This document shows, piece after piece, positions 1-64,000 of a DNA stretch of 64,000 nucleotides. The notes beneath the pieces were generated by a model, which saw only the letters and a list, made by a program, of their open reading frames with translations, made no database searches and was not told where the DNA came from. Source of the stretch: Heliorestis convoluta (GTDB lineage Bacteria > Bacillota > Desulfitobacteriia > Heliobacteriales > Heliobacteriaceae); assembly GCF_009649955.1 (NCBI RefSeq), contig NZ_CP045875.1, positions 2,572,501 through 2,636,500 of the forward strand, read 5' to 3'. The stretch's first letter is position 1. The number at the start of each line of letters is the position of its first letter. The position numbers and the translations under genes were made by a program.

Positions 1-138
1 GGTAGGTTATCCACGCGTTACTCACCCGTTCGCCACTAAGCTTCAAAGTAGCAAGCTACTTATCTGCTCCGTTCGACTTGCATGTGTTAGGCATGCCGCC
101 AGCGTTCGTCCTGAGCCAGGATCAAACTCTCCAAAAAA
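1..138 (-). rRNA. rrs: 16S ribosomal RNA, 5' end only (partial)
   Basis: The complement reads AGAGTTTGATCCTGGCTCAG at 130-111, followed by the conserved GACGAACGCTGGCGGC and the first variable region. This is the start of a bacterial 16S rRNA running leftward out of the window. The exact 5' nucleotide near 138 is inferred by analogy with other 16S genes. Confidence 0.97.
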
Positions 139-397
139 GGATGTTTTGGAGTTAACCGCGCCATGGATGGCGTCAGCGGTTAACTTCCTTTGCATTCCTT
201 ATATATGGGTGAGCCTGATAAAGCTCTTAATTGACTTAATTTAGTACAATTCGCTTTGCCCCATCAGGGACTCAGCAAAATGTCAAAATTGTTTCTGAAT
301 TGTTGTGGGGTCTGACCCCCGAGCAATTCGCACAATTTCTTGTTTCGCACGCTTGACTTGTTTACAACTGTTTGATTTTCAAGGACCGATGTTTTGT
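139..397 (-). other. rrn leader (5' external transcribed spacer)
   Basis: This stretch lies between the rrn promoters and the 16S 5' end. It holds a hairpin with arms GTTAACCGC/GCGGTTAAC at about 154-184, just upstream of the mature 16S end and suited to RNase III-type processing. A second small hairpin, GGGGTC-A-GACCCC, lies near 307-320. I see no protein gene here; the open frame at 305-514 lies over the leader and promoters. Confidence 0.6.
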
Positions 398-426
398 CTG
401 ATATTGTCGCTTTTTGTTTGCGTCAA
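398..426 (-). promoter_or_regulatory. possible third rrn promoter, weak
   Basis: TTGACG (426-421), a 17-bp spacer and TATCAG (403-398) lie just downstream of P2. The spacing is ideal but the -10 is poor, so this may be chance. Confidence 0.3.
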
Positions 427-434
427 CGAAGGAT

Positions 435-463
435 ATCTTATCACATCTGCTTCGTTGTGTCAA
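435..463 (-). promoter_or_regulatory. rrn promoter P2 (proximal)
   Basis: TTGACA (463-458), a 17-bp spacer and TAAGAT (440-435) form a near-consensus sigma-A promoter directed at the 16S gene. The -10 element is the same as in P1, and both -35 elements follow a GTTG stretch, so the pair may have arisen by duplication. Confidence 0.88.
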
Positions 464-507
464 CAACTTTTTTTGAGGTTTTTTATCGCAAATCGGCGAC
501 AAGGAGT

Positions 508-536
508 ATCTTAGCATAGTTACTCCCTTGGGTCAA
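508..536 (-). promoter_or_regulatory. rrn promoter P1 (distal)
   Basis: On the minus strand, TTGACC (536-531) is followed by a 17-bp spacer and TAAGAT (513-508). It lies directly after the yunB stop codon and about 73 bp upstream of a second promoter, the tandem arrangement usual for rRNA operons. Confidence 0.85.
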
Positions 537-568
537 CAACTTTTTTTAGAAAAATGTTATGCACAGTT

Positions 569-1276
569 CTATTCGTTCTGCTCTATCCCTTTGGTTACAT
601 CTATCGAAGGTTTTACACCTGTATCGCCACGCATATAGACATTAGGTACAGCACCAGGAATGATGGTGGTGGAAATGGGGATGTGGGTGTGAACAGGTAT
701 TTCTGATGATAGCAGGGGAACTACAATACGAATAACTGCTTCTATATTAAGAAAGACCATAAACTTGGTTTGATTGATACCGGCTTCTTCAAAAGTCTCC
801 ACTGGTTTTACCGTGACAGTTCCTATCGGTAATATATGAACAGGTAGTGAGGGACCTCTGTTTGCAAAGAGCGTAGAACCTGATAGTTGTCCCAAAGGTA
901 TTTTTAATTCGCTGGTACTTAGATTTGACAATGTATCTTGTACCTCTAAGGCCGTTTCCGCGGCAAGATGGTTGATCATGATGGTGTTTGGCTGTAAAAG
1001 AACAATTCTTCCTTGTTGATCTGTTTTGTAGACAATGAGATCTTGAAAATTGCCATGATTGACAATACGATGTCGAATGGCTTCATTGATCGCCTCTACA
1101 GCAATAGCTTTGCCCCTCGCTTCAGCCATTGTAATGATTGTATTTTTTAGGTTGTTCTCAGCATACATAAAAAAAATCGGCGCCGAAAAGAGCAAAAGCA
1201 CAGGCAAGGTCAGTAAAATTATGAAAAATCGCACTTTCCAGCGATCAAAAAACCATCGCATTCGAAGCCAAAACAT
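569..1276 (-). CDS. yunB: sporulation protein YunB
   Basis: This 235-residue protein matches the YunB family, a membrane-associated protein made during sporulation in Bacillus. It has one N-terminal membrane segment (about residues 16-36, rich in Leu/Ile/Phe) and an outward-facing domain. I placed the start at the ATG at 1276 because GGGAGGTGACAACA precedes it; a longer frame from 1300 would bury that ribosome site. A CATACATT element at 1308-1301 matches the -10 consensus of sigma-E, which controls yunB in B. subtilis, but I see no good -35. The rRNA operon follows in the same direction. Its biochemical role is not established. Confidence 0.88.
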   Translation of the reverse strand: MFWLRMRWFFDRWKVRFFIILLTLPVLLLFSAPIFFMYAENNLKNTIITMAEARGKAIAVEAINEAIRHRIVNHGNFQDLIVYKTDQQGRIVLLQPNTIMINHLAAETALEVQDTLSNLSTSELKIPLGQLSGSTLFANRGPSLPVHILPIGTVTVKPVETFEEAGINQTKFMVFLNIEAVIRIVVPLLSSEIPVHTHIPISTTIIPGAVPNVYMRGDTGVKPSIDVTKGIEQNE

Positions 1277-1300
1277 TGTTGTCACCTCCCCTGCTCCCAC

Positions 1301-1308
1301 AATGTATG
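1301..1308 (-). promoter_or_regulatory. sigma-E-like -10 element of yunB
   Basis: CATACATT lies about 25 bp upstream of the yunB start codon and equals the sigma-E -10 consensus CATACANT. No convincing -35 stands at the expected distance, so only half of the promoter is supported. Confidence 0.4.
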
Positions 1309-1341
1309 CAGGTGCAAAAAAAAGGTGCCTACTTATACTAT

Positions 1342-1383
1342 AAAAAAACGCTGTTTCTATGAATAAAAATAGAAAACAGCGTT
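1342..1383 (-). terminator. rho-independent terminator after tyrS
   Basis: On the minus strand, AACGCTGTTT pairs with AAACAGCGTT and a run of T follows, just downstream of the tyrS stop codon. Confidence 0.88.
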
Positions 1384-1417
1384 CGTTCTATAGAGACAAC
1401 GTACGTGGAATAACAAA

Positions 1418-2671
1418 TTACTTCCGTAGTTTCACAAACTTTCGCTTACCAACTTTGACGATCATACCATCACAAATGGTGACTTCCGCTTTATCGTCGG
1501 TAATAGCATTGTTATCGATTTTTACAGCACCCTGGTTAATCATGCGTCGACCTTCACCATTGCTTTTAACAAGTCCCGCTTCTACGAGTAACTTCACAAT
1601 CCATACTGGCCCGCTTGACACAAGCTCTGCTGGTACTATATATTCCGGAATCTCATCGGGCAGTTCTTTTCTTTGAAAAATATTGATAAATTCTCTCTCT
1701 GCCTCATGCGCTGCTTCTGAACTGTGATACATTGTAACAATTTCTCGAGCCAATCGCATTTTAGCATCTCTAGGATGAACTTGTCCTGACTCTACAGATG
1801 CAGAAAGTTGCTCAATCTCCTCCATGGGCACAGCTGTCACTAGTTCATAATAACGAATCATGCAATGATCGGGAATTGACATGGTTTTTCCATACATTTC
1901 TCGGGGAGACTCATGAATGCCAATATAATTGCCCAGACTTTTGCTCATCTTTTGAACACCATCAAGACCTTCCAAGATAGGCATTGTAATGGCAATCTGA
2001 GAAGCTTGGCCATACTCTTTCTGTAAAGCTCGTCCCACAAGCAAATTAAACTTCTGGTCTGTGCCACCCAATTCAACATCGGCTTGTAGAGCGACAGAGT
2101 CATACCCTTGCATCAATGGATAGAAAAGTTCATGAATGCCGATTGGAAGATTTTCTTTCATGCGCTTGGTAAAATCATCTCGCTCCAGCATGCGCGCAAC
2201 AGTGTACTTGGCTGCCAATTGCAAAATATCTGCAAAGTTGAGAGGACTGAGCCAACTAGAGTTGAATGTGACTTCTGTTTTTTCTCGATCTAAGACTTTG
2301 AAGATCTGTTCTTTGTACGTTTCTGCATTGCGATTGACTTCTTCTTCTGTGAGTTGCTTTCTTGTCTCGGACTTTCCAGAAGGATCGCCAATACGACCTG
2401 TAAAGTCTCCAATAATAATAATGACTTGATGACCTAACTCTTGAAAGTGGCGCAGCTTTTGCAGAACCACTGTATGGCCAAGGTGAATATCAGGTGCTGT
2501 TGGATCGAGTCCTAGCTTCACCCGTAAAGGTTTGTTATTCAGAATAGATTGTTCTAATTTCTTGACCAGATCTTCTTCTGGGATAATTTCTGCTGTACCG
2601 CGTTGAATAAGCGCCAATTGACGTGCTACTTCAGCTTTGACCTGTTCAGGCACTGCTGTCCCTTCTGTCAC
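1418..2671 (-). CDS. tyrS: tyrosyl-tRNA synthetase
   Basis: This class I synthetase charges tRNA-Tyr. The HIGH signature appears as HLGH (about residues 63-66) and KMSKS as QKMSKSLGN; an S4 RNA-binding domain ends the protein. The length (417 residues) is normal. I chose the GTG at 2671 because CAGGAGGG lies 7 nt upstream; a TTG at 2689 lies upstream of that site and is less likely. A promoter at 2703-2731 leaves almost no leader, so no T-box is present, unlike pheST in this window. It is divergent from the penicillin-binding protein gene. Confidence 0.97.
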
Positions 2672-2702
2672 ACTCGTTCCCTCCTGCAATTCAATACCTT
2701 AA

Positions 2703-2731
2703 ACTGTATCATGTTTTTCCACTTCTTTCAA
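2703..2731 (-). promoter_or_regulatory. tyrS promoter
   Basis: TTGAAA (2731-2726), a 17-bp spacer and TACAGT (2708-2703) give a sigma-A-type promoter about 30 bp before the tyrS start. The inverted repeat AAGCACC/GGTGCTT at about 2736-2764 lies between this promoter and the divergent one. Confidence 0.65.
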
Positions 2732-2797
2732 GAAAAGCACCTGTACCAATTCGACTTGGTGCTTATAAAAGACCGCTGTAACGACTTCCTACTCCTG

Positions 2798-2806
2798 TGC
2801 TATAAT
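2798..2806 (+). promoter_or_regulatory. extended -10 promoter of the PBP gene
   Basis: TGCTATAAT at 2798-2806 is a perfect TATAAT with the TGn extension. The -35 region at 17 bp is poor, which is common for extended -10 promoters. The start codon is 30 bp downstream. Confidence 0.65.
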
Positions 2807-2835
2807 AAGCAAGTAGTCGAAAGGAGGGCATTCCT

Positions 2836-5334
2836 GTGGAACGAGAAAAAACCCAGGAAGAAAGCAATCATACAGTGAAACGCAAAAAAAGAAAAATCCA
2901 CTGGCCTCGTTTTACTCTTTTTATCACTGCTGTATTACTCGTCGTTGGCCTGGGTGTAGGTTCAGGACTTCTTTTTGCTTGGGCAACAGATACGCCTTCA
3001 TTTAGTCCTGATGATTTAGACGTTCATACAACAACCATTTTATACGATATTCATGGCAATGAGTATGCCAAGCTTCATGGTGGGGAAAACCGAACTCTTG
3101 TTGAACTACAGGATGTGCCACAGTCTGTGCTCGATGCTTTTTTGGCCATTGAAGATAATAAATTTTATGATCACCATGGCGTCGATTTTCTTGCAATGAT
3201 GCGCGCTGTTATGGCAAACATTACCGGTGGTTTTGGCTCACAAGGTGCTTCAACGATTACACAACAGTTGGTAAAAAACGCTTTCTTGACGCCTGATAAA
3301 AAGCTCAAACGAAAAGTTCAAGAAGCGATGCTTGCTCTTCAATTGGAGCGTACGTACTCCAAAGATGAGATCTTTCAGATGTATTTAAACCGCATCTACT
3401 TTGGTGAAGGCGCTTATGGTGTACAAGCTGCTGCCCACACTTTCTTTGGCAAACCCATTAGTGAAGTTCACCTCCATGAAGCGGCTCTTCTAGCGGCTAT
3501 GCCCAATGCACCGAATCATTGGTCCCCTTATCGCAATCCCGAACTGGCCGAGCAACGACGACAACTTGTCTTAACGCAGATGAGTCGTTTCGGCTACATT
3601 TCTGAACAAGAGTCAGAAGAAGCGAAGCAAAAGCAACCTGTTGTCATAGAACGTGGAAATCGATTGGGTTCTACAGGTGGGAATCAGTTTCCTTATTTTG
3701 TTGATTATGTGATTCAAGAAGCCATTGAAAAATATGGCATCAATGAAAACTTGCTTTACAGAGGCGGATTGCAGATCTATACAACTCTCGATCCGAAAGT
3801 CCAAAGGCCCGCTGAAACAGCCCTTTCCGACAGCAAAAACTACCCGCCGAACAGAGCTTCCCAACCCGTTCAAGCCGCTATGGCAGTTATCGATCATTCC
3901 AATGGACAGATTCGAGCTCTTGTAGGCGGTCGTGAGCATACAGCTAAGCGAGGCTTTAACAGAGCCACTGATCTAAAACGTCAGCCCGGTTCGGCCTTTA
4001 AACCGATAGCCGTCTATGGACCGGCTCTTGAGATGGGTCGAACGGTCGCTACTGTCGTTGATGATGTCCCCGTTCGCTATGGCAATTACGAACCCGATAA
4101 TTACGATGGGCTCTATCGCGGCTTGATTACCATGCGCGAAGCGGTACAGTATTCTGTCAATATCTATGCTGTAAAGCTACTTAATGAAATTGGTGTTCAA
4201 AATGGCTATAACTTTTCAAAACGTGTTGGTATTCGTTCCTTAGATGATAAAAGAGATCAGGTCTTGGGCCTTAGTTTAGGCGGCTTAACCCATGGCACGA
4301 ATCCTTTAGAATTAGCAGGTGCTTATGGTGCATTCGCCAACAAAGGTGTCTGGATTGAGCCTCATGGCATTACAAAAATCCTAGATAGAGAAGGCAATGT
4401 TTATGTCCAAGCCAAACCAAAACAAGACATTGTAATGAAAGAAACGTCTGCCTATCTCATGACGAGTATGCTAGAAACGGTTGTAAAAAGTGGAACAGGG
4501 ACTAGAGCCCAAATGAATCGGCCTGTAGCTGGTAAGACAGGAACAACGGAACTACCAAAAGATGACCCCCAGTTCCAAGGTATGCGTGGTAACAAAGACG
4601 CTTGGTTTGCTGCTTACACACCTGAGCTTGTTGGCGTTGTATGGATGGGTTACGATCTAACGGACCGTAACAATTATCTCTATCAAACCTACGGCGGTTC
4701 CTTCCCCGCTCAAATCTGGCGCAGTGTTATGACTTCTTCCTTAAGAGATGTTCCTGTAAAAGCCTTCCCTAGACCTCGAGGATTAACAGAAGTGGCTGTT
4801 GATATTAAGTCAGGTCAACTACCCAGCGAACTAACGCCCTCTGAGTTTGTTCGTGTTGAAATCTTTGATGAGCGCAACGTACCTACAGCAACAAGTACTG
4901 TCTGGGTTGAAACGACCGTTTGTATCGATACAGGCCTCCCTTATAGACCTGGTGACGATTGCAGCGGTCTTAAGAGAGCTGTGCTTTTACAAAGACCGAT
5001 TCCTTATACTGGGGATAAAAAGCCACGTGACGCCCATTTAGAGATGACAACACCTGTAGAAAGGCCTCTAGAACCAGAAGAAGTCGATGACGAATCAAAA
5101 GAAAATCTTGATGAAGAAAGTGGCGGTTCATCGAGTACCAACAATGGAAACAACGTAAACAGTGGAAATAAACCGAGTGACACCACAGCACCAACAGAGC
5201 GAGAAGGCCCTTCTTTTCCTTTCGACTTTCTAAATCCGAATCGCGATAGTGAGAAAAAAGAGCCAGAAACGCCAACACAAAAAGAGGATGATGTTGTGGA
5301 ACGTCCACTAACAGCACCCCTTGAATTGTTTTAG
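2836..5334 (+). CDS. class A penicillin-binding protein (bifunctional transglycosylase/transpeptidase)
   Basis: This enzyme polymerises and cross-links peptidoglycan outside the membrane. A basic N-terminus and one membrane segment (about residues 27-50) are followed by a GT51 transglycosylase domain (EDNKFYDHHGVD with the catalytic Glu near 106; TITQQLVKN) and a transpeptidase domain with S386-x-x-K, S440-x-N and K567-T-G. The C-terminal 100 residues are Ser/Asn/Glu/Pro-rich, a low-complexity tail seen in other Firmicute PBP1 proteins. The GTG start at 2836 follows AAGGAGGG. Its 3' end overlaps the convergent mutS2 by 4 bp, with no terminator between them. Confidence 0.96.
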   Translation: MEREKTQEESNHTVKRKKRKIHWPRFTLFITAVLLVVGLGVGSGLLFAWATDTPSFSPDDLDVHTTTILYDIHGNEYAKLHGGENRTLVELQDVPQSVLDAFLAIEDNKFYDHHGVDFLAMMRAVMANITGGFGSQGASTITQQLVKNAFLTPDKKLKRKVQEAMLALQLERTYSKDEIFQMYLNRIYFGEGAYGVQAAAHTFFGKPISEVHLHEAALLAAMPNAPNHWSPYRNPELAEQRRQLVLTQMSRFGYISEQESEEAKQKQPVVIERGNRLGSTGGNQFPYFVDYVIQEAIEKYGINENLLYRGGLQIYTTLDPKVQRPAETALSDSKNYPPNRASQPVQAAMAVIDHSNGQIRALVGGREHTAKRGFNRATDLKRQPGSAFKPIAVYGPALEMGRTVATVVDDVPVRYGNYEPDNYDGLYRGLITMREAVQYSVNIYAVKLLNEIGVQNGYNFSKRVGIRSLDDKRDQVLGLSLGGLTHGTNPLELAGAYGAFANKGVWIEPHGITKILDREGNVYVQAKPKQDIVMKETSAYLMTSMLETVVKSGTGTRAQMNRPVAGKTGTTELPKDDPQFQGMRGNKDAWFAAYTPELVGVVWMGYDLTDRNNYLYQTYGGSFPAQIWRSVMTSSLRDVPVKAFPRPRGLTEVAVDIKSGQLPSELTPSEFVRVEIFDERNVPTATSTVWVETTVCIDTGLPYRPGDDCSGLKRAVLLQRPIPYTGDKKPRDAHLEMTTPVERPLEPEEVDDESKENLDEESGGSSSTNNGNNVNSGNKPSDTTAPTEREGPSFPFDFLNPNRDSEKKEPETPTQKEDDVVERPLTAPLELF

Positions 5335-7702
5335 CTTTTTAACTCAACAACGGTAACACCGAGACCGCCTTCACCTTGTTCTCCATTGCGGAATGACTTT
5401 ATATACTGATGATTTTTCAAATAGCTCCGGATGGCGCTGCGTAGAGCCCCTGTTCCCTTTCCATGAATAAGGTATACAGGCGATGTTCCTGTAAGATAGG
5501 CATCATCAAGATATTTGGCCACTTGCTCCATCGCTTCATCGACAGTGGTGCCTCGAAAATCTAGTTCCCTTGATATCTCTTTGGCTTTACTACTGGCTAC
5601 AGCGGCGTAAGTGGTTTTACCTTTTTGCTCTTTCTCTTCTTGCGCCGCTTCTAATTCTTTGATGTTAACTGTGAGCTTTAAGATTCCAGCTTGAATTTGC
5701 AAATCGCCCTGGTTGTTAGGCAGCGTTAAGACGCTGCCTTTTTGATGCAGTCTAGGAACGTAAACGGCTTGACCGATTTTGACGCTTTTAAGGCTTTTCT
5801 CTGCTTTTTCATCTTTTTTCAATCTTTGTCCTGTTATCGCATCTTGCATCTGCCGTAGTTGATTCCGTTCTTTTTCCGCTTTGATGAGTTCTTCTTTCAC
5901 AGGCAGTCGCTTCATGGCTTCGCGCAAATCTCGAACGATGCTATCGCTTTCTTCTTTTGCTGCTTTCACAATGTTGTAGGCTTCATCACGAGCTTTTTGT
6001 AAGATTTTATCTTCTTTTTCTCGCCATGCTTTTTCTCTTTGATCGAGCTTTCTACGCAGCTCTTCGGCCTCCTGGCGAAGTCGAAGGGCTTCTTCACGCT
6101 CTTTTTGCGCTTGTACTTGATTGGCTTCTAAATGCTCGATTAAATTGGCTACATTGCGCTCATCTTGTGTAAGTAAAGAGCGAGCTCTCACAACAATGGA
6201 TTCATTCAGTCCCAATCGTCTCGATATTTCAAAGGCATTAGAGCGACCGGGGCGACCAATGAGCAGACGATAGGTAGGGCTTAGTGTTTCGATGTCAAAT
6301 TCAACACTGGCGTTTTCAATCTCTTCACTCGTATAAGCAAAGGTCTTAAGTTCACTATAGTGGGTCGTAGCAATTGTCTTCGCGCCTCGTTGATGGAGAT
6401 ATTCTAGCATTGACTGCGCCAAGGCAGCACCTTCTGTTGGATCAGTGCCTGCACCGAGTTCATCGAGCAGTACAAGGCTATTCGGTCCCGTTCTTTCTAA
6501 GATTTGAACTAAGTTGGTCATATGAGAAGAGAAGGTACTTAGTGATTGCTCAATCGATTGCTCATCACCAATATCTACAAAAATTTCTTCAAAAATAGCA
6601 AGCTCCGTTCCTGGTTCTGCCGGTACATGGAGTCCCGATTGAGCCATGAGCGTTAAGAGACCTACTGTCTTTAATGTAACCGTTTTGCCGCCTGTGTTCG
6701 GTCCTGTAATTACCAGGGTATGAAACTTTTTCCCCAGCTCGATTGAAACAGGTACAACCTTGCCTGTGATCAGTGGATGACGACCGGAACGAATGGTCAG
6801 GTATCCCGATTGATTGATCGCTGGTTCTCCACCATCCATCCGTTGCGACAGCCTTGCTTTGGCGAAAATAAAGTCCAAGCGAGCCAAAATATTTACCGTT
6901 ACAGCGATATCTTCGCTTTCTTGCCCTACTTGTTCTGAGAGCACTTGTAAAATTCTAAGGATTTCTGTTTTCTCTGCAGCCTGATAGCGCTTCAAGTCAT
7001 TGTTTAGCTCTACCACGGCCATCGGTTCAATAAAAACAGTAGCACCAGAAGCAGATTGATCGTGAATCAAGCCAGGAATTTGACTCCGGTATTCTTGCCT
7101 TACCGGTACGACATACCGATCGCCTCGCACCGTTACCAACGCTTCTTGTAGATATTTTTGTTTTTCTGGGCTTCTGATGATAGCTTCTAACTTTTCTCGC
7201 ACCCTGCTTTGAATGGTTTTGATCATTTTACGCAGGCGCTGCAATTCTGCAGAAGCGTTATCAGCGACTTCCCCTTCTCCAATAATACAGCGATGGATCT
7301 CATCTTCTATATTTCTATAGTTTCCTAAGCCCTGGGCCAATGCTTTAAGCAAAGGCGTAGGGCTTTCATCTTTATCTTCTGTTAATAAAAAAGCTCGCAT
7401 TTTTCTTGAGGCTCGAAGGTAGAAGCGATGGCTAGCAATTCATCAGGCTCGAGCATTCCACCTACTTCTGCTTTTTTTAAGGGGCCTCGAATATCTTTAA
7501 TACCTGCTAGCGGTACATTCGGTCGCAGGCGAATTGTTTCTTTGGCTTCTGTTGTTTCGGCCAGTGATTCTTCAATATACCATCGCTTGGTAGAAGGTTG
7601 AAGAGACCTCGCTTCATCTTTCCCAATGGACGAAGTACATAAGTTGACTAGTTTTTCAACAATTTTATGAAACTCCAGCTTCTGTAGGATAGGCTCCTTC
7701 AA
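5331..7702 (-). pseudogene. mutS2: MutS2 endonuclease, interrupted by a single-base frameshift
   Basis: MutS2 is a MutS-like ATPase with a C-terminal Smr nuclease domain, linked to suppression of recombination and to ribosome rescue. The 5' part (7702 to about 7417) and the 3' part (7400 to 5331) lie in different frames. Restoring one base near 7415-7421 makes the joint read ASTLRASRKMRAFLL, as the family requires, and gives 790 residues, the usual length. Walker A (GPNTGGKT), Walker B (LVLLDELGAGTD), a long coiled coil and the Smr motif (LDFRG, HGKGTG) are intact. The TTG start at 7702 follows AAAGGGAGA. It follows the U32 gene by 29 bp. A sequencing error is as likely as a real mutation. 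Confidence 0.9.
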
Positions 7703-7731
7703 AGTTTCTGATCTCTCCCTTTTATCTTCCT

Positions 7732-10305
7732 CTATTCTACGCCTCGATAAAGATGGCCCTTTGTATAGCCTGGTAAATGATAAAGCGCCAATTGCGACAA
7801 GCTTTTCTCTAGATGATGGTCTTGTAGCTTGCCTTTTTGCCACTCTGTTAAGATTTGACGATATAGTGTTGTAACATCGCCGATCCACTGTGGTGATTTT
7901 GTTCTACCTTCAATGCGTAGACGTCCGAAACCAAGCTTCACCAACTGTGGCAGCTTATCTAATAGAGCAAGATCTTTGGCATTCATCAGGTGGTTGCGAC
8001 AAAAGGCATCCACATAAAGCGGAAATTTATAATTCATTCGATCTTGCAAGTACAGTTCTTTGTGGATTTGACAGGGGCTATTACAGCGCTGGCTTTTATT
8101 GCGTCCTCCAAGTAAAACACCTGCTACGCAGTATTCACTAACCATCATAGGAAGTGGGCCATGGACAATCATTTCAAAAGCACCAGGATCGAGACCTTTT
8201 CTCGAAGCGACAACCGAAAACATGTGTTCTATCTGAATCCAAGAAAGCTCAGGACTGATTGTGTAGTGCTTCAAACCATGTTCTTGTAAAAAAAGTGCTG
8301 CCTCTGCATTCATAACCCAGAGCGGATAGTCGGCTCGAATCTCCACTTTTTCAGCGTCAGGAAGGGCACGAAGCAAGGGCAAATAACCTAGATTGGCGAC
8401 GAGGAAAGCGCGGGCGCCTGCTTCATACCAACGCTCTATGATATGGACTATCTTTTTTTGTTCTTCTGCGCGGTACAGTCGAGGCAATGCAACAATTGCT
8501 TTGACATTGGCTTCTTGACAGAGCTGTAAAGCTTTGGCTTCTTCCCCTTTTCTAAAAGGTTGACCATGACGAAAACCTTCTGTACCTAGGTAGACTTCAT
8601 CGGCGCCCGATCGTAACGCTGCGCGAAGGGCAGGAAGTCCTTCTACCGCTAGCGTTAGCAGGGGATGGACTTTTGTTCTTGTAATTCCTTTTTTTGCTTG
8701 AGAAAGACTACGAAGATGTCTCTGCCAGCTTTCTTCATCGATCAGTGGCTTTAGAAACTTTTCGCTTCTCCTTTTTTCTAGTTCAGCAATGGCTTGGCGT
8801 CGCACCTCATTGAGCTGACGTAACGGTATCATAGCTCCTTCATCTAGTTGTGCTTCTAAGGTTTCTAATACAAAGGCCGTTGTACCAAGACGACCCAACT
8901 GTTCCTGGAGCACTTCTACCGTAAGAGGTCGTTTGTTGGCCACTTGAACGACTTCTTCTGTGCAAGCTTGCCCTTGATGACCTTCGCCGTCTCGGTAGGT
9001 TACAGTAAGAGGCATGCCTACTTGCACCGTCACAGTGCCTTGAAGAGGAATGCGTCGAAGTGTGCTGGGTCGTTGATAAGATTGACGAGCCCAGGTCACC
9101 AGCTCACTATCATATATTTTAAAGACGCGGTCGCCTTCACGGAAAGTGCCTTTCCAAGGTAGAATTGCAACCTCTCTTGGGAAAGCTTTCTCTCTTTCTT
9201 CTCCCTGTACCGTCAATTGCTTGACTGCCGTAACAGATCGACCGCCTTTCGACACCCAAGCCTCAATCTCATCTCCCTGGGTAAGCTCTTCAGCGAGATC
9301 AAGATGAACAAGACTTTGCTTAGAATCGATCTTCTTAATCCGACCTATATAGAGTCCTCGATGATTGGGTCGTTTATAACTCATCAAGTCTTCTCCTAGA
9401 TTGCCTTCTAAGTAAGAAGGCGAAAAGCCTCGATTAAAAATCTGTTGTAATGCTCTTTCTTCTTCTTTCTTTACATAAAAAGACTTACCCTCCAAAGCCC
9501 GATCGAGGGCCTGGCGATACTGCCGAACAGCGGTGGCTACGTATTCTGGCTTTTTCATTCGACCTTCGATCTTCAAAGACCTAACGCCTGCTTCAATTAA
9601 TGCAGGCAAATGTTCTATCGTTTTGATATCTTTTGGGCTGAGCAAATGATGCCCTACTTTTTTTATATCGACAAGATTTTGCCCTTTCTGATCCACAAGG
9701 TTGTAGGTCAATCGACAAGGCTGGGCGCAGCGACCACGGTTACCACTTCGACCGCCAATCAGGCTAGACATAAGACATTGGCCAGAGTAAGAGATACAAA
9801 GAGCGCCGTGAACGAAAACTTCTGTCTCTATCCCTGGCACTTTAGAAATCTCAGCAATTTCAGGTAATGATAATTCTCTTGCGAGAACGATGCGTCGCAC
9901 CCCTTCTTGAGCCAGCAAAAGAGCGCTTTCAACATTGCTTACCGTCATCTGTGTGCTACTGTGTAGTTCCCAGTGGGGAAAAAGTTTTCGCAACAACCTT
10001 AAGACGCCTAGATCTTGCACGATCAAGGCGTCTACAGAAGCTTCATAGAGTTGACGGGCATAGCGAGGCAATTCCTCCATTTCTCCATCATGCAGTAGCG
10101 TATTGACAGTCACATAAACGGCTACATGACGTTGGTGCGCATAGGAGACTGCTTCTGCTAACTCGTCCATGTCAAAGTTTGAGGCATAGTGACGTGCACC
10201 AAAACGAGTACCACCTAGGTAAACCGCATCGGCTCCATTTTCGATAGCCGCTCGCAAAGCATCCATTGATCCAGCTGGTGCCAGTAATTCAGGAAGTTCA
10301 GGCAC
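7732..10305 (-). CDS. U32-family peptidase/hydroxylase-like protein, double-length
   Basis: The N-terminal half is a standard U32 protein: it starts with ELLAPAGSMDALRAAIENGA and carries the family signature EVFVHGALCISYSGQCLMSS (about residues 163-182), then a Cys cluster (RCAQPC). A middle segment resembles the collagenase-like DUF3656 module, and a second U32-like barrel with its own Cys set (CNSPC) follows. E. coli RlhA, with the same build, hydroxylates a cytidine of 23S rRNA, so an RNA-modifying role is more likely than proteolysis. The length (857 residues) is typical of the long subgroup. It probably forms an operon with mutS2. Confidence 0.9.
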   Translation of the reverse strand: MPELPELLAPAGSMDALRAAIENGADAVYLGGTRFGARHYASNFDMDELAEAVSYAHQRHVAVYVTVNTLLHDGEMEELPRYARQLYEASVDALIVQDLGVLRLLRKLFPHWELHSSTQMTVSNVESALLLAQEGVRRIVLARELSLPEIAEISKVPGIETEVFVHGALCISYSGQCLMSSLIGGRSGNRGRCAQPCRLTYNLVDQKGQNLVDIKKVGHHLLSPKDIKTIEHLPALIEAGVRSLKIEGRMKKPEYVATAVRQYRQALDRALEGKSFYVKKEEERALQQIFNRGFSPSYLEGNLGEDLMSYKRPNHRGLYIGRIKKIDSKQSLVHLDLAEELTQGDEIEAWVSKGGRSVTAVKQLTVQGEEREKAFPREVAILPWKGTFREGDRVFKIYDSELVTWARQSYQRPSTLRRIPLQGTVTVQVGMPLTVTYRDGEGHQGQACTEEVVQVANKRPLTVEVLQEQLGRLGTTAFVLETLEAQLDEGAMIPLRQLNEVRRQAIAELEKRRSEKFLKPLIDEESWQRHLRSLSQAKKGITRTKVHPLLTLAVEGLPALRAALRSGADEVYLGTEGFRHGQPFRKGEEAKALQLCQEANVKAIVALPRLYRAEEQKKIVHIIERWYEAGARAFLVANLGYLPLLRALPDAEKVEIRADYPLWVMNAEAALFLQEHGLKHYTISPELSWIQIEHMFSVVASRKGLDPGAFEMIVHGPLPMMVSEYCVAGVLLGGRNKSQRCNSPCQIHKELYLQDRMNYKFPLYVDAFCRNHLMNAKDLALLDKLPQLVKLGFGRLRIEGRTKSPQWIGDVTTLYRQILTEWQKGKLQDHHLEKSLSQLALYHLPGYTKGHLYRGVE

Positions 10306-10397
10306 AAAGTGGCCCCCTTATCGGTGTTCATTTTCTATTGCATTTCTTGCTTTTGTATTCCTGTCTTTTTTTATTATAACAAATTAGAAAGGCAATG

Positions 10398-10448
10398 AAA
10401 AAGTAAAAACCGCCCTATAGCCTGGTTATGCTACAGGGCGGTTTTTTT
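10398..10448. terminator. bidirectional terminator after the glutamate synthase-like gene
   Basis: The arms CCGCCCTATAG (10410-10420) and CTACAGGGCGG (10431-10441) are flanked by A-rich and T-rich runs on both sides. It mainly serves the minus-strand gene ending at 10491. Confidence 0.9.
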
Positions 10449-10490
10449 GAAGTTTTTTGTGTCGGTGTGAATAGAGGAGGCAACACTACA

Positions 10491-12068
10491 TTAGCTGTTC
10501 AGGATTGCCTGCGCTTCTTCTTCGTCATGCTCCATAATATAACGGATACCGCTGATTTCAGCTGCTTCTTTGGTAAGCGCGATTACATCATCACGGGTGA
10601 TGTAGTCGAGGGAGAACTTACGAGCTCCACACATGAATTGTTTGAGACCCATGCCCAGACGCTCGAAGTAGCTATAGACGCCAATGGCACCAATGGGAAG
10701 ATCTTGGTAGCGATCTCCTAGCATATTTTTCACATTGCAGGCTTGTGAGAAAACTTGCTCCACATTGGTTCCGTATTTGGCAGCGTCACCAGAAATTTTA
10801 CCTGCTTTGATTTGATTGCCAATGGTTTTGCCAACCATAGCTGCAGCAAGAGGAGAACGAGCCATGGCGATCACTTTAATGTAAGGGGAACCCATGGCAA
10901 AAGCTTTGAACATCTGATCTTCTAAGGTGATACCACCGGCAATGGCTACAGGTGGAATATAGGCACCTTTCTCTTTCAGTTGATCAAGGTACTTAATTAA
11001 GAGAGATTGAATGTAGATAGTAGGTACGCCCCACTCGTTCATCATTCTCCAGGGGCTCATACCTGTACCACCACCAGCGCCATCTACAGTCAGTAAGTCT
11101 AACTTAGCATCGGAAGCGTACTTAACAGCTCTTGCTAAGTCAGCCGCCCTGTAGGCACCAGTCTTTAAGAAGATATTCTTAGCACCAGCTTGGCGTAGTT
11201 CTTCCACGCGAGCCATGAAAGACTCGCGCGTAACCATGCCAACACGAGAATGACGCTCGAATTCATTAAAAGAACCATTTTTGTAAGCAGTTTGAACGGC
11301 TGGATCAGTTGGATCAGGCAAGACAATGTATCCACGGCTGTGTAGCTCTAGCGCTCTCTCAAGAGAATTCAGCTTCACTTCGCCGCCAATGTCTTTGGCA
11401 CCTTGGCCCCACTTAAGTTCTACTGCCGTTACACCGAGTTTTTCAATGGCATACTCTTGCACACCAAGACGAGTATCTTCTACGTTGGCTTGCACCGCGA
11501 TGCAACCATAACCTTGATACCAGTCTTGGAAGTCGCGAACGCGCTTTTCTAAGGCCGGAGACTTCACAACACGACCATTTTTGATCTCAACGTTTGGATC
11601 CATACCACAGATGTTTTCACCAATTACAATGGCTGCGCCGGAAATGGCACAACCGGAAGCAAGGTGATCCCAATTGTTGGCAGCCACGTTGGTGGAGCCC
11701 ATACCCGCAACAATGATTGGATTTTTTAGTTTGATTTTATGTTCATTGCCTATCTCAGTTTCTATGTTGGCAGCTGGGAAGATGGCTTTATCAGAATCGG
11801 CTTCAACACCATGAGCGCCGACGGCTGTTCCCATGATATTAAAGTGAGAGTAGTCAACAGGGTAATCTTTTTCCGAAGCTGACGTTGTTGTCCCGAAAGG
11901 CTGAGGATAGAGCGTTTCTTTTGAACGATAGGCTGCTTTGCCTACTTCACAAAAACCTGGACAACCATCGATACAGGTGGCGCACAGGCCAGAAAATGGG
12001 ACGATGCTGTCAGGTGTACGGCATTTTGTTAATGTAGCTGCGCTACGGTTCAACTTACTGTAAGTCAT
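10491..12068 (-). CDS. FMN-binding glutamate synthase family protein
   Basis: This 525-residue protein matches the glutamate synthase FMN/iron-sulfur domain (GltB domain 2). The glycine-rich TVDGAGGGTGMSP and the segment PPVAIAGGI are flavin- and substrate-binding parts of the barrel. The N-terminal Cys cluster CATCIDGCPGFC could bind an iron-sulfur cluster. It lacks the glutamine amidotransferase domain, so it is not a complete GOGAT. It lies downstream of glnA on the same strand, which fits ammonia assimilation, although a terminator-like hairpin lies between them. Its exact reaction is not known to me. Confidence 0.9.
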   Translation of the reverse strand: MTYSKLNRSAATLTKCRTPDSIVPFSGLCATCIDGCPGFCEVGKAAYRSKETLYPQPFGTTTSASEKDYPVDYSHFNIMGTAVGAHGVEADSDKAIFPAANIETEIGNEHKIKLKNPIIVAGMGSTNVAANNWDHLASGCAISGAAIVIGENICGMDPNVEIKNGRVVKSPALEKRVRDFQDWYQGYGCIAVQANVEDTRLGVQEYAIEKLGVTAVELKWGQGAKDIGGEVKLNSLERALELHSRGYIVLPDPTDPAVQTAYKNGSFNEFERHSRVGMVTRESFMARVEELRQAGAKNIFLKTGAYRAADLARAVKYASDAKLDLLTVDGAGGGTGMSPWRMMNEWGVPTIYIQSLLIKYLDQLKEKGAYIPPVAIAGGITLEDQMFKAFAMGSPYIKVIAMARSPLAAAMVGKTIGNQIKAGKISGDAAKYGTNVEQVFSQACNVKNMLGDRYQDLPIGAIGVYSYFERLGMGLKQFMCGARKFSLDYITRDDVIALTKEAAEISGIRYIMEHDEEEAQAILNS

Positions 12069-12113
12069 AACGACCTACCCCCTATTAAGTTTTATTGGCA
12101 CCTTTTCAATATT

Positions 12114-12149
12114 GGTTAAAGAGACGCAAAGAGCCGAAGGTCTTTGCGT
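12114..12149 (-). terminator. hairpin between glnA and the glutamate synthase-like gene
   Basis: ACGCAAAGA and TCTTTGCGT form a 9-bp stem with an 8-nt loop, followed on the minus strand by CTCTTTAA. The U-run is short, so termination may be partial and allow readthrough. Confidence 0.65.
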
Positions 12150-12181
12150 ACTTGTCTATCTACAGATGGTGGTCCTGTAGA

Positions 12182-13522
12182 CTAGTATCTCGTTAGGTAC
12201 TGTTCAATCTCCCAAGGATGGACTCGAATGCGATAGTTGTCCCATTCGGACAGTTTAGCCTCTATATAGCGCTCATAGATATGAGGACCTAGTGCTTCTT
12301 GAATCACTTGATTCTTTTGTAATTCTTCCAACGCCTCTTGAAGACTCATTGGCAGTTGGCCAATAGACAGTTCTGCTCGTTCCTTCTCGGTCATAGTATA
12401 GATGTTCCGATCGACAGCAGCTGGTGGCATCAGTTTCCGCTTAATACCGTCAAGACCTGCCTTAAGAGCAACTGTTAAAGCTAGATAGGGGTTACAAGAT
12501 GGATCGGGGTTGCGCAGCTCAACCCGTGTGCTCATGCCTCTTTTGGCTGGAATTCTAATCAAAGGACTACGGTTTTGGGCAGACCAAGCGATATAGACAG
12601 GCGCTTCAAAGCCCGAAACAAGTCGCTTGTAAGAGTTGACAATGGGGTTCGTTATGGCCGTCATGGCTTTTACGTGTTCCATCAAGCCAGCAATATAATG
12701 GTAGGCTTCTTGGCTCAGTTGTCGCTCCCCCTGGGGATCGAAAAAGACATTCTGCTCGCCTTTGAAAAGAGATTGGTTCATATGCATACCCGAACCGGCA
12801 ATTCCGTAGACTGGTTTGGGCATAAAAGAAGCATGCAGACCATGTCTTTGCGCAATCGTTCTGACGACAAACTTAAAGGTCATCACTTTGTCAGCGACAG
12901 CCAATGCATTGTCGTATTTGAAGTCTATTTCATGCTGTCCCGGTGCCAGTTCGTGGTGGGACGCTTCAATTTCAAATCCCATGGCTTCTAAGGTTAAAAC
13001 CATTTCACGACGAGCATTTTCCCCTAGATCAACGGGCGTTAAGTCAAAATAGCCAGCCTTGTCGTGGGTAATTGTCGTCGGGTTACCTTCTTGATCCATA
13101 TGGAAAAGGAAGAATTCTGCTTCCGGCCCAACATTGAAGGCACTGTAGCCTAGTTCTTCCGCTTCGGCAAGAGCTCGACGTAAGGCAGTACGAGGGCATC
13201 CCATAAATGGTTGACCATCTGGCAGAGCCACATCACAAATGAGACGAGCTACTCTACTTTCTTTTGGCGTCCAAGGAAAGACAGTAAAGGTTGATGAATC
13301 AGGCTTTAACATCATATCGGATTCTTCAATCCGTACAAACCCATCAATGGAAGAGCCATCGAAGGCAATATCTCCATCTAAAGCCTTTGGCAATTGTTCT
13401 ACAGGAATAGATACGTTTTTGGGGATACCAAAGATATCAGAGAATTGTAGACGTACAAATTTCACCTGACGTTCTTTGGCTTGATCAAGTACCATGTTCT
13501 TTTCTGCTGAAGTCATGATCAT
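12182..13522 (-). CDS. glnA: glutamine synthetase, type I (GSI-alpha)
   Basis: This enzyme makes glutamine from glutamate, ammonia and ATP as a dodecamer in the cytoplasm. It has 446 residues, the length of the Firmicute GSI-alpha form. Visible signatures are FDGSSIDGF near the N-terminus, GPEAEFFLF (metal-binding Glu), the flap [17 protein letters not shown], the ATP-site stretch [14 protein letters not shown], and [16 protein letters not shown]. The start is fixed by GGAGGTGAGACAGT before ATG 13522. A sigma-A promoter lies at 13556-13584. I could not find a clear GlnR operator, so nitrogen control by GlnR is not supported here. Confidence 0.98.
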
Positions 13523-13555
13523 ACTGTCTCACCTCCTCATTGAAGTTTCTTGCTT

Positions 13556-13584
13556 ATCATAACAAATTTATTTTCTTGTAACAA
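13556..13584 (-). promoter_or_regulatory. glnA promoter
   Basis: TTGTTA (13584-13579), a 17-bp spacer and TATGAT (13561-13556) lie about 35 bp upstream of the glnA start. Confidence 0.7.
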
Positions 13585-13664
13585 CAACAGTTCACCTATT
13601 ATGCAGTATACATTGTGTTGAATTCATTAATGCGTCTTTTCTTGCGGATTCTAGCTAGAAATAT

Positions 13665-13708
13665 TAAGCAAAAAGAGCCTCTTCTGGTAAAAGAGAAAGA
13701 GGCTCTTT
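13665..13708 (-). terminator. terminator after the NIF3-like gene
   Basis: AAAGAGCCTCTT and AAGAGGCTCTTT (13673-13684 and 13697-13708) pair, followed by TTGC on the minus strand after a run of T. It ends the minus-strand transcript before the glnA promoter. Confidence 0.85.
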
Positions 13709-13716
13709 CTATTATT

Positions 13717-14676
13717 TTACTGGACATTTCGACTGTATCGGATCATCCCTGCACAAGCAACGACTTGAATGCCCTGTCTTTCCAGCGCATCAAGCAGTAG
13801 ATTCATTCCTAGAGAGTCACTGGCCATATGGCCTGCAATGACGACATTAATATGGTATTTTTCTGCTTCTTTGCGATGTTTTTCTCCCATATGCATTCCT
13901 ACAATGGTACCTACACCGGCTTGAGCCAGTCGAGCATAAGCTTCTTCTGAACCAGAAGTGCCTCCTGTCATATCAACAATGACTTTACCACAGCGCCCAT
14001 CTTTTTTACCAGCAAATAGCGTAGGGCCAGAACCTCTTTTGGCCGCTTCTTTGTATTCAGGAATCTCTTTGAGTAGCTTTAGAATATCATCAACTTTCTT
14101 AGGGTTTCTTTCTTCAATTACTCTGCTTAAGAAAGTTTGAACCTGGTTGTCTGCCGGCGTATGGACGCACATCAAGGGCAGATCTAGCAAGCGGGCTGCG
14201 TCGACAGCTCGATTGTGGTTGAGAGGAGCCAGCCCTCTCCGAACTTCTCCAATACGACTGGCCATAATACCTTCTGCAATATTGATGGGTACACCGATTT
14301 GATGTAGCAAATCTTCTTGCATATGCATTACTTTATGGAGCGCAGATAAGGCTTTGCCTTCAGGATGATGAGCCATGATTAAATCAATAGCCTCGCCTTT
14401 TTCTCGAAGTCTATCGGCCAATAATACTTCGCCGACTTCAATATCAATGCCTACTAGAATGCGCTTTATTTCCCGAGTTTCTTCACCATAAAGAATGGCC
14501 GTATCACTATAGGGGTTGAATAAAGTATCTTCCTGAAAACCTTCAGAATCATCGCCTTTGGCTTTTTCCTTTTCTTTTTGCCGCTCTTTTAGAAGTTCTT
14601 CTACTTGTTTTTTGCCTCGTGGGTCTGCTTCTATTCCTAGAGCGACCATGCGTCGATAGACATCTTTTAATTTCAC
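13717..14676 (-). CDS. NIF3-like dinuclear metal-centre protein
   Basis: The protein has the NIF3/DUF34 fold features: an early LIMAHHP metal-binding motif, LNHNRAVDAARLLDLP, and a late GMHMGEKHRKEAEKYHINVVIAGHM in which His and Glu complete the metal site. A charged N-terminal extension (KERQKEKEKAKGDD) precedes the core. Family members are widely conserved but their substrate is unsettled. It lies 30 bp downstream of polX on the same strand and shares its terminator with no other gene. Confidence 0.88.
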   Translation of the reverse strand: MKLKDVYRRMVALGIEADPRGKKQVEELLKERQKEKEKAKGDDSEGFQEDTLFNPYSDTAILYGEETREIKRILVGIDIEVGEVLLADRLREKGEAIDLIMAHHPEGKALSALHKVMHMQEDLLHQIGVPINIAEGIMASRIGEVRRGLAPLNHNRAVDAARLLDLPLMCVHTPADNQVQTFLSRVIEERNPKKVDDILKLLKEIPEYKEAAKRGSGPTLFAGKKDGRCGKVIVDMTGGTSGSEEAYARLAQAGVGTIVGMHMGEKHRKEAEKYHINVVIAGHMASDSLGMNLLLDALERQGIQVVACAGMIRYSRNVQ

Positions 14677-14706
14677 CGTTGCTTCCTCCTATCGTGGTGA
14701 GTAGAG

Positions 14707-16422
14707 CTAGCCTTTCGGTTTCTTTAGAATCTTTTTGACTTCTTTGAGTCGATGGCAATTAAGAACATCTTTCTTTTCTAGTCCTGCTTTTCTGGCATTA
14801 TTGATGCCATAGCTTATGTCAGCAAGGCGGTTTCGATCATGGGCATCTGTATTGATAGCAATCATAATCCCTCGGTCTTTGGCCATCCTGGCATGCGTAG
14901 CCGATAGGTCGAGTCTTTCAGGCGATGCATTGATCTCGAGGATGGTCCCTGTCTTTGCTGCGAGATCCAACAACCAGTCAAGATCAACGTCATAGGGATC
15001 TCTTGACCCTAGCAACCTTCCCGTCGGATGGGCCAGAATATCGACATGGGGATTTTTAAGCGCTTTTTCAATACGATTGTGGATCTTATGCCGATCTTGT
15101 CTTAGGTTGGTGTGGACAGAAGCAATGACCAGATCCATCTTTTCTAGAAATTCATCAGGATAATCAAGGCGACCGTCTGTTAAGATATCCATTTCTACGC
15201 CCGCTAAAACTGTGAAGTCTTTTTGCCCTTTGTTCAAATTCTGAATTGCTTTTCTTTGCTCAAGAAGCTTCTCTTCTGTTAAACCACGAGCAATATGAAG
15301 CGATTGAGAGTGATCTGTGATGGCCATGTACTCATAACCGCGGTCACGCCCTGCCGCCACCATCTCTTCTAAGGTGGATACTCCATCACTCCACTTGGTA
15401 TGGATGTGCAGGTCCCCTCGAATGTCGCGCTCTTCTATTAGCTTGGGCAAAGCACCTCGTACTGCTTGCCCTACTTCTTCTCCCTTTTCTCTTAATTCCG
15501 GTGGTATCCAAGGAAGATGAAAGTTTTGGTAATAGATTTCTTCTGCTTCTTGTGAAGAGAGAAATTGCTGCCACTTGTTTTCATGATTTTCAAAGGCTGT
15601 GGCCGTTCCATTCTTGCGCGCTTGTAAGGCTTGCCAGTGCGCTTTTGAGCCTGTTGTCTCAATCCAGCGAGGAATAAATTCTTCTTCAGAAACAATTTCA
15701 ATCTGCACGGGCAGTCCAAAAGGAAGGCGGAATCGAAGATGTCTTGTACCTTCTTCTATCACTTTGTTAACAGAAGGATGCTTTTTCAGCAAGTCAACCA
15801 AGAGCTCTTCCTCTTCAGAAGTGCAAAGTATGGAAACTTCTTGTACCATCTCTTCACTGCGTCGAAGGTCACCTGTAATTTCTACGCGGTTGACTTCAGA
15901 GAGATTTTGTAAGAAGTTAACAAAGCTATTTGCAGCAGGCTTCGCAATACCGATGGGAAATTTTCCGCTTCGTCGACGAATCATTTCAATGCCTCGTAAA
16001 ATGGCCATCTCTGTCTTCGGACCCTGACCTGGAAGTTGTCGAACCTTCCGAGCTCTTGCTAGCTCTTCTAGTTCTTCTATGGTAGTAATGCCTTCTTTGT
16101 AAAAAGATCGAACACTAGCAATACCGACTCCCGGTAAGTTCAGAATTTCTAGCAAACCAGGCGGCACTTCATGACGTAGTTTATCAAGCAAGTGACTTTC
16201 CTGGTAATGGACAAGGGCTTCAATTTCTGCACAAAGCCCCTTACCAATGCCTTTGATCTTAGAGAGTTGATTGCGAGCGACGAGCTTTGTCACGGGGCTT
16301 TCGATGGCTTCTATTATCAGTGCACCCTGGCGAAAGGCTCTTACTTTAAAGGGGTTTTCTCCCTTAATGTCCATCAGATCCGCAATTTCAGAAAGAGCCC
16401 AGGCGATTTCCTGGTTATGCAT
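14707..16422 (-). CDS. polX: PolX family protein (pol X-like core plus PHP domain), polymerase site degenerate
   Basis: The architecture is that of bacterial PolX: helix-hairpin-helix repeats (SKIKGIGKGL; LNLPGVG), a nucleotidyltransferase core, and a C-terminal PHP phosphoesterase domain (HIH at 339-341, ITDHS, GVEMDI, SVHTN, AHPTGR, NTDAH). The catalytic segment normally reads GSxRRGKETVGDIDIL. Here it is GDLRRSEEMVQEVSIL, so the DxD Asp pair is E195 and S197, and the third Asp is E242 (VQIEIV). DNA synthesis is therefore doubtful, while the PHP nuclease looks intact. The start at 16422 follows AGGAGGAGTCGGGA. Length (571 residues) is normal. It lies downstream of zapA. Confidence 0.92.
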   Translation of the reverse strand: MHNQEIAWALSEIADLMDIKGENPFKVRAFRQGALIIEAIESPVTKLVARNQLSKIKGIGKGLCAEIEALVHYQESHLLDKLRHEVPPGLLEILNLPGVGIASVRSFYKEGITTIEELEELARARKVRQLPGQGPKTEMAILRGIEMIRRRSGKFPIGIAKPAANSFVNFLQNLSEVNRVEITGDLRRSEEMVQEVSILCTSEEEELLVDLLKKHPSVNKVIEEGTRHLRFRLPFGLPVQIEIVSEEEFIPRWIETTGSKAHWQALQARKNGTATAFENHENKWQQFLSSQEAEEIYYQNFHLPWIPPELREKGEEVGQAVRGALPKLIEERDIRGDLHIHTKWSDGVSTLEEMVAAGRDRGYEYMAITDHSQSLHIARGLTEEKLLEQRKAIQNLNKGQKDFTVLAGVEMDILTDGRLDYPDEFLEKMDLVIASVHTNLRQDRHKIHNRIEKALKNPHVDILAHPTGRLLGSRDPYDVDLDWLLDLAAKTGTILEINASPERLDLSATHARMAKDRGIMIAINTDAHDRNRLADISYGINNARKAGLEKKDVLNCHRLKEVKKILKKPKG

Positions 16423-16463
16423 TCCCGACTCCTCCTTCAGGCTATTTTGCCCATAGAGCAAGG

Positions 16464-16498
16464 AAAAAAGCGCCTCTATAACATTATGGCGCTTTTTT
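16464..16498 (-). terminator. terminator after zapA
   Basis: AAAAAAGCGCC (16464-16474) pairs with GGCGCTTTTTT (16488-16498). It lies between the zapA stop codon and polX. Confidence 0.88.
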
Positions 16499-16777
16499 CT
16501 AAGGGTTCGTTGTTTTTGATGAGTGGGAATCTTCCAGTAGCTTGATTAGGTCATCGTAGTCTTCTTGCAATTTCATCAAATCGTGAGCCAAGTGAAAAGA
16601 GGCCAGAACTGCGATTTTGGCAACGGAAAGGTGCGGTGCTTTGCGACTAATCTGCTCCATCCGCTCATTGACAATAGAAGCCACTTCCTCCATATGTTCT
16701 GGTGTTACGGCTCCTTTGATTGTGTAGGGTTCTCCGAATATTCGAACTGTGGTTTTGTACATTTCTTCTTCACGCAC
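16499..16777 (-). CDS. zapA: cell division protein ZapA
   Basis: This 92-residue protein promotes FtsZ ring bundling. The N-terminal TTVRIFGEPYTIKG strand pair, the helix with VNERM, and the C-terminal helix AKIAVLASFHLAHDLMKLQ are typical of ZapA. The GTG start follows AGGAGGGCAAGGT. The position just downstream of pheT and upstream of polX and mutS2 is the standard order in Bacillus and Clostridia. Confidence 0.93.
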   Translation of the reverse strand: MREEEMYKTTVRIFGEPYTIKGAVTPEHMEEVASIVNERMEQISRKAPHLSVAKIAVLASFHLAHDLMKLQEDYDDLIKLLEDSHSSKTTNP

Positions 16778-16935
16778 ACCTTGCCCTCCTTTTCGCTTCT
16801 TAGCCTATCCTGCTGCATTGCTTTATGGGATTATGCGTTCTGGTCTATAATTGACTTTTTCTTTGGATCTTTCGATTGGTTATTTTATCCTTTCGATGCA
16901 CTGATGAAAAAACCCTGCTATTTTTCGGTAAGGAG

Positions 16936-16979
16936 TTAAAAAAACCCCCCGCTCGTCGTTAGCGCGATCGGGGGGGTTG
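16936..16979 (-). terminator. terminator after pheT
   Basis: AACCCCCCG and CGGGGGGTT pair around the loop ATCGCGCTAACGACGAG, followed on the minus strand by seven T residues. Confidence 0.92.
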
Positions 16980-16981
16980 CT

Positions 16982-19432
16982 TTAACGAAATTGAGCGCCT
17001 AGTTCTTCTGTTAAAGCCACTTTGATAGCATCGTGTGTTTTGTTCACTTCTTCATCCGTTAAGGTGCGATCGGCTCTTTGATAACGCAAAGAATAGGCTA
17101 AGCTACGATAACCTTCAGGAATCTGATTTCCCTGATAGACATCAAAAAGCTGCCATCTCTCTAGGAGCTTACTGCCTCGTTTGGCAATGATAGCTTCAAC
17201 CTTGCTCGCAGGTACTGATAAGGGAAGTATCATGGCCATATCGCGATCGGTAGAGGGATAACGAGGCAAGGGCTTGTAGTAGCCTTTCGTCTGGGCTAGT
17301 TCTGTTAAAGCCGCTACGTCGAGCTCCATGACTACCGCTCTTTCAGGAAGATCGTAGACCTCAATAACATCAGGATGGACTTCTCCTAAGACACCAATCT
17401 CTAGGACTGTATCTTTTTCCTCTTTGTAAAGTCGAGCACTTCGCCCAGGATGGAGATAAGAGCATTTTTGCAGCGCTTCCCACTGAATGCCTTCGATTTT
17501 TAAGCTTTCCATGAGCTTTTCTATAATGCCTTTGAGGTAGTAAAAATCATAATTTTGCCTGGAACCACTCCAGTGAATGGGCTCTTTCCCCATTACCAGC
17601 GCTGAAAGTTTCCAGTTCTCAATGGGAAGTTCTTGGAGAGGCAACTGGCGAGGATGAAAGGTGCCACCAAGCTCGAAAATAGCTAGATCGCTTGTTCTTC
17701 GACTGGCGTTGCGAGATGCTACGTCAAGCAAGCCCGCTACTATCGTAGGTCGCAATATCCCTTGCTCTTCACTTAAAGGATTTTGTACAGGAATGACGGG
17801 ATAGGATTCTCTATTCTCGGCCATTTTCAATTTTTGAAGATGGCGAGGGTTGATAAAAGAGAAAGTGACGACTTCTCGGAAGCCACTCCCGACCAGGGTT
17901 TGTATCATTTTCTCTTTTACTGTCTGGGGCCAGGTTCGTTGTCCCGTTGTTGTTACACCACTTGGAAGAGTCGTAGCAATATTGTCATAGCCATAGAGAC
18001 GAGCCACTTCTTCTGCCAGGTCATGTTCATCTTTCATATCTTGGCGATATGTGGGGATTTGCACCTGTCCTTCCAGCCCTTCTTGACTCTCTTTCCATTG
18101 AACAACAAAGCCTAAGTTGTTAAAGTAGCGAGACATTTCTGTGCCGGCAATGTCTGTGCCTAAGAGGCTGTTGATTCTCTCCGTCTGAAAGAAGATGCTA
18201 CGTTCTTGGACTGGCTTCAGATATACATCAATGGTACCAGGCACTACATCGGCAACTTGGAGTTCTTCAATGAGCTGAGCGGCTCTATCGATGGCTAGTG
18301 TAACGGTATCGATGTTAACACCTTTTTCGAATCGCTGCGATGCTTCAGAACGGAGTCCCACTTGTCTTGCTGTACGACGAATGGAAGCTGGATGAAAGTG
18401 AGCCGCCTCTAGCAAGATGCTTTTTGTCGATGCTGTAACTTCCGTTTCCAAGCCACCCATTACACCAGCCAAAGCAATTGCTTTTTCCCGATCAGCAATG
18501 ACAAGATTCTCGGCGTTGAGTTCTCTTTCTTGTCCATCGAGGGTGATCAGCTTTTCTCCGGCCTGCGCTCGCCGAACGATGATATGACCTTCTTGAATGG
18601 TGTCATAATCAAAAGCGTGCAAAGGATGACCGAGCTCTAACATAACATAGTTGGTAATATCTACAATATTGCTAATTGGCCTCATTCCAGCACTTTGTAG
18701 ACGTTGTTGCATCCAAGCGGGTGATGGGCCAAGGCGCAAATTCGTAAAAAGACGGGCTGCATAACGGCCACAAAGCTCGGGATCTTCTATGGTTACAGAA
18801 GCTTGTCCTTCAATCGTACCTGTTCCTTTTTCTTCTACTGCAATCGTCGGGAACTGTAAAGGCTTCTCTGTAATGGCAGAGACTTCGCGAGCCACGTTGA
18901 GCACAGCAAGACAATCGGCCCGGTTGGGTGTTAGCTCTAGCTCTAGAACAGGAGAATCGAGACCAAGGGTCTGTGCAATCGGTTGACCTACTACGGCATC
19001 ATCGGAAAGAATGAGAATGCCTTCTCGATCTTCTGGGGCAATGGTTTTTTCATTTAAGCCCAGCTCTTCGGCTGAACAGAGCATACCTGATGATTCAATG
19101 CCTCGTAGCTTGGTCTTTTTAATCTTGAGGCCATTGGGCAATTTAGCGCCTGGTATGGCGACAGGCACCTTCTGCCCTGCTTTTACGTTGTCTGCGCCTG
19201 TAACAATGGTGTAGACTTCTGAGGCTGTGTCGACCTTGCATATGAAAAGACGGGCGGCGTCGGGATGCTTTTCTACTTCTTGTAAATAGCCTACGACGAC
19301 TTTTTCCAAGCCCTGATCACGGTAGATGACGTTTTCTACAGCAATGCCGGCTCTCGTAAGTTTATCGGCTAGTTGCTCCGATTTGAGACCCGATTGAACA
19401 TAACTGTTAAGCCATTCTGTGGATACATGCAT
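16982..19432 (-). CDS. pheT: phenylalanyl-tRNA synthetase beta subunit
   Basis: The beta subunit of the alpha2-beta2 PheRS has 816 residues, the normal bacterial length. An N-terminal tRNA-binding (EMAP-like) domain (TGADNVKAGQKVPVAIPGA), B3/B4 editing domain (LGHPLHAFD), B5 domain, the class II-like catalytic module and a C-terminal anticodon-binding FDX-ACB domain (PLPRYPSTDRDMAMILP) appear in order. It follows pheS by 60 bp in one transcript controlled by the T-box leader upstream of pheS. Confidence 0.97.
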   Translation of the reverse strand: MHVSTEWLNSYVQSGLKSEQLADKLTRAGIAVENVIYRDQGLEKVVVGYLQEVEKHPDAARLFICKVDTASEVYTIVTGADNVKAGQKVPVAIPGAKLPNGLKIKKTKLRGIESSGMLCSAEELGLNEKTIAPEDREGILILSDDAVVGQPIAQTLGLDSPVLELELTPNRADCLAVLNVAREVSAITEKPLQFPTIAVEEKGTGTIEGQASVTIEDPELCGRYAARLFTNLRLGPSPAWMQQRLQSAGMRPISNIVDITNYVMLELGHPLHAFDYDTIQEGHIIVRRAQAGEKLITLDGQERELNAENLVIADREKAIALAGVMGGLETEVTASTKSILLEAAHFHPASIRRTARQVGLRSEASQRFEKGVNIDTVTLAIDRAAQLIEELQVADVVPGTIDVYLKPVQERSIFFQTERINSLLGTDIAGTEMSRYFNNLGFVVQWKESQEGLEGQVQIPTYRQDMKDEHDLAEEVARLYGYDNIATTLPSGVTTTGQRTWPQTVKEKMIQTLVGSGFREVVTFSFINPRHLQKLKMAENRESYPVIPVQNPLSEEQGILRPTIVAGLLDVASRNASRRTSDLAIFELGGTFHPRQLPLQELPIENWKLSALVMGKEPIHWSGSRQNYDFYYLKGIIEKLMESLKIEGIQWEALQKCSYLHPGRSARLYKEEKDTVLEIGVLGEVHPDVIEVYDLPERAVVMELDVAALTELAQTKGYYKPLPRYPSTDRDMAMILPLSVPASKVEAIIAKRGSKLLERWQLFDVYQGNQIPEGYRSLAYSLRYQRADRTLTDEEVNKTHDAIKVALTEELGAQFR

Positions 19433-19492
19433 TCTATTTCACCCTTGTTCTTATTCGCCTTCTTGTAGCGATGTTATTGTTACCATTTCTAT

Positions 19493-20515
19493 TTAGAAGC
19501 GACTTAAAAAGCGCATGTCATTGTCGTAAAGCAAGCGCATATCATCAATGCTGTACTTAAGCATGGCGACGCGTTCTACGCCCATGCCAAAAGCAAAGCC
19601 TCTTACTTCGTCTGGGTTATAGCCACCATATTCTAAGACCTTCTTGTGCACCATACCGGCACCTAAGATTTCTAACCAGCCTGAGCCTTTGCAGACACGG
19701 CAGCCTTTGCCATCGCAGATCACGCAAGAGATGTCCACTTCGGCGCTTGGTTCTGTGAAGGGGAAGAAGGAAGGTCGCAGGCGGATTTCTCGGTTGGGGC
19801 CGAACATTTGGCGTACGAAGGTAAGCAAAGTGCCTCGCAAGTCACCAAAGGTAACGTTTTTGTCTACGAGTAATCCTTCTACCTGATGGAACATGGGAGA
19901 ATGAGTGGCATCATCGTCACGGCGAAAAACGCGGCCGGGGCAGATGACTTTGACGGGGGCGATGGGTTTTTGTTTTTCCATGGCTCTGATTTGAACGGGC
20001 GACGTATGGGTTCGCAAGAGAATGTCTGGCGTAATGTAGAAAGAGTCTTGCATGTCTCTTGCGGGGTGATCTTTGGGAATGTTAAGAGCTTCAAAGTTGT
20101 AGTAGTCGAGTTCCACTTCCGGCCCTTCAGCAATGGAATAGCCCATGCCCAAGAAGATTTCTTTGATTTCGTCAATGACGAGCGTTAAAGGGTGCTTGCT
20201 ACCTAAGTTGTGTACTTTTCCAGGCAAAGTAACATCAATGGATTCAGCTGCAAGTTGCGCTTCTTTTTCCCTTCCTTTGAGCTGTCTTCCTTTTTCTTCA
20301 AGCATGAATTCAAGGGCTGCCCTGACGTCATTGGCCAAAGCGCCTATGATAGGTCTTTCTTCTGCTGAGAGCTTGCCCATACCACGAAGTACTTGCGTGA
20401 GTTGACCTTTTTTTCCTAAGTAGCGAACACGCCAGTCTTGGAGTTCTCCTGAGTTATTTACTTCATCTAATGTTCGGGATGCTTCTGCCCGAATCAGTTC
20501 TAGTTCTGCGCGCAT
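19493..20515 (-). CDS. pheS: phenylalanyl-tRNA synthetase alpha subunit
   Basis: The class II catalytic subunit of PheRS, 340 residues. An N-terminal coiled coil ([10 protein letters not shown]) is followed by motif 2 ([20 protein letters not shown]) and motif 3 ([12 protein letters not shown]), with a [17 protein letters not shown] Cys cluster common in Firmicute PheS. The ATG at 20515 follows AAGGAGGACAAG; an in-frame extension to 20590 would run through the leader terminator and is rejected. Expression is governed by the T-box. Confidence 0.97.
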
Positions 20516-20533
20516 CTTGTCCTCCTTATCGAT

Positions 20534-20850
20534 AAACAAAAAAACCCCCATCCCCTTATGGGGACGGAAGTTATTGTTCCGCGGTACCACCCCGTTAGGC
20601 TCTGCTCATTCTACAGAACCCTCTCGGCCGACCCATGAAATGGGTCGCTTCCCGGTAACGGTGGGAATGCCGTCATAGCCTACACACCGAGAAAAACCAT
20701 CGCTCTTTCGCTAAGAGATGGCTTTCTTTCTCGGTTTCAACTTGCTGCTCCGGGGTGAACTTCCTCTCTCACTCTTCAACGAGGCTTCCAGTCTGCGGCG
20801 CTCGTCTCCCTAGGAAGAGTTATAGAGAGTACTTTTCCCGTTCTTCGCAT
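20534..20850 (-). promoter_or_regulatory. T-box riboswitch, Phe specifier (UUC)
   Basis: The T-box sequence GGGGTGGTACCGCGG lies near 20594-20580 and is followed by a terminator (CGTCCCCATAAGGGGATGG, then seven T, 20565-20537). In stem I, AGTA followed by CTCTCT pairs with AGAGAG before GAAGTTCACC; this AGTA/GAA loop-E arrangement places the specifier at 20759-20757 as TTC, matching phenylalanine. Uncharged tRNA-Phe would stabilise the antiterminator and let pheST be transcribed. I derived the structure by eye, not by a covariance search. Confidence 0.95.
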
Positions 20851-21020
20851 TTCTCTTTCATTTACTGTCCGATTCCTATTGAGTGTCCTTACTGCACGAG
20901 CAATCTTCTGTACAGCATATAGGCTGTAATGGAACCCGTCTTCTCGAAAATACGCCAGAAAAAGCAAGCGGAAATCATTTACACACCACAACCTCTCCGC
21001 GTTCCAGGGTTCACCAGCTA
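20851..21020 (-). other. unexplained 5' segment of the pheST leader
   Basis: About 170 nt lie between the apparent transcription start and stem I of the T-box. An open frame of 71 residues crosses it and the T-box, but it has no ribosome site or recognisable product. I see no second specifier loop here. Confidence 0.35.
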
Positions 21021-21026
21021 GTATCG

Positions 21027-21055
21027 ATTATATCACAGCCTGTTGGGTGAATCAA
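21027..21055 (-). promoter_or_regulatory. pheST promoter
   Basis: TTGATT (21055-21050), a 17-bp spacer and TATAAT (21032-21027) form a good sigma-A promoter that overlaps the 3' end of the upstream methyltransferase gene. It would start a leader of about 500 nt ahead of pheS. Confidence 0.7.
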
Positions 21056-21884
21056 CTGAAGGGAGGCGCCCTTTGGCCACATCAAAAAGTAAGACGGCTG
21101 CTGCAATGGCAGCATTTAAGGACTCTACAGGTGGAGCCAGGGGTATGGTAGCAATGTGGTCGGCTTTTGCACGAAAATAAGCGCTTGGCCCGTGACCTTC
21201 ACTGCCAATAACAAGGGCTAGGCTTTTGCTTTCTTGTAAAGGCAAGTTGTAATAAGCTTGCTCTCCACCACTATCGGCAACGACAAGAGTACATTCTTTT
21301 TCTGCTAGAATTTGCTCTATCGCTTCTTCCGTTGGTGCTATGATGACGGGAAGACGAAAGATGGAGCCCATGGAAGCGCGAATTACCTTGGGGTTAAACG
21401 GATCGGCTGTCCCGGCTGTCATGATAACAGCATCCACAGCGGCTGCTTCTGCAGAACGAAGTATGGTGCCCACATTGCCTGGATCTTGCAATCCATCGAG
21501 AATTAGGAGAAAGGGCTTCCTCGTATTCTGAAGCTTCTTGCTCTGTGCAACTTCTTCCCAACGCGATGGTTCTGGCAAAGGCGCTACCGCGATGATTCCC
21601 TGGCTATGCTCTGTTTCACTGATAGACTGCAAGGTTTTATCGTTGACGAGTAAGCCCTCACTGCCCTGGCTTTGTAAGGCTGCTACAAGTTCTTGGCCTG
21701 CTTTTTGCTGCCCTATGCGTTCTGTATAAAGAAAGTAATCAATTTGAATTTTAGAAGCGACAGCTTCTTCAATGAGCCTTCTTCCTTCTATTAAATAGCG
21801 CTTTGCCGTAGTGCGTCCTTTTTTGCGAGAGAGGGTGCGCGCTTCTTTCACTCGTTTGTTTTGATCTGAAGCAAAGGTTTGCAA
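21033..21884 (-). CDS. SpoU/TrmH-family RNA 2'-O-methyltransferase
   Basis: The SPOUT methyltransferase motifs are clear: LDGLQDPGNVGTILRSAEA (motif 1), LVIGSEGHGPS (motif 2), and IPLAPPVESLNAAIAAAVLL (motif 3), which form the knot that binds S-adenosylmethionine. An N-terminal substrate-binding domain (KRYLIEGRRLIEEAV) is typical of the RlmB/TsnR type. The target RNA cannot be told from sequence alone. The TTG start follows GTAGGAGGCGCAAAC. The gene lies between rplT and pheS, the usual position of ysgA in Bacillus. Confidence 0.92.
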   Translation of the reverse strand: MQTFASDQNKRVKEARTLSRKKGRTTAKRYLIEGRRLIEEAVASKIQIDYFLYTERIGQQKAGQELVAALQSQGSEGLLVNDKTLQSISETEHSQGIIAVAPLPEPSRWEEVAQSKKLQNTRKPFLLILDGLQDPGNVGTILRSAEAAAVDAVIMTAGTADPFNPKVIRASMGSIFRLPVIIAPTEEAIEQILAEKECTLVVADSGGEQAYYNLPLQESKSLALVIGSEGHGPSAYFRAKADHIATIPLAPPVESLNAAIAAAVLLFDVAKGRLPSVDSPNRL

Positions 21885-21911
21885 GTTTGCGCCTCCTACA
21901 TTGAAATTATG

Positions 21912-21954
21912 AAAAAAAGCAAGGCACGATCTCTTCGATCAAGCCTTGCTTTTT
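21912..21954 (-). terminator. terminator after rplT
   Basis: AAAAAGCAAGGC pairs with GCCTTGCTTTTT around a 17-nt loop, directly after the rplT stop codon on the minus strand. Confidence 0.92.
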
Positions 21955-21956
21955 CA

Positions 21957-22319
21957 TTACTTGGAATTAAGTTGTGTTTTGGCCAAGTCTGCAAATTTGT
22001 TGAATGCAGGTAGATCGTTGACAGCCAGTTCTGCGAGCATTTTGCGATTTACGGTAACGCCTGCTTGCTTCAGTCCGTTCATGAAGGTGCTGTAGGACAG
22101 ACCGTTCATGCGAGCTGCTGCATTGATCCGGGTGATCCAAAGTTTGCGGAAATCGCTTTTTCTCTTTTTGCGGTGTGCATAGGAGAAAGCCATGGCGCGC
22201 ATAACCGATTGCTTAGCTGTACGAACCAGCTTAGAGTGGGCGTTGCGATAGCCACGGGCCAGCTTTAATACTTTTTTATGTCTTTTGCGGGACATTACTC
22301 CCGTTTTTACTCGAGCCAT
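21957..22319 (-). CDS. rplT: 50S ribosomal protein L20
   Basis: The 120-residue protein begins [21 protein letters not shown] and carries the basic, helical rRNA-binding N-terminus and the globular C-terminus of bL20. It is last in the infC-rpmI-rplT operon. In B. subtilis L20 represses this operon by binding its leader, and a leader suited to that is present at 23266-23425. Confidence 0.98.
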
Positions 22320-22365
22320 TGTGAAGACCTCCAGTAGCCTAAGGCTTTGTATTTATTTTTATGAA

Positions 22366-22563
22366 TTAGCTGTAAGGAAGTAGCTTAGCTAGCTTCGGTG
22401 CTTCGCTCTTGCTTACGACAGATGTACCGCGGAGATTGCGCTTCCGCTTGGCTGATTTTTTCTCAAGAATGTGACGGGCAAAAGCATTTTTTGCCTTAAA
22501 CTTTCCGGTGGCCGTCTTTTTAAAACGCTTCGCAGCTCCCCGGTGGGTTTTCATTTTAGGCAT
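22366..22563 (-). CDS. rpmI: 50S ribosomal protein L35
   Basis: This 65-residue basic protein ([20 protein letters not shown]) is bL35 at full length. It lies between infC and rplT in the conserved operon and has the ribosome site AAGGAGTGG a few bases before ATG. Confidence 0.98.
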
Positions 22564-22650
22564 GTGGTTCCACTCCTTGTAGCGATATTAAAGAGCATGG
22601 TCATTGAAGCGTTCTATACTTCAATCGCCAACCTTGGGGCTTGTGCATGC

Positions 22651-23232
22651 TTATTCTGGGGTTTCTACATTCGCCGCTTTAGGACCTCGGCTTTCCCGCT
22701 TTTTCTCAGTCTCCCGTTGTGCATCCGTCTTTGGTGCCAGAATCATGATCATATTCCGTCCTTCAACCTTGGCATCTCGTTCAACGTTTGCATAGGGCTT
22801 GCAGACTTCTGCCAGGCGGACACAAAGTTGTCGACCTAGTTCGGGATGAGTGATCTCACGTCCACGAAACATGATGGTTACTTTTACTTTGTCACCATCT
22901 TCAAGAAAACGTATGGCGTTGCGAGCTTTTACATCAAAGTCATGATCCTCAATATTCGGACGAAGTTTCACTTCTTTGATATTGACAATCTTTTGCTTCT
23001 TCCGCGCTTCTCGCTCTCGCTTGCTCTGCTCGAACTTATACTTACCATAGTCCATTATTCTGCAGACAGGTGGCTTCGCCGTAGGCGCTACTTCCACCAA
23101 ATCCTGGTTCTGCTCAGCTGCAATACGCAGAGCTTCTCGAGTATTAACAATCCCTAACTGTTCACCCTCGGAGCCCACTAGTCGAACTTCACGGACGCGG
23201 ATCTCCTCATTGATGCGTAAATCCTTGCTGAT
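22651..23232 (-). CDS. infC: translation initiation factor IF-3, probable AUC start codon
   Basis: IF-3 binds the 30S subunit and proofreads the start codon. The IF3 N-domain begins [20 protein letters not shown], the linker follows, and the C-domain contains [16 protein letters not shown]. An ATG/GTG/TTG start would need to begin at 23178, which removes the conserved first 18 residues. The ATC at 23232-23230 lies 7-8 nt after AGGGGGTGA and is where the protein should start, so translation probably begins at AUC, giving 193 residues. Rare AUU/AUC starts in infC are known and allow IF-3 to repress itself. Confidence 0.93.
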
Positions 23233-23265
23233 AAATGTTCACCCCCTGATTATTTTCCAAGACAA

Positions 23266-23425
23266 AACAAAAAAACGGGTATTCACCCGCTTCATCGAAC
23301 GCAAAAAAGTGACCGAACAGTATGTTCCTGTCCTCATGATCGCCTTTCACGTATGAACCCAGATCAGCATTTATGAAGAAAGCTCCTGGGTGAGAAGCGG
23401 CGGGCTTCTACTTTTTTGTAGTTCC
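23266..23425 (-). promoter_or_regulatory. infC-rpmI-rplT leader, L20-leader-like attenuator
   Basis: Between the promoter and infC lies a 160-nt structured leader. It ends in a terminator, CGGGTGAATACCCG followed by seven T (23289-23269). Upstream, GAAGCCCGCCGCTTC can compete by pairing with the AAGCGGG arm, and ACCCAGGAGC pairs with a later GATCTGGGT. This matches the plan of the L20 leader of Firmicutes, where free L20 promotes termination. A covariance-model search would settle the assignment. Confidence 0.75.
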
Positions 23426-23431
23426 TAAGGA

Positions 23432-23460
23432 AATATATCACATCGCTTGGACGGTGTCAA
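23432..23460 (-). promoter_or_regulatory. infC operon promoter
   Basis: A consensus TTGACA (23460-23455), a 17-bp spacer and TATATT (23437-23432) drive the ribosomal protein leader. Confidence 0.9.
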
Positions 23461-23502
23461 GAAAAACTATGATATCTTTAGTTTTCTTGTTGCCATAATG
23501 TG

Positions 23503-23529
23503 ACATTTCTTCGTTATAAGCATACTTTA
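23503..23529 (+). promoter_or_regulatory. sigma-K-type promoter of first Cys-rich protein gene
   Basis: AC (23503-23504), a 16-bp spacer and CATACTTTA (23521-23529) match the sigma-K consensus AC-N16/17-CATANNNTA. The same elements at the same spacing precede the paralog at 25210. Confidence 0.7.
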
Positions 23530-23570
23530 AAGTAGATAAAGAATACTTGGTTGAAAGGAGAAGAGGTTCT

Positions 23571-23915
23571 ATGGGTATTCGTGATCAATTCGTTGTGGTT
23601 CCCAATTTGAAGCCGCAAGATTTTCAAGTCGTTCCTGTAACGATTGATTGTGTTAGAACACGTGGAGTTCGCCTTGTCTTTAAGGGTGATCCACTTTGCG
23701 ATTACTGTCTTGATGAAACTTTCTGCTTTATCGTCGAAGTCTACCGTCAACCTAAAAACGTTTTGGTAAGCCGCAAATTCTTCGATTGCATAAAACCACC
23801 TCTTAAAGAATTGGTAATACCGATTTGCGAGACTCGCTGTGAGAAATTTACCTATACAATCAAACTATTCAGTGCTGATTGTATCCTTCCTCACCAAAAA
23901 GAATGCTCTTGTTAG
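23571..23915 (+). CDS. Cys-rich putative spore coat protein, copy 1
   Basis: This 114-residue protein has no family I can name with certainty. It contains nine Cys (PLCDYCLDETFCF; DCIKPP; ICETRCEKF; CILPH; CSC), a sign of disulfide cross-linking in a coat layer. The ATG at 23571 follows GAAAGGAGAAGAGG. A near copy lies at 25210-25554, including the promoter and ribosome site. A sigma-K-type promoter points to expression in the mother cell late in sporulation. The GT2-TPR gene follows in the same direction, probably in one transcript. The coat role is inferred from promoter and composition. Confidence 0.8.
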   Translation: MGIRDQFVVVPNLKPQDFQVVPVTIDCVRTRGVRLVFKGDPLCDYCLDETFCFIVEVYRQPKNVLVSRKFFDCIKPPLKELVIPICETRCEKFTYTIKLFSADCILPHQKECSC

Positions 23916-23987
23916 GCTCCACGCCCCGAACCTTGATGTTAGCTGAGGGGAGTTTTTTTCTTTTTAGCAAAAAAAGGTGTGGTCTTT

Positions 23988-25049
23988 GTGGATAGTCTTT
24001 CTAGCATAAGCCTTTGTATGATTGTACGAGATGAGGCTGAACAGCTATCTCGATGTCTTAAGAGTGCGCAAGATGTTGTCGATGAAATTATTATTGTAGA
24101 TACTGGATCAGTTGATAAGACCGTAGAAATAGCCCATTCTTATGGTGCACAAGTCTATAACTTTCCTTGGACTGGTGACTTTGCCGCCGCTCGCAATGAG
24201 AGTCTTGATAAAGCCACAAAAAAGTGGATTCTCTTTCTAGATGCCGATGAAGAACTCCCTCTAGAAACAGCACAGCTTTTGCCAGCACTAGTCGCTTTAT
24301 CGAAGGAAGAAGCCTGGTCTTTTCAGATTCTTAGTTTTTTAAGTGATGATAAAACTCAATCGGTTGCACACAGCTCGATCCGTTTATTCAAAAACAGTAA
24401 ATCCTATCAATTTGAAGGAAAAATCCATGAGCAAATCGGTCCTAGTATCAGGAGGGAGCAACCCTACGCTACCATCGGTCAAAGTGATTTGATCATTCAT
24501 CATTACGGCTATAGCCAAAAATCTCTTCAAAATAAAGGAAAAAAAGAACGCAACATAGCTCTCCTAGAAGAGTTTGTTGCTCAATCTCCTGAAAACGCAA
24601 ACCTACACTTTAACCTTGCTGTAAGTTACAGCGTTAATGGTCAATGGCCCAAAGCAAAAGAACATTTTCAGAAGACCTTGTCCTTACCCAATCTATCAGC
24701 TACGCTTCTCGCCGCTCTTTGTCGAAGCTATAGTATATGCCTTTATCATCTAAGAGAATATGAAGAAGCATTACAGTTTTTGCAACAAGGCTTGTCTTTG
24801 TTTCCACATTATGGAGAGCTTTATTATCTTCGTGGTCAGATTGCTTGGGCCACCGGTGATCTAGAAGAAGCAGAAAAAAATTTTCTCCAAGCTACGCAGC
24901 TTCAACATACAACTGCTGAATTTATCTCAACAACAGGGACGACTTCTTTTTTGGCATGGGAAAATATTGCGACCATTGCTCTTTATAAGGGTAAGGGGCA
25001 GCAAGCGATTGAAGCGATAGCGAAAGCCCCACAAGAAAAGTTTTCGTAA
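23988..25049 (+). CDS. family 2 glycosyltransferase with TPR repeats
   Basis: The N-terminal domain is a GT-A fold GT2 enzyme: SLCMIVRDEAEQLSRCL, IIIVDTGSVDKT, and the nucleotide-metal site LFLDADEEL. The C-terminal half (about residues 195-340) is made of tetratricopeptide repeats (NLHFNLAVSYSVNGQWPKAKEHF and following). This layout is known in SunS-like glycosyltransferases that modify peptides or proteins. GTG 23988 follows AAAAGGTG and is preferred; GTG 23979 is possible. It lies 72 bp after the first Cys-rich gene, so that protein is a candidate acceptor, but this is inference. Confidence 0.88.
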   Translation: MDSLSSISLCMIVRDEAEQLSRCLKSAQDVVDEIIIVDTGSVDKTVEIAHSYGAQVYNFPWTGDFAAARNESLDKATKKWILFLDADEELPLETAQLLPALVALSKEEAWSFQILSFLSDDKTQSVAHSSIRLFKNSKSYQFEGKIHEQIGPSIRREQPYATIGQSDLIIHHYGYSQKSLQNKGKKERNIALLEEFVAQSPENANLHFNLAVSYSVNGQWPKAKEHFQKTLSLPNLSATLLAALCRSYSICLYHLREYEEALQFLQQGLSLFPHYGELYYLRGQIAWATGDLEEAEKNFLQATQLQHTTAEFISTTGTTSFLAWENIATIALYKGKGQQAIEAIAKAPQEKFS

Positions 25050-25054
25050 ACAAT

Positions 25055-25090
25055 AGACACCTTCTGCTTTTAGCTAGGAGGTGTCTTTTT
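25055..25090 (+). terminator. terminator after GT2-TPR gene
   Basis: GACACCT and AGGTGTC pair, followed by TTTTT. The hairpin and the flanking 3' end of the GT2 gene are repeated after copy 2 at 25586-25639. Confidence 0.8.
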
Positions 25091-25141
25091 GACAAGCAGA
25101 ATCTCTTCTGTGTGAATACCATCTTCTTTTTCCATAATGTT

Positions 25142-25168
25142 ACAATTTCTCGTTATAAGCATACCTTA
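25142..25168 (+). promoter_or_regulatory. sigma-K-type promoter of second Cys-rich protein gene
   Basis: AC (25142-25143), a 16-bp spacer and CATACCTTA (25160-25168) repeat the arrangement of copy 1, with CGTTATAAG conserved just before the -10. Confidence 0.7.
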
Positions 25169-25209
25169 GATTAGATAAAGTATACCTAGTTGAAAGGAGA
25201 AGAGGTTCT

Positions 25210-25554
25210 ATGGGTATTCGTGATCAAATCATTTTGGTTCCAAATTTGAAACCTCAAGAATTTCGAGTTGTTCCTGTAACAACTGATAGTGTTAAAACAC
25301 GTGGGGTTCGCATTGTCTTTAAGAAAGATCCACTTTGCCATTACTGTCTTGATGAAACTTTCTGCTTTATCGCCGAAGTCTACCGTCAACCTAAAAACAT
25401 TTTGGTAACCCGCAAATTCTTCGATTGCATAAAACCACCTCTTAAAGAATTGGTAATACCGTTTTGCGAGACTCGCTGTGAGAAGTTTACCTATACAGTC
25501 AAGCTATTCAGCGCTAACTGTGTCCTTCCTCACCAAAAAGAATGCTCTTGTTAG
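25210..25554 (+). CDS. Cys-rich putative spore coat protein, copy 2
   Basis: This is a 114-residue paralog of the protein at 23571, alignable end to end without gaps and with all nine Cys kept. Most changes are conservative (for example VVVPNLKPQDF to ILVPNLKPQEF). The conserved upstream region shows that promoter and gene were duplicated together. The duplication retains both products at full length, which suggests selection for both. The function is inferred as for copy 1. Confidence 0.8.
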   Translation: MGIRDQIILVPNLKPQEFRVVPVTTDSVKTRGVRIVFKKDPLCHYCLDETFCFIAEVYRQPKNILVTRKFFDCIKPPLKELVIPFCETRCEKFTYTVKLFSANCVLPHQKECSC

Positions 25555-25585
25555 GGTGGCACGTGGACGCTTCGTTTGCCACGTT

Positions 25586-25639
25586 ACAGGAAATCTTTCG
25601 TAAAAAAATAGATACCTTCTGCTTTAGGCTGAAGGTTTC
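25586..25639 (+). repeat. remnant of GT2 3' end and terminator behind copy 2
   Basis: This segment aligns with 25031-25085, covering the last codons of the GT2 gene, its TAA, and the terminator hairpin (ATAGATACCTTCTGCTTTAG against ATAGACACCTTCTGCTTTTA). The rest of GT2 is absent after copy 2. The whole unit (coat gene, GT2, terminator) was therefore probably duplicated and GT2 then lost from the second copy. The hairpin can still serve as a weak terminator. Confidence 0.6.
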
Positions 25640-25674
25640 TATCATTTTATTACATTGTCTATAAGATGGATTCT

Positions 25675-26247
25675 TCATGCTAGATCTAAAACGCATACCG
25701 GTGAATTGGCCATAATTTTCGCTTTGGCAACCAAAGTGCCTTCTTCTGGCTCTGGTACAGAAAATTTAGTAAGGCAATACAAATCGTAAATCTGGCGTGT
25801 AAAAATTTTGTTTTTGCCATCACGAAAAACAGAAAAAAGAATGGCCAGATCAAAAGTAACAGTTATTTTTACATTTTCACGAAACTCTTGTCCTGTCCCT
25901 GTAATATCAATTTTTTCTTTCACGTTAATTGGAAAGGCGTCGACAACTTGGGCCAGCTCTGGTACACCACGTATCTTAAAGGTATGTTTTACTACCTTTT
26001 GTTCTATCGCCTTAAAGTCTACGGCTGATACAAGAATAGGTACAGGAGGTCCGAGAGTTTCTTTTTTATCATCAACTATTTCATAGCCTTCTATCTCTAC
26101 GGGAAACAACTTCCTTAACTCTACACAACAAAGTATATCGAGCTCACCAGGTACAGGCTTATGGGGTTTTAAAAAAACTTGTTTTTCTACTAGTTCATTG
26201 GGTCCTACTGTGACTGACACGGTTAGATCAGCCGAACTATCGTTCAT
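25675..26247 (-). CDS. putative SPOCS/DUF3794-like spore protein
   Basis: This 190-residue protein has no membrane segment. Its pattern of beta-strand repeats (TVSVTVGPNELVEKQVFL; HTFKIRGVPELAQVVD; VKITVTFDLAILF; ending VLDLA) resembles SPOCS/DUF3794 coat proteins such as SipL, in which similar strands are repeated. The assignment is tentative. It lies 60 bp downstream of the GT61 gene on the same strand, so it may be the last gene of the GT operon. The ATG at 26247 follows GAGGCGGTGCTCA. Confidence 0.55.
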   Translation of the reverse strand: MNDSSADLTVSVTVGPNELVEKQVFLKPHKPVPGELDILCCVELRKLFPVEIEGYEIVDDKKETLGPPVPILVSAVDFKAIEQKVVKHTFKIRGVPELAQVVDAFPINVKEKIDITGTGQEFRENVKITVTFDLAILFSVFRDGKNKIFTRQIYDLYCLTKFSVPEPEEGTLVAKAKIMANSPVCVLDLA

Positions 26248-26306
26248 TGAGCACCGCCTCGCTTTTTACTATTGTTGATAGTCCATTATATGTCTATTGG
26301 TTCTAA

Positions 26307-27506
26307 TCAGTTCCTCTGATCTATTCCGGAAAATCTCAAGAGTTCTTTTACTTTGTTAAGATCAAGAAGAATGTCTTCTGAGTGAATTTGGAAGGTGTCG
26401 TGATATTCTGGAGGCCTCTTGCCTTCACCGATCATATAGTAATACTCTAACTGCAGTTGATTGGATAAAGTCCAGTAAATACCTTGCACATAATTGGGTC
26501 CAAAAAACTCTAACACCTTCGTTCCTGCTCTAGCAAAGACAAGATTAACCAGCCCCGCGCCATGAGGTGCTATGACAACATCTACTTGGGAAAACAAGCG
26601 AGCTTGATCGGCTACTGACAAGTGCTCTAGATAAAGGGGTCGAATGCCTAAGGGTAGCAAAAGCTCGATCAGTTCTTTTTCATTGATCACTTTTCTCCAC
26701 GGTGCTCTGGCTCGAGAAATATAAACTCCTCGTAAATGACTCTTTCCCATAACCACTTCTTCAGGCCTTAGGTAAAGAGATCTTACAAATTGGCAAGCCC
26801 ACTTCGGCATAAATCCCCATAAACCAGGGAGAGAAGGTACAATCAGTTGTTTCGCTTCTATATGAACTTGATCGGTTCCGTAGATAATCTGTTCTTTGCC
26901 AATACCTGCTCTTTGTAGTGCCTCTTCTTGATAGGAATACCTGAGATCTACATAATATTTGTCTGCTTTCAGCTTCCCTTGTTGGAGTAAGTAGAGTCGA
27001 GGCAGAGCGTCAAAAGTCCAGTGATAGTAATTGTCCGAGTACGAAGTGGCAAGTACTGCAACAGTCTGGTCTACTTTTGCCATTGGTGGCAGTTGAGGTA
27101 TAGCTAAGGCTTGATGACAAGAAGGTTCATATAGTTGAGATTCTGCTGATACATCGTAAAGGACGATGTTGTCTGGTGTAAGGACTGTTCCATTTATCCC
27201 CCACAGGCGTCCCTGCGGGATGGTTGCTACAAAGCAGTCAGGGCTATAGTGGAGGTGCTTTTTTAATAAAGACCAATTTAAGGGACTCTCCGTTACAATC
27301 GTCTCGCCTTTAAGCAAAACATCATCTAATCGGAATTTCCAATGTAAGGACTTTTCAAGGCTGCGAGGTGGACATCGTGGAATTTCTTCTCCCCTTTCTA
27401 CCCTTTGATAACTAGCTCCCTTTGTACGAGCCTCTTCAGTTTCCATCCACTTTTCGGTCGTCATATATTCCCATGGTGGTCCAACAAAGTTCTGGTTAGA
27501 TATCAT
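26307..27506 (-). CDS. GT61 (DUF563) glycosyltransferase
   Basis: The signatures of family GT61 are present: NYYHWTFDALPRL, the VYISRARAPWRKVINE loop, and VVIAPHGAGLVNLVFA near the C-terminus, which bind the nucleotide sugar. Family GT61 includes plant xylosyltransferases and EGF-specific O-GlcNAc transferases; bacterial members work on polysaccharides. The ATG lies 3 nt after the stop of the upstream 997-residue fusion, which ends in a related GT61 domain, so the two are probably translated in one operon and arose by duplication. The sugar transferred is not known, although UDP-xylose genes lie nearby. Confidence 0.9.
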   Translation of the reverse strand: MISNQNFVGPPWEYMTTEKWMETEEARTKGASYQRVERGEEIPRCPPRSLEKSLHWKFRLDDVLLKGETIVTESPLNWSLLKKHLHYSPDCFVATIPQGRLWGINGTVLTPDNIVLYDVSAESQLYEPSCHQALAIPQLPPMAKVDQTVAVLATSYSDNYYHWTFDALPRLYLLQQGKLKADKYYVDLRYSYQEEALQRAGIGKEQIIYGTDQVHIEAKQLIVPSLPGLWGFMPKWACQFVRSLYLRPEEVVMGKSHLRGVYISRARAPWRKVINEKELIELLLPLGIRPLYLEHLSVADQARLFSQVDVVIAPHGAGLVNLVFARAGTKVLEFFGPNYVQGIYWTLSNQLQLEYYYMIGEGKRPPEYHDTFQIHSEDILLDLNKVKELLRFSGIDQRN

Positions 27507-27508
27507 TA

Positions 27509-30502
27509 TTAGATACCACCTATCATTAATAGAGACTGTACTTTGTTCACATCCACCTGAAAGTCTAATAAATACTGTCCTGTCGAAAAGGGATCTCCCA
27601 TTTCTGCTGGAACTTCTCCTTCTCCAAAGATGTAGTAATAGTCAAGGCCAACTTGATTAGCAAGCCCCCAGAAAACAGGATTAATATAATGAGGACTCAT
27701 CAGTTCAAAAACTTTCGTTCCTGGCTGACAGAAAACCAGGTTGGTTAATCCTGCACCATGGCTAGCTACTATCGCTTCAGCTGATGCAAAAAGTTTAGCT
27801 TGCTCCAAGACTGTTAATTCTTCCAAGTATACTACTTCAAAGTTTAAGAAGCGCAAATGCTGAACAAGCTCGCTTTCATTTAGAAGCCGGCGAGAAGAAC
27901 CCTTAGCCCGTGAAATGTATAATCTCCGTTGAGCAGAATCTTGCTGTGACTGCCTAGATGGAAGAAAATGCTCCCTTAAAAATTGACAAGTCCATAATGG
28001 CATGTTATCAATGTGACCTGCATGGGACGGTACCAGCAGTAGATCAGCTTGAACATAAAAATCATCATTCGGAGAAATAATTTTCTCTTTAGGAATCCCT
28101 ACTATCTGTAAAGTCTGTTCCTGATATTTAAATTCATTGACGTTATGATTGACGATATAATAATCTGGCTCCCAGCCTACATGGCGGAGTAAGGCGAGAC
28201 GAGGAAGAATATCGAACATCCAGTGATAGTAATTCCACCAACCTGCTTGGGAAAGTACAGCGACAGTACCCGAGATAGTTTTAAGCTCTGGTAAGATCTG
28301 TTGACTGAACAAGGCGTGATCTTCTAAGGTTGTTCTGAAGACTTTGCTAACGTCGCCAAGCAGATGATTATCCGGCGTAATCACCGTACCGTTGGCACCC
28401 CAGACCCTGCCTTTCGGTATTTTAGCAACGAAGGTAGCAGGGCTCTCAATGGAGAGCAGATTCAAATATTCAGGATGAATGGAACCCTCTATGGTTTTCG
28501 GTTTGGAACGCTTTATACGGTGTGGTGGTTCGATTTGAACATATTTTGCTCCACTACGGCGTTCTTGTTGTTCTACCCAGGCTGATGTAAGTACATAATC
28601 TCTCGGTACAGATAAATCCATCTCTTCTTGCAGTATGGACGAATCCTTCTCCTCTATTTGTACCCACCGTTGCAATTGGCTCTCCCATTGACAATAGGCT
28701 GGCATCACCTCAATTACATGGAGATAGTCCTGAGCCAATGATTGTGCTTCATTGTACATTTTGAGTTGAGAATAGGCTTCGCAGAGAGTAATGACTGCTT
28801 CAAAACAAAAGGGCCTATGCTGTAAGAGTCGTTCTAGGTGAACTCTCGCTAAGTCTATGTCTCCTTGTCGAAACAGAATCTGGGCCAGTTCATAGCGAGC
28901 TTGACCATTGTCACTACGATGACCTAAGCTCCTCTCAAAAGCCTCCATGGCTGATTCTGTTTCTTCCATAGCTAGATGGGCTTTGCCTTTGAGCTCGCAG
29001 AGTTCACTTAAGTAAAGATTGGTCAATGCACGATGGCGCTGTAACTCGGAGCTTTTGGAAAAACTTATCAACTCTCGTTCTACTCGAAAGTCATCGTATT
29101 GGCGACAAATATTTAACCCTTCAAAGCCTTGTAGATCAGTCATAAGGCAACGATGATAGATGGCCGTAAAGTTTTGTAGTCCTATGGAAAAACTCCCCGT
29201 TGCCATAAGTAGTTTAAAAAGATTGAATAAAGGGAGGAAATATTTAGGTTCCCTATCACTTGCTTTTTTCCAGCAATCTAATATACGTTGTATGCTTTCA
29301 AGAGCCTTTTCCTCTTGAGCAGACTTTACATTTTCAACTTCTGTTCCATCGTCCACTAATAAATTGTTTGCTAATAAGGCATAGCAACCGTGAACATTAA
29401 GCCACCAGCTCTCTTGCTCCTCTTCAACAGCCACGCCCCGCTCTTTCAGCAATTCTTGTAACATACTTAACAAAGCGCCATGAGAAGCGTTGAAACATTG
29501 TATAATTTGTCCTCGCAGCAATGCTTCTCTATCTTTCTCTCGCCCTGTCCTTATACTTCCAGAAAGCCTATTCTCTTGCTTTAAAATGCTAATAATTTTT
29601 CGAAAATGCTGACTGTAGCTGCTCTGACCCATTACTTTTTGTCGACCCTGTTCTGCAATCGCCTGGCGTTCTTTGTCATGGGTTAGGTATTTTGCTATCA
29701 ATTGCTCAAAGTTATCATCTCGGTAGGGTACGTAATCAACAAAAGGCTCATAATGGTCACTGACTTCGCTATTTTCCTCTTCAAGCATCAGCATGGCCCC
29801 GGCGGCAGGAGCTTCATAGGCACGAAGGTTCATCTCAGAACGGATAGAACGGTTAAAAACAATCTTGGAACGATTGAGAATCTCGTTATAGTCCTCACCA
29901 TAATGTCCCGACACTATTTTTAATTGGATGCCTTGTTTGCGCAGGTTACAAAGTCTTTTTAGCCAGAAAGAACGTTCGAACTGCACTTCATGATTGATAT
30001 TCCCAACCATAGAAATGTCTATATCTCTTGGAAAAGTACCTGTTAGAAAATGCTCTTTTGGATTAAAGCTATAAAGTGGTGCATATGAGACATGGTTAAA
30101 GCCTCTTTCTCGAAATAAATCTGTACCTTTTCGATCCATAAATACATGGTCGTAGCAGGCAAGATGCGCTGCTAAAGAAGAAAAGCCTAAGTTCCAATCA
30201 CTTACCAAAGCGATAAGTGGTACCGTTGCTTCGTAGAGCCCTAGGGGGTTGGCATAAAACTCGGGACTCCAAACAAAAATCAGATCTGGCTTCCACCCTC
30301 CAGGATATCTACGTTCTAATTCCGCCATTGTAAAGCAATGATTACGTAAGGTGATCTGAGAATCTTCTTCCCAGCTTGCTGTTACAAATCTTTCTTCATG
30401 ATAAAAGTCACCGAAAAAAGCCCTAGCCAAGGAATTCGTAAAGTGAAGACAGAGACATCGTTGAGTGAACACTCCCTCATTCAAAGCAGTCACTCCCAAC
30501 AA
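27509..30502 (-). CDS. three-part glycosyltransferase: CgeB-like GT, TPR, GT61
   Basis: The 997-residue protein joins three modules. Residues 1-330 resemble CgeB-type GT1 enzymes (DLIFVWSPEFY; DISMVGNINHEVQFERSFW; FNRSIRSEMNLRAYEAPAAG). Residues about 470-610 carry TPR repeats (ARYELAQILFRQGDIDLA). Residues about 690-985 form a GT61 domain (NYYHWMFDILPRLALL; YISRAKGSSRRLLNE; AIVASHGAGLTNLVF). CgeB glycosylates the spore crust in B. subtilis under sigma-K. A sigma-K-type promoter at 30554-30580 lies just upstream. The start is uncertain: TTG 30502, 30499 or, behind GGGAG, TTG 30484. Confidence 0.9.
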   Translation of the reverse strand: MLGVTALNEGVFTQRCLCLHFTNSLARAFFGDFYHEERFVTASWEEDSQITLRNHCFTMAELERRYPGGWKPDLIFVWSPEFYANPLGLYEATVPLIALVSDWNLGFSSLAAHLACYDHVFMDRKGTDLFRERGFNHVSYAPLYSFNPKEHFLTGTFPRDIDISMVGNINHEVQFERSFWLKRLCNLRKQGIQLKIVSGHYGEDYNEILNRSKIVFNRSIRSEMNLRAYEAPAAGAMLMLEEENSEVSDHYEPFVDYVPYRDDNFEQLIAKYLTHDKERQAIAEQGRQKVMGQSSYSQHFRKIISILKQENRLSGSIRTGREKDREALLRGQIIQCFNASHGALLSMLQELLKERGVAVEEEQESWWLNVHGCYALLANNLLVDDGTEVENVKSAQEEKALESIQRILDCWKKASDREPKYFLPLFNLFKLLMATGSFSIGLQNFTAIYHRCLMTDLQGFEGLNICRQYDDFRVERELISFSKSSELQRHRALTNLYLSELCELKGKAHLAMEETESAMEAFERSLGHRSDNGQARYELAQILFRQGDIDLARVHLERLLQHRPFCFEAVITLCEAYSQLKMYNEAQSLAQDYLHVIEVMPAYCQWESQLQRWVQIEEKDSSILQEEMDLSVPRDYVLTSAWVEQQERRSGAKYVQIEPPHRIKRSKPKTIEGSIHPEYLNLLSIESPATFVAKIPKGRVWGANGTVITPDNHLLGDVSKVFRTTLEDHALFSQQILPELKTISGTVAVLSQAGWWNYYHWMFDILPRLALLRHVGWEPDYYIVNHNVNEFKYQEQTLQIVGIPKEKIISPNDDFYVQADLLLVPSHAGHIDNMPLWTCQFLREHFLPSRQSQQDSAQRRLYISRAKGSSRRLLNESELVQHLRFLNFEVVYLEELTVLEQAKLFASAEAIVASHGAGLTNLVFCQPGTKVFELMSPHYINPVFWGLANQVGLDYYYIFGEGEVPAEMGDPFSTGQYLLDFQVDVNKVQSLLMIGGI

Positions 30503-30525
30503 CCCATCCTTGTGATGGGTTTTTT
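30500..30525 (+). terminator. hairpin with T-run on the plus strand upstream of the GT fusion
   Basis: ACCCATC and GATGGGT pair around CTTGT, followed on the plus strand by TTTTTTATTTT. No plus-strand gene ends here. On the minus strand it lies in the 5' leader of the GT fusion, just before the start codon. Confidence 0.5.
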
Positions 30526-30553
30526 ATTTTCCTTTACGATATGCATCTTCAGT

Positions 30554-30580
30554 TAACATATGCTCTTTATTCTTCGCTGT
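30554..30580 (-). promoter_or_regulatory. sigma-K-type promoter of the GT operon
   Basis: On the minus strand, AC (30580-30579), a 16-bp spacer and CATATGTTA (30562-30554) give an exact AC-N16-CATANNNTA match about 55 bp before the fusion gene's start. A second CATATCGTA follows a few bases downstream, with only half of the -35. Confidence 0.6.
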
Positions 30581-30657
30581 TGCTTTGATGGGCTCGCTAG
30601 ATAGAGCAGTCTTTTATTCTTCACCAATAACCTGTTTTTTCAATATCCTAAATTGAT

Positions 30658-30685
30658 GTTTGAAAAATTTAGCAATTTTTCAAAC
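30658..30685 (+). repeat. perfect 12-bp inverted repeat upstream of ugd
   Basis: GTTTGAAAAATT, a TAGC loop and AATTTTTCAAAC form a perfect palindrome about 55 bp before ugd, followed by a T-rich stretch. It could be an operator or an AT-rich terminator. No -35/-10 pair that it would cover is obvious. Confidence 0.55.
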
Positions 30686-30740
30686 ACTGCTTTTCTTTTT
30701 TTGTGTTTTTTGCTCCATTTTTTTATGAGAGGTGAATCTA

Positions 30741-32114
30741 GTGAATGTTTCTGTGATTGGCACAGGCTATGTTGGACTTGTAACAGGTGCTTCTTTTGCC
30801 TTTCTAGGCCATCGCGTTTGTTGCTATGATGTCGATCTAGCCAAAATCGAAGCTTTACAAAAAAGTATAATCCCCTTCTATGAACCTTATCTTGAAATTC
30901 TAGTTGATGAACAGGTTAAGAAAAAACAACTCTTTTTTAGTTGCTCTTTAGATGAATTCTTTGCTCAAAGTGATATTGTCTTCATAGCAGTAGGTACGCC
31001 AACGGATCCACAAAGTGGCGCTGTCGATATGACTTACCTGAAAAAGGCGGCTTTAGAGATAGGGAAGAATATGCAGCCCCATCGTTATTATGTTGTTGTT
31101 AACAAAAGCACTGTACCTGTGGGGACTCATCAACTGGTTGAAGAACTGATTAAGGAAAGTCTTCAAGTAAGTGGTACAAAAGATGTTGCTTTTGCTGTTG
31201 CTAGCAACCCCGAGTTTCTTCGCGAAGGCAATGCCATCGAAGATGTCTTCTATCCTGATCGCATTGTTGTAGGCACTTATTGTCCTAAAGCTTTGGCTCT
31301 TTTAGAAGAGCTCTATCGCCCTCTGATTGAGCAAAGTTTTACATTGCCATCTTTCTGTCCTCAAAGGCCACAGAACTTAGGAAGAGTGCCCTTTGTAAAA
31401 GTTCATCCCTTGAGTTCTGAGTTGATCAAGTATGCTTCTAATGCTTTTCTTGCTACAAAGATTACCTTTATCAATGAGATAGCCAATCTATGTGATCTTT
31501 TTGGTGCTAACATTGATGAGGTATCTCTTGGAATGGGTCTTGATCAAAGAATAGGACCTTCTTTTTTGAAAGCCGGTCTTGGCTGGGGTGGTAGTTGCTT
31601 TGGAAAAGACTTGAAGGGCTTAATTCATGATGGAAAGAAAATGGGCTATGCGGCCGAACTACTGCAAAAGTCATTGCAGAATAATTACTCTCAACGCAGT
31701 CGAGCAATCTATAAACTACAACAAGCTTTGAAAACTTTGCGAGGTCGTAGGATAGGCTTGCTCGGTCTTGCTTTCAAAGCGCAAACGGACGATTTGCGAG
31801 ATGCGCCTGCTCTTGATCTTATAGAAAAATTAATGGAAAGTGACTGTACTGTGAAAGTTTTTGATCCTGTGGCGATGGAAAATCTTAAGCGACTGCGTCC
31901 TCAATGGCCTCTTGTCTACGCCATAGATGAGTATGATCTGGCAGAAGGCTGTGATGGTCTCATTCTCGTTACAGAATGGAAACGCTTTCACGGTGTTGAT
32001 TGGCAAAAGATTCACAGCCTTATGAAAAATCCCCTCTTAATCGATGGAAGAAACTTCTTGGACCGTCAACGATTGGAGGCGTTTGGTTTTGTGTATAGCG
32101 GAATCGGTCGATAA
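30741..32114 (+). CDS. ugd: UDP-glucose 6-dehydrogenase
   Basis: This NAD-dependent enzyme oxidises UDP-glucose to UDP-glucuronate in the cytoplasm. It starts with the Rossmann motif GTGYVGLVTG; the catalytic Cys lies in GLGWGGSCFGKDL, with the NAFLATKITFINEIAN helix before it and LGLAFKAQTDDLRDAPA in the C-domain. The GTG at 30741 follows GAGAGGTGA. The 457-residue length is normal. It overlaps the UDP-glucuronate decarboxylase gene, so the two steps are probably coupled in translation. Confidence 0.95.
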   Translation: MNVSVIGTGYVGLVTGASFAFLGHRVCCYDVDLAKIEALQKSIIPFYEPYLEILVDEQVKKKQLFFSCSLDEFFAQSDIVFIAVGTPTDPQSGAVDMTYLKKAALEIGKNMQPHRYYVVVNKSTVPVGTHQLVEELIKESLQVSGTKDVAFAVASNPEFLREGNAIEDVFYPDRIVVGTYCPKALALLEELYRPLIEQSFTLPSFCPQRPQNLGRVPFVKVHPLSSELIKYASNAFLATKITFINEIANLCDLFGANIDEVSLGMGLDQRIGPSFLKAGLGWGGSCFGKDLKGLIHDGKKMGYAAELLQKSLQNNYSQRSRAIYKLQQALKTLRGRRIGLLGLAFKAQTDDLRDAPALDLIEKLMESDCTVKVFDPVAMENLKRLRPQWPLVYAIDEYDLAEGCDGLILVTEWKRFHGVDWQKIHSLMKNPLLIDGRNFLDRQRLEAFGFVYSGIGR

Positions 32115-33087
32115 AAAGCAAGCACCTCGTTCTCTTGTCTCAGGTGGTGCTGGCTTTGTCGGCAGTCATCTTGTTGATAAACTACTCGAACAAGGCCATA
32201 CGGTAACAGCGATTGATAACCTTTCTACAGGGCGAATAGAAAATCTTAAAGAAGCTAAAAAATACGGCCTAGTTTTTCACTTTGTGGAAGGCGATATATC
32301 AAAATGCTCTGAGCTACCTCTTGGACCCTTTGACTTTATCTGGCATCTTGCTTCGCCAGCAAGCCCTCCCGATTATCGTCGCTTAAGCTTAGAAACGATG
32401 GCAGTAAATAGTGAAGGAACACGAAACTTGCTCAATCTAGCTTTACAAGACAAGTCTACTTTTTTGTTGGCTAGTACTTCAGAAGTCTATGGCGACCCTC
32501 TCGTTCATCCCCAACCAGAAACGTATTGGGGCCATGTAAATCCCATCGGGGAAAGGGCTTGCTATGACGAAAGCAAACGTTTTGCAGAGGCTTTGACAAT
32601 GGAGTATTCTCGTCGCTTTGGACTTGATAGTCGTATTATTCGTATCTTCAATACCTATGGGCCCCGTATGAGAGAAAAAGATGGCCGCGTCGTAAGCAAC
32701 TTTATCTCGCAGGCCTTACAAGGTATACCTCTTACGATTTATGGTGATGGACAACAGAGTAGGAGTTTTCAATATATTGATGATCTCATTGAAGGAATCT
32801 GTCGTACCATGTATTCCTCTTATTGTCAGCCCATTAATTTGGGTAATCCCAAAGAGTTCACCGTTCTAGAACTGGCTCAACAAGTCTTAGCCTTGACAGG
32901 CTCACAAAGCCAGCTAACTTTTGCACCATTGCCACAAGATGATCCACGACAAAGAAAGCCTCTTATTGAAGTAGCCAAAAAAGTCTTACAATGGGAACCC
33001 ATCATACCACTACAGGAAGGCTTGCGCAGAACGATTGCAGACTTTCGGAAGTACTATCAAGATTCAGGAGCAGTCTTGCAATCGTAG
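32089..33087 (+). CDS. UDP-glucuronate decarboxylase (UDP-xylose synthase)
   Basis: This extended short-chain dehydrogenase has the NAD motif GGAGFVGSHLVD, the family-specific WHLASPASPPDY, the catalytic YDESKRFAE (Tyr-x-x-x-Lys) and NTYGPRMREKDGRVVSNFI, which together point to UXS, making UDP-xylose from UDP-glucuronate. The TTG at 32089 lies 9 nt after GGAGG and overlaps the 3' end of ugd by 26 bp; an ATG at 32044 lacks a good site. It may serve the GT61 enzymes encoded upstream, an inference from context. Confidence 0.9.
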   Translation: MCIAESVDKKQAPRSLVSGGAGFVGSHLVDKLLEQGHTVTAIDNLSTGRIENLKEAKKYGLVFHFVEGDISKCSELPLGPFDFIWHLASPASPPDYRRLSLETMAVNSEGTRNLLNLALQDKSTFLLASTSEVYGDPLVHPQPETYWGHVNPIGERACYDESKRFAEALTMEYSRRFGLDSRIIRIFNTYGPRMREKDGRVVSNFISQALQGIPLTIYGDGQQSRSFQYIDDLIEGICRTMYSSYCQPINLGNPKEFTVLELAQQVLALTGSQSQLTFAPLPQDDPRQRKPLIEVAKKVLQWEPIIPLQEGLRRTIADFRKYYQDSGAVLQS

Positions 33088-33123
33088 CTTTTCTCTCTCT
33101 TCATATGAACCTATGGATTATTG

Positions 33124-33172
33124 TAAAAAATAGAGCCCCTTTCAAGCAATGTAGCTGAAAGGGGCTCTATTA
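33124..33172. terminator. bidirectional terminator between the sugar genes and thrS
   Basis: TAGAGCCCCTTTCA (33131-33144) pairs with TGAAAGGGGCTCTA (33156-33169). The T-run is best on the minus strand, for thrS. Confidence 0.92.
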
Positions 33173-33189
33173 TTTCGTGAGTCTCTTGT

Positions 33190-35121
33190 TTAGCACTTCA
33201 CCATATCAGGGTTCTCTTTGGTTACTATTTCTCGCTTAATTCTTTCCACAAATTCTTCTAAGGCTATAGCCCCCAGGTCCCCTTCCCCGCGCTTACGCAC
33301 AGCGACGGCACCGTTTTCCGCTTCTTTATCACCGACGACAAGCAAGTAAGGTACCTTCTTCACCTGACCTTCTCGAATCTTGTAGCCAATCTTCTCACTG
33401 CGACCATCGACTTCTACGCGAACGCCAGCATTAGCCAAGGCAACTTTCACTTGTTCAGCATAATCACGGTGACGGTCTGTAATCGGCAATACGCGCACTT
33501 GCTCCGGCGCCAGCCAGACAGGGAAAGCCCCGGCATAATGCTCTGTCAGAATACCAATAAAGCGCTCAATCGATCCAAAGACAACGCGATGAATCATAAC
33601 CGGTCTATGCTTCTGGCCATCTTCGCCGACATAGTTAAGGTCAAACTTCTCCGGCAATTGGAAGTCAAGCTGGATGGTACCACACTGCCAGGTTCTGCCG
33701 AGACAATCGCGAAGGTGGAAATCAATCTTCGGTCCGTAAAAAGCACCGTCGCCAGGGTTGACTTTGTAAGCCATATCTCGCGCTTTTAAGGCTTCTTCTA
33801 AGGCTGTTGTGGCTACTTCCCAGCTTTCATCACTGCCCATGGATTTTTCCGGTCTTGTAGAAAGTTCAACATGGTATTCAAAGCCGAAAGCCTTGTAAAA
33901 GCGATCGACAAGGTCAATCACAGCAATAATCTCGTCTTTGATCTGAGAAGGCAGCATAAAGATATGGGCATCATCTTGGGTAAAGCAGCGTACCCGCATC
34001 AAGCCGTGGAGAGCACCGGAGAGTTCATGACGATGGACAAGGCCAAGCTCTGCTAAGCGAAGAGGCAAGTCACGGTAAGAATGAATGCCTGACTTGTAGA
34101 CAAGCATCCCACCAGGGCAGTTCATCGGCTTCACCGCAAAATCTTGTTCATCAATTTGGGTAAAGTACATATTCTCATGATAGTGATCCCAATGACCGGA
34201 ACGCTCCCAGAGCGCTCTGTTCAAGATAACGGGCGTTCTGATTTCTTGGTAGCCTGCTTTTTCATGTTCTTGGCGCCAGAACTTCTCCAATTCATTGCGC
34301 AATATCATGCCTTTGGGGAAAAAGAAGGGGAAACCTGGGCCTTCTTCCATCATCGTAAAGAGTTCTAACTCCTGACCAATCTTGCGATGATCACGGCGCT
34401 TGGCTTCTTCAAGACGATGAAGATGTTCGTCCAGTTCTGACTTTTTGGGGAAGGAAGTGCCATAGATGCGCTGTAGCATCTTGTTCTTCTCACTGCCTCT
34501 CCAGTAAGCGCCGGCTAAGCTCATTAATTTGAATGCTTTTAAGCGCCCTGTGGAAGGAAGATGAGGTCCTGCGCAAAGATCGCAGAAGTCGTCTTGACTG
34601 TAGATGCTAATCGCCGCATCCAATGGGAGATCTTGAATCAGCTCTACTTTATAGGATTCTCCCTTTTCTTCAAAAAAGCGAATGGCTTCGTCACGAGGGA
34701 GAACTTTGCCTTCAATGGGGTAGTCGGCTTTGACAATAGCGGCCATTTCCTTTTCAATGGCTTCGATATCTTCCGGTGTGAACTTATGCAAAGAATCAAA
34801 ATCATAGTAGAAGCCTTCGGCAATGGCCGGACCAATACCCAGCTTTGTTCCAGGGAACAATCTTTGTACAGCCTGGGCCAAAAGGTGAGAAGAAGAGTGA
34901 CGGTAGACTTCTCGACCTTCTGCATCATCAAAGGTAAGAATTTCGATGGCACTATCTTCGTCAACGGATGTCGATAAACTAACCACTTTGCCATTAATTT
35001 TGCCTGCGAGAGCATGTTGACCCAGTTTACGACTGATGGCATAAGCCATCTCGCCAAGAGTTGTTCCCTCTGAAAACTCTCGAACAGAACCATCTTTCAG
35101 GGTTACCTTCACCATATTCAA
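33190..35121 (-). CDS. thrS: threonyl-tRNA synthetase
   Basis: A class II synthetase of 643 residues with an N-terminal TGS domain (VTLKDGSVREFSEGTTL), an editing domain with HSSSHLLAQAVQRLFP and CAGPHLPSTG, the catalytic core with the zinc Cys in MNCPGGM, and a C-terminal anticodon-binding domain. The TTG at 35121 follows AGGAGGACTCAC and is the best start; ATG 35115 is possible. No T-box precedes it. Instead a short leader with one hairpin follows a strong promoter. ytxC lies upstream, with DUF445 between; B. subtilis also pairs ytxC with thrS. Confidence 0.97.
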   Translation of the reverse strand: MNMVKVTLKDGSVREFSEGTTLGEMAYAISRKLGQHALAGKINGKVVSLSTSVDEDSAIEILTFDDAEGREVYRHSSSHLLAQAVQRLFPGTKLGIGPAIAEGFYYDFDSLHKFTPEDIEAIEKEMAAIVKADYPIEGKVLPRDEAIRFFEEKGESYKVELIQDLPLDAAISIYSQDDFCDLCAGPHLPSTGRLKAFKLMSLAGAYWRGSEKNKMLQRIYGTSFPKKSELDEHLHRLEEAKRRDHRKIGQELELFTMMEEGPGFPFFFPKGMILRNELEKFWRQEHEKAGYQEIRTPVILNRALWERSGHWDHYHENMYFTQIDEQDFAVKPMNCPGGMLVYKSGIHSYRDLPLRLAELGLVHRHELSGALHGLMRVRCFTQDDAHIFMLPSQIKDEIIAVIDLVDRFYKAFGFEYHVELSTRPEKSMGSDESWEVATTALEEALKARDMAYKVNPGDGAFYGPKIDFHLRDCLGRTWQCGTIQLDFQLPEKFDLNYVGEDGQKHRPVMIHRVVFGSIERFIGILTEHYAGAFPVWLAPEQVRVLPITDRHRDYAEQVKVALANAGVRVEVDGRSEKIGYKIREGQVKKVPYLLVVGDKEAENGAVAVRKRGEGDLGAIALEEFVERIKREIVTKENPDMVKC

Positions 35122-35138
35122 AGTGAGTCCTCCTCATA

Positions 35139-35175
35139 TACAAGTAAGCCTCTCTTTCCCTGACTGGGAGCGAGA
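35139..35175 (-). promoter_or_regulatory. 5' leader hairpin of thrS
   Basis: GCCTCTC and GAGAGGC enclose CTCCC/GGGA and a small loop, directly upstream of the thrS ribosome site. There is no following T-run, so it is not a terminator. It might be a protein-binding hairpin, as E. coli ThrRS uses, but this is only a possibility. Confidence 0.4.
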
Positions 35176-35201
35176 GGCCCTACATTCCATCTCAAAATTT
35201 A

Positions 35202-35230
35202 ATTTTAAACATCCTGTAAGAGCTTGTCAA
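35202..35230 (-). promoter_or_regulatory. thrS promoter
   Basis: Consensus TTGACA (35230-35225), a 17-bp spacer and TAAAAT (35207-35202) give a leader of only about 75 nt. Confidence 0.85.
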
Positions 35231-35265
35231 TAAAAGTCCTCTAAGGGTTCTTCTATCGTGACCGA

Positions 35266-35883
35266 TTAGAGCAACCAGAGACGAATCATATAAGAAACTA
35301 AAGCTTGAATCAGACCGACTAGAAAACCAAGAGCACCACCAAGAACAACAATGTGACGCAATTCTTTCGAAGCCACTCGTAGAACCAGTTGCTCCATTTC
35401 TTTTAAGTCGAGGCTTCGAATTCTTTCTTCCACCATCTCCTTAATCGATATGTGTTCTCGTATGGACGTGTCGAGCTGTCGAGCCATTCGGTCTAAAACA
35501 GCGGGTGCCTCTTTCTTGACCAGATCGCGAGACAGCTCTGTTAGCACTTGTCGAATGCCTAAGGGAAGAAAAGCGGGAACTCTTTCCGCAAGGCGAGCAG
35601 AGATTACTTCTGATAGAGAACGAGATAGCTTTTCTCGTGTCTCTTGCGTATTAATTCGTGCCATTAAATCGTCCTGGGAAAGCAATTGCTCCTCTACAAT
35701 CTCTCCCACTTTGATAGCCATTTCCCCTTGTCGCCTTGGTATGAGACCTTGAATGGTCCAAGGCAATCCCGGCAAAACAATGGGGTGATAAGGTCGAAAA
35801 AGCATGCTTACCGCTAGCAGGTTGGTGAACCAGCCAATAACAGCCCCAATGATCGGCATGAAGTATAAGTCTATTGTTATCAT
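35266..35883 (-). CDS. DUF445 family membrane protein
   Basis: The N-terminal segment IIGAVIGWFTNLLAVSMLFRP followed by GLIPRRQGEMA is the signature of DUF445 proteins (YheB/YtxC-neighbour type). A C-terminal membrane segment (VVLGGALGFLVGLIQALVSYMI) is also visible, with a long charged helical part between. The function is unknown. I used the ATG at 35883; there is no clear ribosome site, and the frame is open to 35919. Confidence 0.8.
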   Translation of the reverse strand: MITIDLYFMPIIGAVIGWFTNLLAVSMLFRPYHPIVLPGLPWTIQGLIPRRQGEMAIKVGEIVEEQLLSQDDLMARINTQETREKLSRSLSEVISARLAERVPAFLPLGIRQVLTELSRDLVKKEAPAVLDRMARQLDTSIREHISIKEMVEERIRSLDLKEMEQLVLRVASKELRHIVVLGGALGFLVGLIQALVSYMIRLWLL

Positions 35884-36000
35884 AAGCCAAGAATAGCAGA
35901 TTGGGGGCGTAAGAAGCAAGTTTGGCCTTGTAGGATCTACGATTTTTCATCAAAAAAATATTCTATATTTTTATTTCTAGCAATCACTGCAAAAACCCGT

Positions 36001-36025
36001 AAAAAAAGGCAGTATTACACTGCCT
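36001..36025 (-). terminator. terminator after ytxC
   Basis: AAGGCAGT and ACTGCCTT pair, followed on the minus strand by a run of T. Confidence 0.88.
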
Positions 36026-36045
36026 TCATATGTTCCTGGTCGATC

Positions 36046-36984
36046 TTATGTTGATGGGTTGACAACCCAGGCTTCCCGTTCTCTTCCCTTGAGAGCGGTC
36101 AAACATCGTTCGCAACCTGGACAATGGTGGAGTCGTTCACCGAAGACAGCTTTAATCGTATTGATAGCTTCACTTTTGTGTTCTCTTTCTTGGGCATGAA
36201 TTAAGACCTGTTCTGGCGCTACGGTGATTAAAGCACTGATTAAAAGGTCATCGTAACTTACATACTGTTTTACTTCTTCCTCTTGTAATCCTTCCATCGC
36301 TTCATGGATTACTGGATTTCCCTTGTCATCAATAAGCTGAAATTGCCCTCCTGAACGTAAAAAGACATGGACGAGAGGAATGCGCGAATCCTGAATTTCC
36401 AGGAAATATTTAAGCAAGCGAACAAATTCATTATATTCCTTTTCCATCATATATTCATCGACAGCTAAGTCTAGCGCTTCACATAGCGATTTCGTATAGT
36501 CTTTTAAGCGAAAACGGATAAAACCGTCAATGTGAATTTCCTTACGAAGAATCATCACTTCTAGGAGTCGCTCTAGTATGCGTTCGTTGCGACCAACTCG
36601 ATAGATAATATAATCTTTCGATGTTTCTTCTTCTTGCTGTAGAATTCGTAAAGCTTTGTCGATGATGTTCCTTCGCTCGGCGTCGGAAAAGTAATAATAC
36701 TTTGTTTTCGCATACTTTTTAAGCATCTCTTTTTCCCAGTCATCAAGAATCCATTCTGTGATTTGACGAGCCATGTACTGTTGAAGAATTCGTATCATGT
36801 CTTTGGCCGTTTCACCGGCTGGTACTTTTTCAATAACAACTTGGAGCTTGTGAATTTTTTCGTCGTAAGAATGTTCGCAAGCTATTTTCCATCCTTCACC
36901 AGTCAATGCACGTATCTCTCTGAACAGCCTCTTTCCTATTACGTCCAGGTTACGGCTAGCTCCTATTGTTACGATTTTTGACAA
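36046..36984 (-). CDS. ytxC: sporulation protein YtxC
   Basis: The 312-residue product matches the YtxC family: ILQQYMARQITEWILDDWE and IDGFIRFRLKDYTKSLCEALDLAVDEYMMEKEY segments are typical, and the C-terminus has CPGCERC. It is conserved in spore formers next to thrS, but its role is not established. The TTG start at 36984 (MSKIVTIGASR) follows AAAGGGGTGA; the frame continues upstream to 37083 without a better site. Confidence 0.88.
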   Translation of the reverse strand: MSKIVTIGASRNLDVIGKRLFREIRALTGEGWKIACEHSYDEKIHKLQVVIEKVPAGETAKDMIRILQQYMARQITEWILDDWEKEMLKKYAKTKYYYFSDAERRNIIDKALRILQQEEETSKDYIIYRVGRNERILERLLEVMILRKEIHIDGFIRFRLKDYTKSLCEALDLAVDEYMMEKEYNEFVRLLKYFLEIQDSRIPLVHVFLRSGGQFQLIDDKGNPVIHEAMEGLQEEEVKQYVSYDDLLISALITVAPEQVLIHAQEREHKSEAINTIKAVFGERLHHCPGCERCLTALKGREREAWVVNPST

Positions 36985-37133
36985 GGAGCTCACCCCTTTC
37001 CTTGCTGTTATTATATGTGCGAAAAGATAGGAGTATACAGTTTTGACAAATCGCCTGTAAAAAGCAGATTCTAGAATAGTCATGCCACCATGGTGGGCAT
37101 TTTAAACGATGACAATATAAGGGGGCCGATGAA

Positions 37134-37625
37134 ATGTATCGTCTATTCTGGTTGTTAATCGCTGCTTTTGTATTGATTACTGCGATTACGTCATGCACAC
37201 CACAGCGCCAACAGGCGGAAACACAGAATCAACAACAAGGACAGGAACAAGAGCAGGAAGAACAAGAGACACCAGAGTATCAGGATTTGAAAGCGATGAT
37301 GCTCGATATCATTAATACTGATGAGTATCAAGAGAAGCTTGCTCGCACAATCCGCGACCCTGAGTTCCAGAACATGGTTCTTGCAGAAGATCCAAAGTTT
37401 GAGAAAATGCTACAAGAAATGCTTCGAGATCAAACGTTTCAAGAACATCTTGCCCTGGCCATGCGTGAAGATGCCGTCAAAGAAACAATGAAAGAATCTC
37501 TTACAGAAATTATGGAAGAACCAGAAGTGCAGGAACAAATCAAAAAAGCGACAGAAGAAGGCGATCAGAAAAAGCAAGACGAGGAAGAAGGAGAGCAAGA
37601 AGAACAGGGAGGACAAGAACAGTAA
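37134..37625 (+). CDS. gerD: spore germination lipoprotein GerD
   Basis: A signal sequence ends in a lipobox with Cys21 (TAITSC). The mature part has the GerD pattern: PEYQDLKAMMLDIINTDEYQE then repeated short helices. GerD clusters germinant receptors in the spore inner membrane. The C-terminus is a Glu/Gln-rich tail. A sequence GAATA-N19-CATTTTA at 37074-37104 resembles the sigma-G consensus with one base more in the spacer. The gene is at the end of the ytxC/thrS cluster but on the other strand. Confidence 0.85.
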   Translation: MYRLFWLLIAAFVLITAITSCTPQRQQAETQNQQQGQEQEQEEQETPEYQDLKAMMLDIINTDEYQEKLARTIRDPEFQNMVLAEDPKFEKMLQEMLRDQTFQEHLALAMREDAVKETMKESLTEIMEEPEVQEQIKKATEEGDQKKQDEEEGEQEEQGGQEQ

Positions 37626-37751
37626 GTTTATTGTTGTTTTCTTCTTTGGAAATTTTCCCAAACCTTCTGATACTATCTTAACGTAACTGGAGTAACATAG
37701 TATAGAACAACAAGAAGTACAGGCTGACAAATCCGAGAAGGGGGTCGCCTT

Positions 37752-38231
37752 GTGTTATTTCTAGGACAACAGGGATTATTGCCTCTCGAGCATGTCGTTC
37801 AAGCTTTTCACACTTTTTCTACAGAATATCCCGATGCGAAAGTATCGATCTGGGTTGGAACTGATAGCCAGAAACATGGTTGCTCAACCCGTGTCGTTAC
37901 TTCTCTTACAGTCTATCGTCAGAGCAAAGGCGCTCAATCATATCAATATATTCATACTCTGAATCGTCTGTTACCACTGGGCGAAAAGCTTGAGTACGAA
38001 ACGCACATGTCCATTGAAGTAATCGGTCAGCTACGTCAAATTCTTAATGAAAAAGTGTTGTGTTATGAACTAGAACTCCACATCGATGGCGGCCATAGAG
38101 GAAAAAGCCGCCAGCATTTGCAACGCATCGTAGGCTGGGCTGAAAGCCTTGCTAGTGTGTACAACTACTCAATTCGTACAAAACCGCTGGCTTTCGGCGC
38201 TACTTCTGTGGCCGATCGTTACGCCAAGTAA
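37752..38231 (+). CDS. ykuK: YkuK family RNase H-like protein (DUF458)
   Basis: The 159-residue product shows the two features of DUF458: VSIWVGTDSQKHG near the N-terminus and ELHIDGGHRGKSRQHLQRIVGWAE later, both supplying acidic residues of an RNase H-like fold. The function is not established. The GTG start at 37752 follows GAAGGGGGTC. Confidence 0.88.
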   Translation: MLFLGQQGLLPLEHVVQAFHTFSTEYPDAKVSIWVGTDSQKHGCSTRVVTSLTVYRQSKGAQSYQYIHTLNRLLPLGEKLEYETHMSIEVIGQLRQILNEKVLCYELELHIDGGHRGKSRQHLQRIVGWAESLASVYNYSIRTKPLAFGATSVADRYAK

Positions 38232-38265
38232 CCCCCCGTCTCTAGACTTGACAGGGGGTTACTTG
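38226..38265 (+). terminator. strong hairpin after ykuK
   Basis: AGTAACCCCC pairs with GGGGGTTACTT around a 17-nt loop. The following T-run is poor. It lies between convergent genes and may serve both. Confidence 0.55.
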
Positions 38266-38308
38266 AGATTGTTCAGCCTTTTGCATACCACCATCTGCTC
38301 CTGCATTA

Positions 38309-39751
38309 CTAGCGATTAATAACCATCGTAAATGGACCGGGTCTCTCTTGTAGCTCTACTTCAATTAAAGAGAAAAGGCGACTTAGCTCGCTCGCATTAT
38401 ACAGAAAAGATTCTGGTTCAATAATTTCCGGCTCGTGAAACTCATCCCATTCAATTTCGGGATAGGTATAAGATATTTGCATGCGACCAATCACACGATA
38501 GTTCAGTTTGAAGTACAATACCAATGTTTCTGCTTCACCATGATGAGGGTCCCATTCTGAATCGATTTGAATCGTTACTGTGTCGCCTATTACCGCTTTA
38601 AAGAGGGTTACAGCACCCACATCAAGTGTCGCTGTCTGTTGAGACATAGCGATTCCTTTACGAGCTGCCGACTGGTGTAGCCTTTTGCGCAAAGGATTTC
38701 TTACGCGCTCTAAAAAAAACTGGTATAACTTACGACTTAAGTGCTTTGTTTCTTCTTGTGCTTTTTGTAGCCAATCGCGATTGATACAACTTAAAGGTGC
38801 CAATTCGCGCCGCAAAATAGGAACGATGAGAGAATAGCAGACTTTACAAAGTCGCACTGGATCAGCTTTTTTCTCAGCCAAACTGTTACTCTGGGCTGTA
38901 AGCACGCGAACATTCTCATGAAGCAAAAAAGGAGCATTACAGCAAGAACATCTTGCTAAACTCTGGGGATTAAAGTCGGATGCTGCAATGCCTTGTTGCC
39001 CAAGTAAAAAGCTAAGCTCCAAAATACTCATCTTCTCAAAGTATGACAGAGGGTCGAAGGTCATAGATTGTTGCACTTTAGAACCTTCTTGTTGATATAA
39101 GCTTTTTACGAGTTTTTCCGCATAATCCCGAACTTCATCGGTCTCTAAATCACGTGATACGGCCCAGCGCATAACCATCATTTTTTCATCCATGTTACTG
39201 GTTTCTTCTGCGATAAGGCGCAAATTCTCAGCCACATGGCTAGGCACTTCGAGGCCATACTTATACATCATGGAATGCTGTAAGACGGCCCAAAAATGTT
39301 GACCTACTGTCCTGACTTGTATCTCAGCGTAACGAGTCGCTGGTCCCCTTAGATCGTTATAATCATACTCTACGATCAGGTGATAACTGCGGTAGCCACT
39401 CGTTTTGGGAGAGCGAACAAAATCTTTTTCATCGATGACACGCAAGTCTGTTCTTTGATGTAATACATCAACCACTCGATCAATATCATCAAGATGCTGC
39501 ACAATGATGCGCAAGCCTGCTATATCTTTAATGCGATGAATTGTCTCTTCTGTAACTTGCCAGCCATAGCGTCGAGCTTTTTCGATTAAACTGTTGCCTT
39601 TTTTGGTTCGACTTTCGATAAATAGAATCACCGGTCTCCCGAACTTCATTTCTAAAGGGCTTTTTAGTGATTCCAGCTTTACTCGTAACTCTGATTCAAT
39701 TTGTTTGTAGCAAGCCAGGATCCCTTCTAGTTGTTGACTGTTAAGACTCAA
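38309..39751 (-). CDS. RelA/SpoT synthetase-domain protein with zinc-ribbon-like extension
   Basis: The first 210 residues form a (p)ppGpp synthetase domain without the hydrolase domain: IKDIAGLRIIVQHLDDI, SPKTSGYRSYHLIVEY and AEIQVRTVGQHFWAVLQHS with the catalytic acid. Small alarmone synthetases usually stop at 200-260 residues. Here 250 more residues follow, with CSCCNAP and CKVC that could bind zinc, and a C-terminal domain (TVTIQIDSEWDPHH; LYFKLNYRV). TTG 39751 follows GAGGTGAAAAAAG. The role of the extension is unknown. Confidence 0.85.
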   Translation of the reverse strand: MSLNSQQLEGILACYKQIESELRVKLESLKSPLEMKFGRPVILFIESRTKKGNSLIEKARRYGWQVTEETIHRIKDIAGLRIIVQHLDDIDRVVDVLHQRTDLRVIDEKDFVRSPKTSGYRSYHLIVEYDYNDLRGPATRYAEIQVRTVGQHFWAVLQHSMMYKYGLEVPSHVAENLRLIAEETSNMDEKMMVMRWAVSRDLETDEVRDYAEKLVKSLYQQEGSKVQQSMTFDPLSYFEKMSILELSFLLGQQGIAASDFNPQSLARCSCCNAPFLLHENVRVLTAQSNSLAEKKADPVRLCKVCYSLIVPILRRELAPLSCINRDWLQKAQEETKHLSRKLYQFFLERVRNPLRKRLHQSAARKGIAMSQQTATLDVGAVTLFKAVIGDTVTIQIDSEWDPHHGEAETLVLYFKLNYRVIGRMQISYTYPEIEWDEFHEPEIIEPESFLYNASELSRLFSLIEVELQERPGPFTMVINR

Positions 39752-39858
39752 CTTTTTTCACCTCAACAACTTCTACTAACTACTACATGTGCAGGAGCAC
39801 ACTTTCTTTTATTCGACATCCCCTTTCTTACTTCCTCCCAGCTTTTCATAATACTTCA

Positions 39859-39900
39859 GAAAAAAAAGCATGATGCTTTATAAAGCATTCTTTTTTCTGG
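39859..39900. terminator. AT-rich near-palindromic hairpin
   Basis: CAGAAAAAAAAGCAT and ATTCTTTTTTCTG pair with few mismatches around TGCTTTATAAAGC. It lies upstream of the alarmone synthetase gene and could stop the transcript of the next gene. Confidence 0.5.
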
Positions 39901-39948
39901 GAATTTTTTCTTCTCTATGTCTTTTTTAAAAAACTTTTGTAGGAAAAG

Positions 39949-39990
39949 GAAGAGGCCGTGATCGTAGTGAATCACAGCCTCTTTTTATCG
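39949..39990. terminator. bidirectional terminator after the RacA-like gene
   Basis: AAGAGGC, GTGAT and ATCAC, GCCTCTT form a stem near 39949-39984 with T-runs on both sides, ending the gene at 39994 on the minus strand. Confidence 0.8.
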
Positions 39991-39993
39991 TCG

Positions 39994-41004
39994 TCATTTC
40001 GAATAAGCGGGGGGATTGCCCCAGAAACGACTGAACCAACCTTTGATTCCTTTTGAGCTACCTTTGCTCTGCTCTCTCTGCATCTTTTGTCTCCATTTAA
40101 TGATCATATCTGTTGAGCGATCAACAGATCGTTTGACACCATCGACAGACGTCTTCATATCTTCGAAATGACGCTCTATCGTTTCGGAGCTCTTTTCTTG
40201 TTGTTCTGATAGGTTATTCACAACCTTGTTCACTTCCACGAGAAGCTTTTTCACCTCTCCCACCGTGGACTGATTATCTACAGTAAGTTTGTTAACAAAG
40301 GCTTGGCGCATCTCTGACTCGGTCTGACTGGCTGCAATTTCTTGTACATTCACTCTCATCTCACCGATAAGAGCATCTAAATTGTCATGCCAGCCATCCA
40401 ATCCGGCTCTGATGTCTTGGAAATTCTGGTTGCTATTATGGCGCAAACGGTCAACAGCCGCTTTCAATTCGCCATTTACACTTTGTTGAACATTGACGAC
40501 TCGACTTTCTACTTTACTCAGATGTTGATGAACACCTTTTTTCAAACCGAGCACGTCTGCTTGAACTTCCACCATCTGCTCTATAAGTTGTTCCATGCGC
40601 TGTTCCCACTCTGGAAGCTTCTGCATGAATTCGGATAGGTCTGCCGCAGGTACTGCGACAGTTTTTTCTTCTTGGGTATGACCAGAATCTTTTCCAGAAG
40701 TCTCAAAAGGCACCGGTTCTTGCACCTTTTTGTTAGGAGACTCCTGCTCCTCTTTCTGAGGAGCCGTTTCTGGGCTATCTACCTTTTCTGGACCTTCTAG
40801 ACCCAGAGCGGTTGATTGAATACCACGACGCCGTCCAAAATCTTTCAGGCTTCCAAGGGGAATAAGATACTGAAATCCTCCCGGAATCTTCTGTTGCTTT
40901 GCTGGCAATTCGCCACGATGAATGGCGTCTCGAATGGTATACCTTTGCAGGCCCATCGACTTGGCAGCTTGAGCCACAGTTAACTCCTCTGGCAAGCTGA
41001 TCAT
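39994..41004 (-). CDS. HTH-coiled-coil protein with amphipathic C-terminus (RacA-like build)
   Basis: Residues 1-60 form an excisionase/MerR-type winged helix (LTVAQAAKSMGLQRYTIRDAIHRGEL). A Pro/Glu-rich linker follows, then about 180 residues of coiled coil (residues 125-305). The last residues are a basic linker and an amphipathic aromatic stretch (GIKGWFSRFWGNPPAY) that could lie on a membrane. B. subtilis RacA, which anchors the chromosome to the pole in sporulation, has a similar HTH plus coiled coil but is about 184 residues long. Orthology is not shown. The start follows AGGAGGGAATAGAG. Confidence 0.75.
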   Translation of the reverse strand: MISLPEELTVAQAAKSMGLQRYTIRDAIHRGELPAKQQKIPGGFQYLIPLGSLKDFGRRRGIQSTALGLEGPEKVDSPETAPQKEEQESPNKKVQEPVPFETSGKDSGHTQEEKTVAVPAADLSEFMQKLPEWEQRMEQLIEQMVEVQADVLGLKKGVHQHLSKVESRVVNVQQSVNGELKAAVDRLRHNSNQNFQDIRAGLDGWHDNLDALIGEMRVNVQEIAASQTESEMRQAFVNKLTVDNQSTVGEVKKLLVEVNKVVNNLSEQQEKSSETIERHFEDMKTSVDGVKRSVDRSTDMIIKWRQKMQREQSKGSSKGIKGWFSRFWGNPPAYSK

Positions 41005-41105
41005 CTCTATTCCCTCCTTTTTGCAGAATGTATTCTATGGAGGGTAAGGAAAATCCTTCCAGTATTTTTACTTTTTTGGAAATATTTTTCTTTTTACAAG
41101 GTTTT

Positions 41106-41741
41106 TTATGCTTTTGTTTCGTAGTATGCCGTTATAATTTGATCGAGCAAGCGATTTCGGTCTTGTTGATTGTTGACAAAGTCAAGGCAAGTGACGTCTA
41201 CCGTAAGCAAGTGACCACCACTGTAATTTTCATACGTGGCATCATAACAACGATTGAGCCGCTCCCAGTAAGCACGTTCAACTTCTAGCTCATCAGCGCG
41301 GCCTCTTTTGTGGATACGGCAAATCGCTTCGTTCGCATCTACCTTGAGGCGCACCATAAGACGAGGCGGCATCAGATCAGCGAGCATGCTTTGAAGCAAG
41401 TTGTGATAGACGGCAAATTCTTCTTTCGTCAGATAACCATCTTCTAGATACATACGGGCAAAGATAGCGTCCGAGTAGATCGAGCGATCCATAATCGCTT
41501 GATAGAGACAAGAAGCTTCCCGATATTGTTTATAACGATTCGTTAAAAAGTTGATCTGCATAGGGAAGGCCCACCGTGCTCGATCATAAAAAAACTTATG
41601 TAGTAATTGATTTTTATCCTCAAAAACCTCGTTATAGGCTTTCAGTTTCAGATGCTCTGCAAGAATCTGCACCAGACTGCTTTTGCCCACACCTGTTACG
41701 CCATCCACAACAATTTGTACTCTGCCCTGGTTGTCCACCAT
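41106..41741 (-). CDS. deoxynucleoside kinase (dGK/dCK type)
   Basis: This 211-residue kinase of the nucleoside salvage pathway has the P-loop VVDGVTGVGKSS, the substrate motif MDRSIYSDAIFA (DRS) and the lid HKRGRADE. It phosphorylates deoxynucleosides, probably dG, dA or dC. The exact substrate cannot be told. The ATG at 41741 has GAGGAG 10 nt upstream. Confidence 0.9.
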   Translation of the reverse strand: MVDNQGRVQIVVDGVTGVGKSSLVQILAEHLKLKAYNEVFEDKNQLLHKFFYDRARWAFPMQINFLTNRYKQYREASCLYQAIMDRSIYSDAIFARMYLEDGYLTKEEFAVYHNLLQSMLADLMPPRLMVRLKVDANEAICRIHKRGRADELEVERAYWERLNRCYDATYENYSGGHLLTVDVTCLDFVNNQQDRNRLLDQIITAYYETKA

Positions 41742-41938
41742 TTCTGATCGTCTCCTCTGCGATTGTTTATTTCTTTATTCTATGGAAAAAAGCGATGTTC
41801 CTTCAAGGCTTGTCCCTTTGGCGAAAGAGCTTTATACTTAAGTGTGCTTAGAAAAGCTATCATAACAAAGCCCTCTACGCCCCATCCCTTTTCTCAAATG
41901 TACAGAAAGAATTCTTATAATAAGGAGTGTTTTTCTTA

Positions 41939-42637
41939 ATGCTTTCCTTCTCACAGGCGAAAAAAGTCATGATACTATCTCTATGCAGCGTATTCTTACT
42001 TGCAGGTTGTGGCAGCAATGGCCAAAGTAACGTTGACGATGCATCACAATCGTCTGTACAGACAAGCCCTCCTGCTGTTTCTATGAAGCAGAATCAGTAT
42101 CCTCAAGCACCAGATACCATCATTAACCCTGATAATCAGTATATCGTCACCATGGAAACGACCTATGGTACGATGAAGATTGAGCTACTTCCTGAAGCGG
42201 CACCGCTTGCTGTCAACTCTTTTGTATTTTTAGCACAAGAAGGTTTTTTTGACGGCATACGCTTTCATCGTGTGGTTGAAGATTTCATGATTCAGGCAGG
42301 GGATCCTGTTGGCCTTGGGTTCGGTGGACCTGGCTATACTTTTGCTGATGAATTACCGCCGGCTCTTCCCTATGGACCTGGCGTGGTAGCCATGGCCAAC
42401 GCAGGACCGAATACAAACGGTAGCCAGTTCTTTATCGTTACTGGCAATGAGACATCGCCTTCTGTTCAATACTTGAATCAGCAAGCGCCTAACTACACCG
42501 TCTTCGGTCGTGTTATTGAAGGTTTCGATGTGGCTTTGCAGATCTCAAAGGCACCTGTGACGATGAGCAACGGTGGTGAGAGAAGCTTTCCTGTTGAGGA
42601 AATCGTGATGGAGCGAGTCCAGATCGAAGAAAAATAA
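41939..42637 (+). CDS. cyclophilin-type peptidyl-prolyl isomerase, lipoprotein
   Basis: A signal peptide ends in lipobox LLAGC with Cys24, so the enzyme is attached to the outer face of the membrane. The cyclophilin core follows (GTMKIELLPEAAPLAVNSFVFLAQEGFFDGIRFHRVVEDFMIQAGDP; NTNGSQFFIV), keeping the catalytic Arg in FHR and the QFF motif. It likely helps fold exported proteins. The ATG at 41939 follows AAGGAG by 11 nt; a GTG at 41927 would overlap that site. Confidence 0.93.
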   Translation: MLSFSQAKKVMILSLCSVFLLAGCGSNGQSNVDDASQSSVQTSPPAVSMKQNQYPQAPDTIINPDNQYIVTMETTYGTMKIELLPEAAPLAVNSFVFLAQEGFFDGIRFHRVVEDFMIQAGDPVGLGFGGPGYTFADELPPALPYGPGVVAMANAGPNTNGSQFFIVTGNETSPSVQYLNQQAPNYTVFGRVIEGFDVALQISKAPVTMSNGGERSFPVEEIVMERVQIEEK

Positions 42638-42680
42638 ATAAAAGAAGGGTGCAAAAGCTTTCTTGGCTAGCACCCTTCTT
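42636..42680. terminator. terminator shared by the cyclophilin and DUF2007 genes
   Basis: AGAAGGGTGC (42643-42652) and GCACCCTTCT (42670-42679) form a 10-bp stem. The stop codon of the minus-strand gene lies inside the loop side of the hairpin. Confidence 0.82.
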
Positions 42681-42933
42681 CGTCTTCTCGAATTACAGCA
42701 TCTTCATGCAAGAGCATCTTGGCTTTATATAAGTCTGAGACAGGAACATGAATGTCTACACCACGCAACGAACCGCCTGTAATGACTTTCATGAAATGAT
42801 CTTTGTAAATGCGTCGTGTTGGGATTTCTGCGTTAGCCAGTATGGCCTCTACCATGTCGGCTTCATATAGTTTTGCATTCATCAGAAAAGCCCATTCGTC
42901 ATCGTCGTTAAACCACTGCATATTCAGTATCAC
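42667..42933 (-). CDS. DUF2007 domain protein
   Basis: This 88-residue protein has the ferredoxin-like DUF2007 pattern: AFLMNAKLYEADMVEAILANAEIPTRR, GVDIHVPVSDLYKAKMLL. Such proteins are called putative signal-transducing proteins because of their resemblance to PII-like folds, but no ligand is known. The GTG start follows GGAGGTGAGTCGCA. Confidence 0.8.
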   Translation of the reverse strand: MILNMQWFNDDDEWAFLMNAKLYEADMVEAILANAEIPTRRIYKDHFMKVITGGSLRGVDIHVPVSDLYKAKMLLHEDAVIREDEEGC

Positions 42934-42947
42934 TGCGACTCACCTCC

Positions 42948-43319
42948 GTGCATTTTATGTTATTATCGGTAGAGCTAGACCTCGCCTATTATTTTCAAGC
43001 TAACTCTATTATATCACAGCTCTTGCAAAGGCTTACTATAGGGATTTTTCGAGCTTTGTTTGGAGGGATCTTTATCCTAGGTAAAAAGATTGCCGTTGCT
43101 TTTTTTGTTCTCTCTACTTTTGTTTCCATCGCTTTTCTGAATATGCTCATTGCTGGCTTTGTGGCTTACATAATATCTTTTCTTTTTAACTTGAACTTAT
43201 CTTTAGAAGAACTGGCAAAGGTTGGACTGATTGTTTTTGCTTTTAATTTGATTCTAACACTTTTTAAAAGACCGAAAGAGCTGATGAAGCTTTTTCATTG
43301 GTTTCGGAAAGGAAAGTAA
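42948..43319 (+). CDS. hypothetical membrane protein
   Basis: I do not recognise a family. Two or three hydrophobic segments are visible (IAVAFFVLSTFVSIAFLNMLIAGFVAYIISFLF; GLIVFAFNLILTLF), followed by a basic tail KRPKELMKLFHWFRKGK, so it is probably a small membrane protein with the C-terminus in the cytoplasm. The start is uncertain: the first part of the frame lacks a ribosome site, and TTG near 43026 is an alternative. Confidence 0.6.
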   Translation: MHFMLLSVELDLAYYFQANSIISQLLQRLTIGIFRALFGGIFILGKKIAVAFFVLSTFVSIAFLNMLIAGFVAYIISFLFNLNLSLEELAKVGLIVFAFNLILTLFKRPKELMKLFHWFRKGK

Positions 43320-43320
43320 G

Positions 43321-43368
43321 AAAGCAACCCCTGTAATCGGTTAAGAACCAAGTTACAGGGGTTGCTTT
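43321..43368. terminator. bidirectional terminator
   Basis: AAAGCAACCCCTGTAA pairs exactly with TTACAGGGGTTGCTTT around a 16-nt loop, between two convergent genes. Confidence 0.9.
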
Positions 43369-43373
43369 CTGCT

Positions 43374-43652
43374 TTACAACTTTCTTTTGATTTTTTTGAC
43401 TGTTTCGATGTCCTTTTGTGTAACGTTGTTATCCAAAAAGTTCATGATCGTTTTTTTGTGAGTTGGTGATAGTGTGCCGGACATTTTAGAAAGCAGTTGT
43501 AGGGCTTTTGCTTTCTCGCTGTCTGTAAGACTTTTCTTCGCTTTGATTTTTTTAAGCAAAGATGCAACAAGTTCCTCATCTTTCTTAGGCAGACCTAAAG
43601 AACGTACATCAAAGTTGCTCAGCAATGTGCTGATAACGGAGCTAAGATCCAT
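43374..43652 (-). CDS. hypothetical protein, small helical
   Basis: This 92-residue Lys-rich helical protein matches no family I can name. It has no signal peptide or membrane segment. The ATG at 43652 lies behind GGGGG. It is preceded on the same strand by two 36-residue membrane peptides, and the three may form one operon with the sigma-K-like promoter at 44042. Confidence 0.65.
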   Translation of the reverse strand: MDLSSVISTLLSNFDVRSLGLPKKDEELVASLLKKIKAKKSLTDSEKAKALQLLSKMSGTLSPTHKKTIMNFLDNNVTQKDIETVKKIKRKL

Positions 43653-43731
43653 TTTTTTACCCCCATAAAAAAGTAGTTGTTGGCAGGTTCACTTTACGGG
43701 GATAGAGGCTATACAAAGATGGAAAAGTGCT

Positions 43732-43842
43732 TTAATAAGCACGCCATGTTGATGATCCAAGTATTGCAATGATGATGATGAGGATCGCTAATGCAACAAT
43801 ATCGTTACCGAAGATTCCTCCAATTCTTCCTCCTGCGCTCAC
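43732..43842 (-). CDS. YjcZ-like small spore membrane peptide, 36 aa
   Basis: A 36-residue frame reads MSAGGRIGGIF, then a membrane segment (DIVALAILIIIIAILGS) and ends WRAY. A Gly-rich start, one Ile/Val-rich segment and an aromatic end are the hallmarks of YjcZ-type sporulation peptides. The GTG at 43842 follows GGGAGGAC. Its short length suggests it would be missed by standard gene callers. Confidence 0.7.
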   Translation of the reverse strand: MSAGGRIGGIFGNDIVALAILIIIIAILGSSTWRAY

Positions 43843-43880
43843 TGTAAAGTCCTCCCTTCTGATATCAAATTTTTTTTACT

Positions 43881-43991
43881 CTAGTACCGACCAAAGAGAT
43901 GAGGGAAGAATGCACCTATTACAATTAAAGCAATGACAAGACCTGCAATACTGCGAAGACCGCCACCGAAAAAGCCGTGGGCGTGACTCAT
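43881..43991 (-). CDS. YjcZ-like small spore membrane peptide, 36 aa, second
   Basis: A second 36-residue frame reads MSHAHGFFGGGLRSI, then a membrane segment (AGLVIALIVIGAFF) and ends PHLFGRY. Its length and plan equal the peptide at 43732, although the sequences differ. AAAGGAGTG precedes ATG 43991. A near-consensus sigma-K-type promoter lies at 44042-44068. Confidence 0.7.
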   Translation of the reverse strand: MSHAHGFFGGGLRSIAGLVIALIVIGAFFPHLFGRY

Positions 43992-44041
43992 TACGGATAA
44001 CACTCCTTTCTTAGACTTTCTTATGGGAATACCTTCCACTG

Positions 44042-44068
44042 CATGCTATGCAAAAAGGTCATAAATGT
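44042..44068 (-). promoter_or_regulatory. sigma-K-like promoter of the small-peptide cluster
   Basis: On the minus strand, AC (44068-44067), a 16-bp spacer and CATAGCATG (44050-44042) match AC-N16-CATANNNTA except for the last base. Confidence 0.45.
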
Positions 44069-44111
44069 GTTACGGGAACATAAACTAGGACGCAAAATGA
44101 TAAGTATGTTA

Positions 44112-44132
44112 TTATTTACATTTGTAAAATAA
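44112..44132 (+). promoter_or_regulatory. inverted repeat upstream of the H-NOX gene
   Basis: TTATTTAC-ATTT-GTAAAATAA is a near-perfect inverted repeat 65 bp before the H-NOX coding region. It could be an operator over the -35 region. No regulator is identified. Confidence 0.4.
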
Positions 44133-44196
44133 GCATTACAATAAGAGTATATATGTATGGTTCTCTTTGGTATTTTGTAGAAAGGGGGTTATTCTT

Positions 44197-44715
44197 ATCA
44201 AAGGTGTTATCCTTATGTGCATTCGAGAGTTGATCAAAAAAAATCATGGTGAAAGCAAATGGGAAGAAACATTGCAAAAGTCTTCTGTACCTATGAAAGT
44301 TTTATTGCCCGTACAAGATGTGTCTGATTCTGATACGATGAAAATTATGAAGACAGCCTCTAGTGTTTTGAGGATTTCTATGAATCAGTTTATAGATGCT
44401 TTTGGGCAGCACTGGTCTACTCTATTTGCACCGAAAATGTACAGACTCTACTTTACTAGCTCGAAAAGTTCTAAAGAGTTTCTAACAAAGCTTGATTCCA
44501 TTCACGTAACAATGACGCAGCGCATGTCTGGCGCCTCACCACCACGGTTTACGTATGACTGGCAAGATGATAAGACACTTATTATGTCTTACTCGTCTAA
44601 GCGTGGCCTGGTCGATCTTGCCATTGCTTGCATTCATGGTGTCGGTAAGTATTACAATGAAAAGCTTATTGTCACGAAGTTGCCTGGGGATAAGATTAAG
44701 ATTGTGTTTCCATAA
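44197..44715 (+). CDS. H-NOX family heme-based gas sensor
   Basis: The product has the H-NOX features: the heme-ligating His in KEFLTKLDSIHVTMTQR, the GASPPRF turn, and the heme-propionate motif YxSxR as YSSKR in IMSYSSKRGLVDLA. The family begins MKGxI. Here that position is ATC at 44197 (IKGVIL) behind AAAGGGGG. The nearest usual starts are ATG 44215, which would cut the conserved first strand, and TTG 44167. H-NOX proteins bind NO, and in anaerobes sometimes O2. No kinase, cyclase or chemoreceptor partner lies next to it. Confidence 0.85.
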   Translation: MKGVILMCIRELIKKNHGESKWEETLQKSSVPMKVLLPVQDVSDSDTMKIMKTASSVLRISMNQFIDAFGQHWSTLFAPKMYRLYFTSSKSSKEFLTKLDSIHVTMTQRMSGASPPRFTYDWQDDKTLIMSYSSKRGLVDLAIACIHGVGKYYNEKLIVTKLPGDKIKIVFP

Positions 44716-44777
44716 TTATTTTGTAATTTTTTTTTGTTACCATCTGTTTGTAACGAGAGTTAGCGAATGACGAATGA

Positions 44778-44817
44778 AAGAGCCCGCAAGAAAGCTTTTG
44801 GCTTCTTGCGGGCTCTT
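44778..44817. terminator. bidirectional terminator
   Basis: AAGAGCCCGCAAGAA (44778-44792) pairs with TTCTTGCGGGCTCTT (44803-44817) between convergent genes. Confidence 0.9.
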
Positions 44818-44864
44818 GAAATATAAAGCAGGTTAATCATAAGGACAAGTAGGAAGTGGGATCT

Positions 44865-45773
44865 CTATATGCCATCTTGTGTCTCGCGATAGGGATTAAT
44901 GTGAACAAAAACTTTTCTGATATTTTTATGCTTTTCAAGTAGTGCATTTTTTACATTTTTTGATATGCTATGACCTTCTTCTACACTTAGATCAGGGTCT
45001 ACACTAACCTTAATATCGATGACGATATAGTGTCCGTGGGTTCTAGCAAATAGTTCATCAACTCTACTAACACCTGAAACTGTATGAACCGTTTCTAGAA
45101 AAGGTTCTGTTTCTTCCGGCTCAAGTACTTGCTCCATCATGATCAATCCAGATTCTTTCGCGAGAGTGTATCCTATCTTGATAACCAGCACAGAGACAAG
45201 GAGCCCTGCTAAAGGGTCAAAGTAAATTAAGATTGGATAATTATACTGTTGACCAATCACAGCACCGAGAACTCCAACAAATGCAGCGATGGAAGATAAA
45301 GCGTCTGAGCGATGATGCCAGGCTTCTGCTTGTAAGGCTGAACTGTTAATTTTTTTTGCAAGACGATGCTTATACTGAAACAATAATTCTTTTACAAGGA
45401 TTGAAATAACAATGGCTACCAAGGCATACCCTTTGGGCGCTTTTGGTACCTCACCGAAAAAAACTTTTGTTGATTCTATGGCTATCTCTATTCCCACAAC
45501 AATTAAAAGTACAGCCACCACAATCGTTGCAACATTTTCTGCTTTGCCATGACCATAGGGGTGGTTGGCATCGGGTGGCTTTTGAGCCGTCTTTAATCCT
45601 GCAAGAACAGCAACAGAGCCTGCTACATCAGAAGCTGAATGGGCTGCGTCGGCAATTAGAGCACGACTGCCTGATAGCCAACCGACAATCCCCTTCATGA
45701 CTGCTAGAAGCCCATTAAGGACTATCCCGACCCAGGTCGCAAACTCTGCTTGCTTAAATCGCTGGTCCATCAT
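44865..45773 (-). CDS. cation diffusion facilitator transporter
   Basis: This CDF exporter (302 residues) moves Zn, Fe, Mn or similar divalent metals out of the cytoplasm. The signatures are SRALIADAAHSASDVAGS (metal site in membrane segment 2), HPYGHGKAE, and HHRSDALSSIAAFVG (segment 5), followed by a C-terminal cytoplasmic domain with HGHYIVIDIKV. Six membrane segments can be drawn. The ATG at 45773 lies behind GGTAGGTG; the next ATG is equally possible. The metal is unknown. Confidence 0.92.
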   Translation of the reverse strand: MMDQRFKQAEFATWVGIVLNGLLAVMKGIVGWLSGSRALIADAAHSASDVAGSVAVLAGLKTAQKPPDANHPYGHGKAENVATIVVAVLLIVVGIEIAIESTKVFFGEVPKAPKGYALVAIVISILVKELLFQYKHRLAKKINSSALQAEAWHHRSDALSSIAAFVGVLGAVIGQQYNYPILIYFDPLAGLLVSVLVIKIGYTLAKESGLIMMEQVLEPEETEPFLETVHTVSGVSRVDELFARTHGHYIVIDIKVSVDPDLSVEEGHSISKNVKNALLEKHKNIRKVFVHINPYRETQDGI

Positions 45774-46001
45774 AAAACACCTACCACCAAAATATATGTT
45801 ACGGATCCACACTATTATTTCTTCTGGAATTACAAGTTCTTCGTTTCATTGAACCTATGGGTTGGATAGATTAGCTATTAAAGGTTATTGTATCATAGAA
45901 GGACTGCCTGTAGGTTAAAAGAGCTTTATGGATGCTTTATAAACTTTGTCTATCTTGGCTTTATTATGTGTGGGGTTCTTGCATGACAGATTGCTTTCCA
46001 G

Positions 46002-46041
46002 AAAAAAAAAGAGCCCCCTTCCTTTGTGAAGGGGGCTCTTT
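46002..46041 (-). terminator. terminator after rubrerythrin
   Basis: AAAGAGCCCCCTTC and GAAGGGGGCTCTTT pair, with nine T residues following on the minus strand. Confidence 0.92.
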
Positions 46042-46067
46042 ATGAAGAGTTAAGAACTACGTTATTC

Positions 46068-46616
46068 TTATTTGCTGAAATGGCGCTCGAGCAAACCTTT
46101 GAAGGCAGCACCATGACGAGCTTCGTCTTTACACATTTCATGCACTGTATCATGAACAGCATCAAGGCCGAGCTCTTTGGCCCGCTTGGCTAGATCGAGC
46201 TTGCCTTGACAAGCGCCGTATTCTGCTTCAACACGGAGTTCGAGGTTTTTCTTGGTGGAAGTGGTAACGACTTCACCAAGCAACTCAGCAAACTTTGCAG
46301 CATGTTCTGCTTCTTCAAAAGCAATGCGCTTATAAGCTTCAGCGACTTCAGGATAGCCTTCGCGGTCAGCTTGACGACTCATGGCCAAGTACATGCCTAC
46401 TTCTGTACATTCGCCCATGAAGTTCATTTTTAATCCTTCTACGATTTGAGCGTCCACATCTTTGGCAACGCCAATGCGATGTTCATCAGCCCAGTTCAGC
46501 TCGCCTGATGCTTTTTCTTCAAACTTGCTAGCAGGTGCTTTACATTGAGGACAAGCTTCTGGTGGAGCGTCGCCTTCATGGCCATAACCACAGATTACAC
46601 AGATAAACTTTTTCAC
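46068..46616 (-). CDS. reverse rubrerythrin (rubredoxin-like domain first)
   Basis: An N-terminal rubredoxin-like FeCys4 domain ([20 protein letters not shown]) precedes the ferritin-like diiron domain, whose ligands lie in [24 protein letters not shown] and DEARHGAAF. This order is the reverse of classic rubrerythrin and is typical of Clostridial peroxidases that detoxify H2O2 with NADH-derived electrons. The GTG at 46616 follows AGGAGGTTCCCAAC. It supports an anaerobic host. Confidence 0.92.
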
Positions 46617-46753
46617 GTTGGGAACCTCCTACATATTCTTTTTAGAAATGATAACTCTTACTCTTATACTATTCGCTCTATCTTCGCCATTTCCTGCTTC
46701 TTATTAGAAAAAAATTCTGTACCTTTAGACTTGCCAAACCTTCATAGATTCTC

Positions 46754-46792
46754 AAAGAAAAACGTGAGGCCAAGGACCTCACGTTTTTCTTT
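46754..46792. terminator. bidirectional terminator
   Basis: AAAGAAAAACGTGAGG (46754-46769) pairs with CCTCACGTTTTTCTTT (46777-46792). It lies behind the gene at 46834 on the minus strand. Confidence 0.9.
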
Positions 46793-46833
46793 GGTCTATC
46801 CCGCTATCCCGATAACTTTATAGTACGCTTCTA

Positions 46834-47061
46834 TCAGCCATTATCCTGCTGTTGCTTTCGTAAAATAGTCAAGTAATCTTTGTGTGCTTCGCTCCAAATG
46901 AATATTTTGGAAACTACATCATTGAAGTCCTCAGTAAACGGATAGGTCATATAAAGGGTATATTCATATTTGCCTTCTTTGATTGCTTCTTGAAGATCAT
47001 GCGCTGCTTTCTGAAAAGCTAAAAAAGATTGGCTAATTCTTTCTAGTTGATTCTCAGACAT
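46834..47061 (-). CDS. hypothetical protein, 75 aa
   Basis: I do not recognise this 75-residue acidic protein. It appears helical in the first half (LERISQSFLAFQKAAHDLQEAIKEG) and has an aromatic middle (YEYTLYMTYPFTEDF). It is preceded by GGAAGGAG at 13 nt, and followed by a strong terminator, so it is likely a real gene. Confidence 0.6.
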   Translation of the reverse strand: MSENQLERISQSFLAFQKAAHDLQEAIKEGKYEYTLYMTYPFTEDFNDVVSKIFIWSEAHKDYLTILRKQQQDNG

Positions 47062-47316
47062 ACTCTATTTGTCGCTCCTTCCAAGATGATTCTTGATGTC
47101 TTAATGTCTTTTCTTGCTGTATTTATCACATCTCTACCTTTTCCTTAAACCCCAAAAAGTTCCTTTTGTTATATTCTTTTTTTCACTATGCTTATGTTGA
47201 CTTTTGTTGTCCAAAAAAAGGGTGGTGAGTGAAAAAATACTTTTCTTTTGAAAGGATGAATTTTTTATATTTCTATGTTATAAAGAGAAGTAGCATTGAG
47301 AGAAAGACTGGTGGTC

Positions 47317-48576
47317 ATGAATAAAAAGGTAGAATTTGTTATCGAGCTAGGACGGCTTCTCTTGCAGTCAGGTGCGGAAACATACCGTATTGAAGAAAGT
47401 ATGGAGCGCTGCGGTACTGCCTTTGGTCTCAAGAAGCTTGAAGCTTATGCAACCACCTCTGTCGTCATGCTAACCTATTATGATGACAAGGATGACCAAA
47501 AGAGTCACTTTACAAGAATCCGCGAAAGAGATTTAGACCTAGAAAAAATAACTCTATTAAATGATTTATCGAGACGAGTCAGTTGCAAAAGAATTTCCCC
47601 TGAGGAGGCTTATAAGCAGCTTAAAAAGATAGAAGAAAGCTCTAGTTCTATATCTTTCGGTATAACTACCTTTATTGCAGGCATTAACGGCGCTTTGATT
47701 GCTCTGTTAAACAATAGTGGCCCCTTAGAGGCCATGATGGCTTTTATTGTTGTTGTTCTAACTTTTGTTATTATTCGAAAAATCAAAGTAGAGCAAGTGC
47801 TTTTTTTCAAAGAAATGTCTATCGGCATGATAGGTGCTACCCTTGCTGTTTTGCTCTACTACGTAATTCCTTTCAATATAGCACCTGTCATCATCGGTTT
47901 GATGCTAATTGCAATTCCTAGTATTCAAATGGTGAATGCTGTACGAGATTTATCGTCTGGTGATTTAACAAGCGGTGCTTTACGAGGTCTTGAAGCGGCT
48001 GGCTTGACAGTGGCTTTATTTAGCGGTGTCGGCATTGTCTTATCCTTGTCTAAAGTACCTTTCCAAGAGGGTTACTCTTCTTTAATGGCCGTCAATCCGG
48101 TGAAAGCTGCTATCTTAGCGATTATGATTGCACTGCTCTTTAATATCTTTTTGAAATCACCGATGAAGTCTCTTCCCTTCACAGCCCTTGCTTCCTTCTT
48201 GGGATTGGTCTCCTTTCTTTTCTTTGGTAAGATAGGCTTTAGCCTCACTGCTTCCGTCTTTTGTGGAGCTTTGGCTGTTGCTATTACTTGCGAATTTTCT
48301 GCTCGAATCTGTAAGATCCCAACGACTGCTTTTATCGTTGCCGGCTTTGTGCCTTTGTTACCGGGTTTATGGTTTTATAAATCCATGAGCTTATTGGTTG
48401 TTGGTGACCTTGCAGGCTACATTGAGCCGTTGACGCAAGGCACAGCAATCATTTTGGCCATCGGCTTCTCTGCAGCGATTGCAACGGTCTTTTTTAGAAA
48501 GTTCTTAAATAATTTGACTTTCTTTCGCAAAAGGCAATGTGATGTTCATGAAAATTCAAGTAAGTCTCTGTCTTGA
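47317..48576 (+). CDS. ThrE-family threonine/serine exporter (both halves fused)
   Basis: The N-terminal part is a ThrE domain (DUF1212): FVIELGRLLLQSGAETYRIEESMERCGTAFGL, then about five membrane segments. The C-terminal part is the ThrE_2 domain with the CKIPTTAFIVAGFVPLLPG motif and more membrane segments. Many Firmicutes encode the halves as two genes; a single chain is also known, as in Corynebacterium. The start is uncertain: ATG 47317 is preferred, TTG 47296 is open. A good terminator follows at 48581. Confidence 0.85.
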   Translation: MNKKVEFVIELGRLLLQSGAETYRIEESMERCGTAFGLKKLEAYATTSVVMLTYYDDKDDQKSHFTRIRERDLDLEKITLLNDLSRRVSCKRISPEEAYKQLKKIEESSSSISFGITTFIAGINGALIALLNNSGPLEAMMAFIVVVLTFVIIRKIKVEQVLFFKEMSIGMIGATLAVLLYYVIPFNIAPVIIGLMLIAIPSIQMVNAVRDLSSGDLTSGALRGLEAAGLTVALFSGVGIVLSLSKVPFQEGYSSLMAVNPVKAAILAIMIALLFNIFLKSPMKSLPFTALASFLGLVSFLFFGKIGFSLTASVFCGALAVAITCEFSARICKIPTTAFIVAGFVPLLPGLWFYKSMSLLVVGDLAGYIEPLTQGTAIILAIGFSAAIATVFFRKFLNNLTFFRKRQCDVHENSSKSLS

Positions 48577-48580
48577 AAGG

Positions 48581-48616
48581 AAAAAACGCTCAGATTTGAA
48601 TCTGTAGCGTTTTTTC
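48581..48616 (+). terminator. terminator after thrE
   Basis: AAAAAACGCT and AGCGTTTTTT pair with an inner CAGATTTGAATCTG hairpin. Confidence 0.9.
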
Positions 48617-48625
48617 TTATGCACC

Positions 48626-48652
48626 TTATTCACGTTATCCACATTATCCACA
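48626..48652 (+). repeat. three abutting DnaA-box 9-mers
   Basis: TTATTCACG, TTATCCACA and TTATCCACA follow one another without a gap (48626-48634, 48635-48643, 48644-48652). The last two equal the strict DnaA box and the first differs at one base from TTATNCACA. A fourth, TAATCCACA, lies in the other orientation at 48677-48669. No dnaA or dnaN is in the window, so this is not evidently oriC. The cluster lies between a terminator and the NlpC/LysM gene. Confidence 0.75.
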
Positions 48653-48831
48653 GATTCTCATGTCGCTTTGTGGATTAAATTGCTTTATTTCCAAGAATAA
48701 GGTTGTTGTTTTTTGTTGTGATGTTGTTCCTTAATATACCGCTAAAGCCATATATAAAATATTGATATAGTGCTTATAGGTTAATAGAATGGTTACAGAG
48801 GATGAATTAATACTTTCAAGGGGTGGCTATT

Positions 48832-49899
48832 TTGAAAAGAATCACGGCATTGTTACTAGCAACATTCTTAACCTTTTCTGTAACACTTCCGGCCCATGCT
48901 TTTTGGGCAAGGTACTCTACATCTGAAGCGATCGTGAAGTATGAAAAGTACATAGAGGGCTACCAAAATGATGAAGTCGTAAAAATCAAAGAGTACCGCA
49001 ACAATTATGCTTTTATGAAAGATAGCCTTGCAGATCAGCTAATTGAACGAGCCATTTGGTACATGGAACATGGCTATATGGTCTACGGTCGTCAGTTTAA
49101 AGGCTATAAAGACTACGGCATCGTAGATTGTTCCAATTTTGTTTCTCTTGTATATAGTGATTTTGGCTTTAACATCACGACGACAGCGAGAAACTACAAT
49201 TCGGTAGGCAAGAAAGTTGAAGGCGCCTATGCTACCAAGCAGGGAAACCATTGGGCGATCCAAGGAACTGAAAATCTTCTTCCCGGTGATATTTTCACCT
49301 ATTGGCAAAAAGATGCAAATGGGAATAAGTACATTAGCCATGTCGCTATCTACATGGGGATGATTGACGGAAAGCCGGCTGTTATCGGAACGGCCGACGC
49401 TGGAAATCCGACTGCTATCGGTATTGTGAATGATGTTCGTTACTGGTGGGGTAGTAACTTTTACACAGTTAGACGTGTTCTCCCCGAAGGCGCCTGGACA
49501 GCAGGAAAGACATTGCCGGGACATGAAGCGAAAGCCCCTGTAATTCCAAAACAATATCAATTGCCGCCACAAAAAAAGGTTGTCATGCCCGGTGAAGCGA
49601 ACAAAGACATCAAAACAACCTATACTGTTAAAGCTGGCGATAGCCTTTGGAAGATAGCTACTACCCACGGACTTACTGTTCAAGCGCTCATCCAGGTCAA
49701 TCATCTTACTTCAACAACCATCTATATAGGACAAACTTTAACCATCCCAACGCAAAATTCCTATACCGTTGTTGCTGGAGATAGTATGTGGAAAATTGCT
49801 CAACAGTTCGGTATTTCTTTGACGAGCCTTATTCAGGCAAACCCTACGATTAACCCGAACTACTTGTATATTGGACAAATTCTTACTTTACCAGCCTAA
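48832..49899 (+). CDS. secreted NlpC/P60-type hydrolase with two LysM domains
   Basis: A signal peptide (MKRITALLLATFLTFSVTLPAHA) is followed by a Cys-His hydrolase domain with DYGIVDCSNFVSLVY (nucleophile Cys) and ISHVAIYMG (His). Two LysM repeats (YTVKAGDSLWKIATTHGLTV; YTVVAGDSMWKIAQQFGIS) bind peptidoglycan at the C-terminus. This is a cell-wall or spore-cortex amidase/endopeptidase. TTG 48832 lies 5 nt after AAGGGGTGG and gives the neat signal peptide; GTG 48823 is less likely. The DnaA-box cluster lies about 180 bp upstream. Confidence 0.9.
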   Translation: MKRITALLLATFLTFSVTLPAHAFWARYSTSEAIVKYEKYIEGYQNDEVVKIKEYRNNYAFMKDSLADQLIERAIWYMEHGYMVYGRQFKGYKDYGIVDCSNFVSLVYSDFGFNITTTARNYNSVGKKVEGAYATKQGNHWAIQGTENLLPGDIFTYWQKDANGNKYISHVAIYMGMIDGKPAVIGTADAGNPTAIGIVNDVRYWWGSNFYTVRRVLPEGAWTAGKTLPGHEAKAPVIPKQYQLPPQKKVVMPGEANKDIKTTYTVKAGDSLWKIATTHGLTVQALIQVNHLTSTTIYIGQTLTIPTQNSYTVVAGDSMWKIAQQFGISLTSLIQANPTINPNYLYIGQILTLPA

Positions 49900-49980
49900 G
49901 GTTCGAAAAAAGTTGGCATGAAAAAGACTTCGAGAAAATATTTTTTCATATTAAAACTATAGTTTAATTGTATCTACTAC

Positions 49981-50023
49981 AAACCGTTGACCTACTTTAT
50001 AAAATAGGCCAACGGTTTTTTCT
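49981..50023 (+). terminator. terminator after the NlpC/LysM gene
   Basis: AAACCGTTG-CCTA pairs with TAGGCCAACGGTTT and is followed by T residues. A separate AAACTATAGTTT palindrome lies at about 49954-49968 before it. Confidence 0.88.
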
Positions 50024-50118
50024 TGTTTAAGGAATATTGTTCCATTTTGCTGGCAGAGTATTTTGCTTCCATTCGTGTAACCATAGCATTAGTTCTGTTA
50101 TGAGAAAGAGGTCAAAGA

Positions 50119-51075
50119 GTGGCTTATATTTTACTAATTGTAGGCTTTGTATTATTAATCAAAGGGGCTGATCTATTTGTTGATGGCTCCTCCAATATTG
50201 CACGAGCTCTTCGTATTTCTCCACTCGTAATCGGCTTAACAATTGTATCGTTAGGAACAAGCTCCCCTGAAGCAACCATCAGCATCATTGCTGCGTTGGA
50301 AGAAAATACTGGCGTAGCTCTCGGAAATGTTGTGGGAAGTAATATTTTGAATACTTCATTGGTTGTGGGGATTGCTGCATTTATCTATCCATTAAAAGTG
50401 CAAAGCGAAACGATAAAAAAAGAAATACCCTTTGCATTGTTGGCAACTATTGTTTTATTGATTTTGGTTAGTGATGTACCACTTCAAGGGGCGACAGAAA
50501 ACCTTCTCACAAGAGGAGACGGCTTTATCATCTTACTGTTTTTTGCGATTTTCTTGTACTATGTATTTGAAGTCGCAAGGAATAATCGGGAAAGTATTAA
50601 AGAAGAAGAGGCAGAACAGAAGCCTACTTCATGGAAGAAGAATATTTTACTGACTTTGGCTGGTCTTTTTGGAATTATACTTGGCGGGGAGTTGGTCGTA
50701 AAAAATGCTACTGCAATTGCACTTTCTCTGGGAATGAGTCAAACCTTAGCCGGTCTAACCATTGTAGCGATTGGTACTTCCTTGCCCGAATTAATCACAT
50801 CCGCTACTGCTGCATTAAAGAAAGAAACTGAAATCGCTTTAGGAAACATAGTGGGAAGTAACATCTTTAATATTTTCTTCGTGCTAGGAACGACTGCTTC
50901 CATTCACCCACTTGTTGTAAATAGTGAGATTATTTTTGATATTATTGTTATGGTATTACTTACAATTACTCTACTGATTTTTTCAAGAACAAGCTTTGAA
51001 GTTGGAAAGCTTGAAGGGGTTTTTCTGGTTATTTCCTATCTTTTTTATTTGACTTTTATTATCTTTAGAAATTAA
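50119..51075 (+). CDS. sodium/calcium antiporter family protein
   Basis: The CaCA superfamily repeats are visible: GLTIVSLGTSSPEATIS with ALGNVVGSNILN in the first half and GLTIVAIGTSLPELITS with ALGNIVGSNIFN in the second. These alpha repeats form the ion path of a YrbG-type exchanger with about ten membrane segments. The ion pair is not certain. The GTG start follows AAAGAGG. A terminator follows at 51075. Confidence 0.93.
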   Translation: MAYILLIVGFVLLIKGADLFVDGSSNIARALRISPLVIGLTIVSLGTSSPEATISIIAALEENTGVALGNVVGSNILNTSLVVGIAAFIYPLKVQSETIKKEIPFALLATIVLLILVSDVPLQGATENLLTRGDGFIILLFFAIFLYYVFEVARNNRESIKEEEAEQKPTSWKKNILLTLAGLFGIILGGELVVKNATAIALSLGMSQTLAGLTIVAIGTSLPELITSATAALKKETEIALGNIVGSNIFNIFFVLGTTASIHPLVVNSEIIFDIIVMVLLTITLLIFSRTSFEVGKLEGVFLVISYLFYLTFIIFRN

Positions 51076-51108
51076 AAGAAACCCGCCAAATTTCTGGCGG
51101 GTTTCTTT
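51075..51108 (+). terminator. terminator after the antiporter gene
   Basis: AAAGAAACCCGCCA (51075-51088) pairs with TGGCGGGTTTCTTT (51095-51108). Confidence 0.92.
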
Positions 51109-51263
51109 CTGTAACCACATACTGGAATCTAAAGCCAAAAAAAAGGAGCAGTTGCTGTGTGCAAGGTGTGGGAAGGCGAGCTGGAAGCTACTGCTCTTGA
51201 TGACTTTGTTCAGCCAATTAGGAAAACGATTGATGAGAAAGAGAATTCTGATCTGTTGAAGTG

Positions 51264-51854
51264 TTAGCCAGCGTTACCATTACCATTACCGTTGCCGTTG
51301 CCGTTATCTGAGAACATGAACTTAGCCCAAGCAAAAATGACAACATTTTTGAAAATATTACGGCCACATTGAGGTGTGAGAGCGCAACATTCTACATAGG
51401 TGTCGATGATAATGTTATTTTGGTGTATTTGCAGCGGATCGGTACCGTTAATCTCGTCAGGAATAATGATATATGCGCTAAAAGGAAACTGGAAATCTAC
51501 ACAATAGACATGACCGCCATGATCGCAATACTGAATCGTCTGGTCAACATAGCCTTCAAAGCAAAGCTTACGACCTGTGAATACTGTTCCATCTGTAGCG
51601 GTTACTGCTGGAGTTGGTACAACTTTCTTGGCTGTAACGCAAACCTCGATTCTGTCAACTGTCTTCAGTTCTTTGATGTCTGGTAAACCATCTGGTAGCG
51701 TTAAATGCTCCCAAACTGTGAATTGATTTGCATAGGGTGTTACGTTATTCGGTTGTGGCACTTGGTCAACAGGTCTAACTGGGCAGAAGATAGTCTTAGA
51801 ACGTGGGCACCCCTCCTTCGGTGGACAATAAGGTTTTTTTGAGAATGGATACAC
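51264..51854 (-). CDS. Cys-rich SPOCS-like spore coat protein
   Basis: This 196-residue protein has a Cys/Pro N-terminus (CPPKEGCPRSKTIFCP), a central strand-rich part (TVDRIEVCVTAKKVVPTPAV; GRKLCFEGYVDQTIQY) and a (Gly-Asn)n tail. It aligns by eye with the neighbour at 51940 (VTAKQIV; GKKAVVEGFICYRLVY). Both look like SPOCS/DUF3794-type coat proteins. The GTG start follows GGGAGG. A CATACTTTA -10 as in the 23.5-kb genes lies at 51880-51872, with AG instead of AC at the -35 position. Confidence 0.7.
   Translation of the reverse strand: MYPFSKKPYCPPKEGCPRSKTIFCPVRPVDQVPQPNNVTPYANQFTVWEHLTLPDGLPDIKELKTVDRIEVCVTAKKVVPTPAVTATDGTVFTGRKLCFEGYVDQTIQYCDHGGHVYCVDFQFPFSAYIIIPDEINGTDPLQIHQNNIIIDTYVECCALTPQCGRNIFKNVVIFAWAKFMFSDNGNGNGNGNGNAG
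51272..51306 (-). repeat. (Gly-Asn)n codon repeat
   Basis: A six-base repeat GGCAAC/GGTAAT encodes five to six Gly-Asn pairs at the C-terminus of the coat-type protein. Such tracts change in copy number easily. Confidence 0.7.
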
Positions 51855-51871
51855 AAAACATTCCTCCCTGG

Positions 51872-51880
51872 TAAAGTATG
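51872..51880 (-). promoter_or_regulatory. sigma-K-like -10 element
   Basis: CATACTTTA on the minus strand, identical to the element before the gene at 23571, lies 18-26 bp before the coat-type gene's GTG. The -35 position has AG, one base off the AC consensus. Confidence 0.4.
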
Positions 51881-51939
51881 ATGCGGAGGTTTTCCGCTCA
51901 CTTTAAGTTATGTCAAATTATGGAAATTGGTTCTGCCTC

Positions 51940-52710
51940 CTATGGCCACTTGCTGATCTTTTTTCTATTTTTTTGGTGGACTTTCGTCGGGCGGACGAAA
52001 TTATGGATCGAAAAAGTTTGATATATTGTAACAGGACTTTTCGATGTAGCAGTTGCATCATTGTTTACCTTCTGCGTAGGACAGCAAAGTGGCGGTGGGC
52101 AGGGTTTTGGTGGTGGACAAGGCTTGGGCGGTGGACAAGGCTTGGGCGGTGGGCAAGGCTTGGGCGGTGGGCAGGGCTTGGGCGGTGGGCAGGGCTTGGG
52201 CGGTGGGCAGGGCTTGGGTGGTGGGCAAAAGTTTTTCAAATGAATGAACAACAGAGCATTTATGACGAAATTTCGTTTGTTTTTTGGACAGACTACAAGA
52301 TCTTCTACTACAAGAAAAGATCGAATGGGATCCTCATCATTCCAGTGTTCTGGAATGACGACATAATCAAAAAACGACAGCTTCTGTTCCAATGTACTAA
52401 CATTACCACAGGGACTTTCGTAAACGAGACGATAACAGATAAAGCCTTCAACAACAGCTTTTTTACCCGTTAACTTGGTTTTGTCTAATGCACTTCCTTT
52501 CGGCGTTTCGACAAATCGCATAGATACAATCTGTTTGGCTGTTACTGTTACTTCAAGGATCTTCACAATTTCTGCCTTATTAGCAGGCAATTCTACTTCT
52601 TGATTAACTTGACTTTGTTTAAAGACGCGAGGTTTTTCTGGAAAGTCTTTATCTAAAGACTTTGCTATTACACAGGTTTGGTCGGGACAGGACTGTGCCG
52701 TGTAAAACAC
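51940..52710 (-). CDS. SPOCS-like spore coat protein with CPPPKP repeats
   Basis: Residues 1-170 resemble the protein at 51264 (ILEVTVTAKQIVSMRF; GKKAVVEGFICYRLVYESP; LSFFDYVVIPEHWNDEDPI). Then comes a proline/cysteine segment with the hexapeptide CPPPKP seven times (about residues 161-203), CPPPLCCP, and a basic end. Such a Cys-Pro-Lys tract could be cross-linked by disulfide or Lys bonds in a spore layer. The GTG start follows GGGGGAG. The region 52091-52229 on the plus strand has a shadow frame only. Confidence 0.72.
   Translation of the reverse strand: MFYTAQSCPDQTCVIAKSLDKDFPEKPRVFKQSQVNQEVELPANKAEIVKILEVTVTAKQIVSMRFVETPKGSALDKTKLTGKKAVVEGFICYRLVYESPCGNVSTLEQKLSFFDYVVIPEHWNDEDPIRSFLVVEDLVVCPKNKRNFVINALLFIHLKNFCPPPKPCPPPKPCPPPKPCPPPKPCPPPKPCPPPKPCPPPKPCPPPLCCPTQKVNNDATATSKSPVTIYQTFSIHNFVRPTKVHQKNRKKISKWP
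52091..52229 (-). repeat. 18-bp tandem repeat encoding CPPPKP
   Basis: An 18-bp unit (on the plus strand GGCGGTGGGCAGGGCTTG) is repeated about 7.5 times with small changes at third positions. It encodes CPPPKP on the minus strand. The near-identical units suggest recent expansion. Confidence 0.9.
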
Positions 52711-52862
52711 TTTTTGTCTCCCCCTTGCTTACCATTTACTGGTACATATTATGAGGAGCCTTCTAATATTGTTATAATTTTGAAATATTTTTTATAAAAG
52801 TCAGGAGGACCTTTCAAATCCATAGTTTCTACAGAAGCTGCTGACAATGACATTCCAAGAAA

Positions 52863-52889
52863 ACATCTTAATTTTACGAGCATAAGCTA
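52863..52889 (+). promoter_or_regulatory. sigma-K-type promoter of the 52.9-kb gene
   Basis: AC (52863-52864), a 16-bp spacer and CATAAGCTA (52881-52889) match AC-N16-CATANNNTA exactly, 25 bp before the start codon at 52914. Confidence 0.65.
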
Positions 52890-52913
52890 TACAGAGAGGG
52901 GCTGTTGGCTATT

Positions 52914-53213
52914 ATGCACGGAAACAAAGGAAAGAACTGCCGAAAAATTACAGACTACGGGACCCATGATTTATTTTTAGGCAAAAATCTCGACATCGTT
53001 ACAGCAGCTTTGTTGCTAACAGGTAAACTCAAGGTGGACTCTGTAAAACTTTTTCGGGGATCACCTGTTGTGTCCGTAGAGCTGCTAGGCAAGTACTTGA
53101 ACAATAATAATGAAAAATCGAATAAATTGGCCGAGTTTTTGAAGAAAAATGGCGATATGACCATTGATGAAGTTTTCGAGGCCTTTCAAAAAAGAATGGA
53201 AAAGGATGATTAA
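52914..53213 (+). CDS. hypothetical protein, probably spore-related
   Basis: I do not recognise this 99-residue basic protein (NCRKITDYGTHDLFLGKNLDIVTAALLLTGKLKVDSVKLFRGSP). It has no signal peptide. It probably starts at ATG 52914; TTG 52905 is also open but too close to GAGAGGGG. The sigma-K-type promoter points to sporulation. It forms an operon with the small membrane protein gene at 53217. Confidence 0.65.
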   Translation: MHGNKGKNCRKITDYGTHDLFLGKNLDIVTAALLLTGKLKVDSVKLFRGSPVVSVELLGKYLNNNNEKSNKLAEFLKKNGDMTIDEVFEAFQKRMEKDD

Positions 53214-53216
53214 TCC

Positions 53217-53363
53217 ATGACCTATCAAAAGGATAAGAAAAAAGAGAAAGACCTTGCTTTTCCCGGTCGGGCTTTGTCTGAAAGCATAGCCCTGCTGGCT
53301 TTGATTTTCTTGTTAATATTCGGTTCTAAAGATATAAAAGATTTAACAGACTCACCGGAATAA
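53217..53363 (+). CDS. small membrane protein, 48 aa
   Basis: This frame begins 3 bp after the preceding stop, behind AAAGGATG. The product has a Lys/Glu-rich start (MTYQKDKKKEKDLAFPGRAL), one membrane segment (SESIALLALIFLLIFG) and a short acidic end. I know no family. Its tight spacing argues that it is translated with the gene at 52914, and perhaps in sporulating cells. Confidence 0.6.
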   Translation: MTYQKDKKKEKDLAFPGRALSESIALLALIFLLIFGSKDIKDLTDSPE

Positions 53364-53425
53364 GCAATTGAAATTTTGTAGAGGTGTAGTTATAGGCTGT
53401 GGTGGAGAGAACCGTTGCCGTTGAA

Positions 53426-53453
53426 ATAAAAAAAGTGAAGCCTTTACACTTCA
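53426..53453 (-). terminator. terminator after the 65-residue protein gene
   Basis: GTGAAG pairs with CTTCAC around TGTAAAGG, followed on the minus strand by seven T. Confidence 0.7.
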
Positions 53454-53470
53454 CACAAAAAACATGCTTA

Positions 53471-53668
53471 TTACTTTTTTTCTTGTTGATTCTTTCTACG
53501 TAACGTCTTCATTATTTTTTTTGCTTTGTCCCAATCTTGTAACATTAGAATAGATAGTTCCGTGTATAACAGAGCAAACTCTTCTTCTGACATATCGGCA
53601 ATTCTATTTTGTAGTTCATTTGTATCTAAGCTTAACAAATCTTCTATTTTTTTATGGGTCATTAACAC
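53471..53668 (-). CDS. hypothetical protein, 65 aa
   Basis: A small helical protein (HKKIEDLLSLDTNELQNRIADMSEEEFALLYTELSILM) with a basic end, family unknown. GGGAGGGAAA precedes GTG 53668; ATG 53662 is equally likely. It lies 30 bp downstream of the chemoreceptor remnant on the same strand. Confidence 0.55.
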   Translation of the reverse strand: MLMTHKKIEDLLSLDTNELQNRIADMSEEEFALLYTELSILMLQDWDKAKKIMKTLRRKNQQEKK

Positions 53669-53700
53669 TTTCCCTCCCTAAAATAGTTACCCCTTCTAGG

Positions 53701-55150
53701 TTATAATCTCTCAACCATTGTTTTTAATCTGTCTGCTATTGCCATAAGCTTTCTAGCATTCTCAGCTACTTGTTCTGCTCCTGCAGATTGTTCTTCTGTT
53801 GTGGCTGATACTTCTTCTATGCTTGCAGAAATTTCTTCACTGACGACTGATATATTTTGTGCTGACTTTACCACTTCTTCCGAACTTGCCCTCATTTCTT
53901 CCGTTGCTACCGAGACCTCTTGAATATCTTCAATAACAGACTTGACGGAAGCTGATATAACTTCAAATTGTTGTTCAACCTCTTTTATCATCTTCGCTTC
54001 ATCTGACACAACATGGGTAGCTTTTTCAATTTCCCCTACAATGAGTTTAATTTCTTCTTGTACACTGTGAATGATGTTGGATATATCGACGGCAGCTGCT
54101 CCTGCTTGCCCTGCTAGTTTTCTAACTTCATCTGCTACAACAGCAAAGCCTTTTCCTGCTTCACCAGCTCTAGCTGCTTCGATGGCTGCATTGAGAGCCA
54201 GTAAATTGGTCTGATCAGCAATGGTTGAAATGGAACTAACGATTTTTCCTATCTCCGTTGACTTGGCCGATAGTTGAAAGGCTGCCTTTTTGTTATGATT
54301 CACTGCTTTTTCGATGACTATAATTTCTTCTGATACCTTGTGCAACTGCTCTACACCAGCTTTTGTTAAGTCCATAGCTTCAGCAGAAGCCGATGATACA
54401 GAACTTGTTCTTTCTGTTACTTCTTTGATCACCTGGACAACTTGTTCTAGTAGTGATGTTGATTTGACTGTTTCTTTTGACTGTTCCATAGCTCCTTTTG
54501 CTAGTTCTTGTACAGTAAGTGCAACTTGCTCTGATCCCTTTCCTGATTCTTCGGATGTTTTTTCTAGTTCCCTAGATGAGCTAACCAAATCAACAACAAA
54601 GGTATTTAAGTTTTGTACAGTTTTATTTATCGCGATTATCAATTCTTTACCAATTAGCCAAGATATTGAGGCCACTATAATGATAAGACTGAAAAGTACA
54701 ATGTATATGACAATCTCAATTTTTTGTGAATAAGCGTATTTTTCATAGGCTATATCTTGATTTAGTTGTACTAAGAAATCAAAAATGTGATTAACTTTTT
54801 CTTCCTGTGCTTCGTAATCTCCTTGCATCAATGCGTTAAGTTCTTCTGTGTTTTTTTGACTACTTAATTGCAAAACTTTATTCTCATACTCTCTTAGTAT
54901 AGGCAACAGTGTTATAAGTTCGTTCATTAGCTTCTCTTCTTCAGGAACTAAATAAGAATCTAAATACCTTTCAATTGCATGATCCATTTCATTACGGTGG
55001 TTAGAAATATCACTTAGTAATTGATTCATTTCAACAGGATCATTCGTAATGATGTGTTCTAGAATAAGATTTTCCACAGACGAATCATGATGTCTGACCG
55101 TTGTGATTTCTTTCAATGGAAGAACTCTATCGTGATAAACTTCATCTAAT
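53701..55150 (-). pseudogene. methyl-accepting chemotaxis protein, 5'-truncated
   Basis: The signalling domain is intact (hairpin tip [38 protein letters not shown]) with a membrane segment ([24 protein letters not shown]) before it. Upstream, a four-helix-bundle ligand domain is present but begins at [18 protein letters not shown]; the first membrane segment and signal anchor are missing. The only start is an internal TTG (55116) without a ribosome site, and the frame runs without a start to about 55150. There the plus-strand Doc remnant begins. It is probably not a functional receptor. Confidence 0.85.
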
Positions 55151-55153
55151 TGC

Positions 55154-55440
55154 TTGTTAATTACCGCTAAACAATCGGCTTTTGGTCGTGATGCTTATCC
55201 AACTTTGTTTGAAAAAGCAGGGGCTTTATTAGAATCACTAGCCAAAAATCATGCTTTCCATAATGCCAATAAAAGAACGGCTTTTTTGGCGTTGCTTCAG
55301 TTTCTAGCTTATAATGGATATCATTTTGAAATGCATCCCAAAAAAGCCGTTGATTTTGTTGTAGATGTGGTCAAATCATAAGTACGATTTAGAGGAAATT
55401 GTGGCGATAATTGAAGAACATAGTTTTAAAGAGACTTGAT
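55154..55440 (+). pseudogene. Doc/Fic-family toxin remnant (truncated and frameshifted)
   Basis: The product [19 protein letters not shown] followed by HAFHNANKRTAFLALLQF carries the Fic motif of death-on-curing toxins (HxFxxANKRT). The N-terminal half, normally about 40-50 residues, is missing at the joint with the chemoreceptor. After VVDVVKS a TAA stops the frame, but dropping one T near 55381 continues as KYDLEEIVAIIEEHSFKET, the usual end of the family. So it has both a 5' truncation and a frameshift. No Phd antitoxin is visible. Confidence 0.8.
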
Positions 55441-55552
55441 ACAGTTCAAGTTATAGAAAGCGCATGAATCAGCATTAATAGGTAGCGCACGGCTTTTTCT
55501 ATGGTTGGATCTTGTCCCTCCCATTTCTTCTACCTCCCTAACTTGATACCGA
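55441..55552. other. short gap without recognisable gene
   Basis: This 112-bp stretch joins the Doc remnant to the IS4 remnant. I see no gene, repeat or terminator in it. It may hold the scar of the element's insertion. Confidence 0.3.
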
Positions 55553-55975
55553 TGGACTTATTAAAATATTTGTAGCTGCTCAGCTTGATGGCTGGCTGTC
55601 TTACACAGAAATAGAAAAAAGATCGAAGGCGAATCCTGAACTTTGTAAAGAATTTGGAATAGAAACGTTTAGTGGCTCTCAATTAAGTCGACGAATTAAC
55701 GTATTACCAACGGAGTTGCTTCGAGATTTATATATAATGGTTGTGGAAAAGCTTCGAACGTGACACAACATTCAAAAGGATTATCAAAAAGAATTGGCAT
55801 ACTAAGCATTCTTGATGCAACCCATCTAAAATTACCGGAAAATATATGCGACTGGGCCTATGTTACAAAGGGATGGAATGTAGTAAAAATGCATACCCGA
55901 CTCATTGTAGCATCACCAGACACGGCTTATCCGGACAAAATACTACCTTCGAGAAAAATCGTGTATTTTTGTTGT
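55553..55975 (+). pseudogene. IS4-family transposase remnant
   Basis: Two frames join to give an IS4-type transposase N-terminal half. The first is TDGLIKIFVAAQLDGWLSYTEIEKRSK with SQLSRRINVLPTELL, ending at a TGA near 55762; the second continues with LSKRIGILSILDATHLKLPE (the first catalytic Asp) and VVKMHTRLIVASPDTAYPDKILPS. The remaining half of the enzyme, with the later DDE residues, is absent. A frameshift and 3' truncation make it inactive. No inverted repeats are apparent. Confidence 0.8.
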
Positions 55976-56122
55976 ATAACAGGCGAAGTCTTCTATCTCG
56001 CGACCCACTTTATGTCCTACCCATTTGCCGTTCTTCTTTTTATTCGATTTCTTCCTTTTTTTCTTGTTAGGAATACGAAGATGATCTTCCATCATATCGG
56101 GTTCTTGTGATAAACTATGCAT
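55943..56122 (-). pseudogene. 5' end of a second, unidentified element gene (59 aa, basic)
   Basis: The minus strand carries a good ribosome site (AAGGGAGG) before ATG 56122 and a frame of 59 codons, very Lys/Arg-rich (IPNKKKRKKSNKKKNGK), then NGKWVGHKVGREIEDFACYT. It ends as it runs into the IS4 remnant, so the last residues are read from foreign sequence. I do not recognise it. A transposase or related start is plausible because of the hairpin upstream. Confidence 0.45.
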
Positions 56123-56124
56123 AG

Positions 56125-56190
56125 AGGATTCCTCCCTTTGTGTGTTTTTGGTTAGCGCTTAAACACTTCGCAAATGGGTTGAGGAATCCT
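56125..56190 (-). promoter_or_regulatory. inverted repeat that hides the ribosome site of the 59-codon frame
   Basis: AGGATTCCTC (56125-56134) pairs exactly with GAGGAATCCT (56181-56190). On the minus strand the second arm includes the GAGG of the ribosome site. IS elements often use such a fold to block translation of readthrough transcripts. On the plus strand the arm is followed by eight T. Confidence 0.5.
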
Positions 56191-56197
56191 TTTTTTT

Positions 56198-56423
56198 GTG
56201 GAAAATTGAACCGTTAGGTGGAAAGCTAACATGTTTTTTGTCGTATTTGTATCGGGATTTCTGGAATTTTCACGTTTTCGTGACAATTTCGCTTAGCCCT
56301 GTGGCGTAAGGGTTAGAGGGCATTTTGGGGGTTAAGATGCGTAGACTCTGGCAATTAATGAGGTTGTTGTAATATAGAAGAAATTTTTTACTACGACTAT
56401 TACCAAAGAAGGGGAGATTTTAA
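56198..56423. other. intergenic region before msrB
   Basis: About 225 bp without a gene. AT-rich stretches could hold the msrB promoter, but no clear -35/-10 pair stands out. I see no repeat. Confidence 0.3.
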
Positions 56424-56873
56424 TTGAAGGACAAAAGAAAAGGCTTCTTCAACAAAGAAGAAGCTCTGAAAAAGTTAACGCCCATGCAATACCAGGTTAC
56501 GCAAAACAATGGCACAGAACCGCCTTTTCGCAATGAGTACTGGGATCAAAAGCAAGAAGGTATCTATGTTGATATTATCAGCGGCGAACCACTTTTTTCA
56601 TCAAAAGACAAGTTCGATTCTGGCTGTGGTTGGCCTAGCTTTACCAGGCCTTTGCTGGCTGATGAAGTTGAAGAGCGCAAAGATTTTAGTCATTTTATGA
56701 CTCGAACTGAAGTTCGAGGTAAAACGGCGGACTCCCATCTTGGACATGTCTTTAAGGATGGTCCTGCGCCAACAGGTCTTCGCTATTGCATTAACTCGGC
56801 AGCTTTGCGTTTTATACCGAAAGAAGATCTGGAGAAGGAAGGCTACGGGGAGTATTTGCAGTTGTTTGAGTAG
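56424..56873 (+). CDS. msrB: peptide-methionine (R)-S-oxide reductase
   Basis: MsrB repairs R-methionine sulfoxide in proteins. Conserved segments are [30 protein letters not shown] (resolving Cys), [15 protein letters not shown] and [13 protein letters not shown] (catalytic Cys). The usual zinc CxxC pairs are missing, as in B. subtilis MsrB. The TTG start at 56424 follows GGGGAG by 7 nt. It is the one intact-looking housekeeping gene among broken neighbours. Confidence 0.95.
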
Positions 56874-56900
56874 GAGTAGAAGGGGGACGAAGCAAAGGGG

Positions 56901-56972
56901 GACGGCTCTGCTGTGTCATTTTTTAGTGCTAGCAAATTGCTTTGCCATACTAAAAAACACAGAAGAACCGTC
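56901..56972. repeat. imperfect inverted repeat after msrB (GACGGTTCTTCTGTG type)
   Basis: The arm GACGGCTCTGCTGTGTC...TTTTTTAGT (56901-56927) pairs with ACTAAAAAACACAGAAGAACCGTC (56949-56972). Related text GAGGGACGGTTCTTCTTGCACAC occurs at 61508-61530. It can act as a terminator and resembles a dispersed repeat of MITE or REP type. Confidence 0.6.
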
Positions 56973-57017
56973 ACTTTACGCTCCCTCTTGTGCTCCTTGT
57001 ACTATTTGTTTGCTTTT

Positions 57018-59075
57018 TTAAAAAAGAGGTCGAATAGCACCTACTTCACCTTTACCTCCTACGTTGTACCCAAGCATTTGATAACCTTTTAGCCTTTTGT
57101 GATACATTTTCTCCAATACTGGGACATTTTTATCGACATAGTCATATATCTTCACTTCATTCTTGCTATGATGCAGACGGTGTAATCGGCCAGCATATTG
57201 TTGCAAGGTGCCTTTCCAGGATATGGGTAAGGCTAGGAATAAAGTATCCAATCGGGCATCGTCAAAGCCCTCACCGATATATCTCCCCGTAGCAATTAAT
57301 ACCCGTTCTTCGTTATCAGGAATATTCGCTATTTTTTCATACACTTCTTTTCTTTGCTTAGAGCCTAAGCCACCCCGAAGCACGATAACGTTTTTTGCGA
57401 AGTTTTTTAACCTTTTTTCAAAATACTCCACGTGGTTTGTTCTTTCTGATAACAATATTGGTGTTCGGCCTGCTTCAAGAGCTAGTAATATATCATCAAA
57501 AATTAGATCGTTTCTTGCCTTGTCTTCGACTAATTGCGAGTAGATCTCCTGGATAGTTAAGTTTTCTTTATTTGTGGAAATGGTAAAGCTTGTATACCGT
57601 GGGACTACTATATGAGCAAATGGTCTATTTAACGCCTGCTTTTTGGCATCCACTTTGAAACGGATGGGACCACACTGCATCATTACTATAGGATGGTGTC
57701 CGTCTTTCCTTACAGGTGTAGCTGTTAGACCTAGAACATACTTTGCCTTCGCTTTTTTCATTACCTGTTCAAAGCTATATGCCGAGATATGGTGACACTC
57801 GTCTACAACAATATGTCCGTATTCTGCAATGAAGTCCTTAATTTGCCCTTTTACATTTAGACTTTGTATGACTCCAATATCAATATATCCTGTTCGTTTC
57901 TCTTTTCCCCCACCAATAGTGCCGATAGAATTGGGAGTTATATTCAAAAAACTTCCTAACCGCTCTTTCCATTGGTCCATCAAGTGTCGTCGATGCACCA
58001 GAATCAAGGTGTTTACTTTTCGTTCTACAATCATCCACGAAGCCACAACGGTTTTACCAAAAGCAGTTGTAGCAGAGAGAACTCCATTGTCATGTTTTAT
58101 TAACTCATTTACTGCAGTTTTCTGTAATTCTGTTAGTTCTCCGATAAAATTTATTTTTATTGTTTTTCCTTTTTCTCTCTGTTCCTCCCAAATTAACGTA
58201 ATGTTATGCTCATTGAACAAGTCTATGAGTTCTTCTTTGCAACCTCTAGGCAGAATGATGTAGGTAGGGCTGTTTTCTGCACAACTAATGATTCTTGGCT
58301 TTCCGTACGTAGAAAGCCTCATGGATTGGGCTTTGTAAAACTCAGGATTTTGAAAAGCTGCTATGGTCATGAGCTTTTGCATAAATGTAGTAGGTAGGCC
58401 GCTCTTCTCTACATAAAAAGAATTGCTTTCTATCACTTTTATAGTTGAAGGAAGTGCTCCTTCAATGTTCGAAGATCTCTTTTCTTGATCGGAAACATCT
58501 TTCCAGGGCTCTCTTTCTTCTAATACACTTAACTTTACTGGAAGAATTCCTGTGGACTTTTCTATATCTAATATTGTTGATTCTACTTGATCTGTTGTCA
58601 TCTTTAGAACGCTGGATAAAAATTTCCATTGATCTTCATAAGGTATGAATTGCCTATCGAGAAAAATGCTATTTCCTTGTAATTTTGATTGACCTTGAAG
58701 AGGAAGGGCAATCAAATTACCAAATCCTCCTTTTGGCATTGTGTCTTGATTTGGAAAGAGTCGGTCGTAAGATTCAAAGCCTATTTCATGGCGTTTTGAT
58801 AAACACTTTGTGAGAATGGCTGTTCCTAATTGTCTAGCCCGAGATGCTTCAATAGCTGCTTCAAAAAAGATCCATACATGTCCGCCATTTCCTGAGCGAG
58901 ATCGTTCGAGGATTGCAGGGACATTCAATTCTGCACAAGTATCAGTGAAGATAGATGCGTCTTCTTGCCACGTTCCTTTATCAAAGTCAATTGCAAGAAA
59001 TTTGCAAGTATCATCGTTACATAAGGGATATATGCCGACAGTATGATTCCCTGCTTTCGTTTCCCTAGGATGACT
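57018..59075 (-). pseudogene. TOTE-type primase-helicase, N-terminally truncated
   Basis: The C-terminal half is a superfamily 2 helicase: GVLSATTAFGKTVVAS (Walker A), IVVDECHHISAYS (motif II), GLTATPVRKDG (motif III), TGRYIGEGFDD and QQYAGRLHR (motifs V, VI). The N-terminal part belongs to an archaeo-eukaryotic primase: reading on from 58928 in frame gives GIYPLCNDDTCKFLAIDFDK with the catalytic DFD, then ERSRSGNGGHVWIFF. This order is that of TOTE conflict systems. The frame has no start codon upstream; it begins inside an RtcB fragment near 59075. Confidence 0.75.
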
Positions 59076-59550
59076 TTTCGTTGACTCAGTTCTTTCATGA
59101 CTTGTTCGGGAGAGTAGGCTTTTAGTGCTCCTTTGCGAGAAAGAATGCGTCCCGCACCGTGGGAGCAGGAGTGCAGAGCTTTGGCTTGTCCATGGCCACG
59201 AACAATATAGGAGTGCATGCCCATAGCACCGGGGATGATTCCTAATTCTCCCATGGCAACACGAATCGATCCCTTACGATAAACAACCAGATCTCGATTA
59301 AAGTGGTTCTCTAAAGCAGCGTAATTGTGATGAGCGTTGATCGGTTTTTCAAAGGATAGATCAGAAAAGTATTGGGACAAGACTTCTTGAACTTGAGCCA
59401 TGATTACAAGGCGGTTTTCTTGGGCAAAAGCAAGAGCTAAGTTCATCCATTCTAGATAGTCCATTCCTTCTTGGCTATCTAAAGGCAGGTGTGCCAGATC
59501 AGAGTTGGCCGTCGTCGTTGCCAATGCTTTCGCTTTTTCTATAGGATTTC
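59060..59550 (-). pseudogene. RtcB RNA ligase, internal fragment
   Basis: The frame reads ALATTTANSDLAHLPLDSQE, then INAHHNYAALENHF, VYRKGSIRVAMGELGIIPGAMG and SCSHGAGRILSRKGA, all typical of RtcB near its guanylylated His. The first third of the family (including metal-binding residues) and the last part are missing. The right end passes into another frame at about 59060-59090, where the TOTE primase continues. Both ends are broken, so activity is unlikely. Confidence 0.78.
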
Positions 59551-59659
59551 AAAGCAGAACGCCCTCCTTTTCAGAATTACAAGGATCTCCATTCATAATA
59601 GCAGGAAGTATCTCCATATCAAAGCCGGCTTTTAATGCGCTTGCCATCGCCAATCGGAA

Positions 59660-59854
59660 GATTATCTTAAAGAATGTATTTTGTATACACAGCGCCGTGT
59701 TTACGATCAAATGATGAGGGCTCAACAATCTGTAACTAGTGCTATTCAATCGATTGCTCAAGCGATAGATCAAGAAAATGTAGGCGAAAGCAGGCTGAAT
59801 GAGGCTCGTGCTAATCTACAGTCGGTTACTGTCCTCTTACCCAGGCGAGATTGA
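59660..59854 (+). pseudogene. unidentified gene fragment
   Basis: A plus-strand frame reads YTQRRVYDQMMRAQQSVTSA and ANLQSVTVLLPRRD before a TGA, with a coding-like composition but no start. I cannot name its family. On the other strand, FRLAMASALKAGFDMEIL (near 59600-59650) resembles the end of Rpn-like proteins. Confidence 0.3.
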
Positions 59855-60154
59855 TTTTTCGTAGATTGTAATGCCAATTCTATTAATATTTTCAATCAAA
59901 TCTTGGTTTTCAATTTTTTCAACTATCGTTAAATCAATTTTATAGGGCAAATATAGTTCGTCTAACACTAAAGATATTTTGTATAGTTCTCGTATATCTA
60001 ATTCTTTGCCTACTAACGCTACGTCTATATCAGAGCCATTTTTAAAATTCCCTTGTGCTCTTGAGCCATAAAGAATTGCTTTGTCAATTTTTGGGTTTTT
60101 GGAAAAAATGGTGATTATGCTTTCTAATGTACTGTCTTGGAGGCCGTATTTCAT
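59837..60154 (-). CDS. minimal nucleotidyltransferase (MNT), orphan
   Basis: The 105-residue protein has the MNT active site GSRAQGNFKNGSDIDVALVG, with an AxDID-type Asp pair and a later basic part (YLPYKIDLTIVEKIE). MNT proteins are usually the antitoxin partners of HEPN toxins, but none lies beside it here. ATG 60154 follows GAGGAGAG; a longer frame from 60175 is less likely. A similar pair, with its HEPN gene, lies at 61611-62468. Confidence 0.8.
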   Translation of the reverse strand: MKYGLQDSTLESIITIFSKNPKIDKAILYGSRAQGNFKNGSDIDVALVGKELDIRELYKISLVLDELYLPYKIDLTIVEKIENQDLIENINRIGITIYEKSISPG

Positions 60155-60200
60155 TTTTTCTTGTTCTCTCCTCATTTTAAATCAAGCATATTGTGTCCTC

Positions 60201-60887
60201 TTACCTTTGATAAGGCTTTGCGAACAGATCTGTCACACCTTTTTGTTTGGCTTCTTTTTTTATTTGATAATTCAATAAAGTACAGAGTGGTCGAATCAGC
60301 AAGGTTGGGATCTGGCCTTGAAGCAATTTTTGCGCTTTTTCTGAAATCATTCGATCTGCCAGTACATCTTGTGCAGCTATTTCCATGGCGGAAAGAAGCT
60401 TTTTGCCTTTAGAGCCAAGGCTTTCGAAGGCAACTCCATTAATGAGGGAACCACCACCGTAGCCTAGCCCACCCATCCAACGCATTTTCGTGGTTAGGGC
60501 AAAAAATCGGCAGGTTTCTAGCAAGGGCTCACAACGGGTTACGTCTGGAAATCCACACTGGCCCAGTGCGAAAAATTTTTTATCTTCTAGCAAATCAGGC
60601 GCTTCGGAAGCAAGCTTTTCCAGGAGCCAAAGCGTGGGATAGGGCAAGGTATCGGTATAAACAGGTGCGACCAAGCAAAGCGTATGACTTTCAGCAATAG
60701 ACTTTTTGAGTTCTTCTACTTTGCCTTCTTGCTCAAAAAGGTCGACAACATGGTAAAGTGTTGCACTATGGCCAGCCGCTTCGGTGCTTTTTTGGATGGC
60801 TTCGGCAAAGCGAAAAGAGGTTTTTTTCTTCCGTGTACTGCCGGCAATAATAACCATATGTTGCTGTGTTCTTTTAGTGCTCATCAT
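60201..60887 (-). CDS. NAD(P)H-dependent oxidoreductase, flavodoxin-like fold
   Basis: The protein starts with VIIAGSTRKKKTSFRFAEAI, a flavin-phosphate loop, and continues with LVAPVYTDTLPYPTLWLLEKL, typical of FMN reductase-like proteins. It has 228 residues, with a C-terminal helical part. It overlaps the upstream flavodoxin-fold gene by 14 bp, so they are translated together. ATG 60887 follows AAGGAG. The substrate is unknown. Confidence 0.75.
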   Translation of the reverse strand: MMSTKRTQQHMVIIAGSTRKKKTSFRFAEAIQKSTEAAGHSATLYHVVDLFEQEGKVEELKKSIAESHTLCLVAPVYTDTLPYPTLWLLEKLASEAPDLLEDKKFFALGQCGFPDVTRCEPLLETCRFFALTTKMRWMGGLGYGGGSLINGVAFESLGSKGKKLLSAMEIAAQDVLADRMISEKAQKLLQGQIPTLLIRPLCTLLNYQIKKEAKQKGVTDLFAKPYQR

Positions 60888-61452
60888 GGCAGCACTCCTT
60901 TAGGGTCGTCGCAATGACAGCTTCTATTTGGCCGAGAGATTGGGATCGTTTAAAAGTAAGTGCTTGATGATAAGACACTTGCATATTCAGAGCATTATGT
61001 TCCACCAGTGCTGCAAAGCTCTTAGCTTGCCCTGGTAGTTCTATTTCTTCTATACCAATAGCAAGCAAGGCTTTCAGGTTATTGTATCGTCCAGCACGGA
61101 TCATATGCCCCTGGTAGCAGGCAAAAGTAGGCAAGGCCATAAGTTGAAATTTGTCAGCTGCTTTTTTGAGCAAACTGTTATAACCGCCAAAACGAATGGG
61201 CGTAAGTAGCACTAATAGAGAGTTGTTCACAATAGCTTTCATTATTTCATGTTGATCATCTTGGGCCACACAAAGTCCTGGCGATTGCATGGAACAACTA
61301 CCACAAGCTGTACAAGGTAGGATGCGTTGTTTGCGAAGCTGAAAAGCGTGTACTGGCACATTCTTTTGGGCCAGCTTTTTTGTTAGCAAGCTTTCAATAT
61401 CGTGCAAGATGGTGTTTTCACTTTCTGTGGCATTGAGAATGACGGCTCCCAT
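60874..61452 (-). CDS. flavodoxin-fold oxidoreductase with Cys cluster
   Basis: The protein reads MGAVILNATESENTILHDIE, then CTACGSCSMQSPGLCV, VLLTPIRFGGYNSLLKKAADKFQ. The four-Cys segment could be an iron-sulfur or redox site, as in iron-sulfur flavoproteins. I placed the start at ATG 61452 behind AAGGAGGCTAAGCTT; the frame further upstream to 61647 crosses the repeat region and is not supported. It is the first gene of the pair. Confidence 0.8.
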   Translation of the reverse strand: MGAVILNATESENTILHDIESLLTKKLAQKNVPVHAFQLRKQRILPCTACGSCSMQSPGLCVAQDDQHEIMKAIVNNSLLVLLTPIRFGGYNSLLKKAADKFQLMALPTFACYQGHMIRAGRYNNLKALLAIGIEEIELPGQAKSFAALVEHNALNMQVSYHQALTFKRSQSLGQIEAVIATTLKECCHDEH

Positions 61453-61507
61453 AAGCTTAGCCTCCTTTTTTTCTTTTATGGTCCCCTTGGTGGCGCTTAG
61501 TAGCATA

Positions 61508-61530
61508 GAGGGACGGTTCTTCTTGCACAC
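61508..61530. repeat. second copy of the GGACGGTTCTTCT motif
   Basis: GAGGGACGGTTCTTCTTGCA resembles the arms of the inverted repeat at 56901-56972 (GACGGTTCTTCTGTG). It lies between divergent genes. One arm only is present. Confidence 0.4.
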
Positions 61531-61610
61531 TGGGATAATTTTCTCTTTTAATTTTTTGGGGATTTTAGTAAAATAATAGATAGGAGTGGAAAAAGGAGGG
61601 TGTATATTTG

Positions 61611-62024
61611 ATGGCAGATCGCTTTGAAATGAAAAAACAAAAACCACATATAGAAAAAACAGCCCAGAAATATAACCTACAACTACTTATTCTTATTGGA
61701 AGTTATGGACAAGCACACTTTCGACCCGGTGTAAGCGACATTGATCTAGCATTCCTAAGTGATAAATGTATCACACCGGAACAACAGCTGCAACTGATTA
61801 TGGACTTAGCCCTACTCTTCCAATCCGATAAAATCGATCTAATCAATTTACAAACATCATCAGGTCTTATGAAGTTTGAAGTCGTCACCAAAGGCCGCCT
61901 TCTCTATGAAAAAGAGCAAGGCGATTTCTATCGATATAGTCTTTATGCGCAACGGTACTACTATGACACGAAGAAATTTCGTGACCAACGCAAAGCGTAC
62001 CTTCAATCACGTTTGGAAGGGTGA
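61611..62024 (+). CDS. mntA: MntA-type nucleotidyltransferase antitoxin
   Basis: The 137-residue protein has the MNT motif GSYGQAHFRPGVSDIDLAFL (GSxGxx-D-x-D). Together with the HepT-like gene 6 bp downstream it forms a type VII toxin-antitoxin pair. In studied systems MntA adds AMP to a Tyr of HepT and blocks its RNase activity. ATG 61611 follows GGAGGG by 10 nt; TTG 61608 is possible. The C-terminus is basic and helical. Confidence 0.88.
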   Translation: MADRFEMKKQKPHIEKTAQKYNLQLLILIGSYGQAHFRPGVSDIDLAFLSDKCITPEQQLQLIMDLALLFQSDKIDLINLQTSSGLMKFEVVTKGRLLYEKEQGDFYRYSLYAQRYYYDTKKFRDQRKAYLQSRLEG

Positions 62025-62030
62025 TGATAA

Positions 62031-62468
62031 GTGACCTTTATAGAAAAAGAAATCATATTGGAAAAGTTATTAATTCTGAAAGGCTATTGCGAAGAACTAG
62101 AGACAATTAGTGCACACCTTAGTGAAGAAGAGTATAAAAAAAATACCCTTCATAAAAGAGCTATTGAGCGAACGATTCAATTGATTGTAGAAGTGGCAAC
62201 TGATATTAACAACATGATTCTCAAAGCGCTGAAAAAAGGACCGACCGCCGATTATTTTTCATCATTTATTGAATTAGGTGAAGCAGAAATCCTTCCTATA
62301 GAGTTTGCACTAAAAATAGCGCCTTCTACAGGTTTGCGTAATGTCATTGTCCATGAGTACCAGAAAATTGATGATCATATTGTTTACAGCTCTATTCAAG
62401 ATGTACTGACTTATTATGAGAAATATGTCCGATATATTTTCCGATATCTAGGGATGGATAGTGAATAA
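62031..62468 (+). CDS. hepT: HepT-like HEPN RNase toxin (DUF86)
   Basis: This 145-residue helical protein carries the HEPN catalytic motif as RNVIVHEY (R-x4-H-x-Y), including the Tyr that MntA modifies. Residues before it (ERTIQLIVEVATDINNMIL) are the family's core helices. The GTG start at 62031 follows GGAAGGG and lies 6 bp after the antitoxin stop. A terminator at 62472 ends the operon. Confidence 0.88.
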   Translation: MTFIEKEIILEKLLILKGYCEELETISAHLSEEEYKKNTLHKRAIERTIQLIVEVATDINNMILKALKKGPTADYFSSFIELGEAEILPIEFALKIAPSTGLRNVIVHEYQKIDDHIVYSSIQDVLTYYEKYVRYIFRYLGMDSE

Positions 62469-62471
62469 AGC

Positions 62472-62516
62472 AAAAAAGCACCTTCTGGGGTTTTATTACC
62501 AGTAGGTGCCTTTTTG
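62472..62516 (+). terminator. terminator after hepT
   Basis: AAAAAGCACCT and AGGTGCCTTTTT pair around a 20-nt loop, followed by T residues. Confidence 0.88.
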
Positions 62517-62536
62517 TTTTCTTTCTTATAGTTTGT

Positions 62537-62566
62537 TCAACCGGATAGAATACTTCCGCCTGGGTT
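62537..62566 (-). repeat. repeated terminator-like segment, copy 1
   Basis: CAACCGGATAGAATACTTCCGCCTGGGTT matches 63210-63237 at most positions. Each copy lies directly downstream of an Rpn-like minus-strand gene, and the second folds into a terminator. The two downstream regions are therefore probably duplicates. Confidence 0.6.
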
Positions 62567-63064
62567 CTAGGAGCAACTCATGAGATATTTCTCAAGTTCT
62601 TCAACCTTTTCAAAATCAAAAATTTTATCAGCAAGTATCTGTAAGGTGTTACAATCTTGTTCTTCTATAAGCTCAGCAAAAGCTGGTGAGAGCTTCCCAA
62701 ACTTAATTGTTAGCTGGCGAAGTAGTGTTTCTGTCAGCGCTTTCTTTTTTCCTCGTTCTTCACCTAGTTCTTCGCCTTTTTTGATAATTTCTTGGTAGGC
62801 AAGGGATTCCTCTAAGTTGATCAGTTCATCCACCTCCGTAAGAAATTGTATCATTAATTCTTGATTGTAAACGTATCCAACCAATAAAAGAGCTTGTAGT
62901 AAAGCTTCTCTTTTTTCATGAACCGGTAGGGAGCTTTTAAGAATGGCGTCGGCGCTTCTAGACAGTTGCTTTGCGGGATTTTCTTTGTAACAACTACGAT
63001 CTACTACTGGAAGAAAAGCTAAAAGATTCGGATTCTTTTGCTGGAGAAGTTCTTCCTGTTTCAT
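62567..63064 (-). pseudogene. Rpn/YhgA-like nuclease family, C-terminal part with DUF4351
   Basis: The 165-residue frame holds KREALLQALLLVGYVYNQE and a repeat-like GEELGEERGKKKAL before a DUF4351-type end (LLRQLTIKFGKLSPAFAELI). These are the late parts of the Rpn (recombination-promoting nuclease) family; the PD-(D/E)XK nuclease part that should come first is missing. ATG 63064 follows GGAGCA. It may be an old truncation. Confidence 0.65.
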
Positions 63065-63206
63065 TGCTCCTAGATTCTGATAGTTCGATCATGCTATCAT
63101 CTCCACAAAGAATGTTCTAGCTTCTACTATGTAATTTATAACACTTTATAGGATGTCCATGTGTTCGTCTGGATAAGCACGCTAAAAGAAGTCTTAGCAC
63201 GCAAAA

Positions 63207-63237
63207 AACCAACCGGATAAAATATTTCCGCTTGGTT
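63207..63237 (-). terminator. terminator-like repeated segment, copy 2
   Basis: AACCAAGCGGA and TCCGGTTGGTT pair on the minus strand, followed by TTTTTTGC. The sequence is also found, in variant form, at 62537. Confidence 0.65.
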
Positions 63238-63270
63238 ACGCTTTTGTTGATCTTAGGTAGGCCAACGGTC

Positions 63271-63570
63271 TTACCTTTTTTCGAATTTATGATCCATCTC
63301 TGCTTTAAATTTTGCCTCATATAAAGCGATAAATCTTCGATCTTTACAATATTTTTCAAGTGATAAAAGAACTTTTGCTGTGTTAGCATCTTCATTACTC
63401 AATCGTTCTAAAACTTGACTAGCGTTTTCTTTTGTCAACCTATTATCACCATGCAAGTCCAGCATATCGCTGGTTATATCATAGATAAATTCAGGTTTGG
63501 CAAATAGAATTCTGTATATAGGATCGAATCGTGTATCTAGAAACACTTCCCACTTTTCCAACATATTCAT
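63271..63570 (-). CDS. hypothetical protein, possible fragment of an Rpn-type element
   Basis: I do not recognise this 99-residue protein (MNMLEKWEVFLDTRFDPIYRILFAKPEFIYDITSDMLDLHGDN). AAAAAAGG precedes ATG 63570; GTG 63621 is open. It lies between two Rpn-like sequences and before a terminator like theirs, so it may be part of the same family of elements. Confidence 0.5.
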   Translation of the reverse strand: MNMLEKWEVFLDTRFDPIYRILFAKPEFIYDITSDMLDLHGDNRLTKENASQVLERLSNEDANTAKVLLSLEKYCKDRRFIALYEAKFKAEMDHKFEKR

Positions 63571-63648
63571 CCTTTTTTGCGTTTTGCAGCATCCGAAATT
63601 AAAATTAACAACCGACTTCACTTGGTGATAAAATCACGGCATGAATGG

Positions 63649-64000
63649 TTACTTCATTTCTTTTTGCAGCTTCCGTACTTCTTCTATCTCTAGTCCCATG
63701 ATTTGAGCTACGAGAGTGACTTCGAGGCCGGCTTTTAGGGCGGCTATGGTTTTTTCTCGTAGGGTTTCTTGGCGGCCTTCTTCTCGACCTTCTTCTCGAA
63801 TCCATTGTTCGATTTCTGTCATTTTTAACACCTCCATTAATGCTTTTTTGGTGCTTTGGGAAAGAAAGGTGTCCGATATGGCTATGATAGCTCCGATTAC
63901 AAAGAAGCTATTTGGTGACTTTAGGGTTTTGGCTAGTTTTACTGCTTCTATGGTTCTTTCTTCTTTGTCTTTCTTGCTTTTCATGAAGGGGAGGAAGATT
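63649..64000 (-). CDS. Rpn/YhgA-like protein, partial at window edge
   Basis: The frame is open through the right edge. Its last part reads LPFMKSKKDKEERTIEAVKL, then EIEQWIREEGREEGRQETLREKTI and LKAGLEVTLVAQIMGLEIEEV, which is the characteristic end of Rpn-like transposase/nuclease proteins: a charged REEGREEGR helix followed by a small helical motif. The nuclease domain would lie beyond the window. Confidence 0.7.
   Translation of the reverse strand, partial: IFLPFMKSKKDKEERTIEAVKLAKTLKSPNSFFVIGAIIAISDTFLSQSTKKALMEVLKMTEIEQWIREEGREEGRQETLREKTIAALKAGLEVTLVAQIMGLEIEEVRKLQKEMK

Follow-up and report, generated by a model that had tools for sequence, protein, structure and literature searches.

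A DnaA-box array beside thrE in Heliorestis convoluta as a probable truncated copy of a prophage site upstream of terL

The closed chromosome of the photosynthetic bacterium Heliorestis convoluta HH (3,218,981 bp; PMC7143216) carries a run of abutting DnaA boxes in the intergenic region between a threonine/serine exporter gene and a cell wall gene. Clusters of this kind are commonly read as elements of host replication control, and the locus raises the question whether this array acts in the replication or gene regulation of the host or arrived there by another route. Here, we examine a window of 64,000 nucleotides around the array (contig NZ_CP045875.1, positions 2,572,501 to 2,636,500 of the forward strand; coordinates are those of the window unless marked as genome positions) and compare the array with the remainder of the chromosome, with related genomes and with prophages.

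The box array and the repeated block that contains it

A reading of the sequence alone had pointed to three abutting DnaA boxes followed by an inverted variant box in intergenic DNA. These boxes are real and lie where that reading placed them; the gap before the inverted box is 16 bp and not 17 bp, and a fourth abutting box, TTATGCACC at 48617-48625, had been overlooked. The complete run of 36 bp (48617-48652) is TTATGCACC-TTATTCACG-TTATCCACA-TTATCCACA, that is, four abutting boxes arranged head to tail with a strict 9-bp period. Thus, 61 bp contain four tandem boxes and one inverted box, each a 9-mer within 1 mismatch of TTATNCACA, in the following setting:

47320-48576, + strand: thrE-like threonine/serine exporter gene, upstream neighbour of the array
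48578-48618, strand not given: near-perfect hairpin with A/T tails (-20.8 kcal/mol, z -6.1), beginning 2 bp past the thrE stop codon
48581-48725, + strand: repeated block of 145 bp that holds the boxes, composed of the likely terminator hairpin, the boxes and a frameshifted GGACT 3' end
48617-48625, + strand: DnaA box 0, TTATGCACC, 1 mismatch, abutting; a 9-bp unit without a counterpart in the prophage copies
48626-48634, + strand: DnaA box 1, TTATTCACG, 1 mismatch
48635-48643, + strand: DnaA box 2, TTATCCACA, strict
48644-48652, + strand: DnaA box 3, TTATCCACA, strict
48669-48677, - strand: inverted DnaA box, TAATCCACA, 16 bp past box 3, overlapping the stop codon of the gene relic
48675-48725, - strand: relic of the 3' end of a GGACT/AIG2 (gamma-glutamyl cyclotransferase) gene, reading ...NLILGNKAI-stop and frameshifted upstream
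48823-49899, + strand: gene for a protein with an NlpC/P60 domain and two LysM domains, downstream neighbour of the array

A lone TTATNCACA is not unusual in this DNA (5 in the window, with 2.3 expected). Markov models of the window predict about 1e-6 strict abutting pairs per window and 6e-5 per genome, in accord with the earlier statement that such pairs are very unlikely to arise by chance, and about 1e-10 occurrences of the three-box string per genome.

The block is repeated twice in the same chromosome, at genome positions 1479443-1479579 (copy 1, 81% identity) and 1522844-1522982 (copy 2, 78% identity), in both cases in prophage DNA and on the opposite strand. These three sites in H. convoluta are the only full-length occurrences among 61 genomes; in the 60 related genomes, the box core alone matches. 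The hairpin is likely a two-way transcription terminator and is retained in the prophage copies of the block. An RNA element at this place was considered and rejected given that the Rfam matches are sub-threshold (28 bits for SR1 against a gathering score of 45) and that the hairpin is explained as a terminator. At the other end of the block, the relic in the window ends in NLILGNKAI-stop, compared to TNLILGKKAN-stop in the intact prophage gene and NLILGKRTI-stop, and the GGACT stop codon and the inverted box overlap in all three copies. The block thus includes a piece of a phage cargo gene, which would not be expected of a host promoter element.

The copy in the window has two strict boxes as opposed to one in the prophage copies, plus one extra 9-bp unit. 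With an additional unit and stricter boxes, it thus lacks the decay that a neutral relic might show. A whole prophage at the array locus was rejected, given that the similarity to the prophage consists of the 145-bp block and a second match of 38 bp. The latter, at 49981-50018, is 92% identical to a spot in the prophage region and is probably a shared terminator-like inverted repeat.

Prophage context and the site upstream of terL

Copy 1 of the block is located between a gene with a GGACT domain and the large terminase gene terL, directly before the latter, in a prophage that also encodes terS, a Xer-like recombinase, an amidoligase, portal, capsid and tail proteins, DnaB and a primase. Copy 2 sits in a mosaic, internally deleted version of the same prophage segment. 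Both prophage copies adjoin terL, either intact or as a fragment, whereas the window copy has no terL next to it. In the cargo region from the recombinase to terL (about 1476.2-1479.5 kb in the genome), we observed genes for an ABC/GNAT-like protein, an amidoligase, a 92-aa protein and the GGACT protein; a comparable amidoligase-GGACT set was found in a Heliomicrobium-like prophage.

A site of similar design recurs in other heliobacterial prophages, for which we compared H. chlorum, H. mobile and a Heliomicrobium-like genome (species names inferred). Six prophage copies from three species in two other heliobacterial genera share an ungapped element about 180 bp before terL, and the region about 160-210 bp before terL contains an abutting TTATTCACN-ATAYCCACA pair followed, 15-17 bp on, by an inverted TTATYAACA-like box. 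A seventh copy, in the H. mobile-like genome, lies beside the remnant, 30 residues long, of a phage protein, with no terL nearby. Ungapped comparison of the seven copies (one pair of them nearly identical) yields the consensus TTCGACA-N33-AGTTATTCACNATAYCCACAGRAA-N~15-TGTTRATAA, with an identity of 0.92 in the core as opposed to about 0.32 outside. The number of copies that lack terL is uninformative with regard to preferential retention because the copies were found using the site itself as the query. The site is common rather than universal: 5 of the 12 further heliobacterial terL loci that were checked have it. The phage loci examined showed no second copy, and searching the literature for phages that combine DnaA boxes with terminase retrieved no report. 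The terL-upstream site is a tightly conserved cis site that apparently has not been described, and it offers a testable binding protein. Its function could be DnaA-responsive control of the packaging genes, a role as a packaging or recombination site, or another phage process.

The window array shows the abutting-plus-inverted layout of this prophage element, in other copies of which the inverted box is 15-17 bp away, but does not share its place about 180 bp before terL. TTCGACA at the fixed spacing is absent from the window array and from both H. convoluta prophage copies. The latter share position and layout with the other heliobacterial phage sites but little sequence beyond the boxes, so that common descent of the H. 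convoluta and other heliobacterial versions is presumed.

The TTCGACA motif stands at a fixed spacing in 7 of 7 aligned copies. In several copies, the Spo0A-box-like motifs TTCGACA and TGTCGAA stand on either side of the DnaA-like boxes, at about -250 to -130 from terL.

Host loci, chromosomal position and other clusters

The array lies at 2,621.1 kb of the genome and dnaA at 801.1-802.5 kb; dnaA/oriC are about 1.4 Mb away, in agreement with the earlier description of a region remote from dnaA. The genes dnaA, dnaN, recF, gyrB and rpmH are located at 796-803 kb together with dense boxes (names other than dnaA were assigned by reading open reading frames). Sampled GC skew stays mostly above zero until about 2.56 Mb and is mostly below zero from the window on. 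Because the sign changes near 2.57-2.64 Mb, we place the array in the terminus region, an estimate from samples. A scan for a terminus dif site, with a B. subtilis dif sequence as the query, gave no good match in the parts scanned. The proposal of an oriC or a secondary replication origin was rejected: the neighbours are thrE and the NlpC/LysM gene, there is no rep or dnaA nearby, and dnaA-dnaN is at 0.80 Mb.

The locus is not conserved. In the sister species, the orthologue of thrE (86% identity) is followed by different genes and has no box cluster, and in six relatives, the 1.5 kb upstream of the NlpC orthologue contain no box pair. Absence from sister species had been named in advance as evidence against the earlier reading, and absence is what is observed at the array locus beside thrE, which accordingly does not behave as a conserved host DnaA-box cluster of the B. 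subtilis type. Because the orthologues of both flanking genes lack boxes, there is no support for the suggestion that DnaA controls the NlpC/LysM gene, and a conserved NlpC promoter element was rejected for want of boxes upstream of the NlpC orthologues; the suggested link to sporulation likewise finds no support, the array being unconserved at orthologous NlpC and thrE loci. In another part of the window, on the minus strand at 51940-52710, we noticed a gene for a protein with about eight PPPKPCP-type repeats, close to another similar Cys-containing protein; it may be a spore-surface or wall protein.

A genome-wide count of clusters, as had been proposed, identified clusters besides oriC at 678, 844, 1479.5, 1522.9, 2299.8, 2387.8, 2891.9 and 3052.3 kb. 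Those at 2299.8 and 2891.9 kb retain synteny in the sister species, and the one at 3052.3 kb is upstream of a carbon-nitrogen hydrolase gene and recurs before that gene in several heliobacteria; these three are good candidates for host DnaA-box clusters. Across 61 genomes, there are 80 abutting TTATNCACATTATNCACA pairs and 0 of the reversed pattern, compared with a total of about 150 pairs over all twenty gaps of 1-20 bp. Of 30 abutting-pair loci inspected, 17 are within 1.5 kb of tsaD (gcp), and many Clostridia have such pairs next to this gene. Abutting boxes characterize the conserved host DnaA-box clusters of the class, at tsaD/gcp and at a nitrilase-family gene, as they do in B. subtilis; abutting TTATNCACA pairs provide a simple genome signature for such clusters in Clostridia, including the tsaD cluster that matches a strong B. 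subtilis site. Indeed, B. subtilis has eight regions of high affinity for DnaA, and one of them lies downstream of gcp (= tsaD) (PMC4447404).

Similarly to the B. subtilis clusters outside oriC (gcp/ydiF, yqeG/sda, ywlC, ywcI/vpr, yydA and trmE), the array consists of abutting or near boxes in intergenic DNA distant from oriC. Unlike them, it is not conserved, has the remnant of a prophage gene at its flank, is situated near the terminus and shows a strict head-to-tail periodicity of 9 bp. It also resembles E. coli datA and DARS as a non-coding DnaA-box locus outside oriC; however, datA spans about 1 kb, contains five boxes and requires IHF (PMC5295017), whereas the window array has no demonstrated IHF site or conserved chromosomal position. 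Phage and plasmid replicons, too, carry boxes on mobile DNA, and IMG/VR contains abutting pairs beside genes for DnaD-like loaders, DnaA-like organizers and ParB. Unlike such replicons, the heliobacterial site precedes terL instead of belonging to the replication module, and no iterons were seen next to it.

Origin and role of the array

In view of the boxes themselves, their repetition in prophage DNA, the remnant of a phage gene beside them, the conservation of the phage site and the lack of boxes at orthologous host loci, we consider it probable that the array is a truncated copy of the heliobacterial prophage terL-upstream cis site, a DnaA-binding relic that is at most a minor DnaA sink. 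Under this model, a prophage site of H. convoluta, made up of abutting DnaA boxes and an inverted box and adjoining the end of the GGACT cargo gene and a terminator, would have supplied a piece of 145 bp that landed between thrE and the NlpC/LysM gene, through decay of an old prophage or recombination with a prophage; we infer a direction of transfer from phage to chromosome. The hairpin of the block would now serve in the position of the thrE terminator. By analogy with B. subtilis, DnaA likely binds the array, conceivably in the cooperative manner in which such arrays are bound there, with, at this locus, at most a small sink effect and presumably no gene-specific role. Of the earlier proposal of a titration site, the DnaA boxes themselves stand, and a titration-type site is reasonable, given that the same abutting layout marks conserved clusters in the class, but any titration would be minor at most. 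On this account, a cluster of DnaA boxes of the type usually assigned to the host can arrive as a piece of a prophage.

Because the window copy has the extra unit and the stricter boxes, there is room for recruitment by the host, whereby the prophage-derived array would hold back initiation by titrating DnaA, as the six B. subtilis non-oriC clusters do. We regard this as unlikely, with the following points in its favour: the consensus is better than in the prophage copies, the same abutting pairs mark the conserved clusters near tsaD and the nitrilase-family gene, the DnaA protein of B. subtilis has a strong affinity for such arrays (PMC4447404), and deletion of all six non-oriC clusters in B. 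subtilis leads to early initiation that is partially relieved by one cluster restored at various places (PMC5295017). Against it are the lack of conservation in the sister species, the position near the terminus, the part of the chromosome with the lowest copy number, and the presence of at least 7 other non-oriC clusters in the genome. Distinctly unlikely is a broader scenario in which a prophage family has a strictly spaced DnaA-responsive site through which the replication state of the host, perhaps with Spo0A, controls packaging, and in which decay of such prophages seeds host DnaA-binding clusters, the window array among them having since gained a box.

The site could also be recognized by a phage protein, as a cos/pac-like packaging site of the terminase or a site of the Xer-like recombinase, with its likeness to DnaA boxes being incidental or secondary. 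The fixed place before terL, the rigid spacing that includes the non-DnaA-box motif TTCGACA, the tyrosine recombinase with variable cargo between terS and terL, and the copies without terL nearby all speak for this possibility. Nevertheless, we find it improbable because the H. convoluta versions are nearer to the strict DnaA consensus, being pure 9-bp tandem boxes without TTCGACA, and the phage loci examined lack a second copy; the spacing of 15-17 bp between the inverted arms is too wide for a Xer core site. Finally, the reading proposed originally, a DnaA-controlled promoter of the NlpC/LysM gene that couples replication to wall growth or sporulation, appears highly improbable. DnaA acts as a transcription factor in B. 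subtilis (PMC4447404), and there is a sigma-70-like promoter match at 48762-48790, downstream of the boxes and ahead of the gene; however, promoter-like matches occur at chance level, the boxes are at least 85 bp upstream of the -35-like hexamer, and the orthologues in six relatives have no boxes upstream.

Abutting pairs in IMG/VR have mixed neighbour families (replication, partition and terS), about half of them are inside open frames, and one group is iteron-replicon-like; for these reasons, we make no general phage-wide claim for abutting boxes. Other arrays were seen in heliobacteria. In an H. modesticaldum-sized genome, about eight head-to-tail DnaA-box-like 9-mers stand in tandem before a membrane-transporter-like gene (about 1451.83-1451.91 kb). 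At genome positions 1220736-1220753 of H. convoluta, an abutting ATATTCACA-TTATTCACA-ATATCCACA lies beside an IS-type ATPase gene and is another DnaA-like array in DNA that appears to be mobile.
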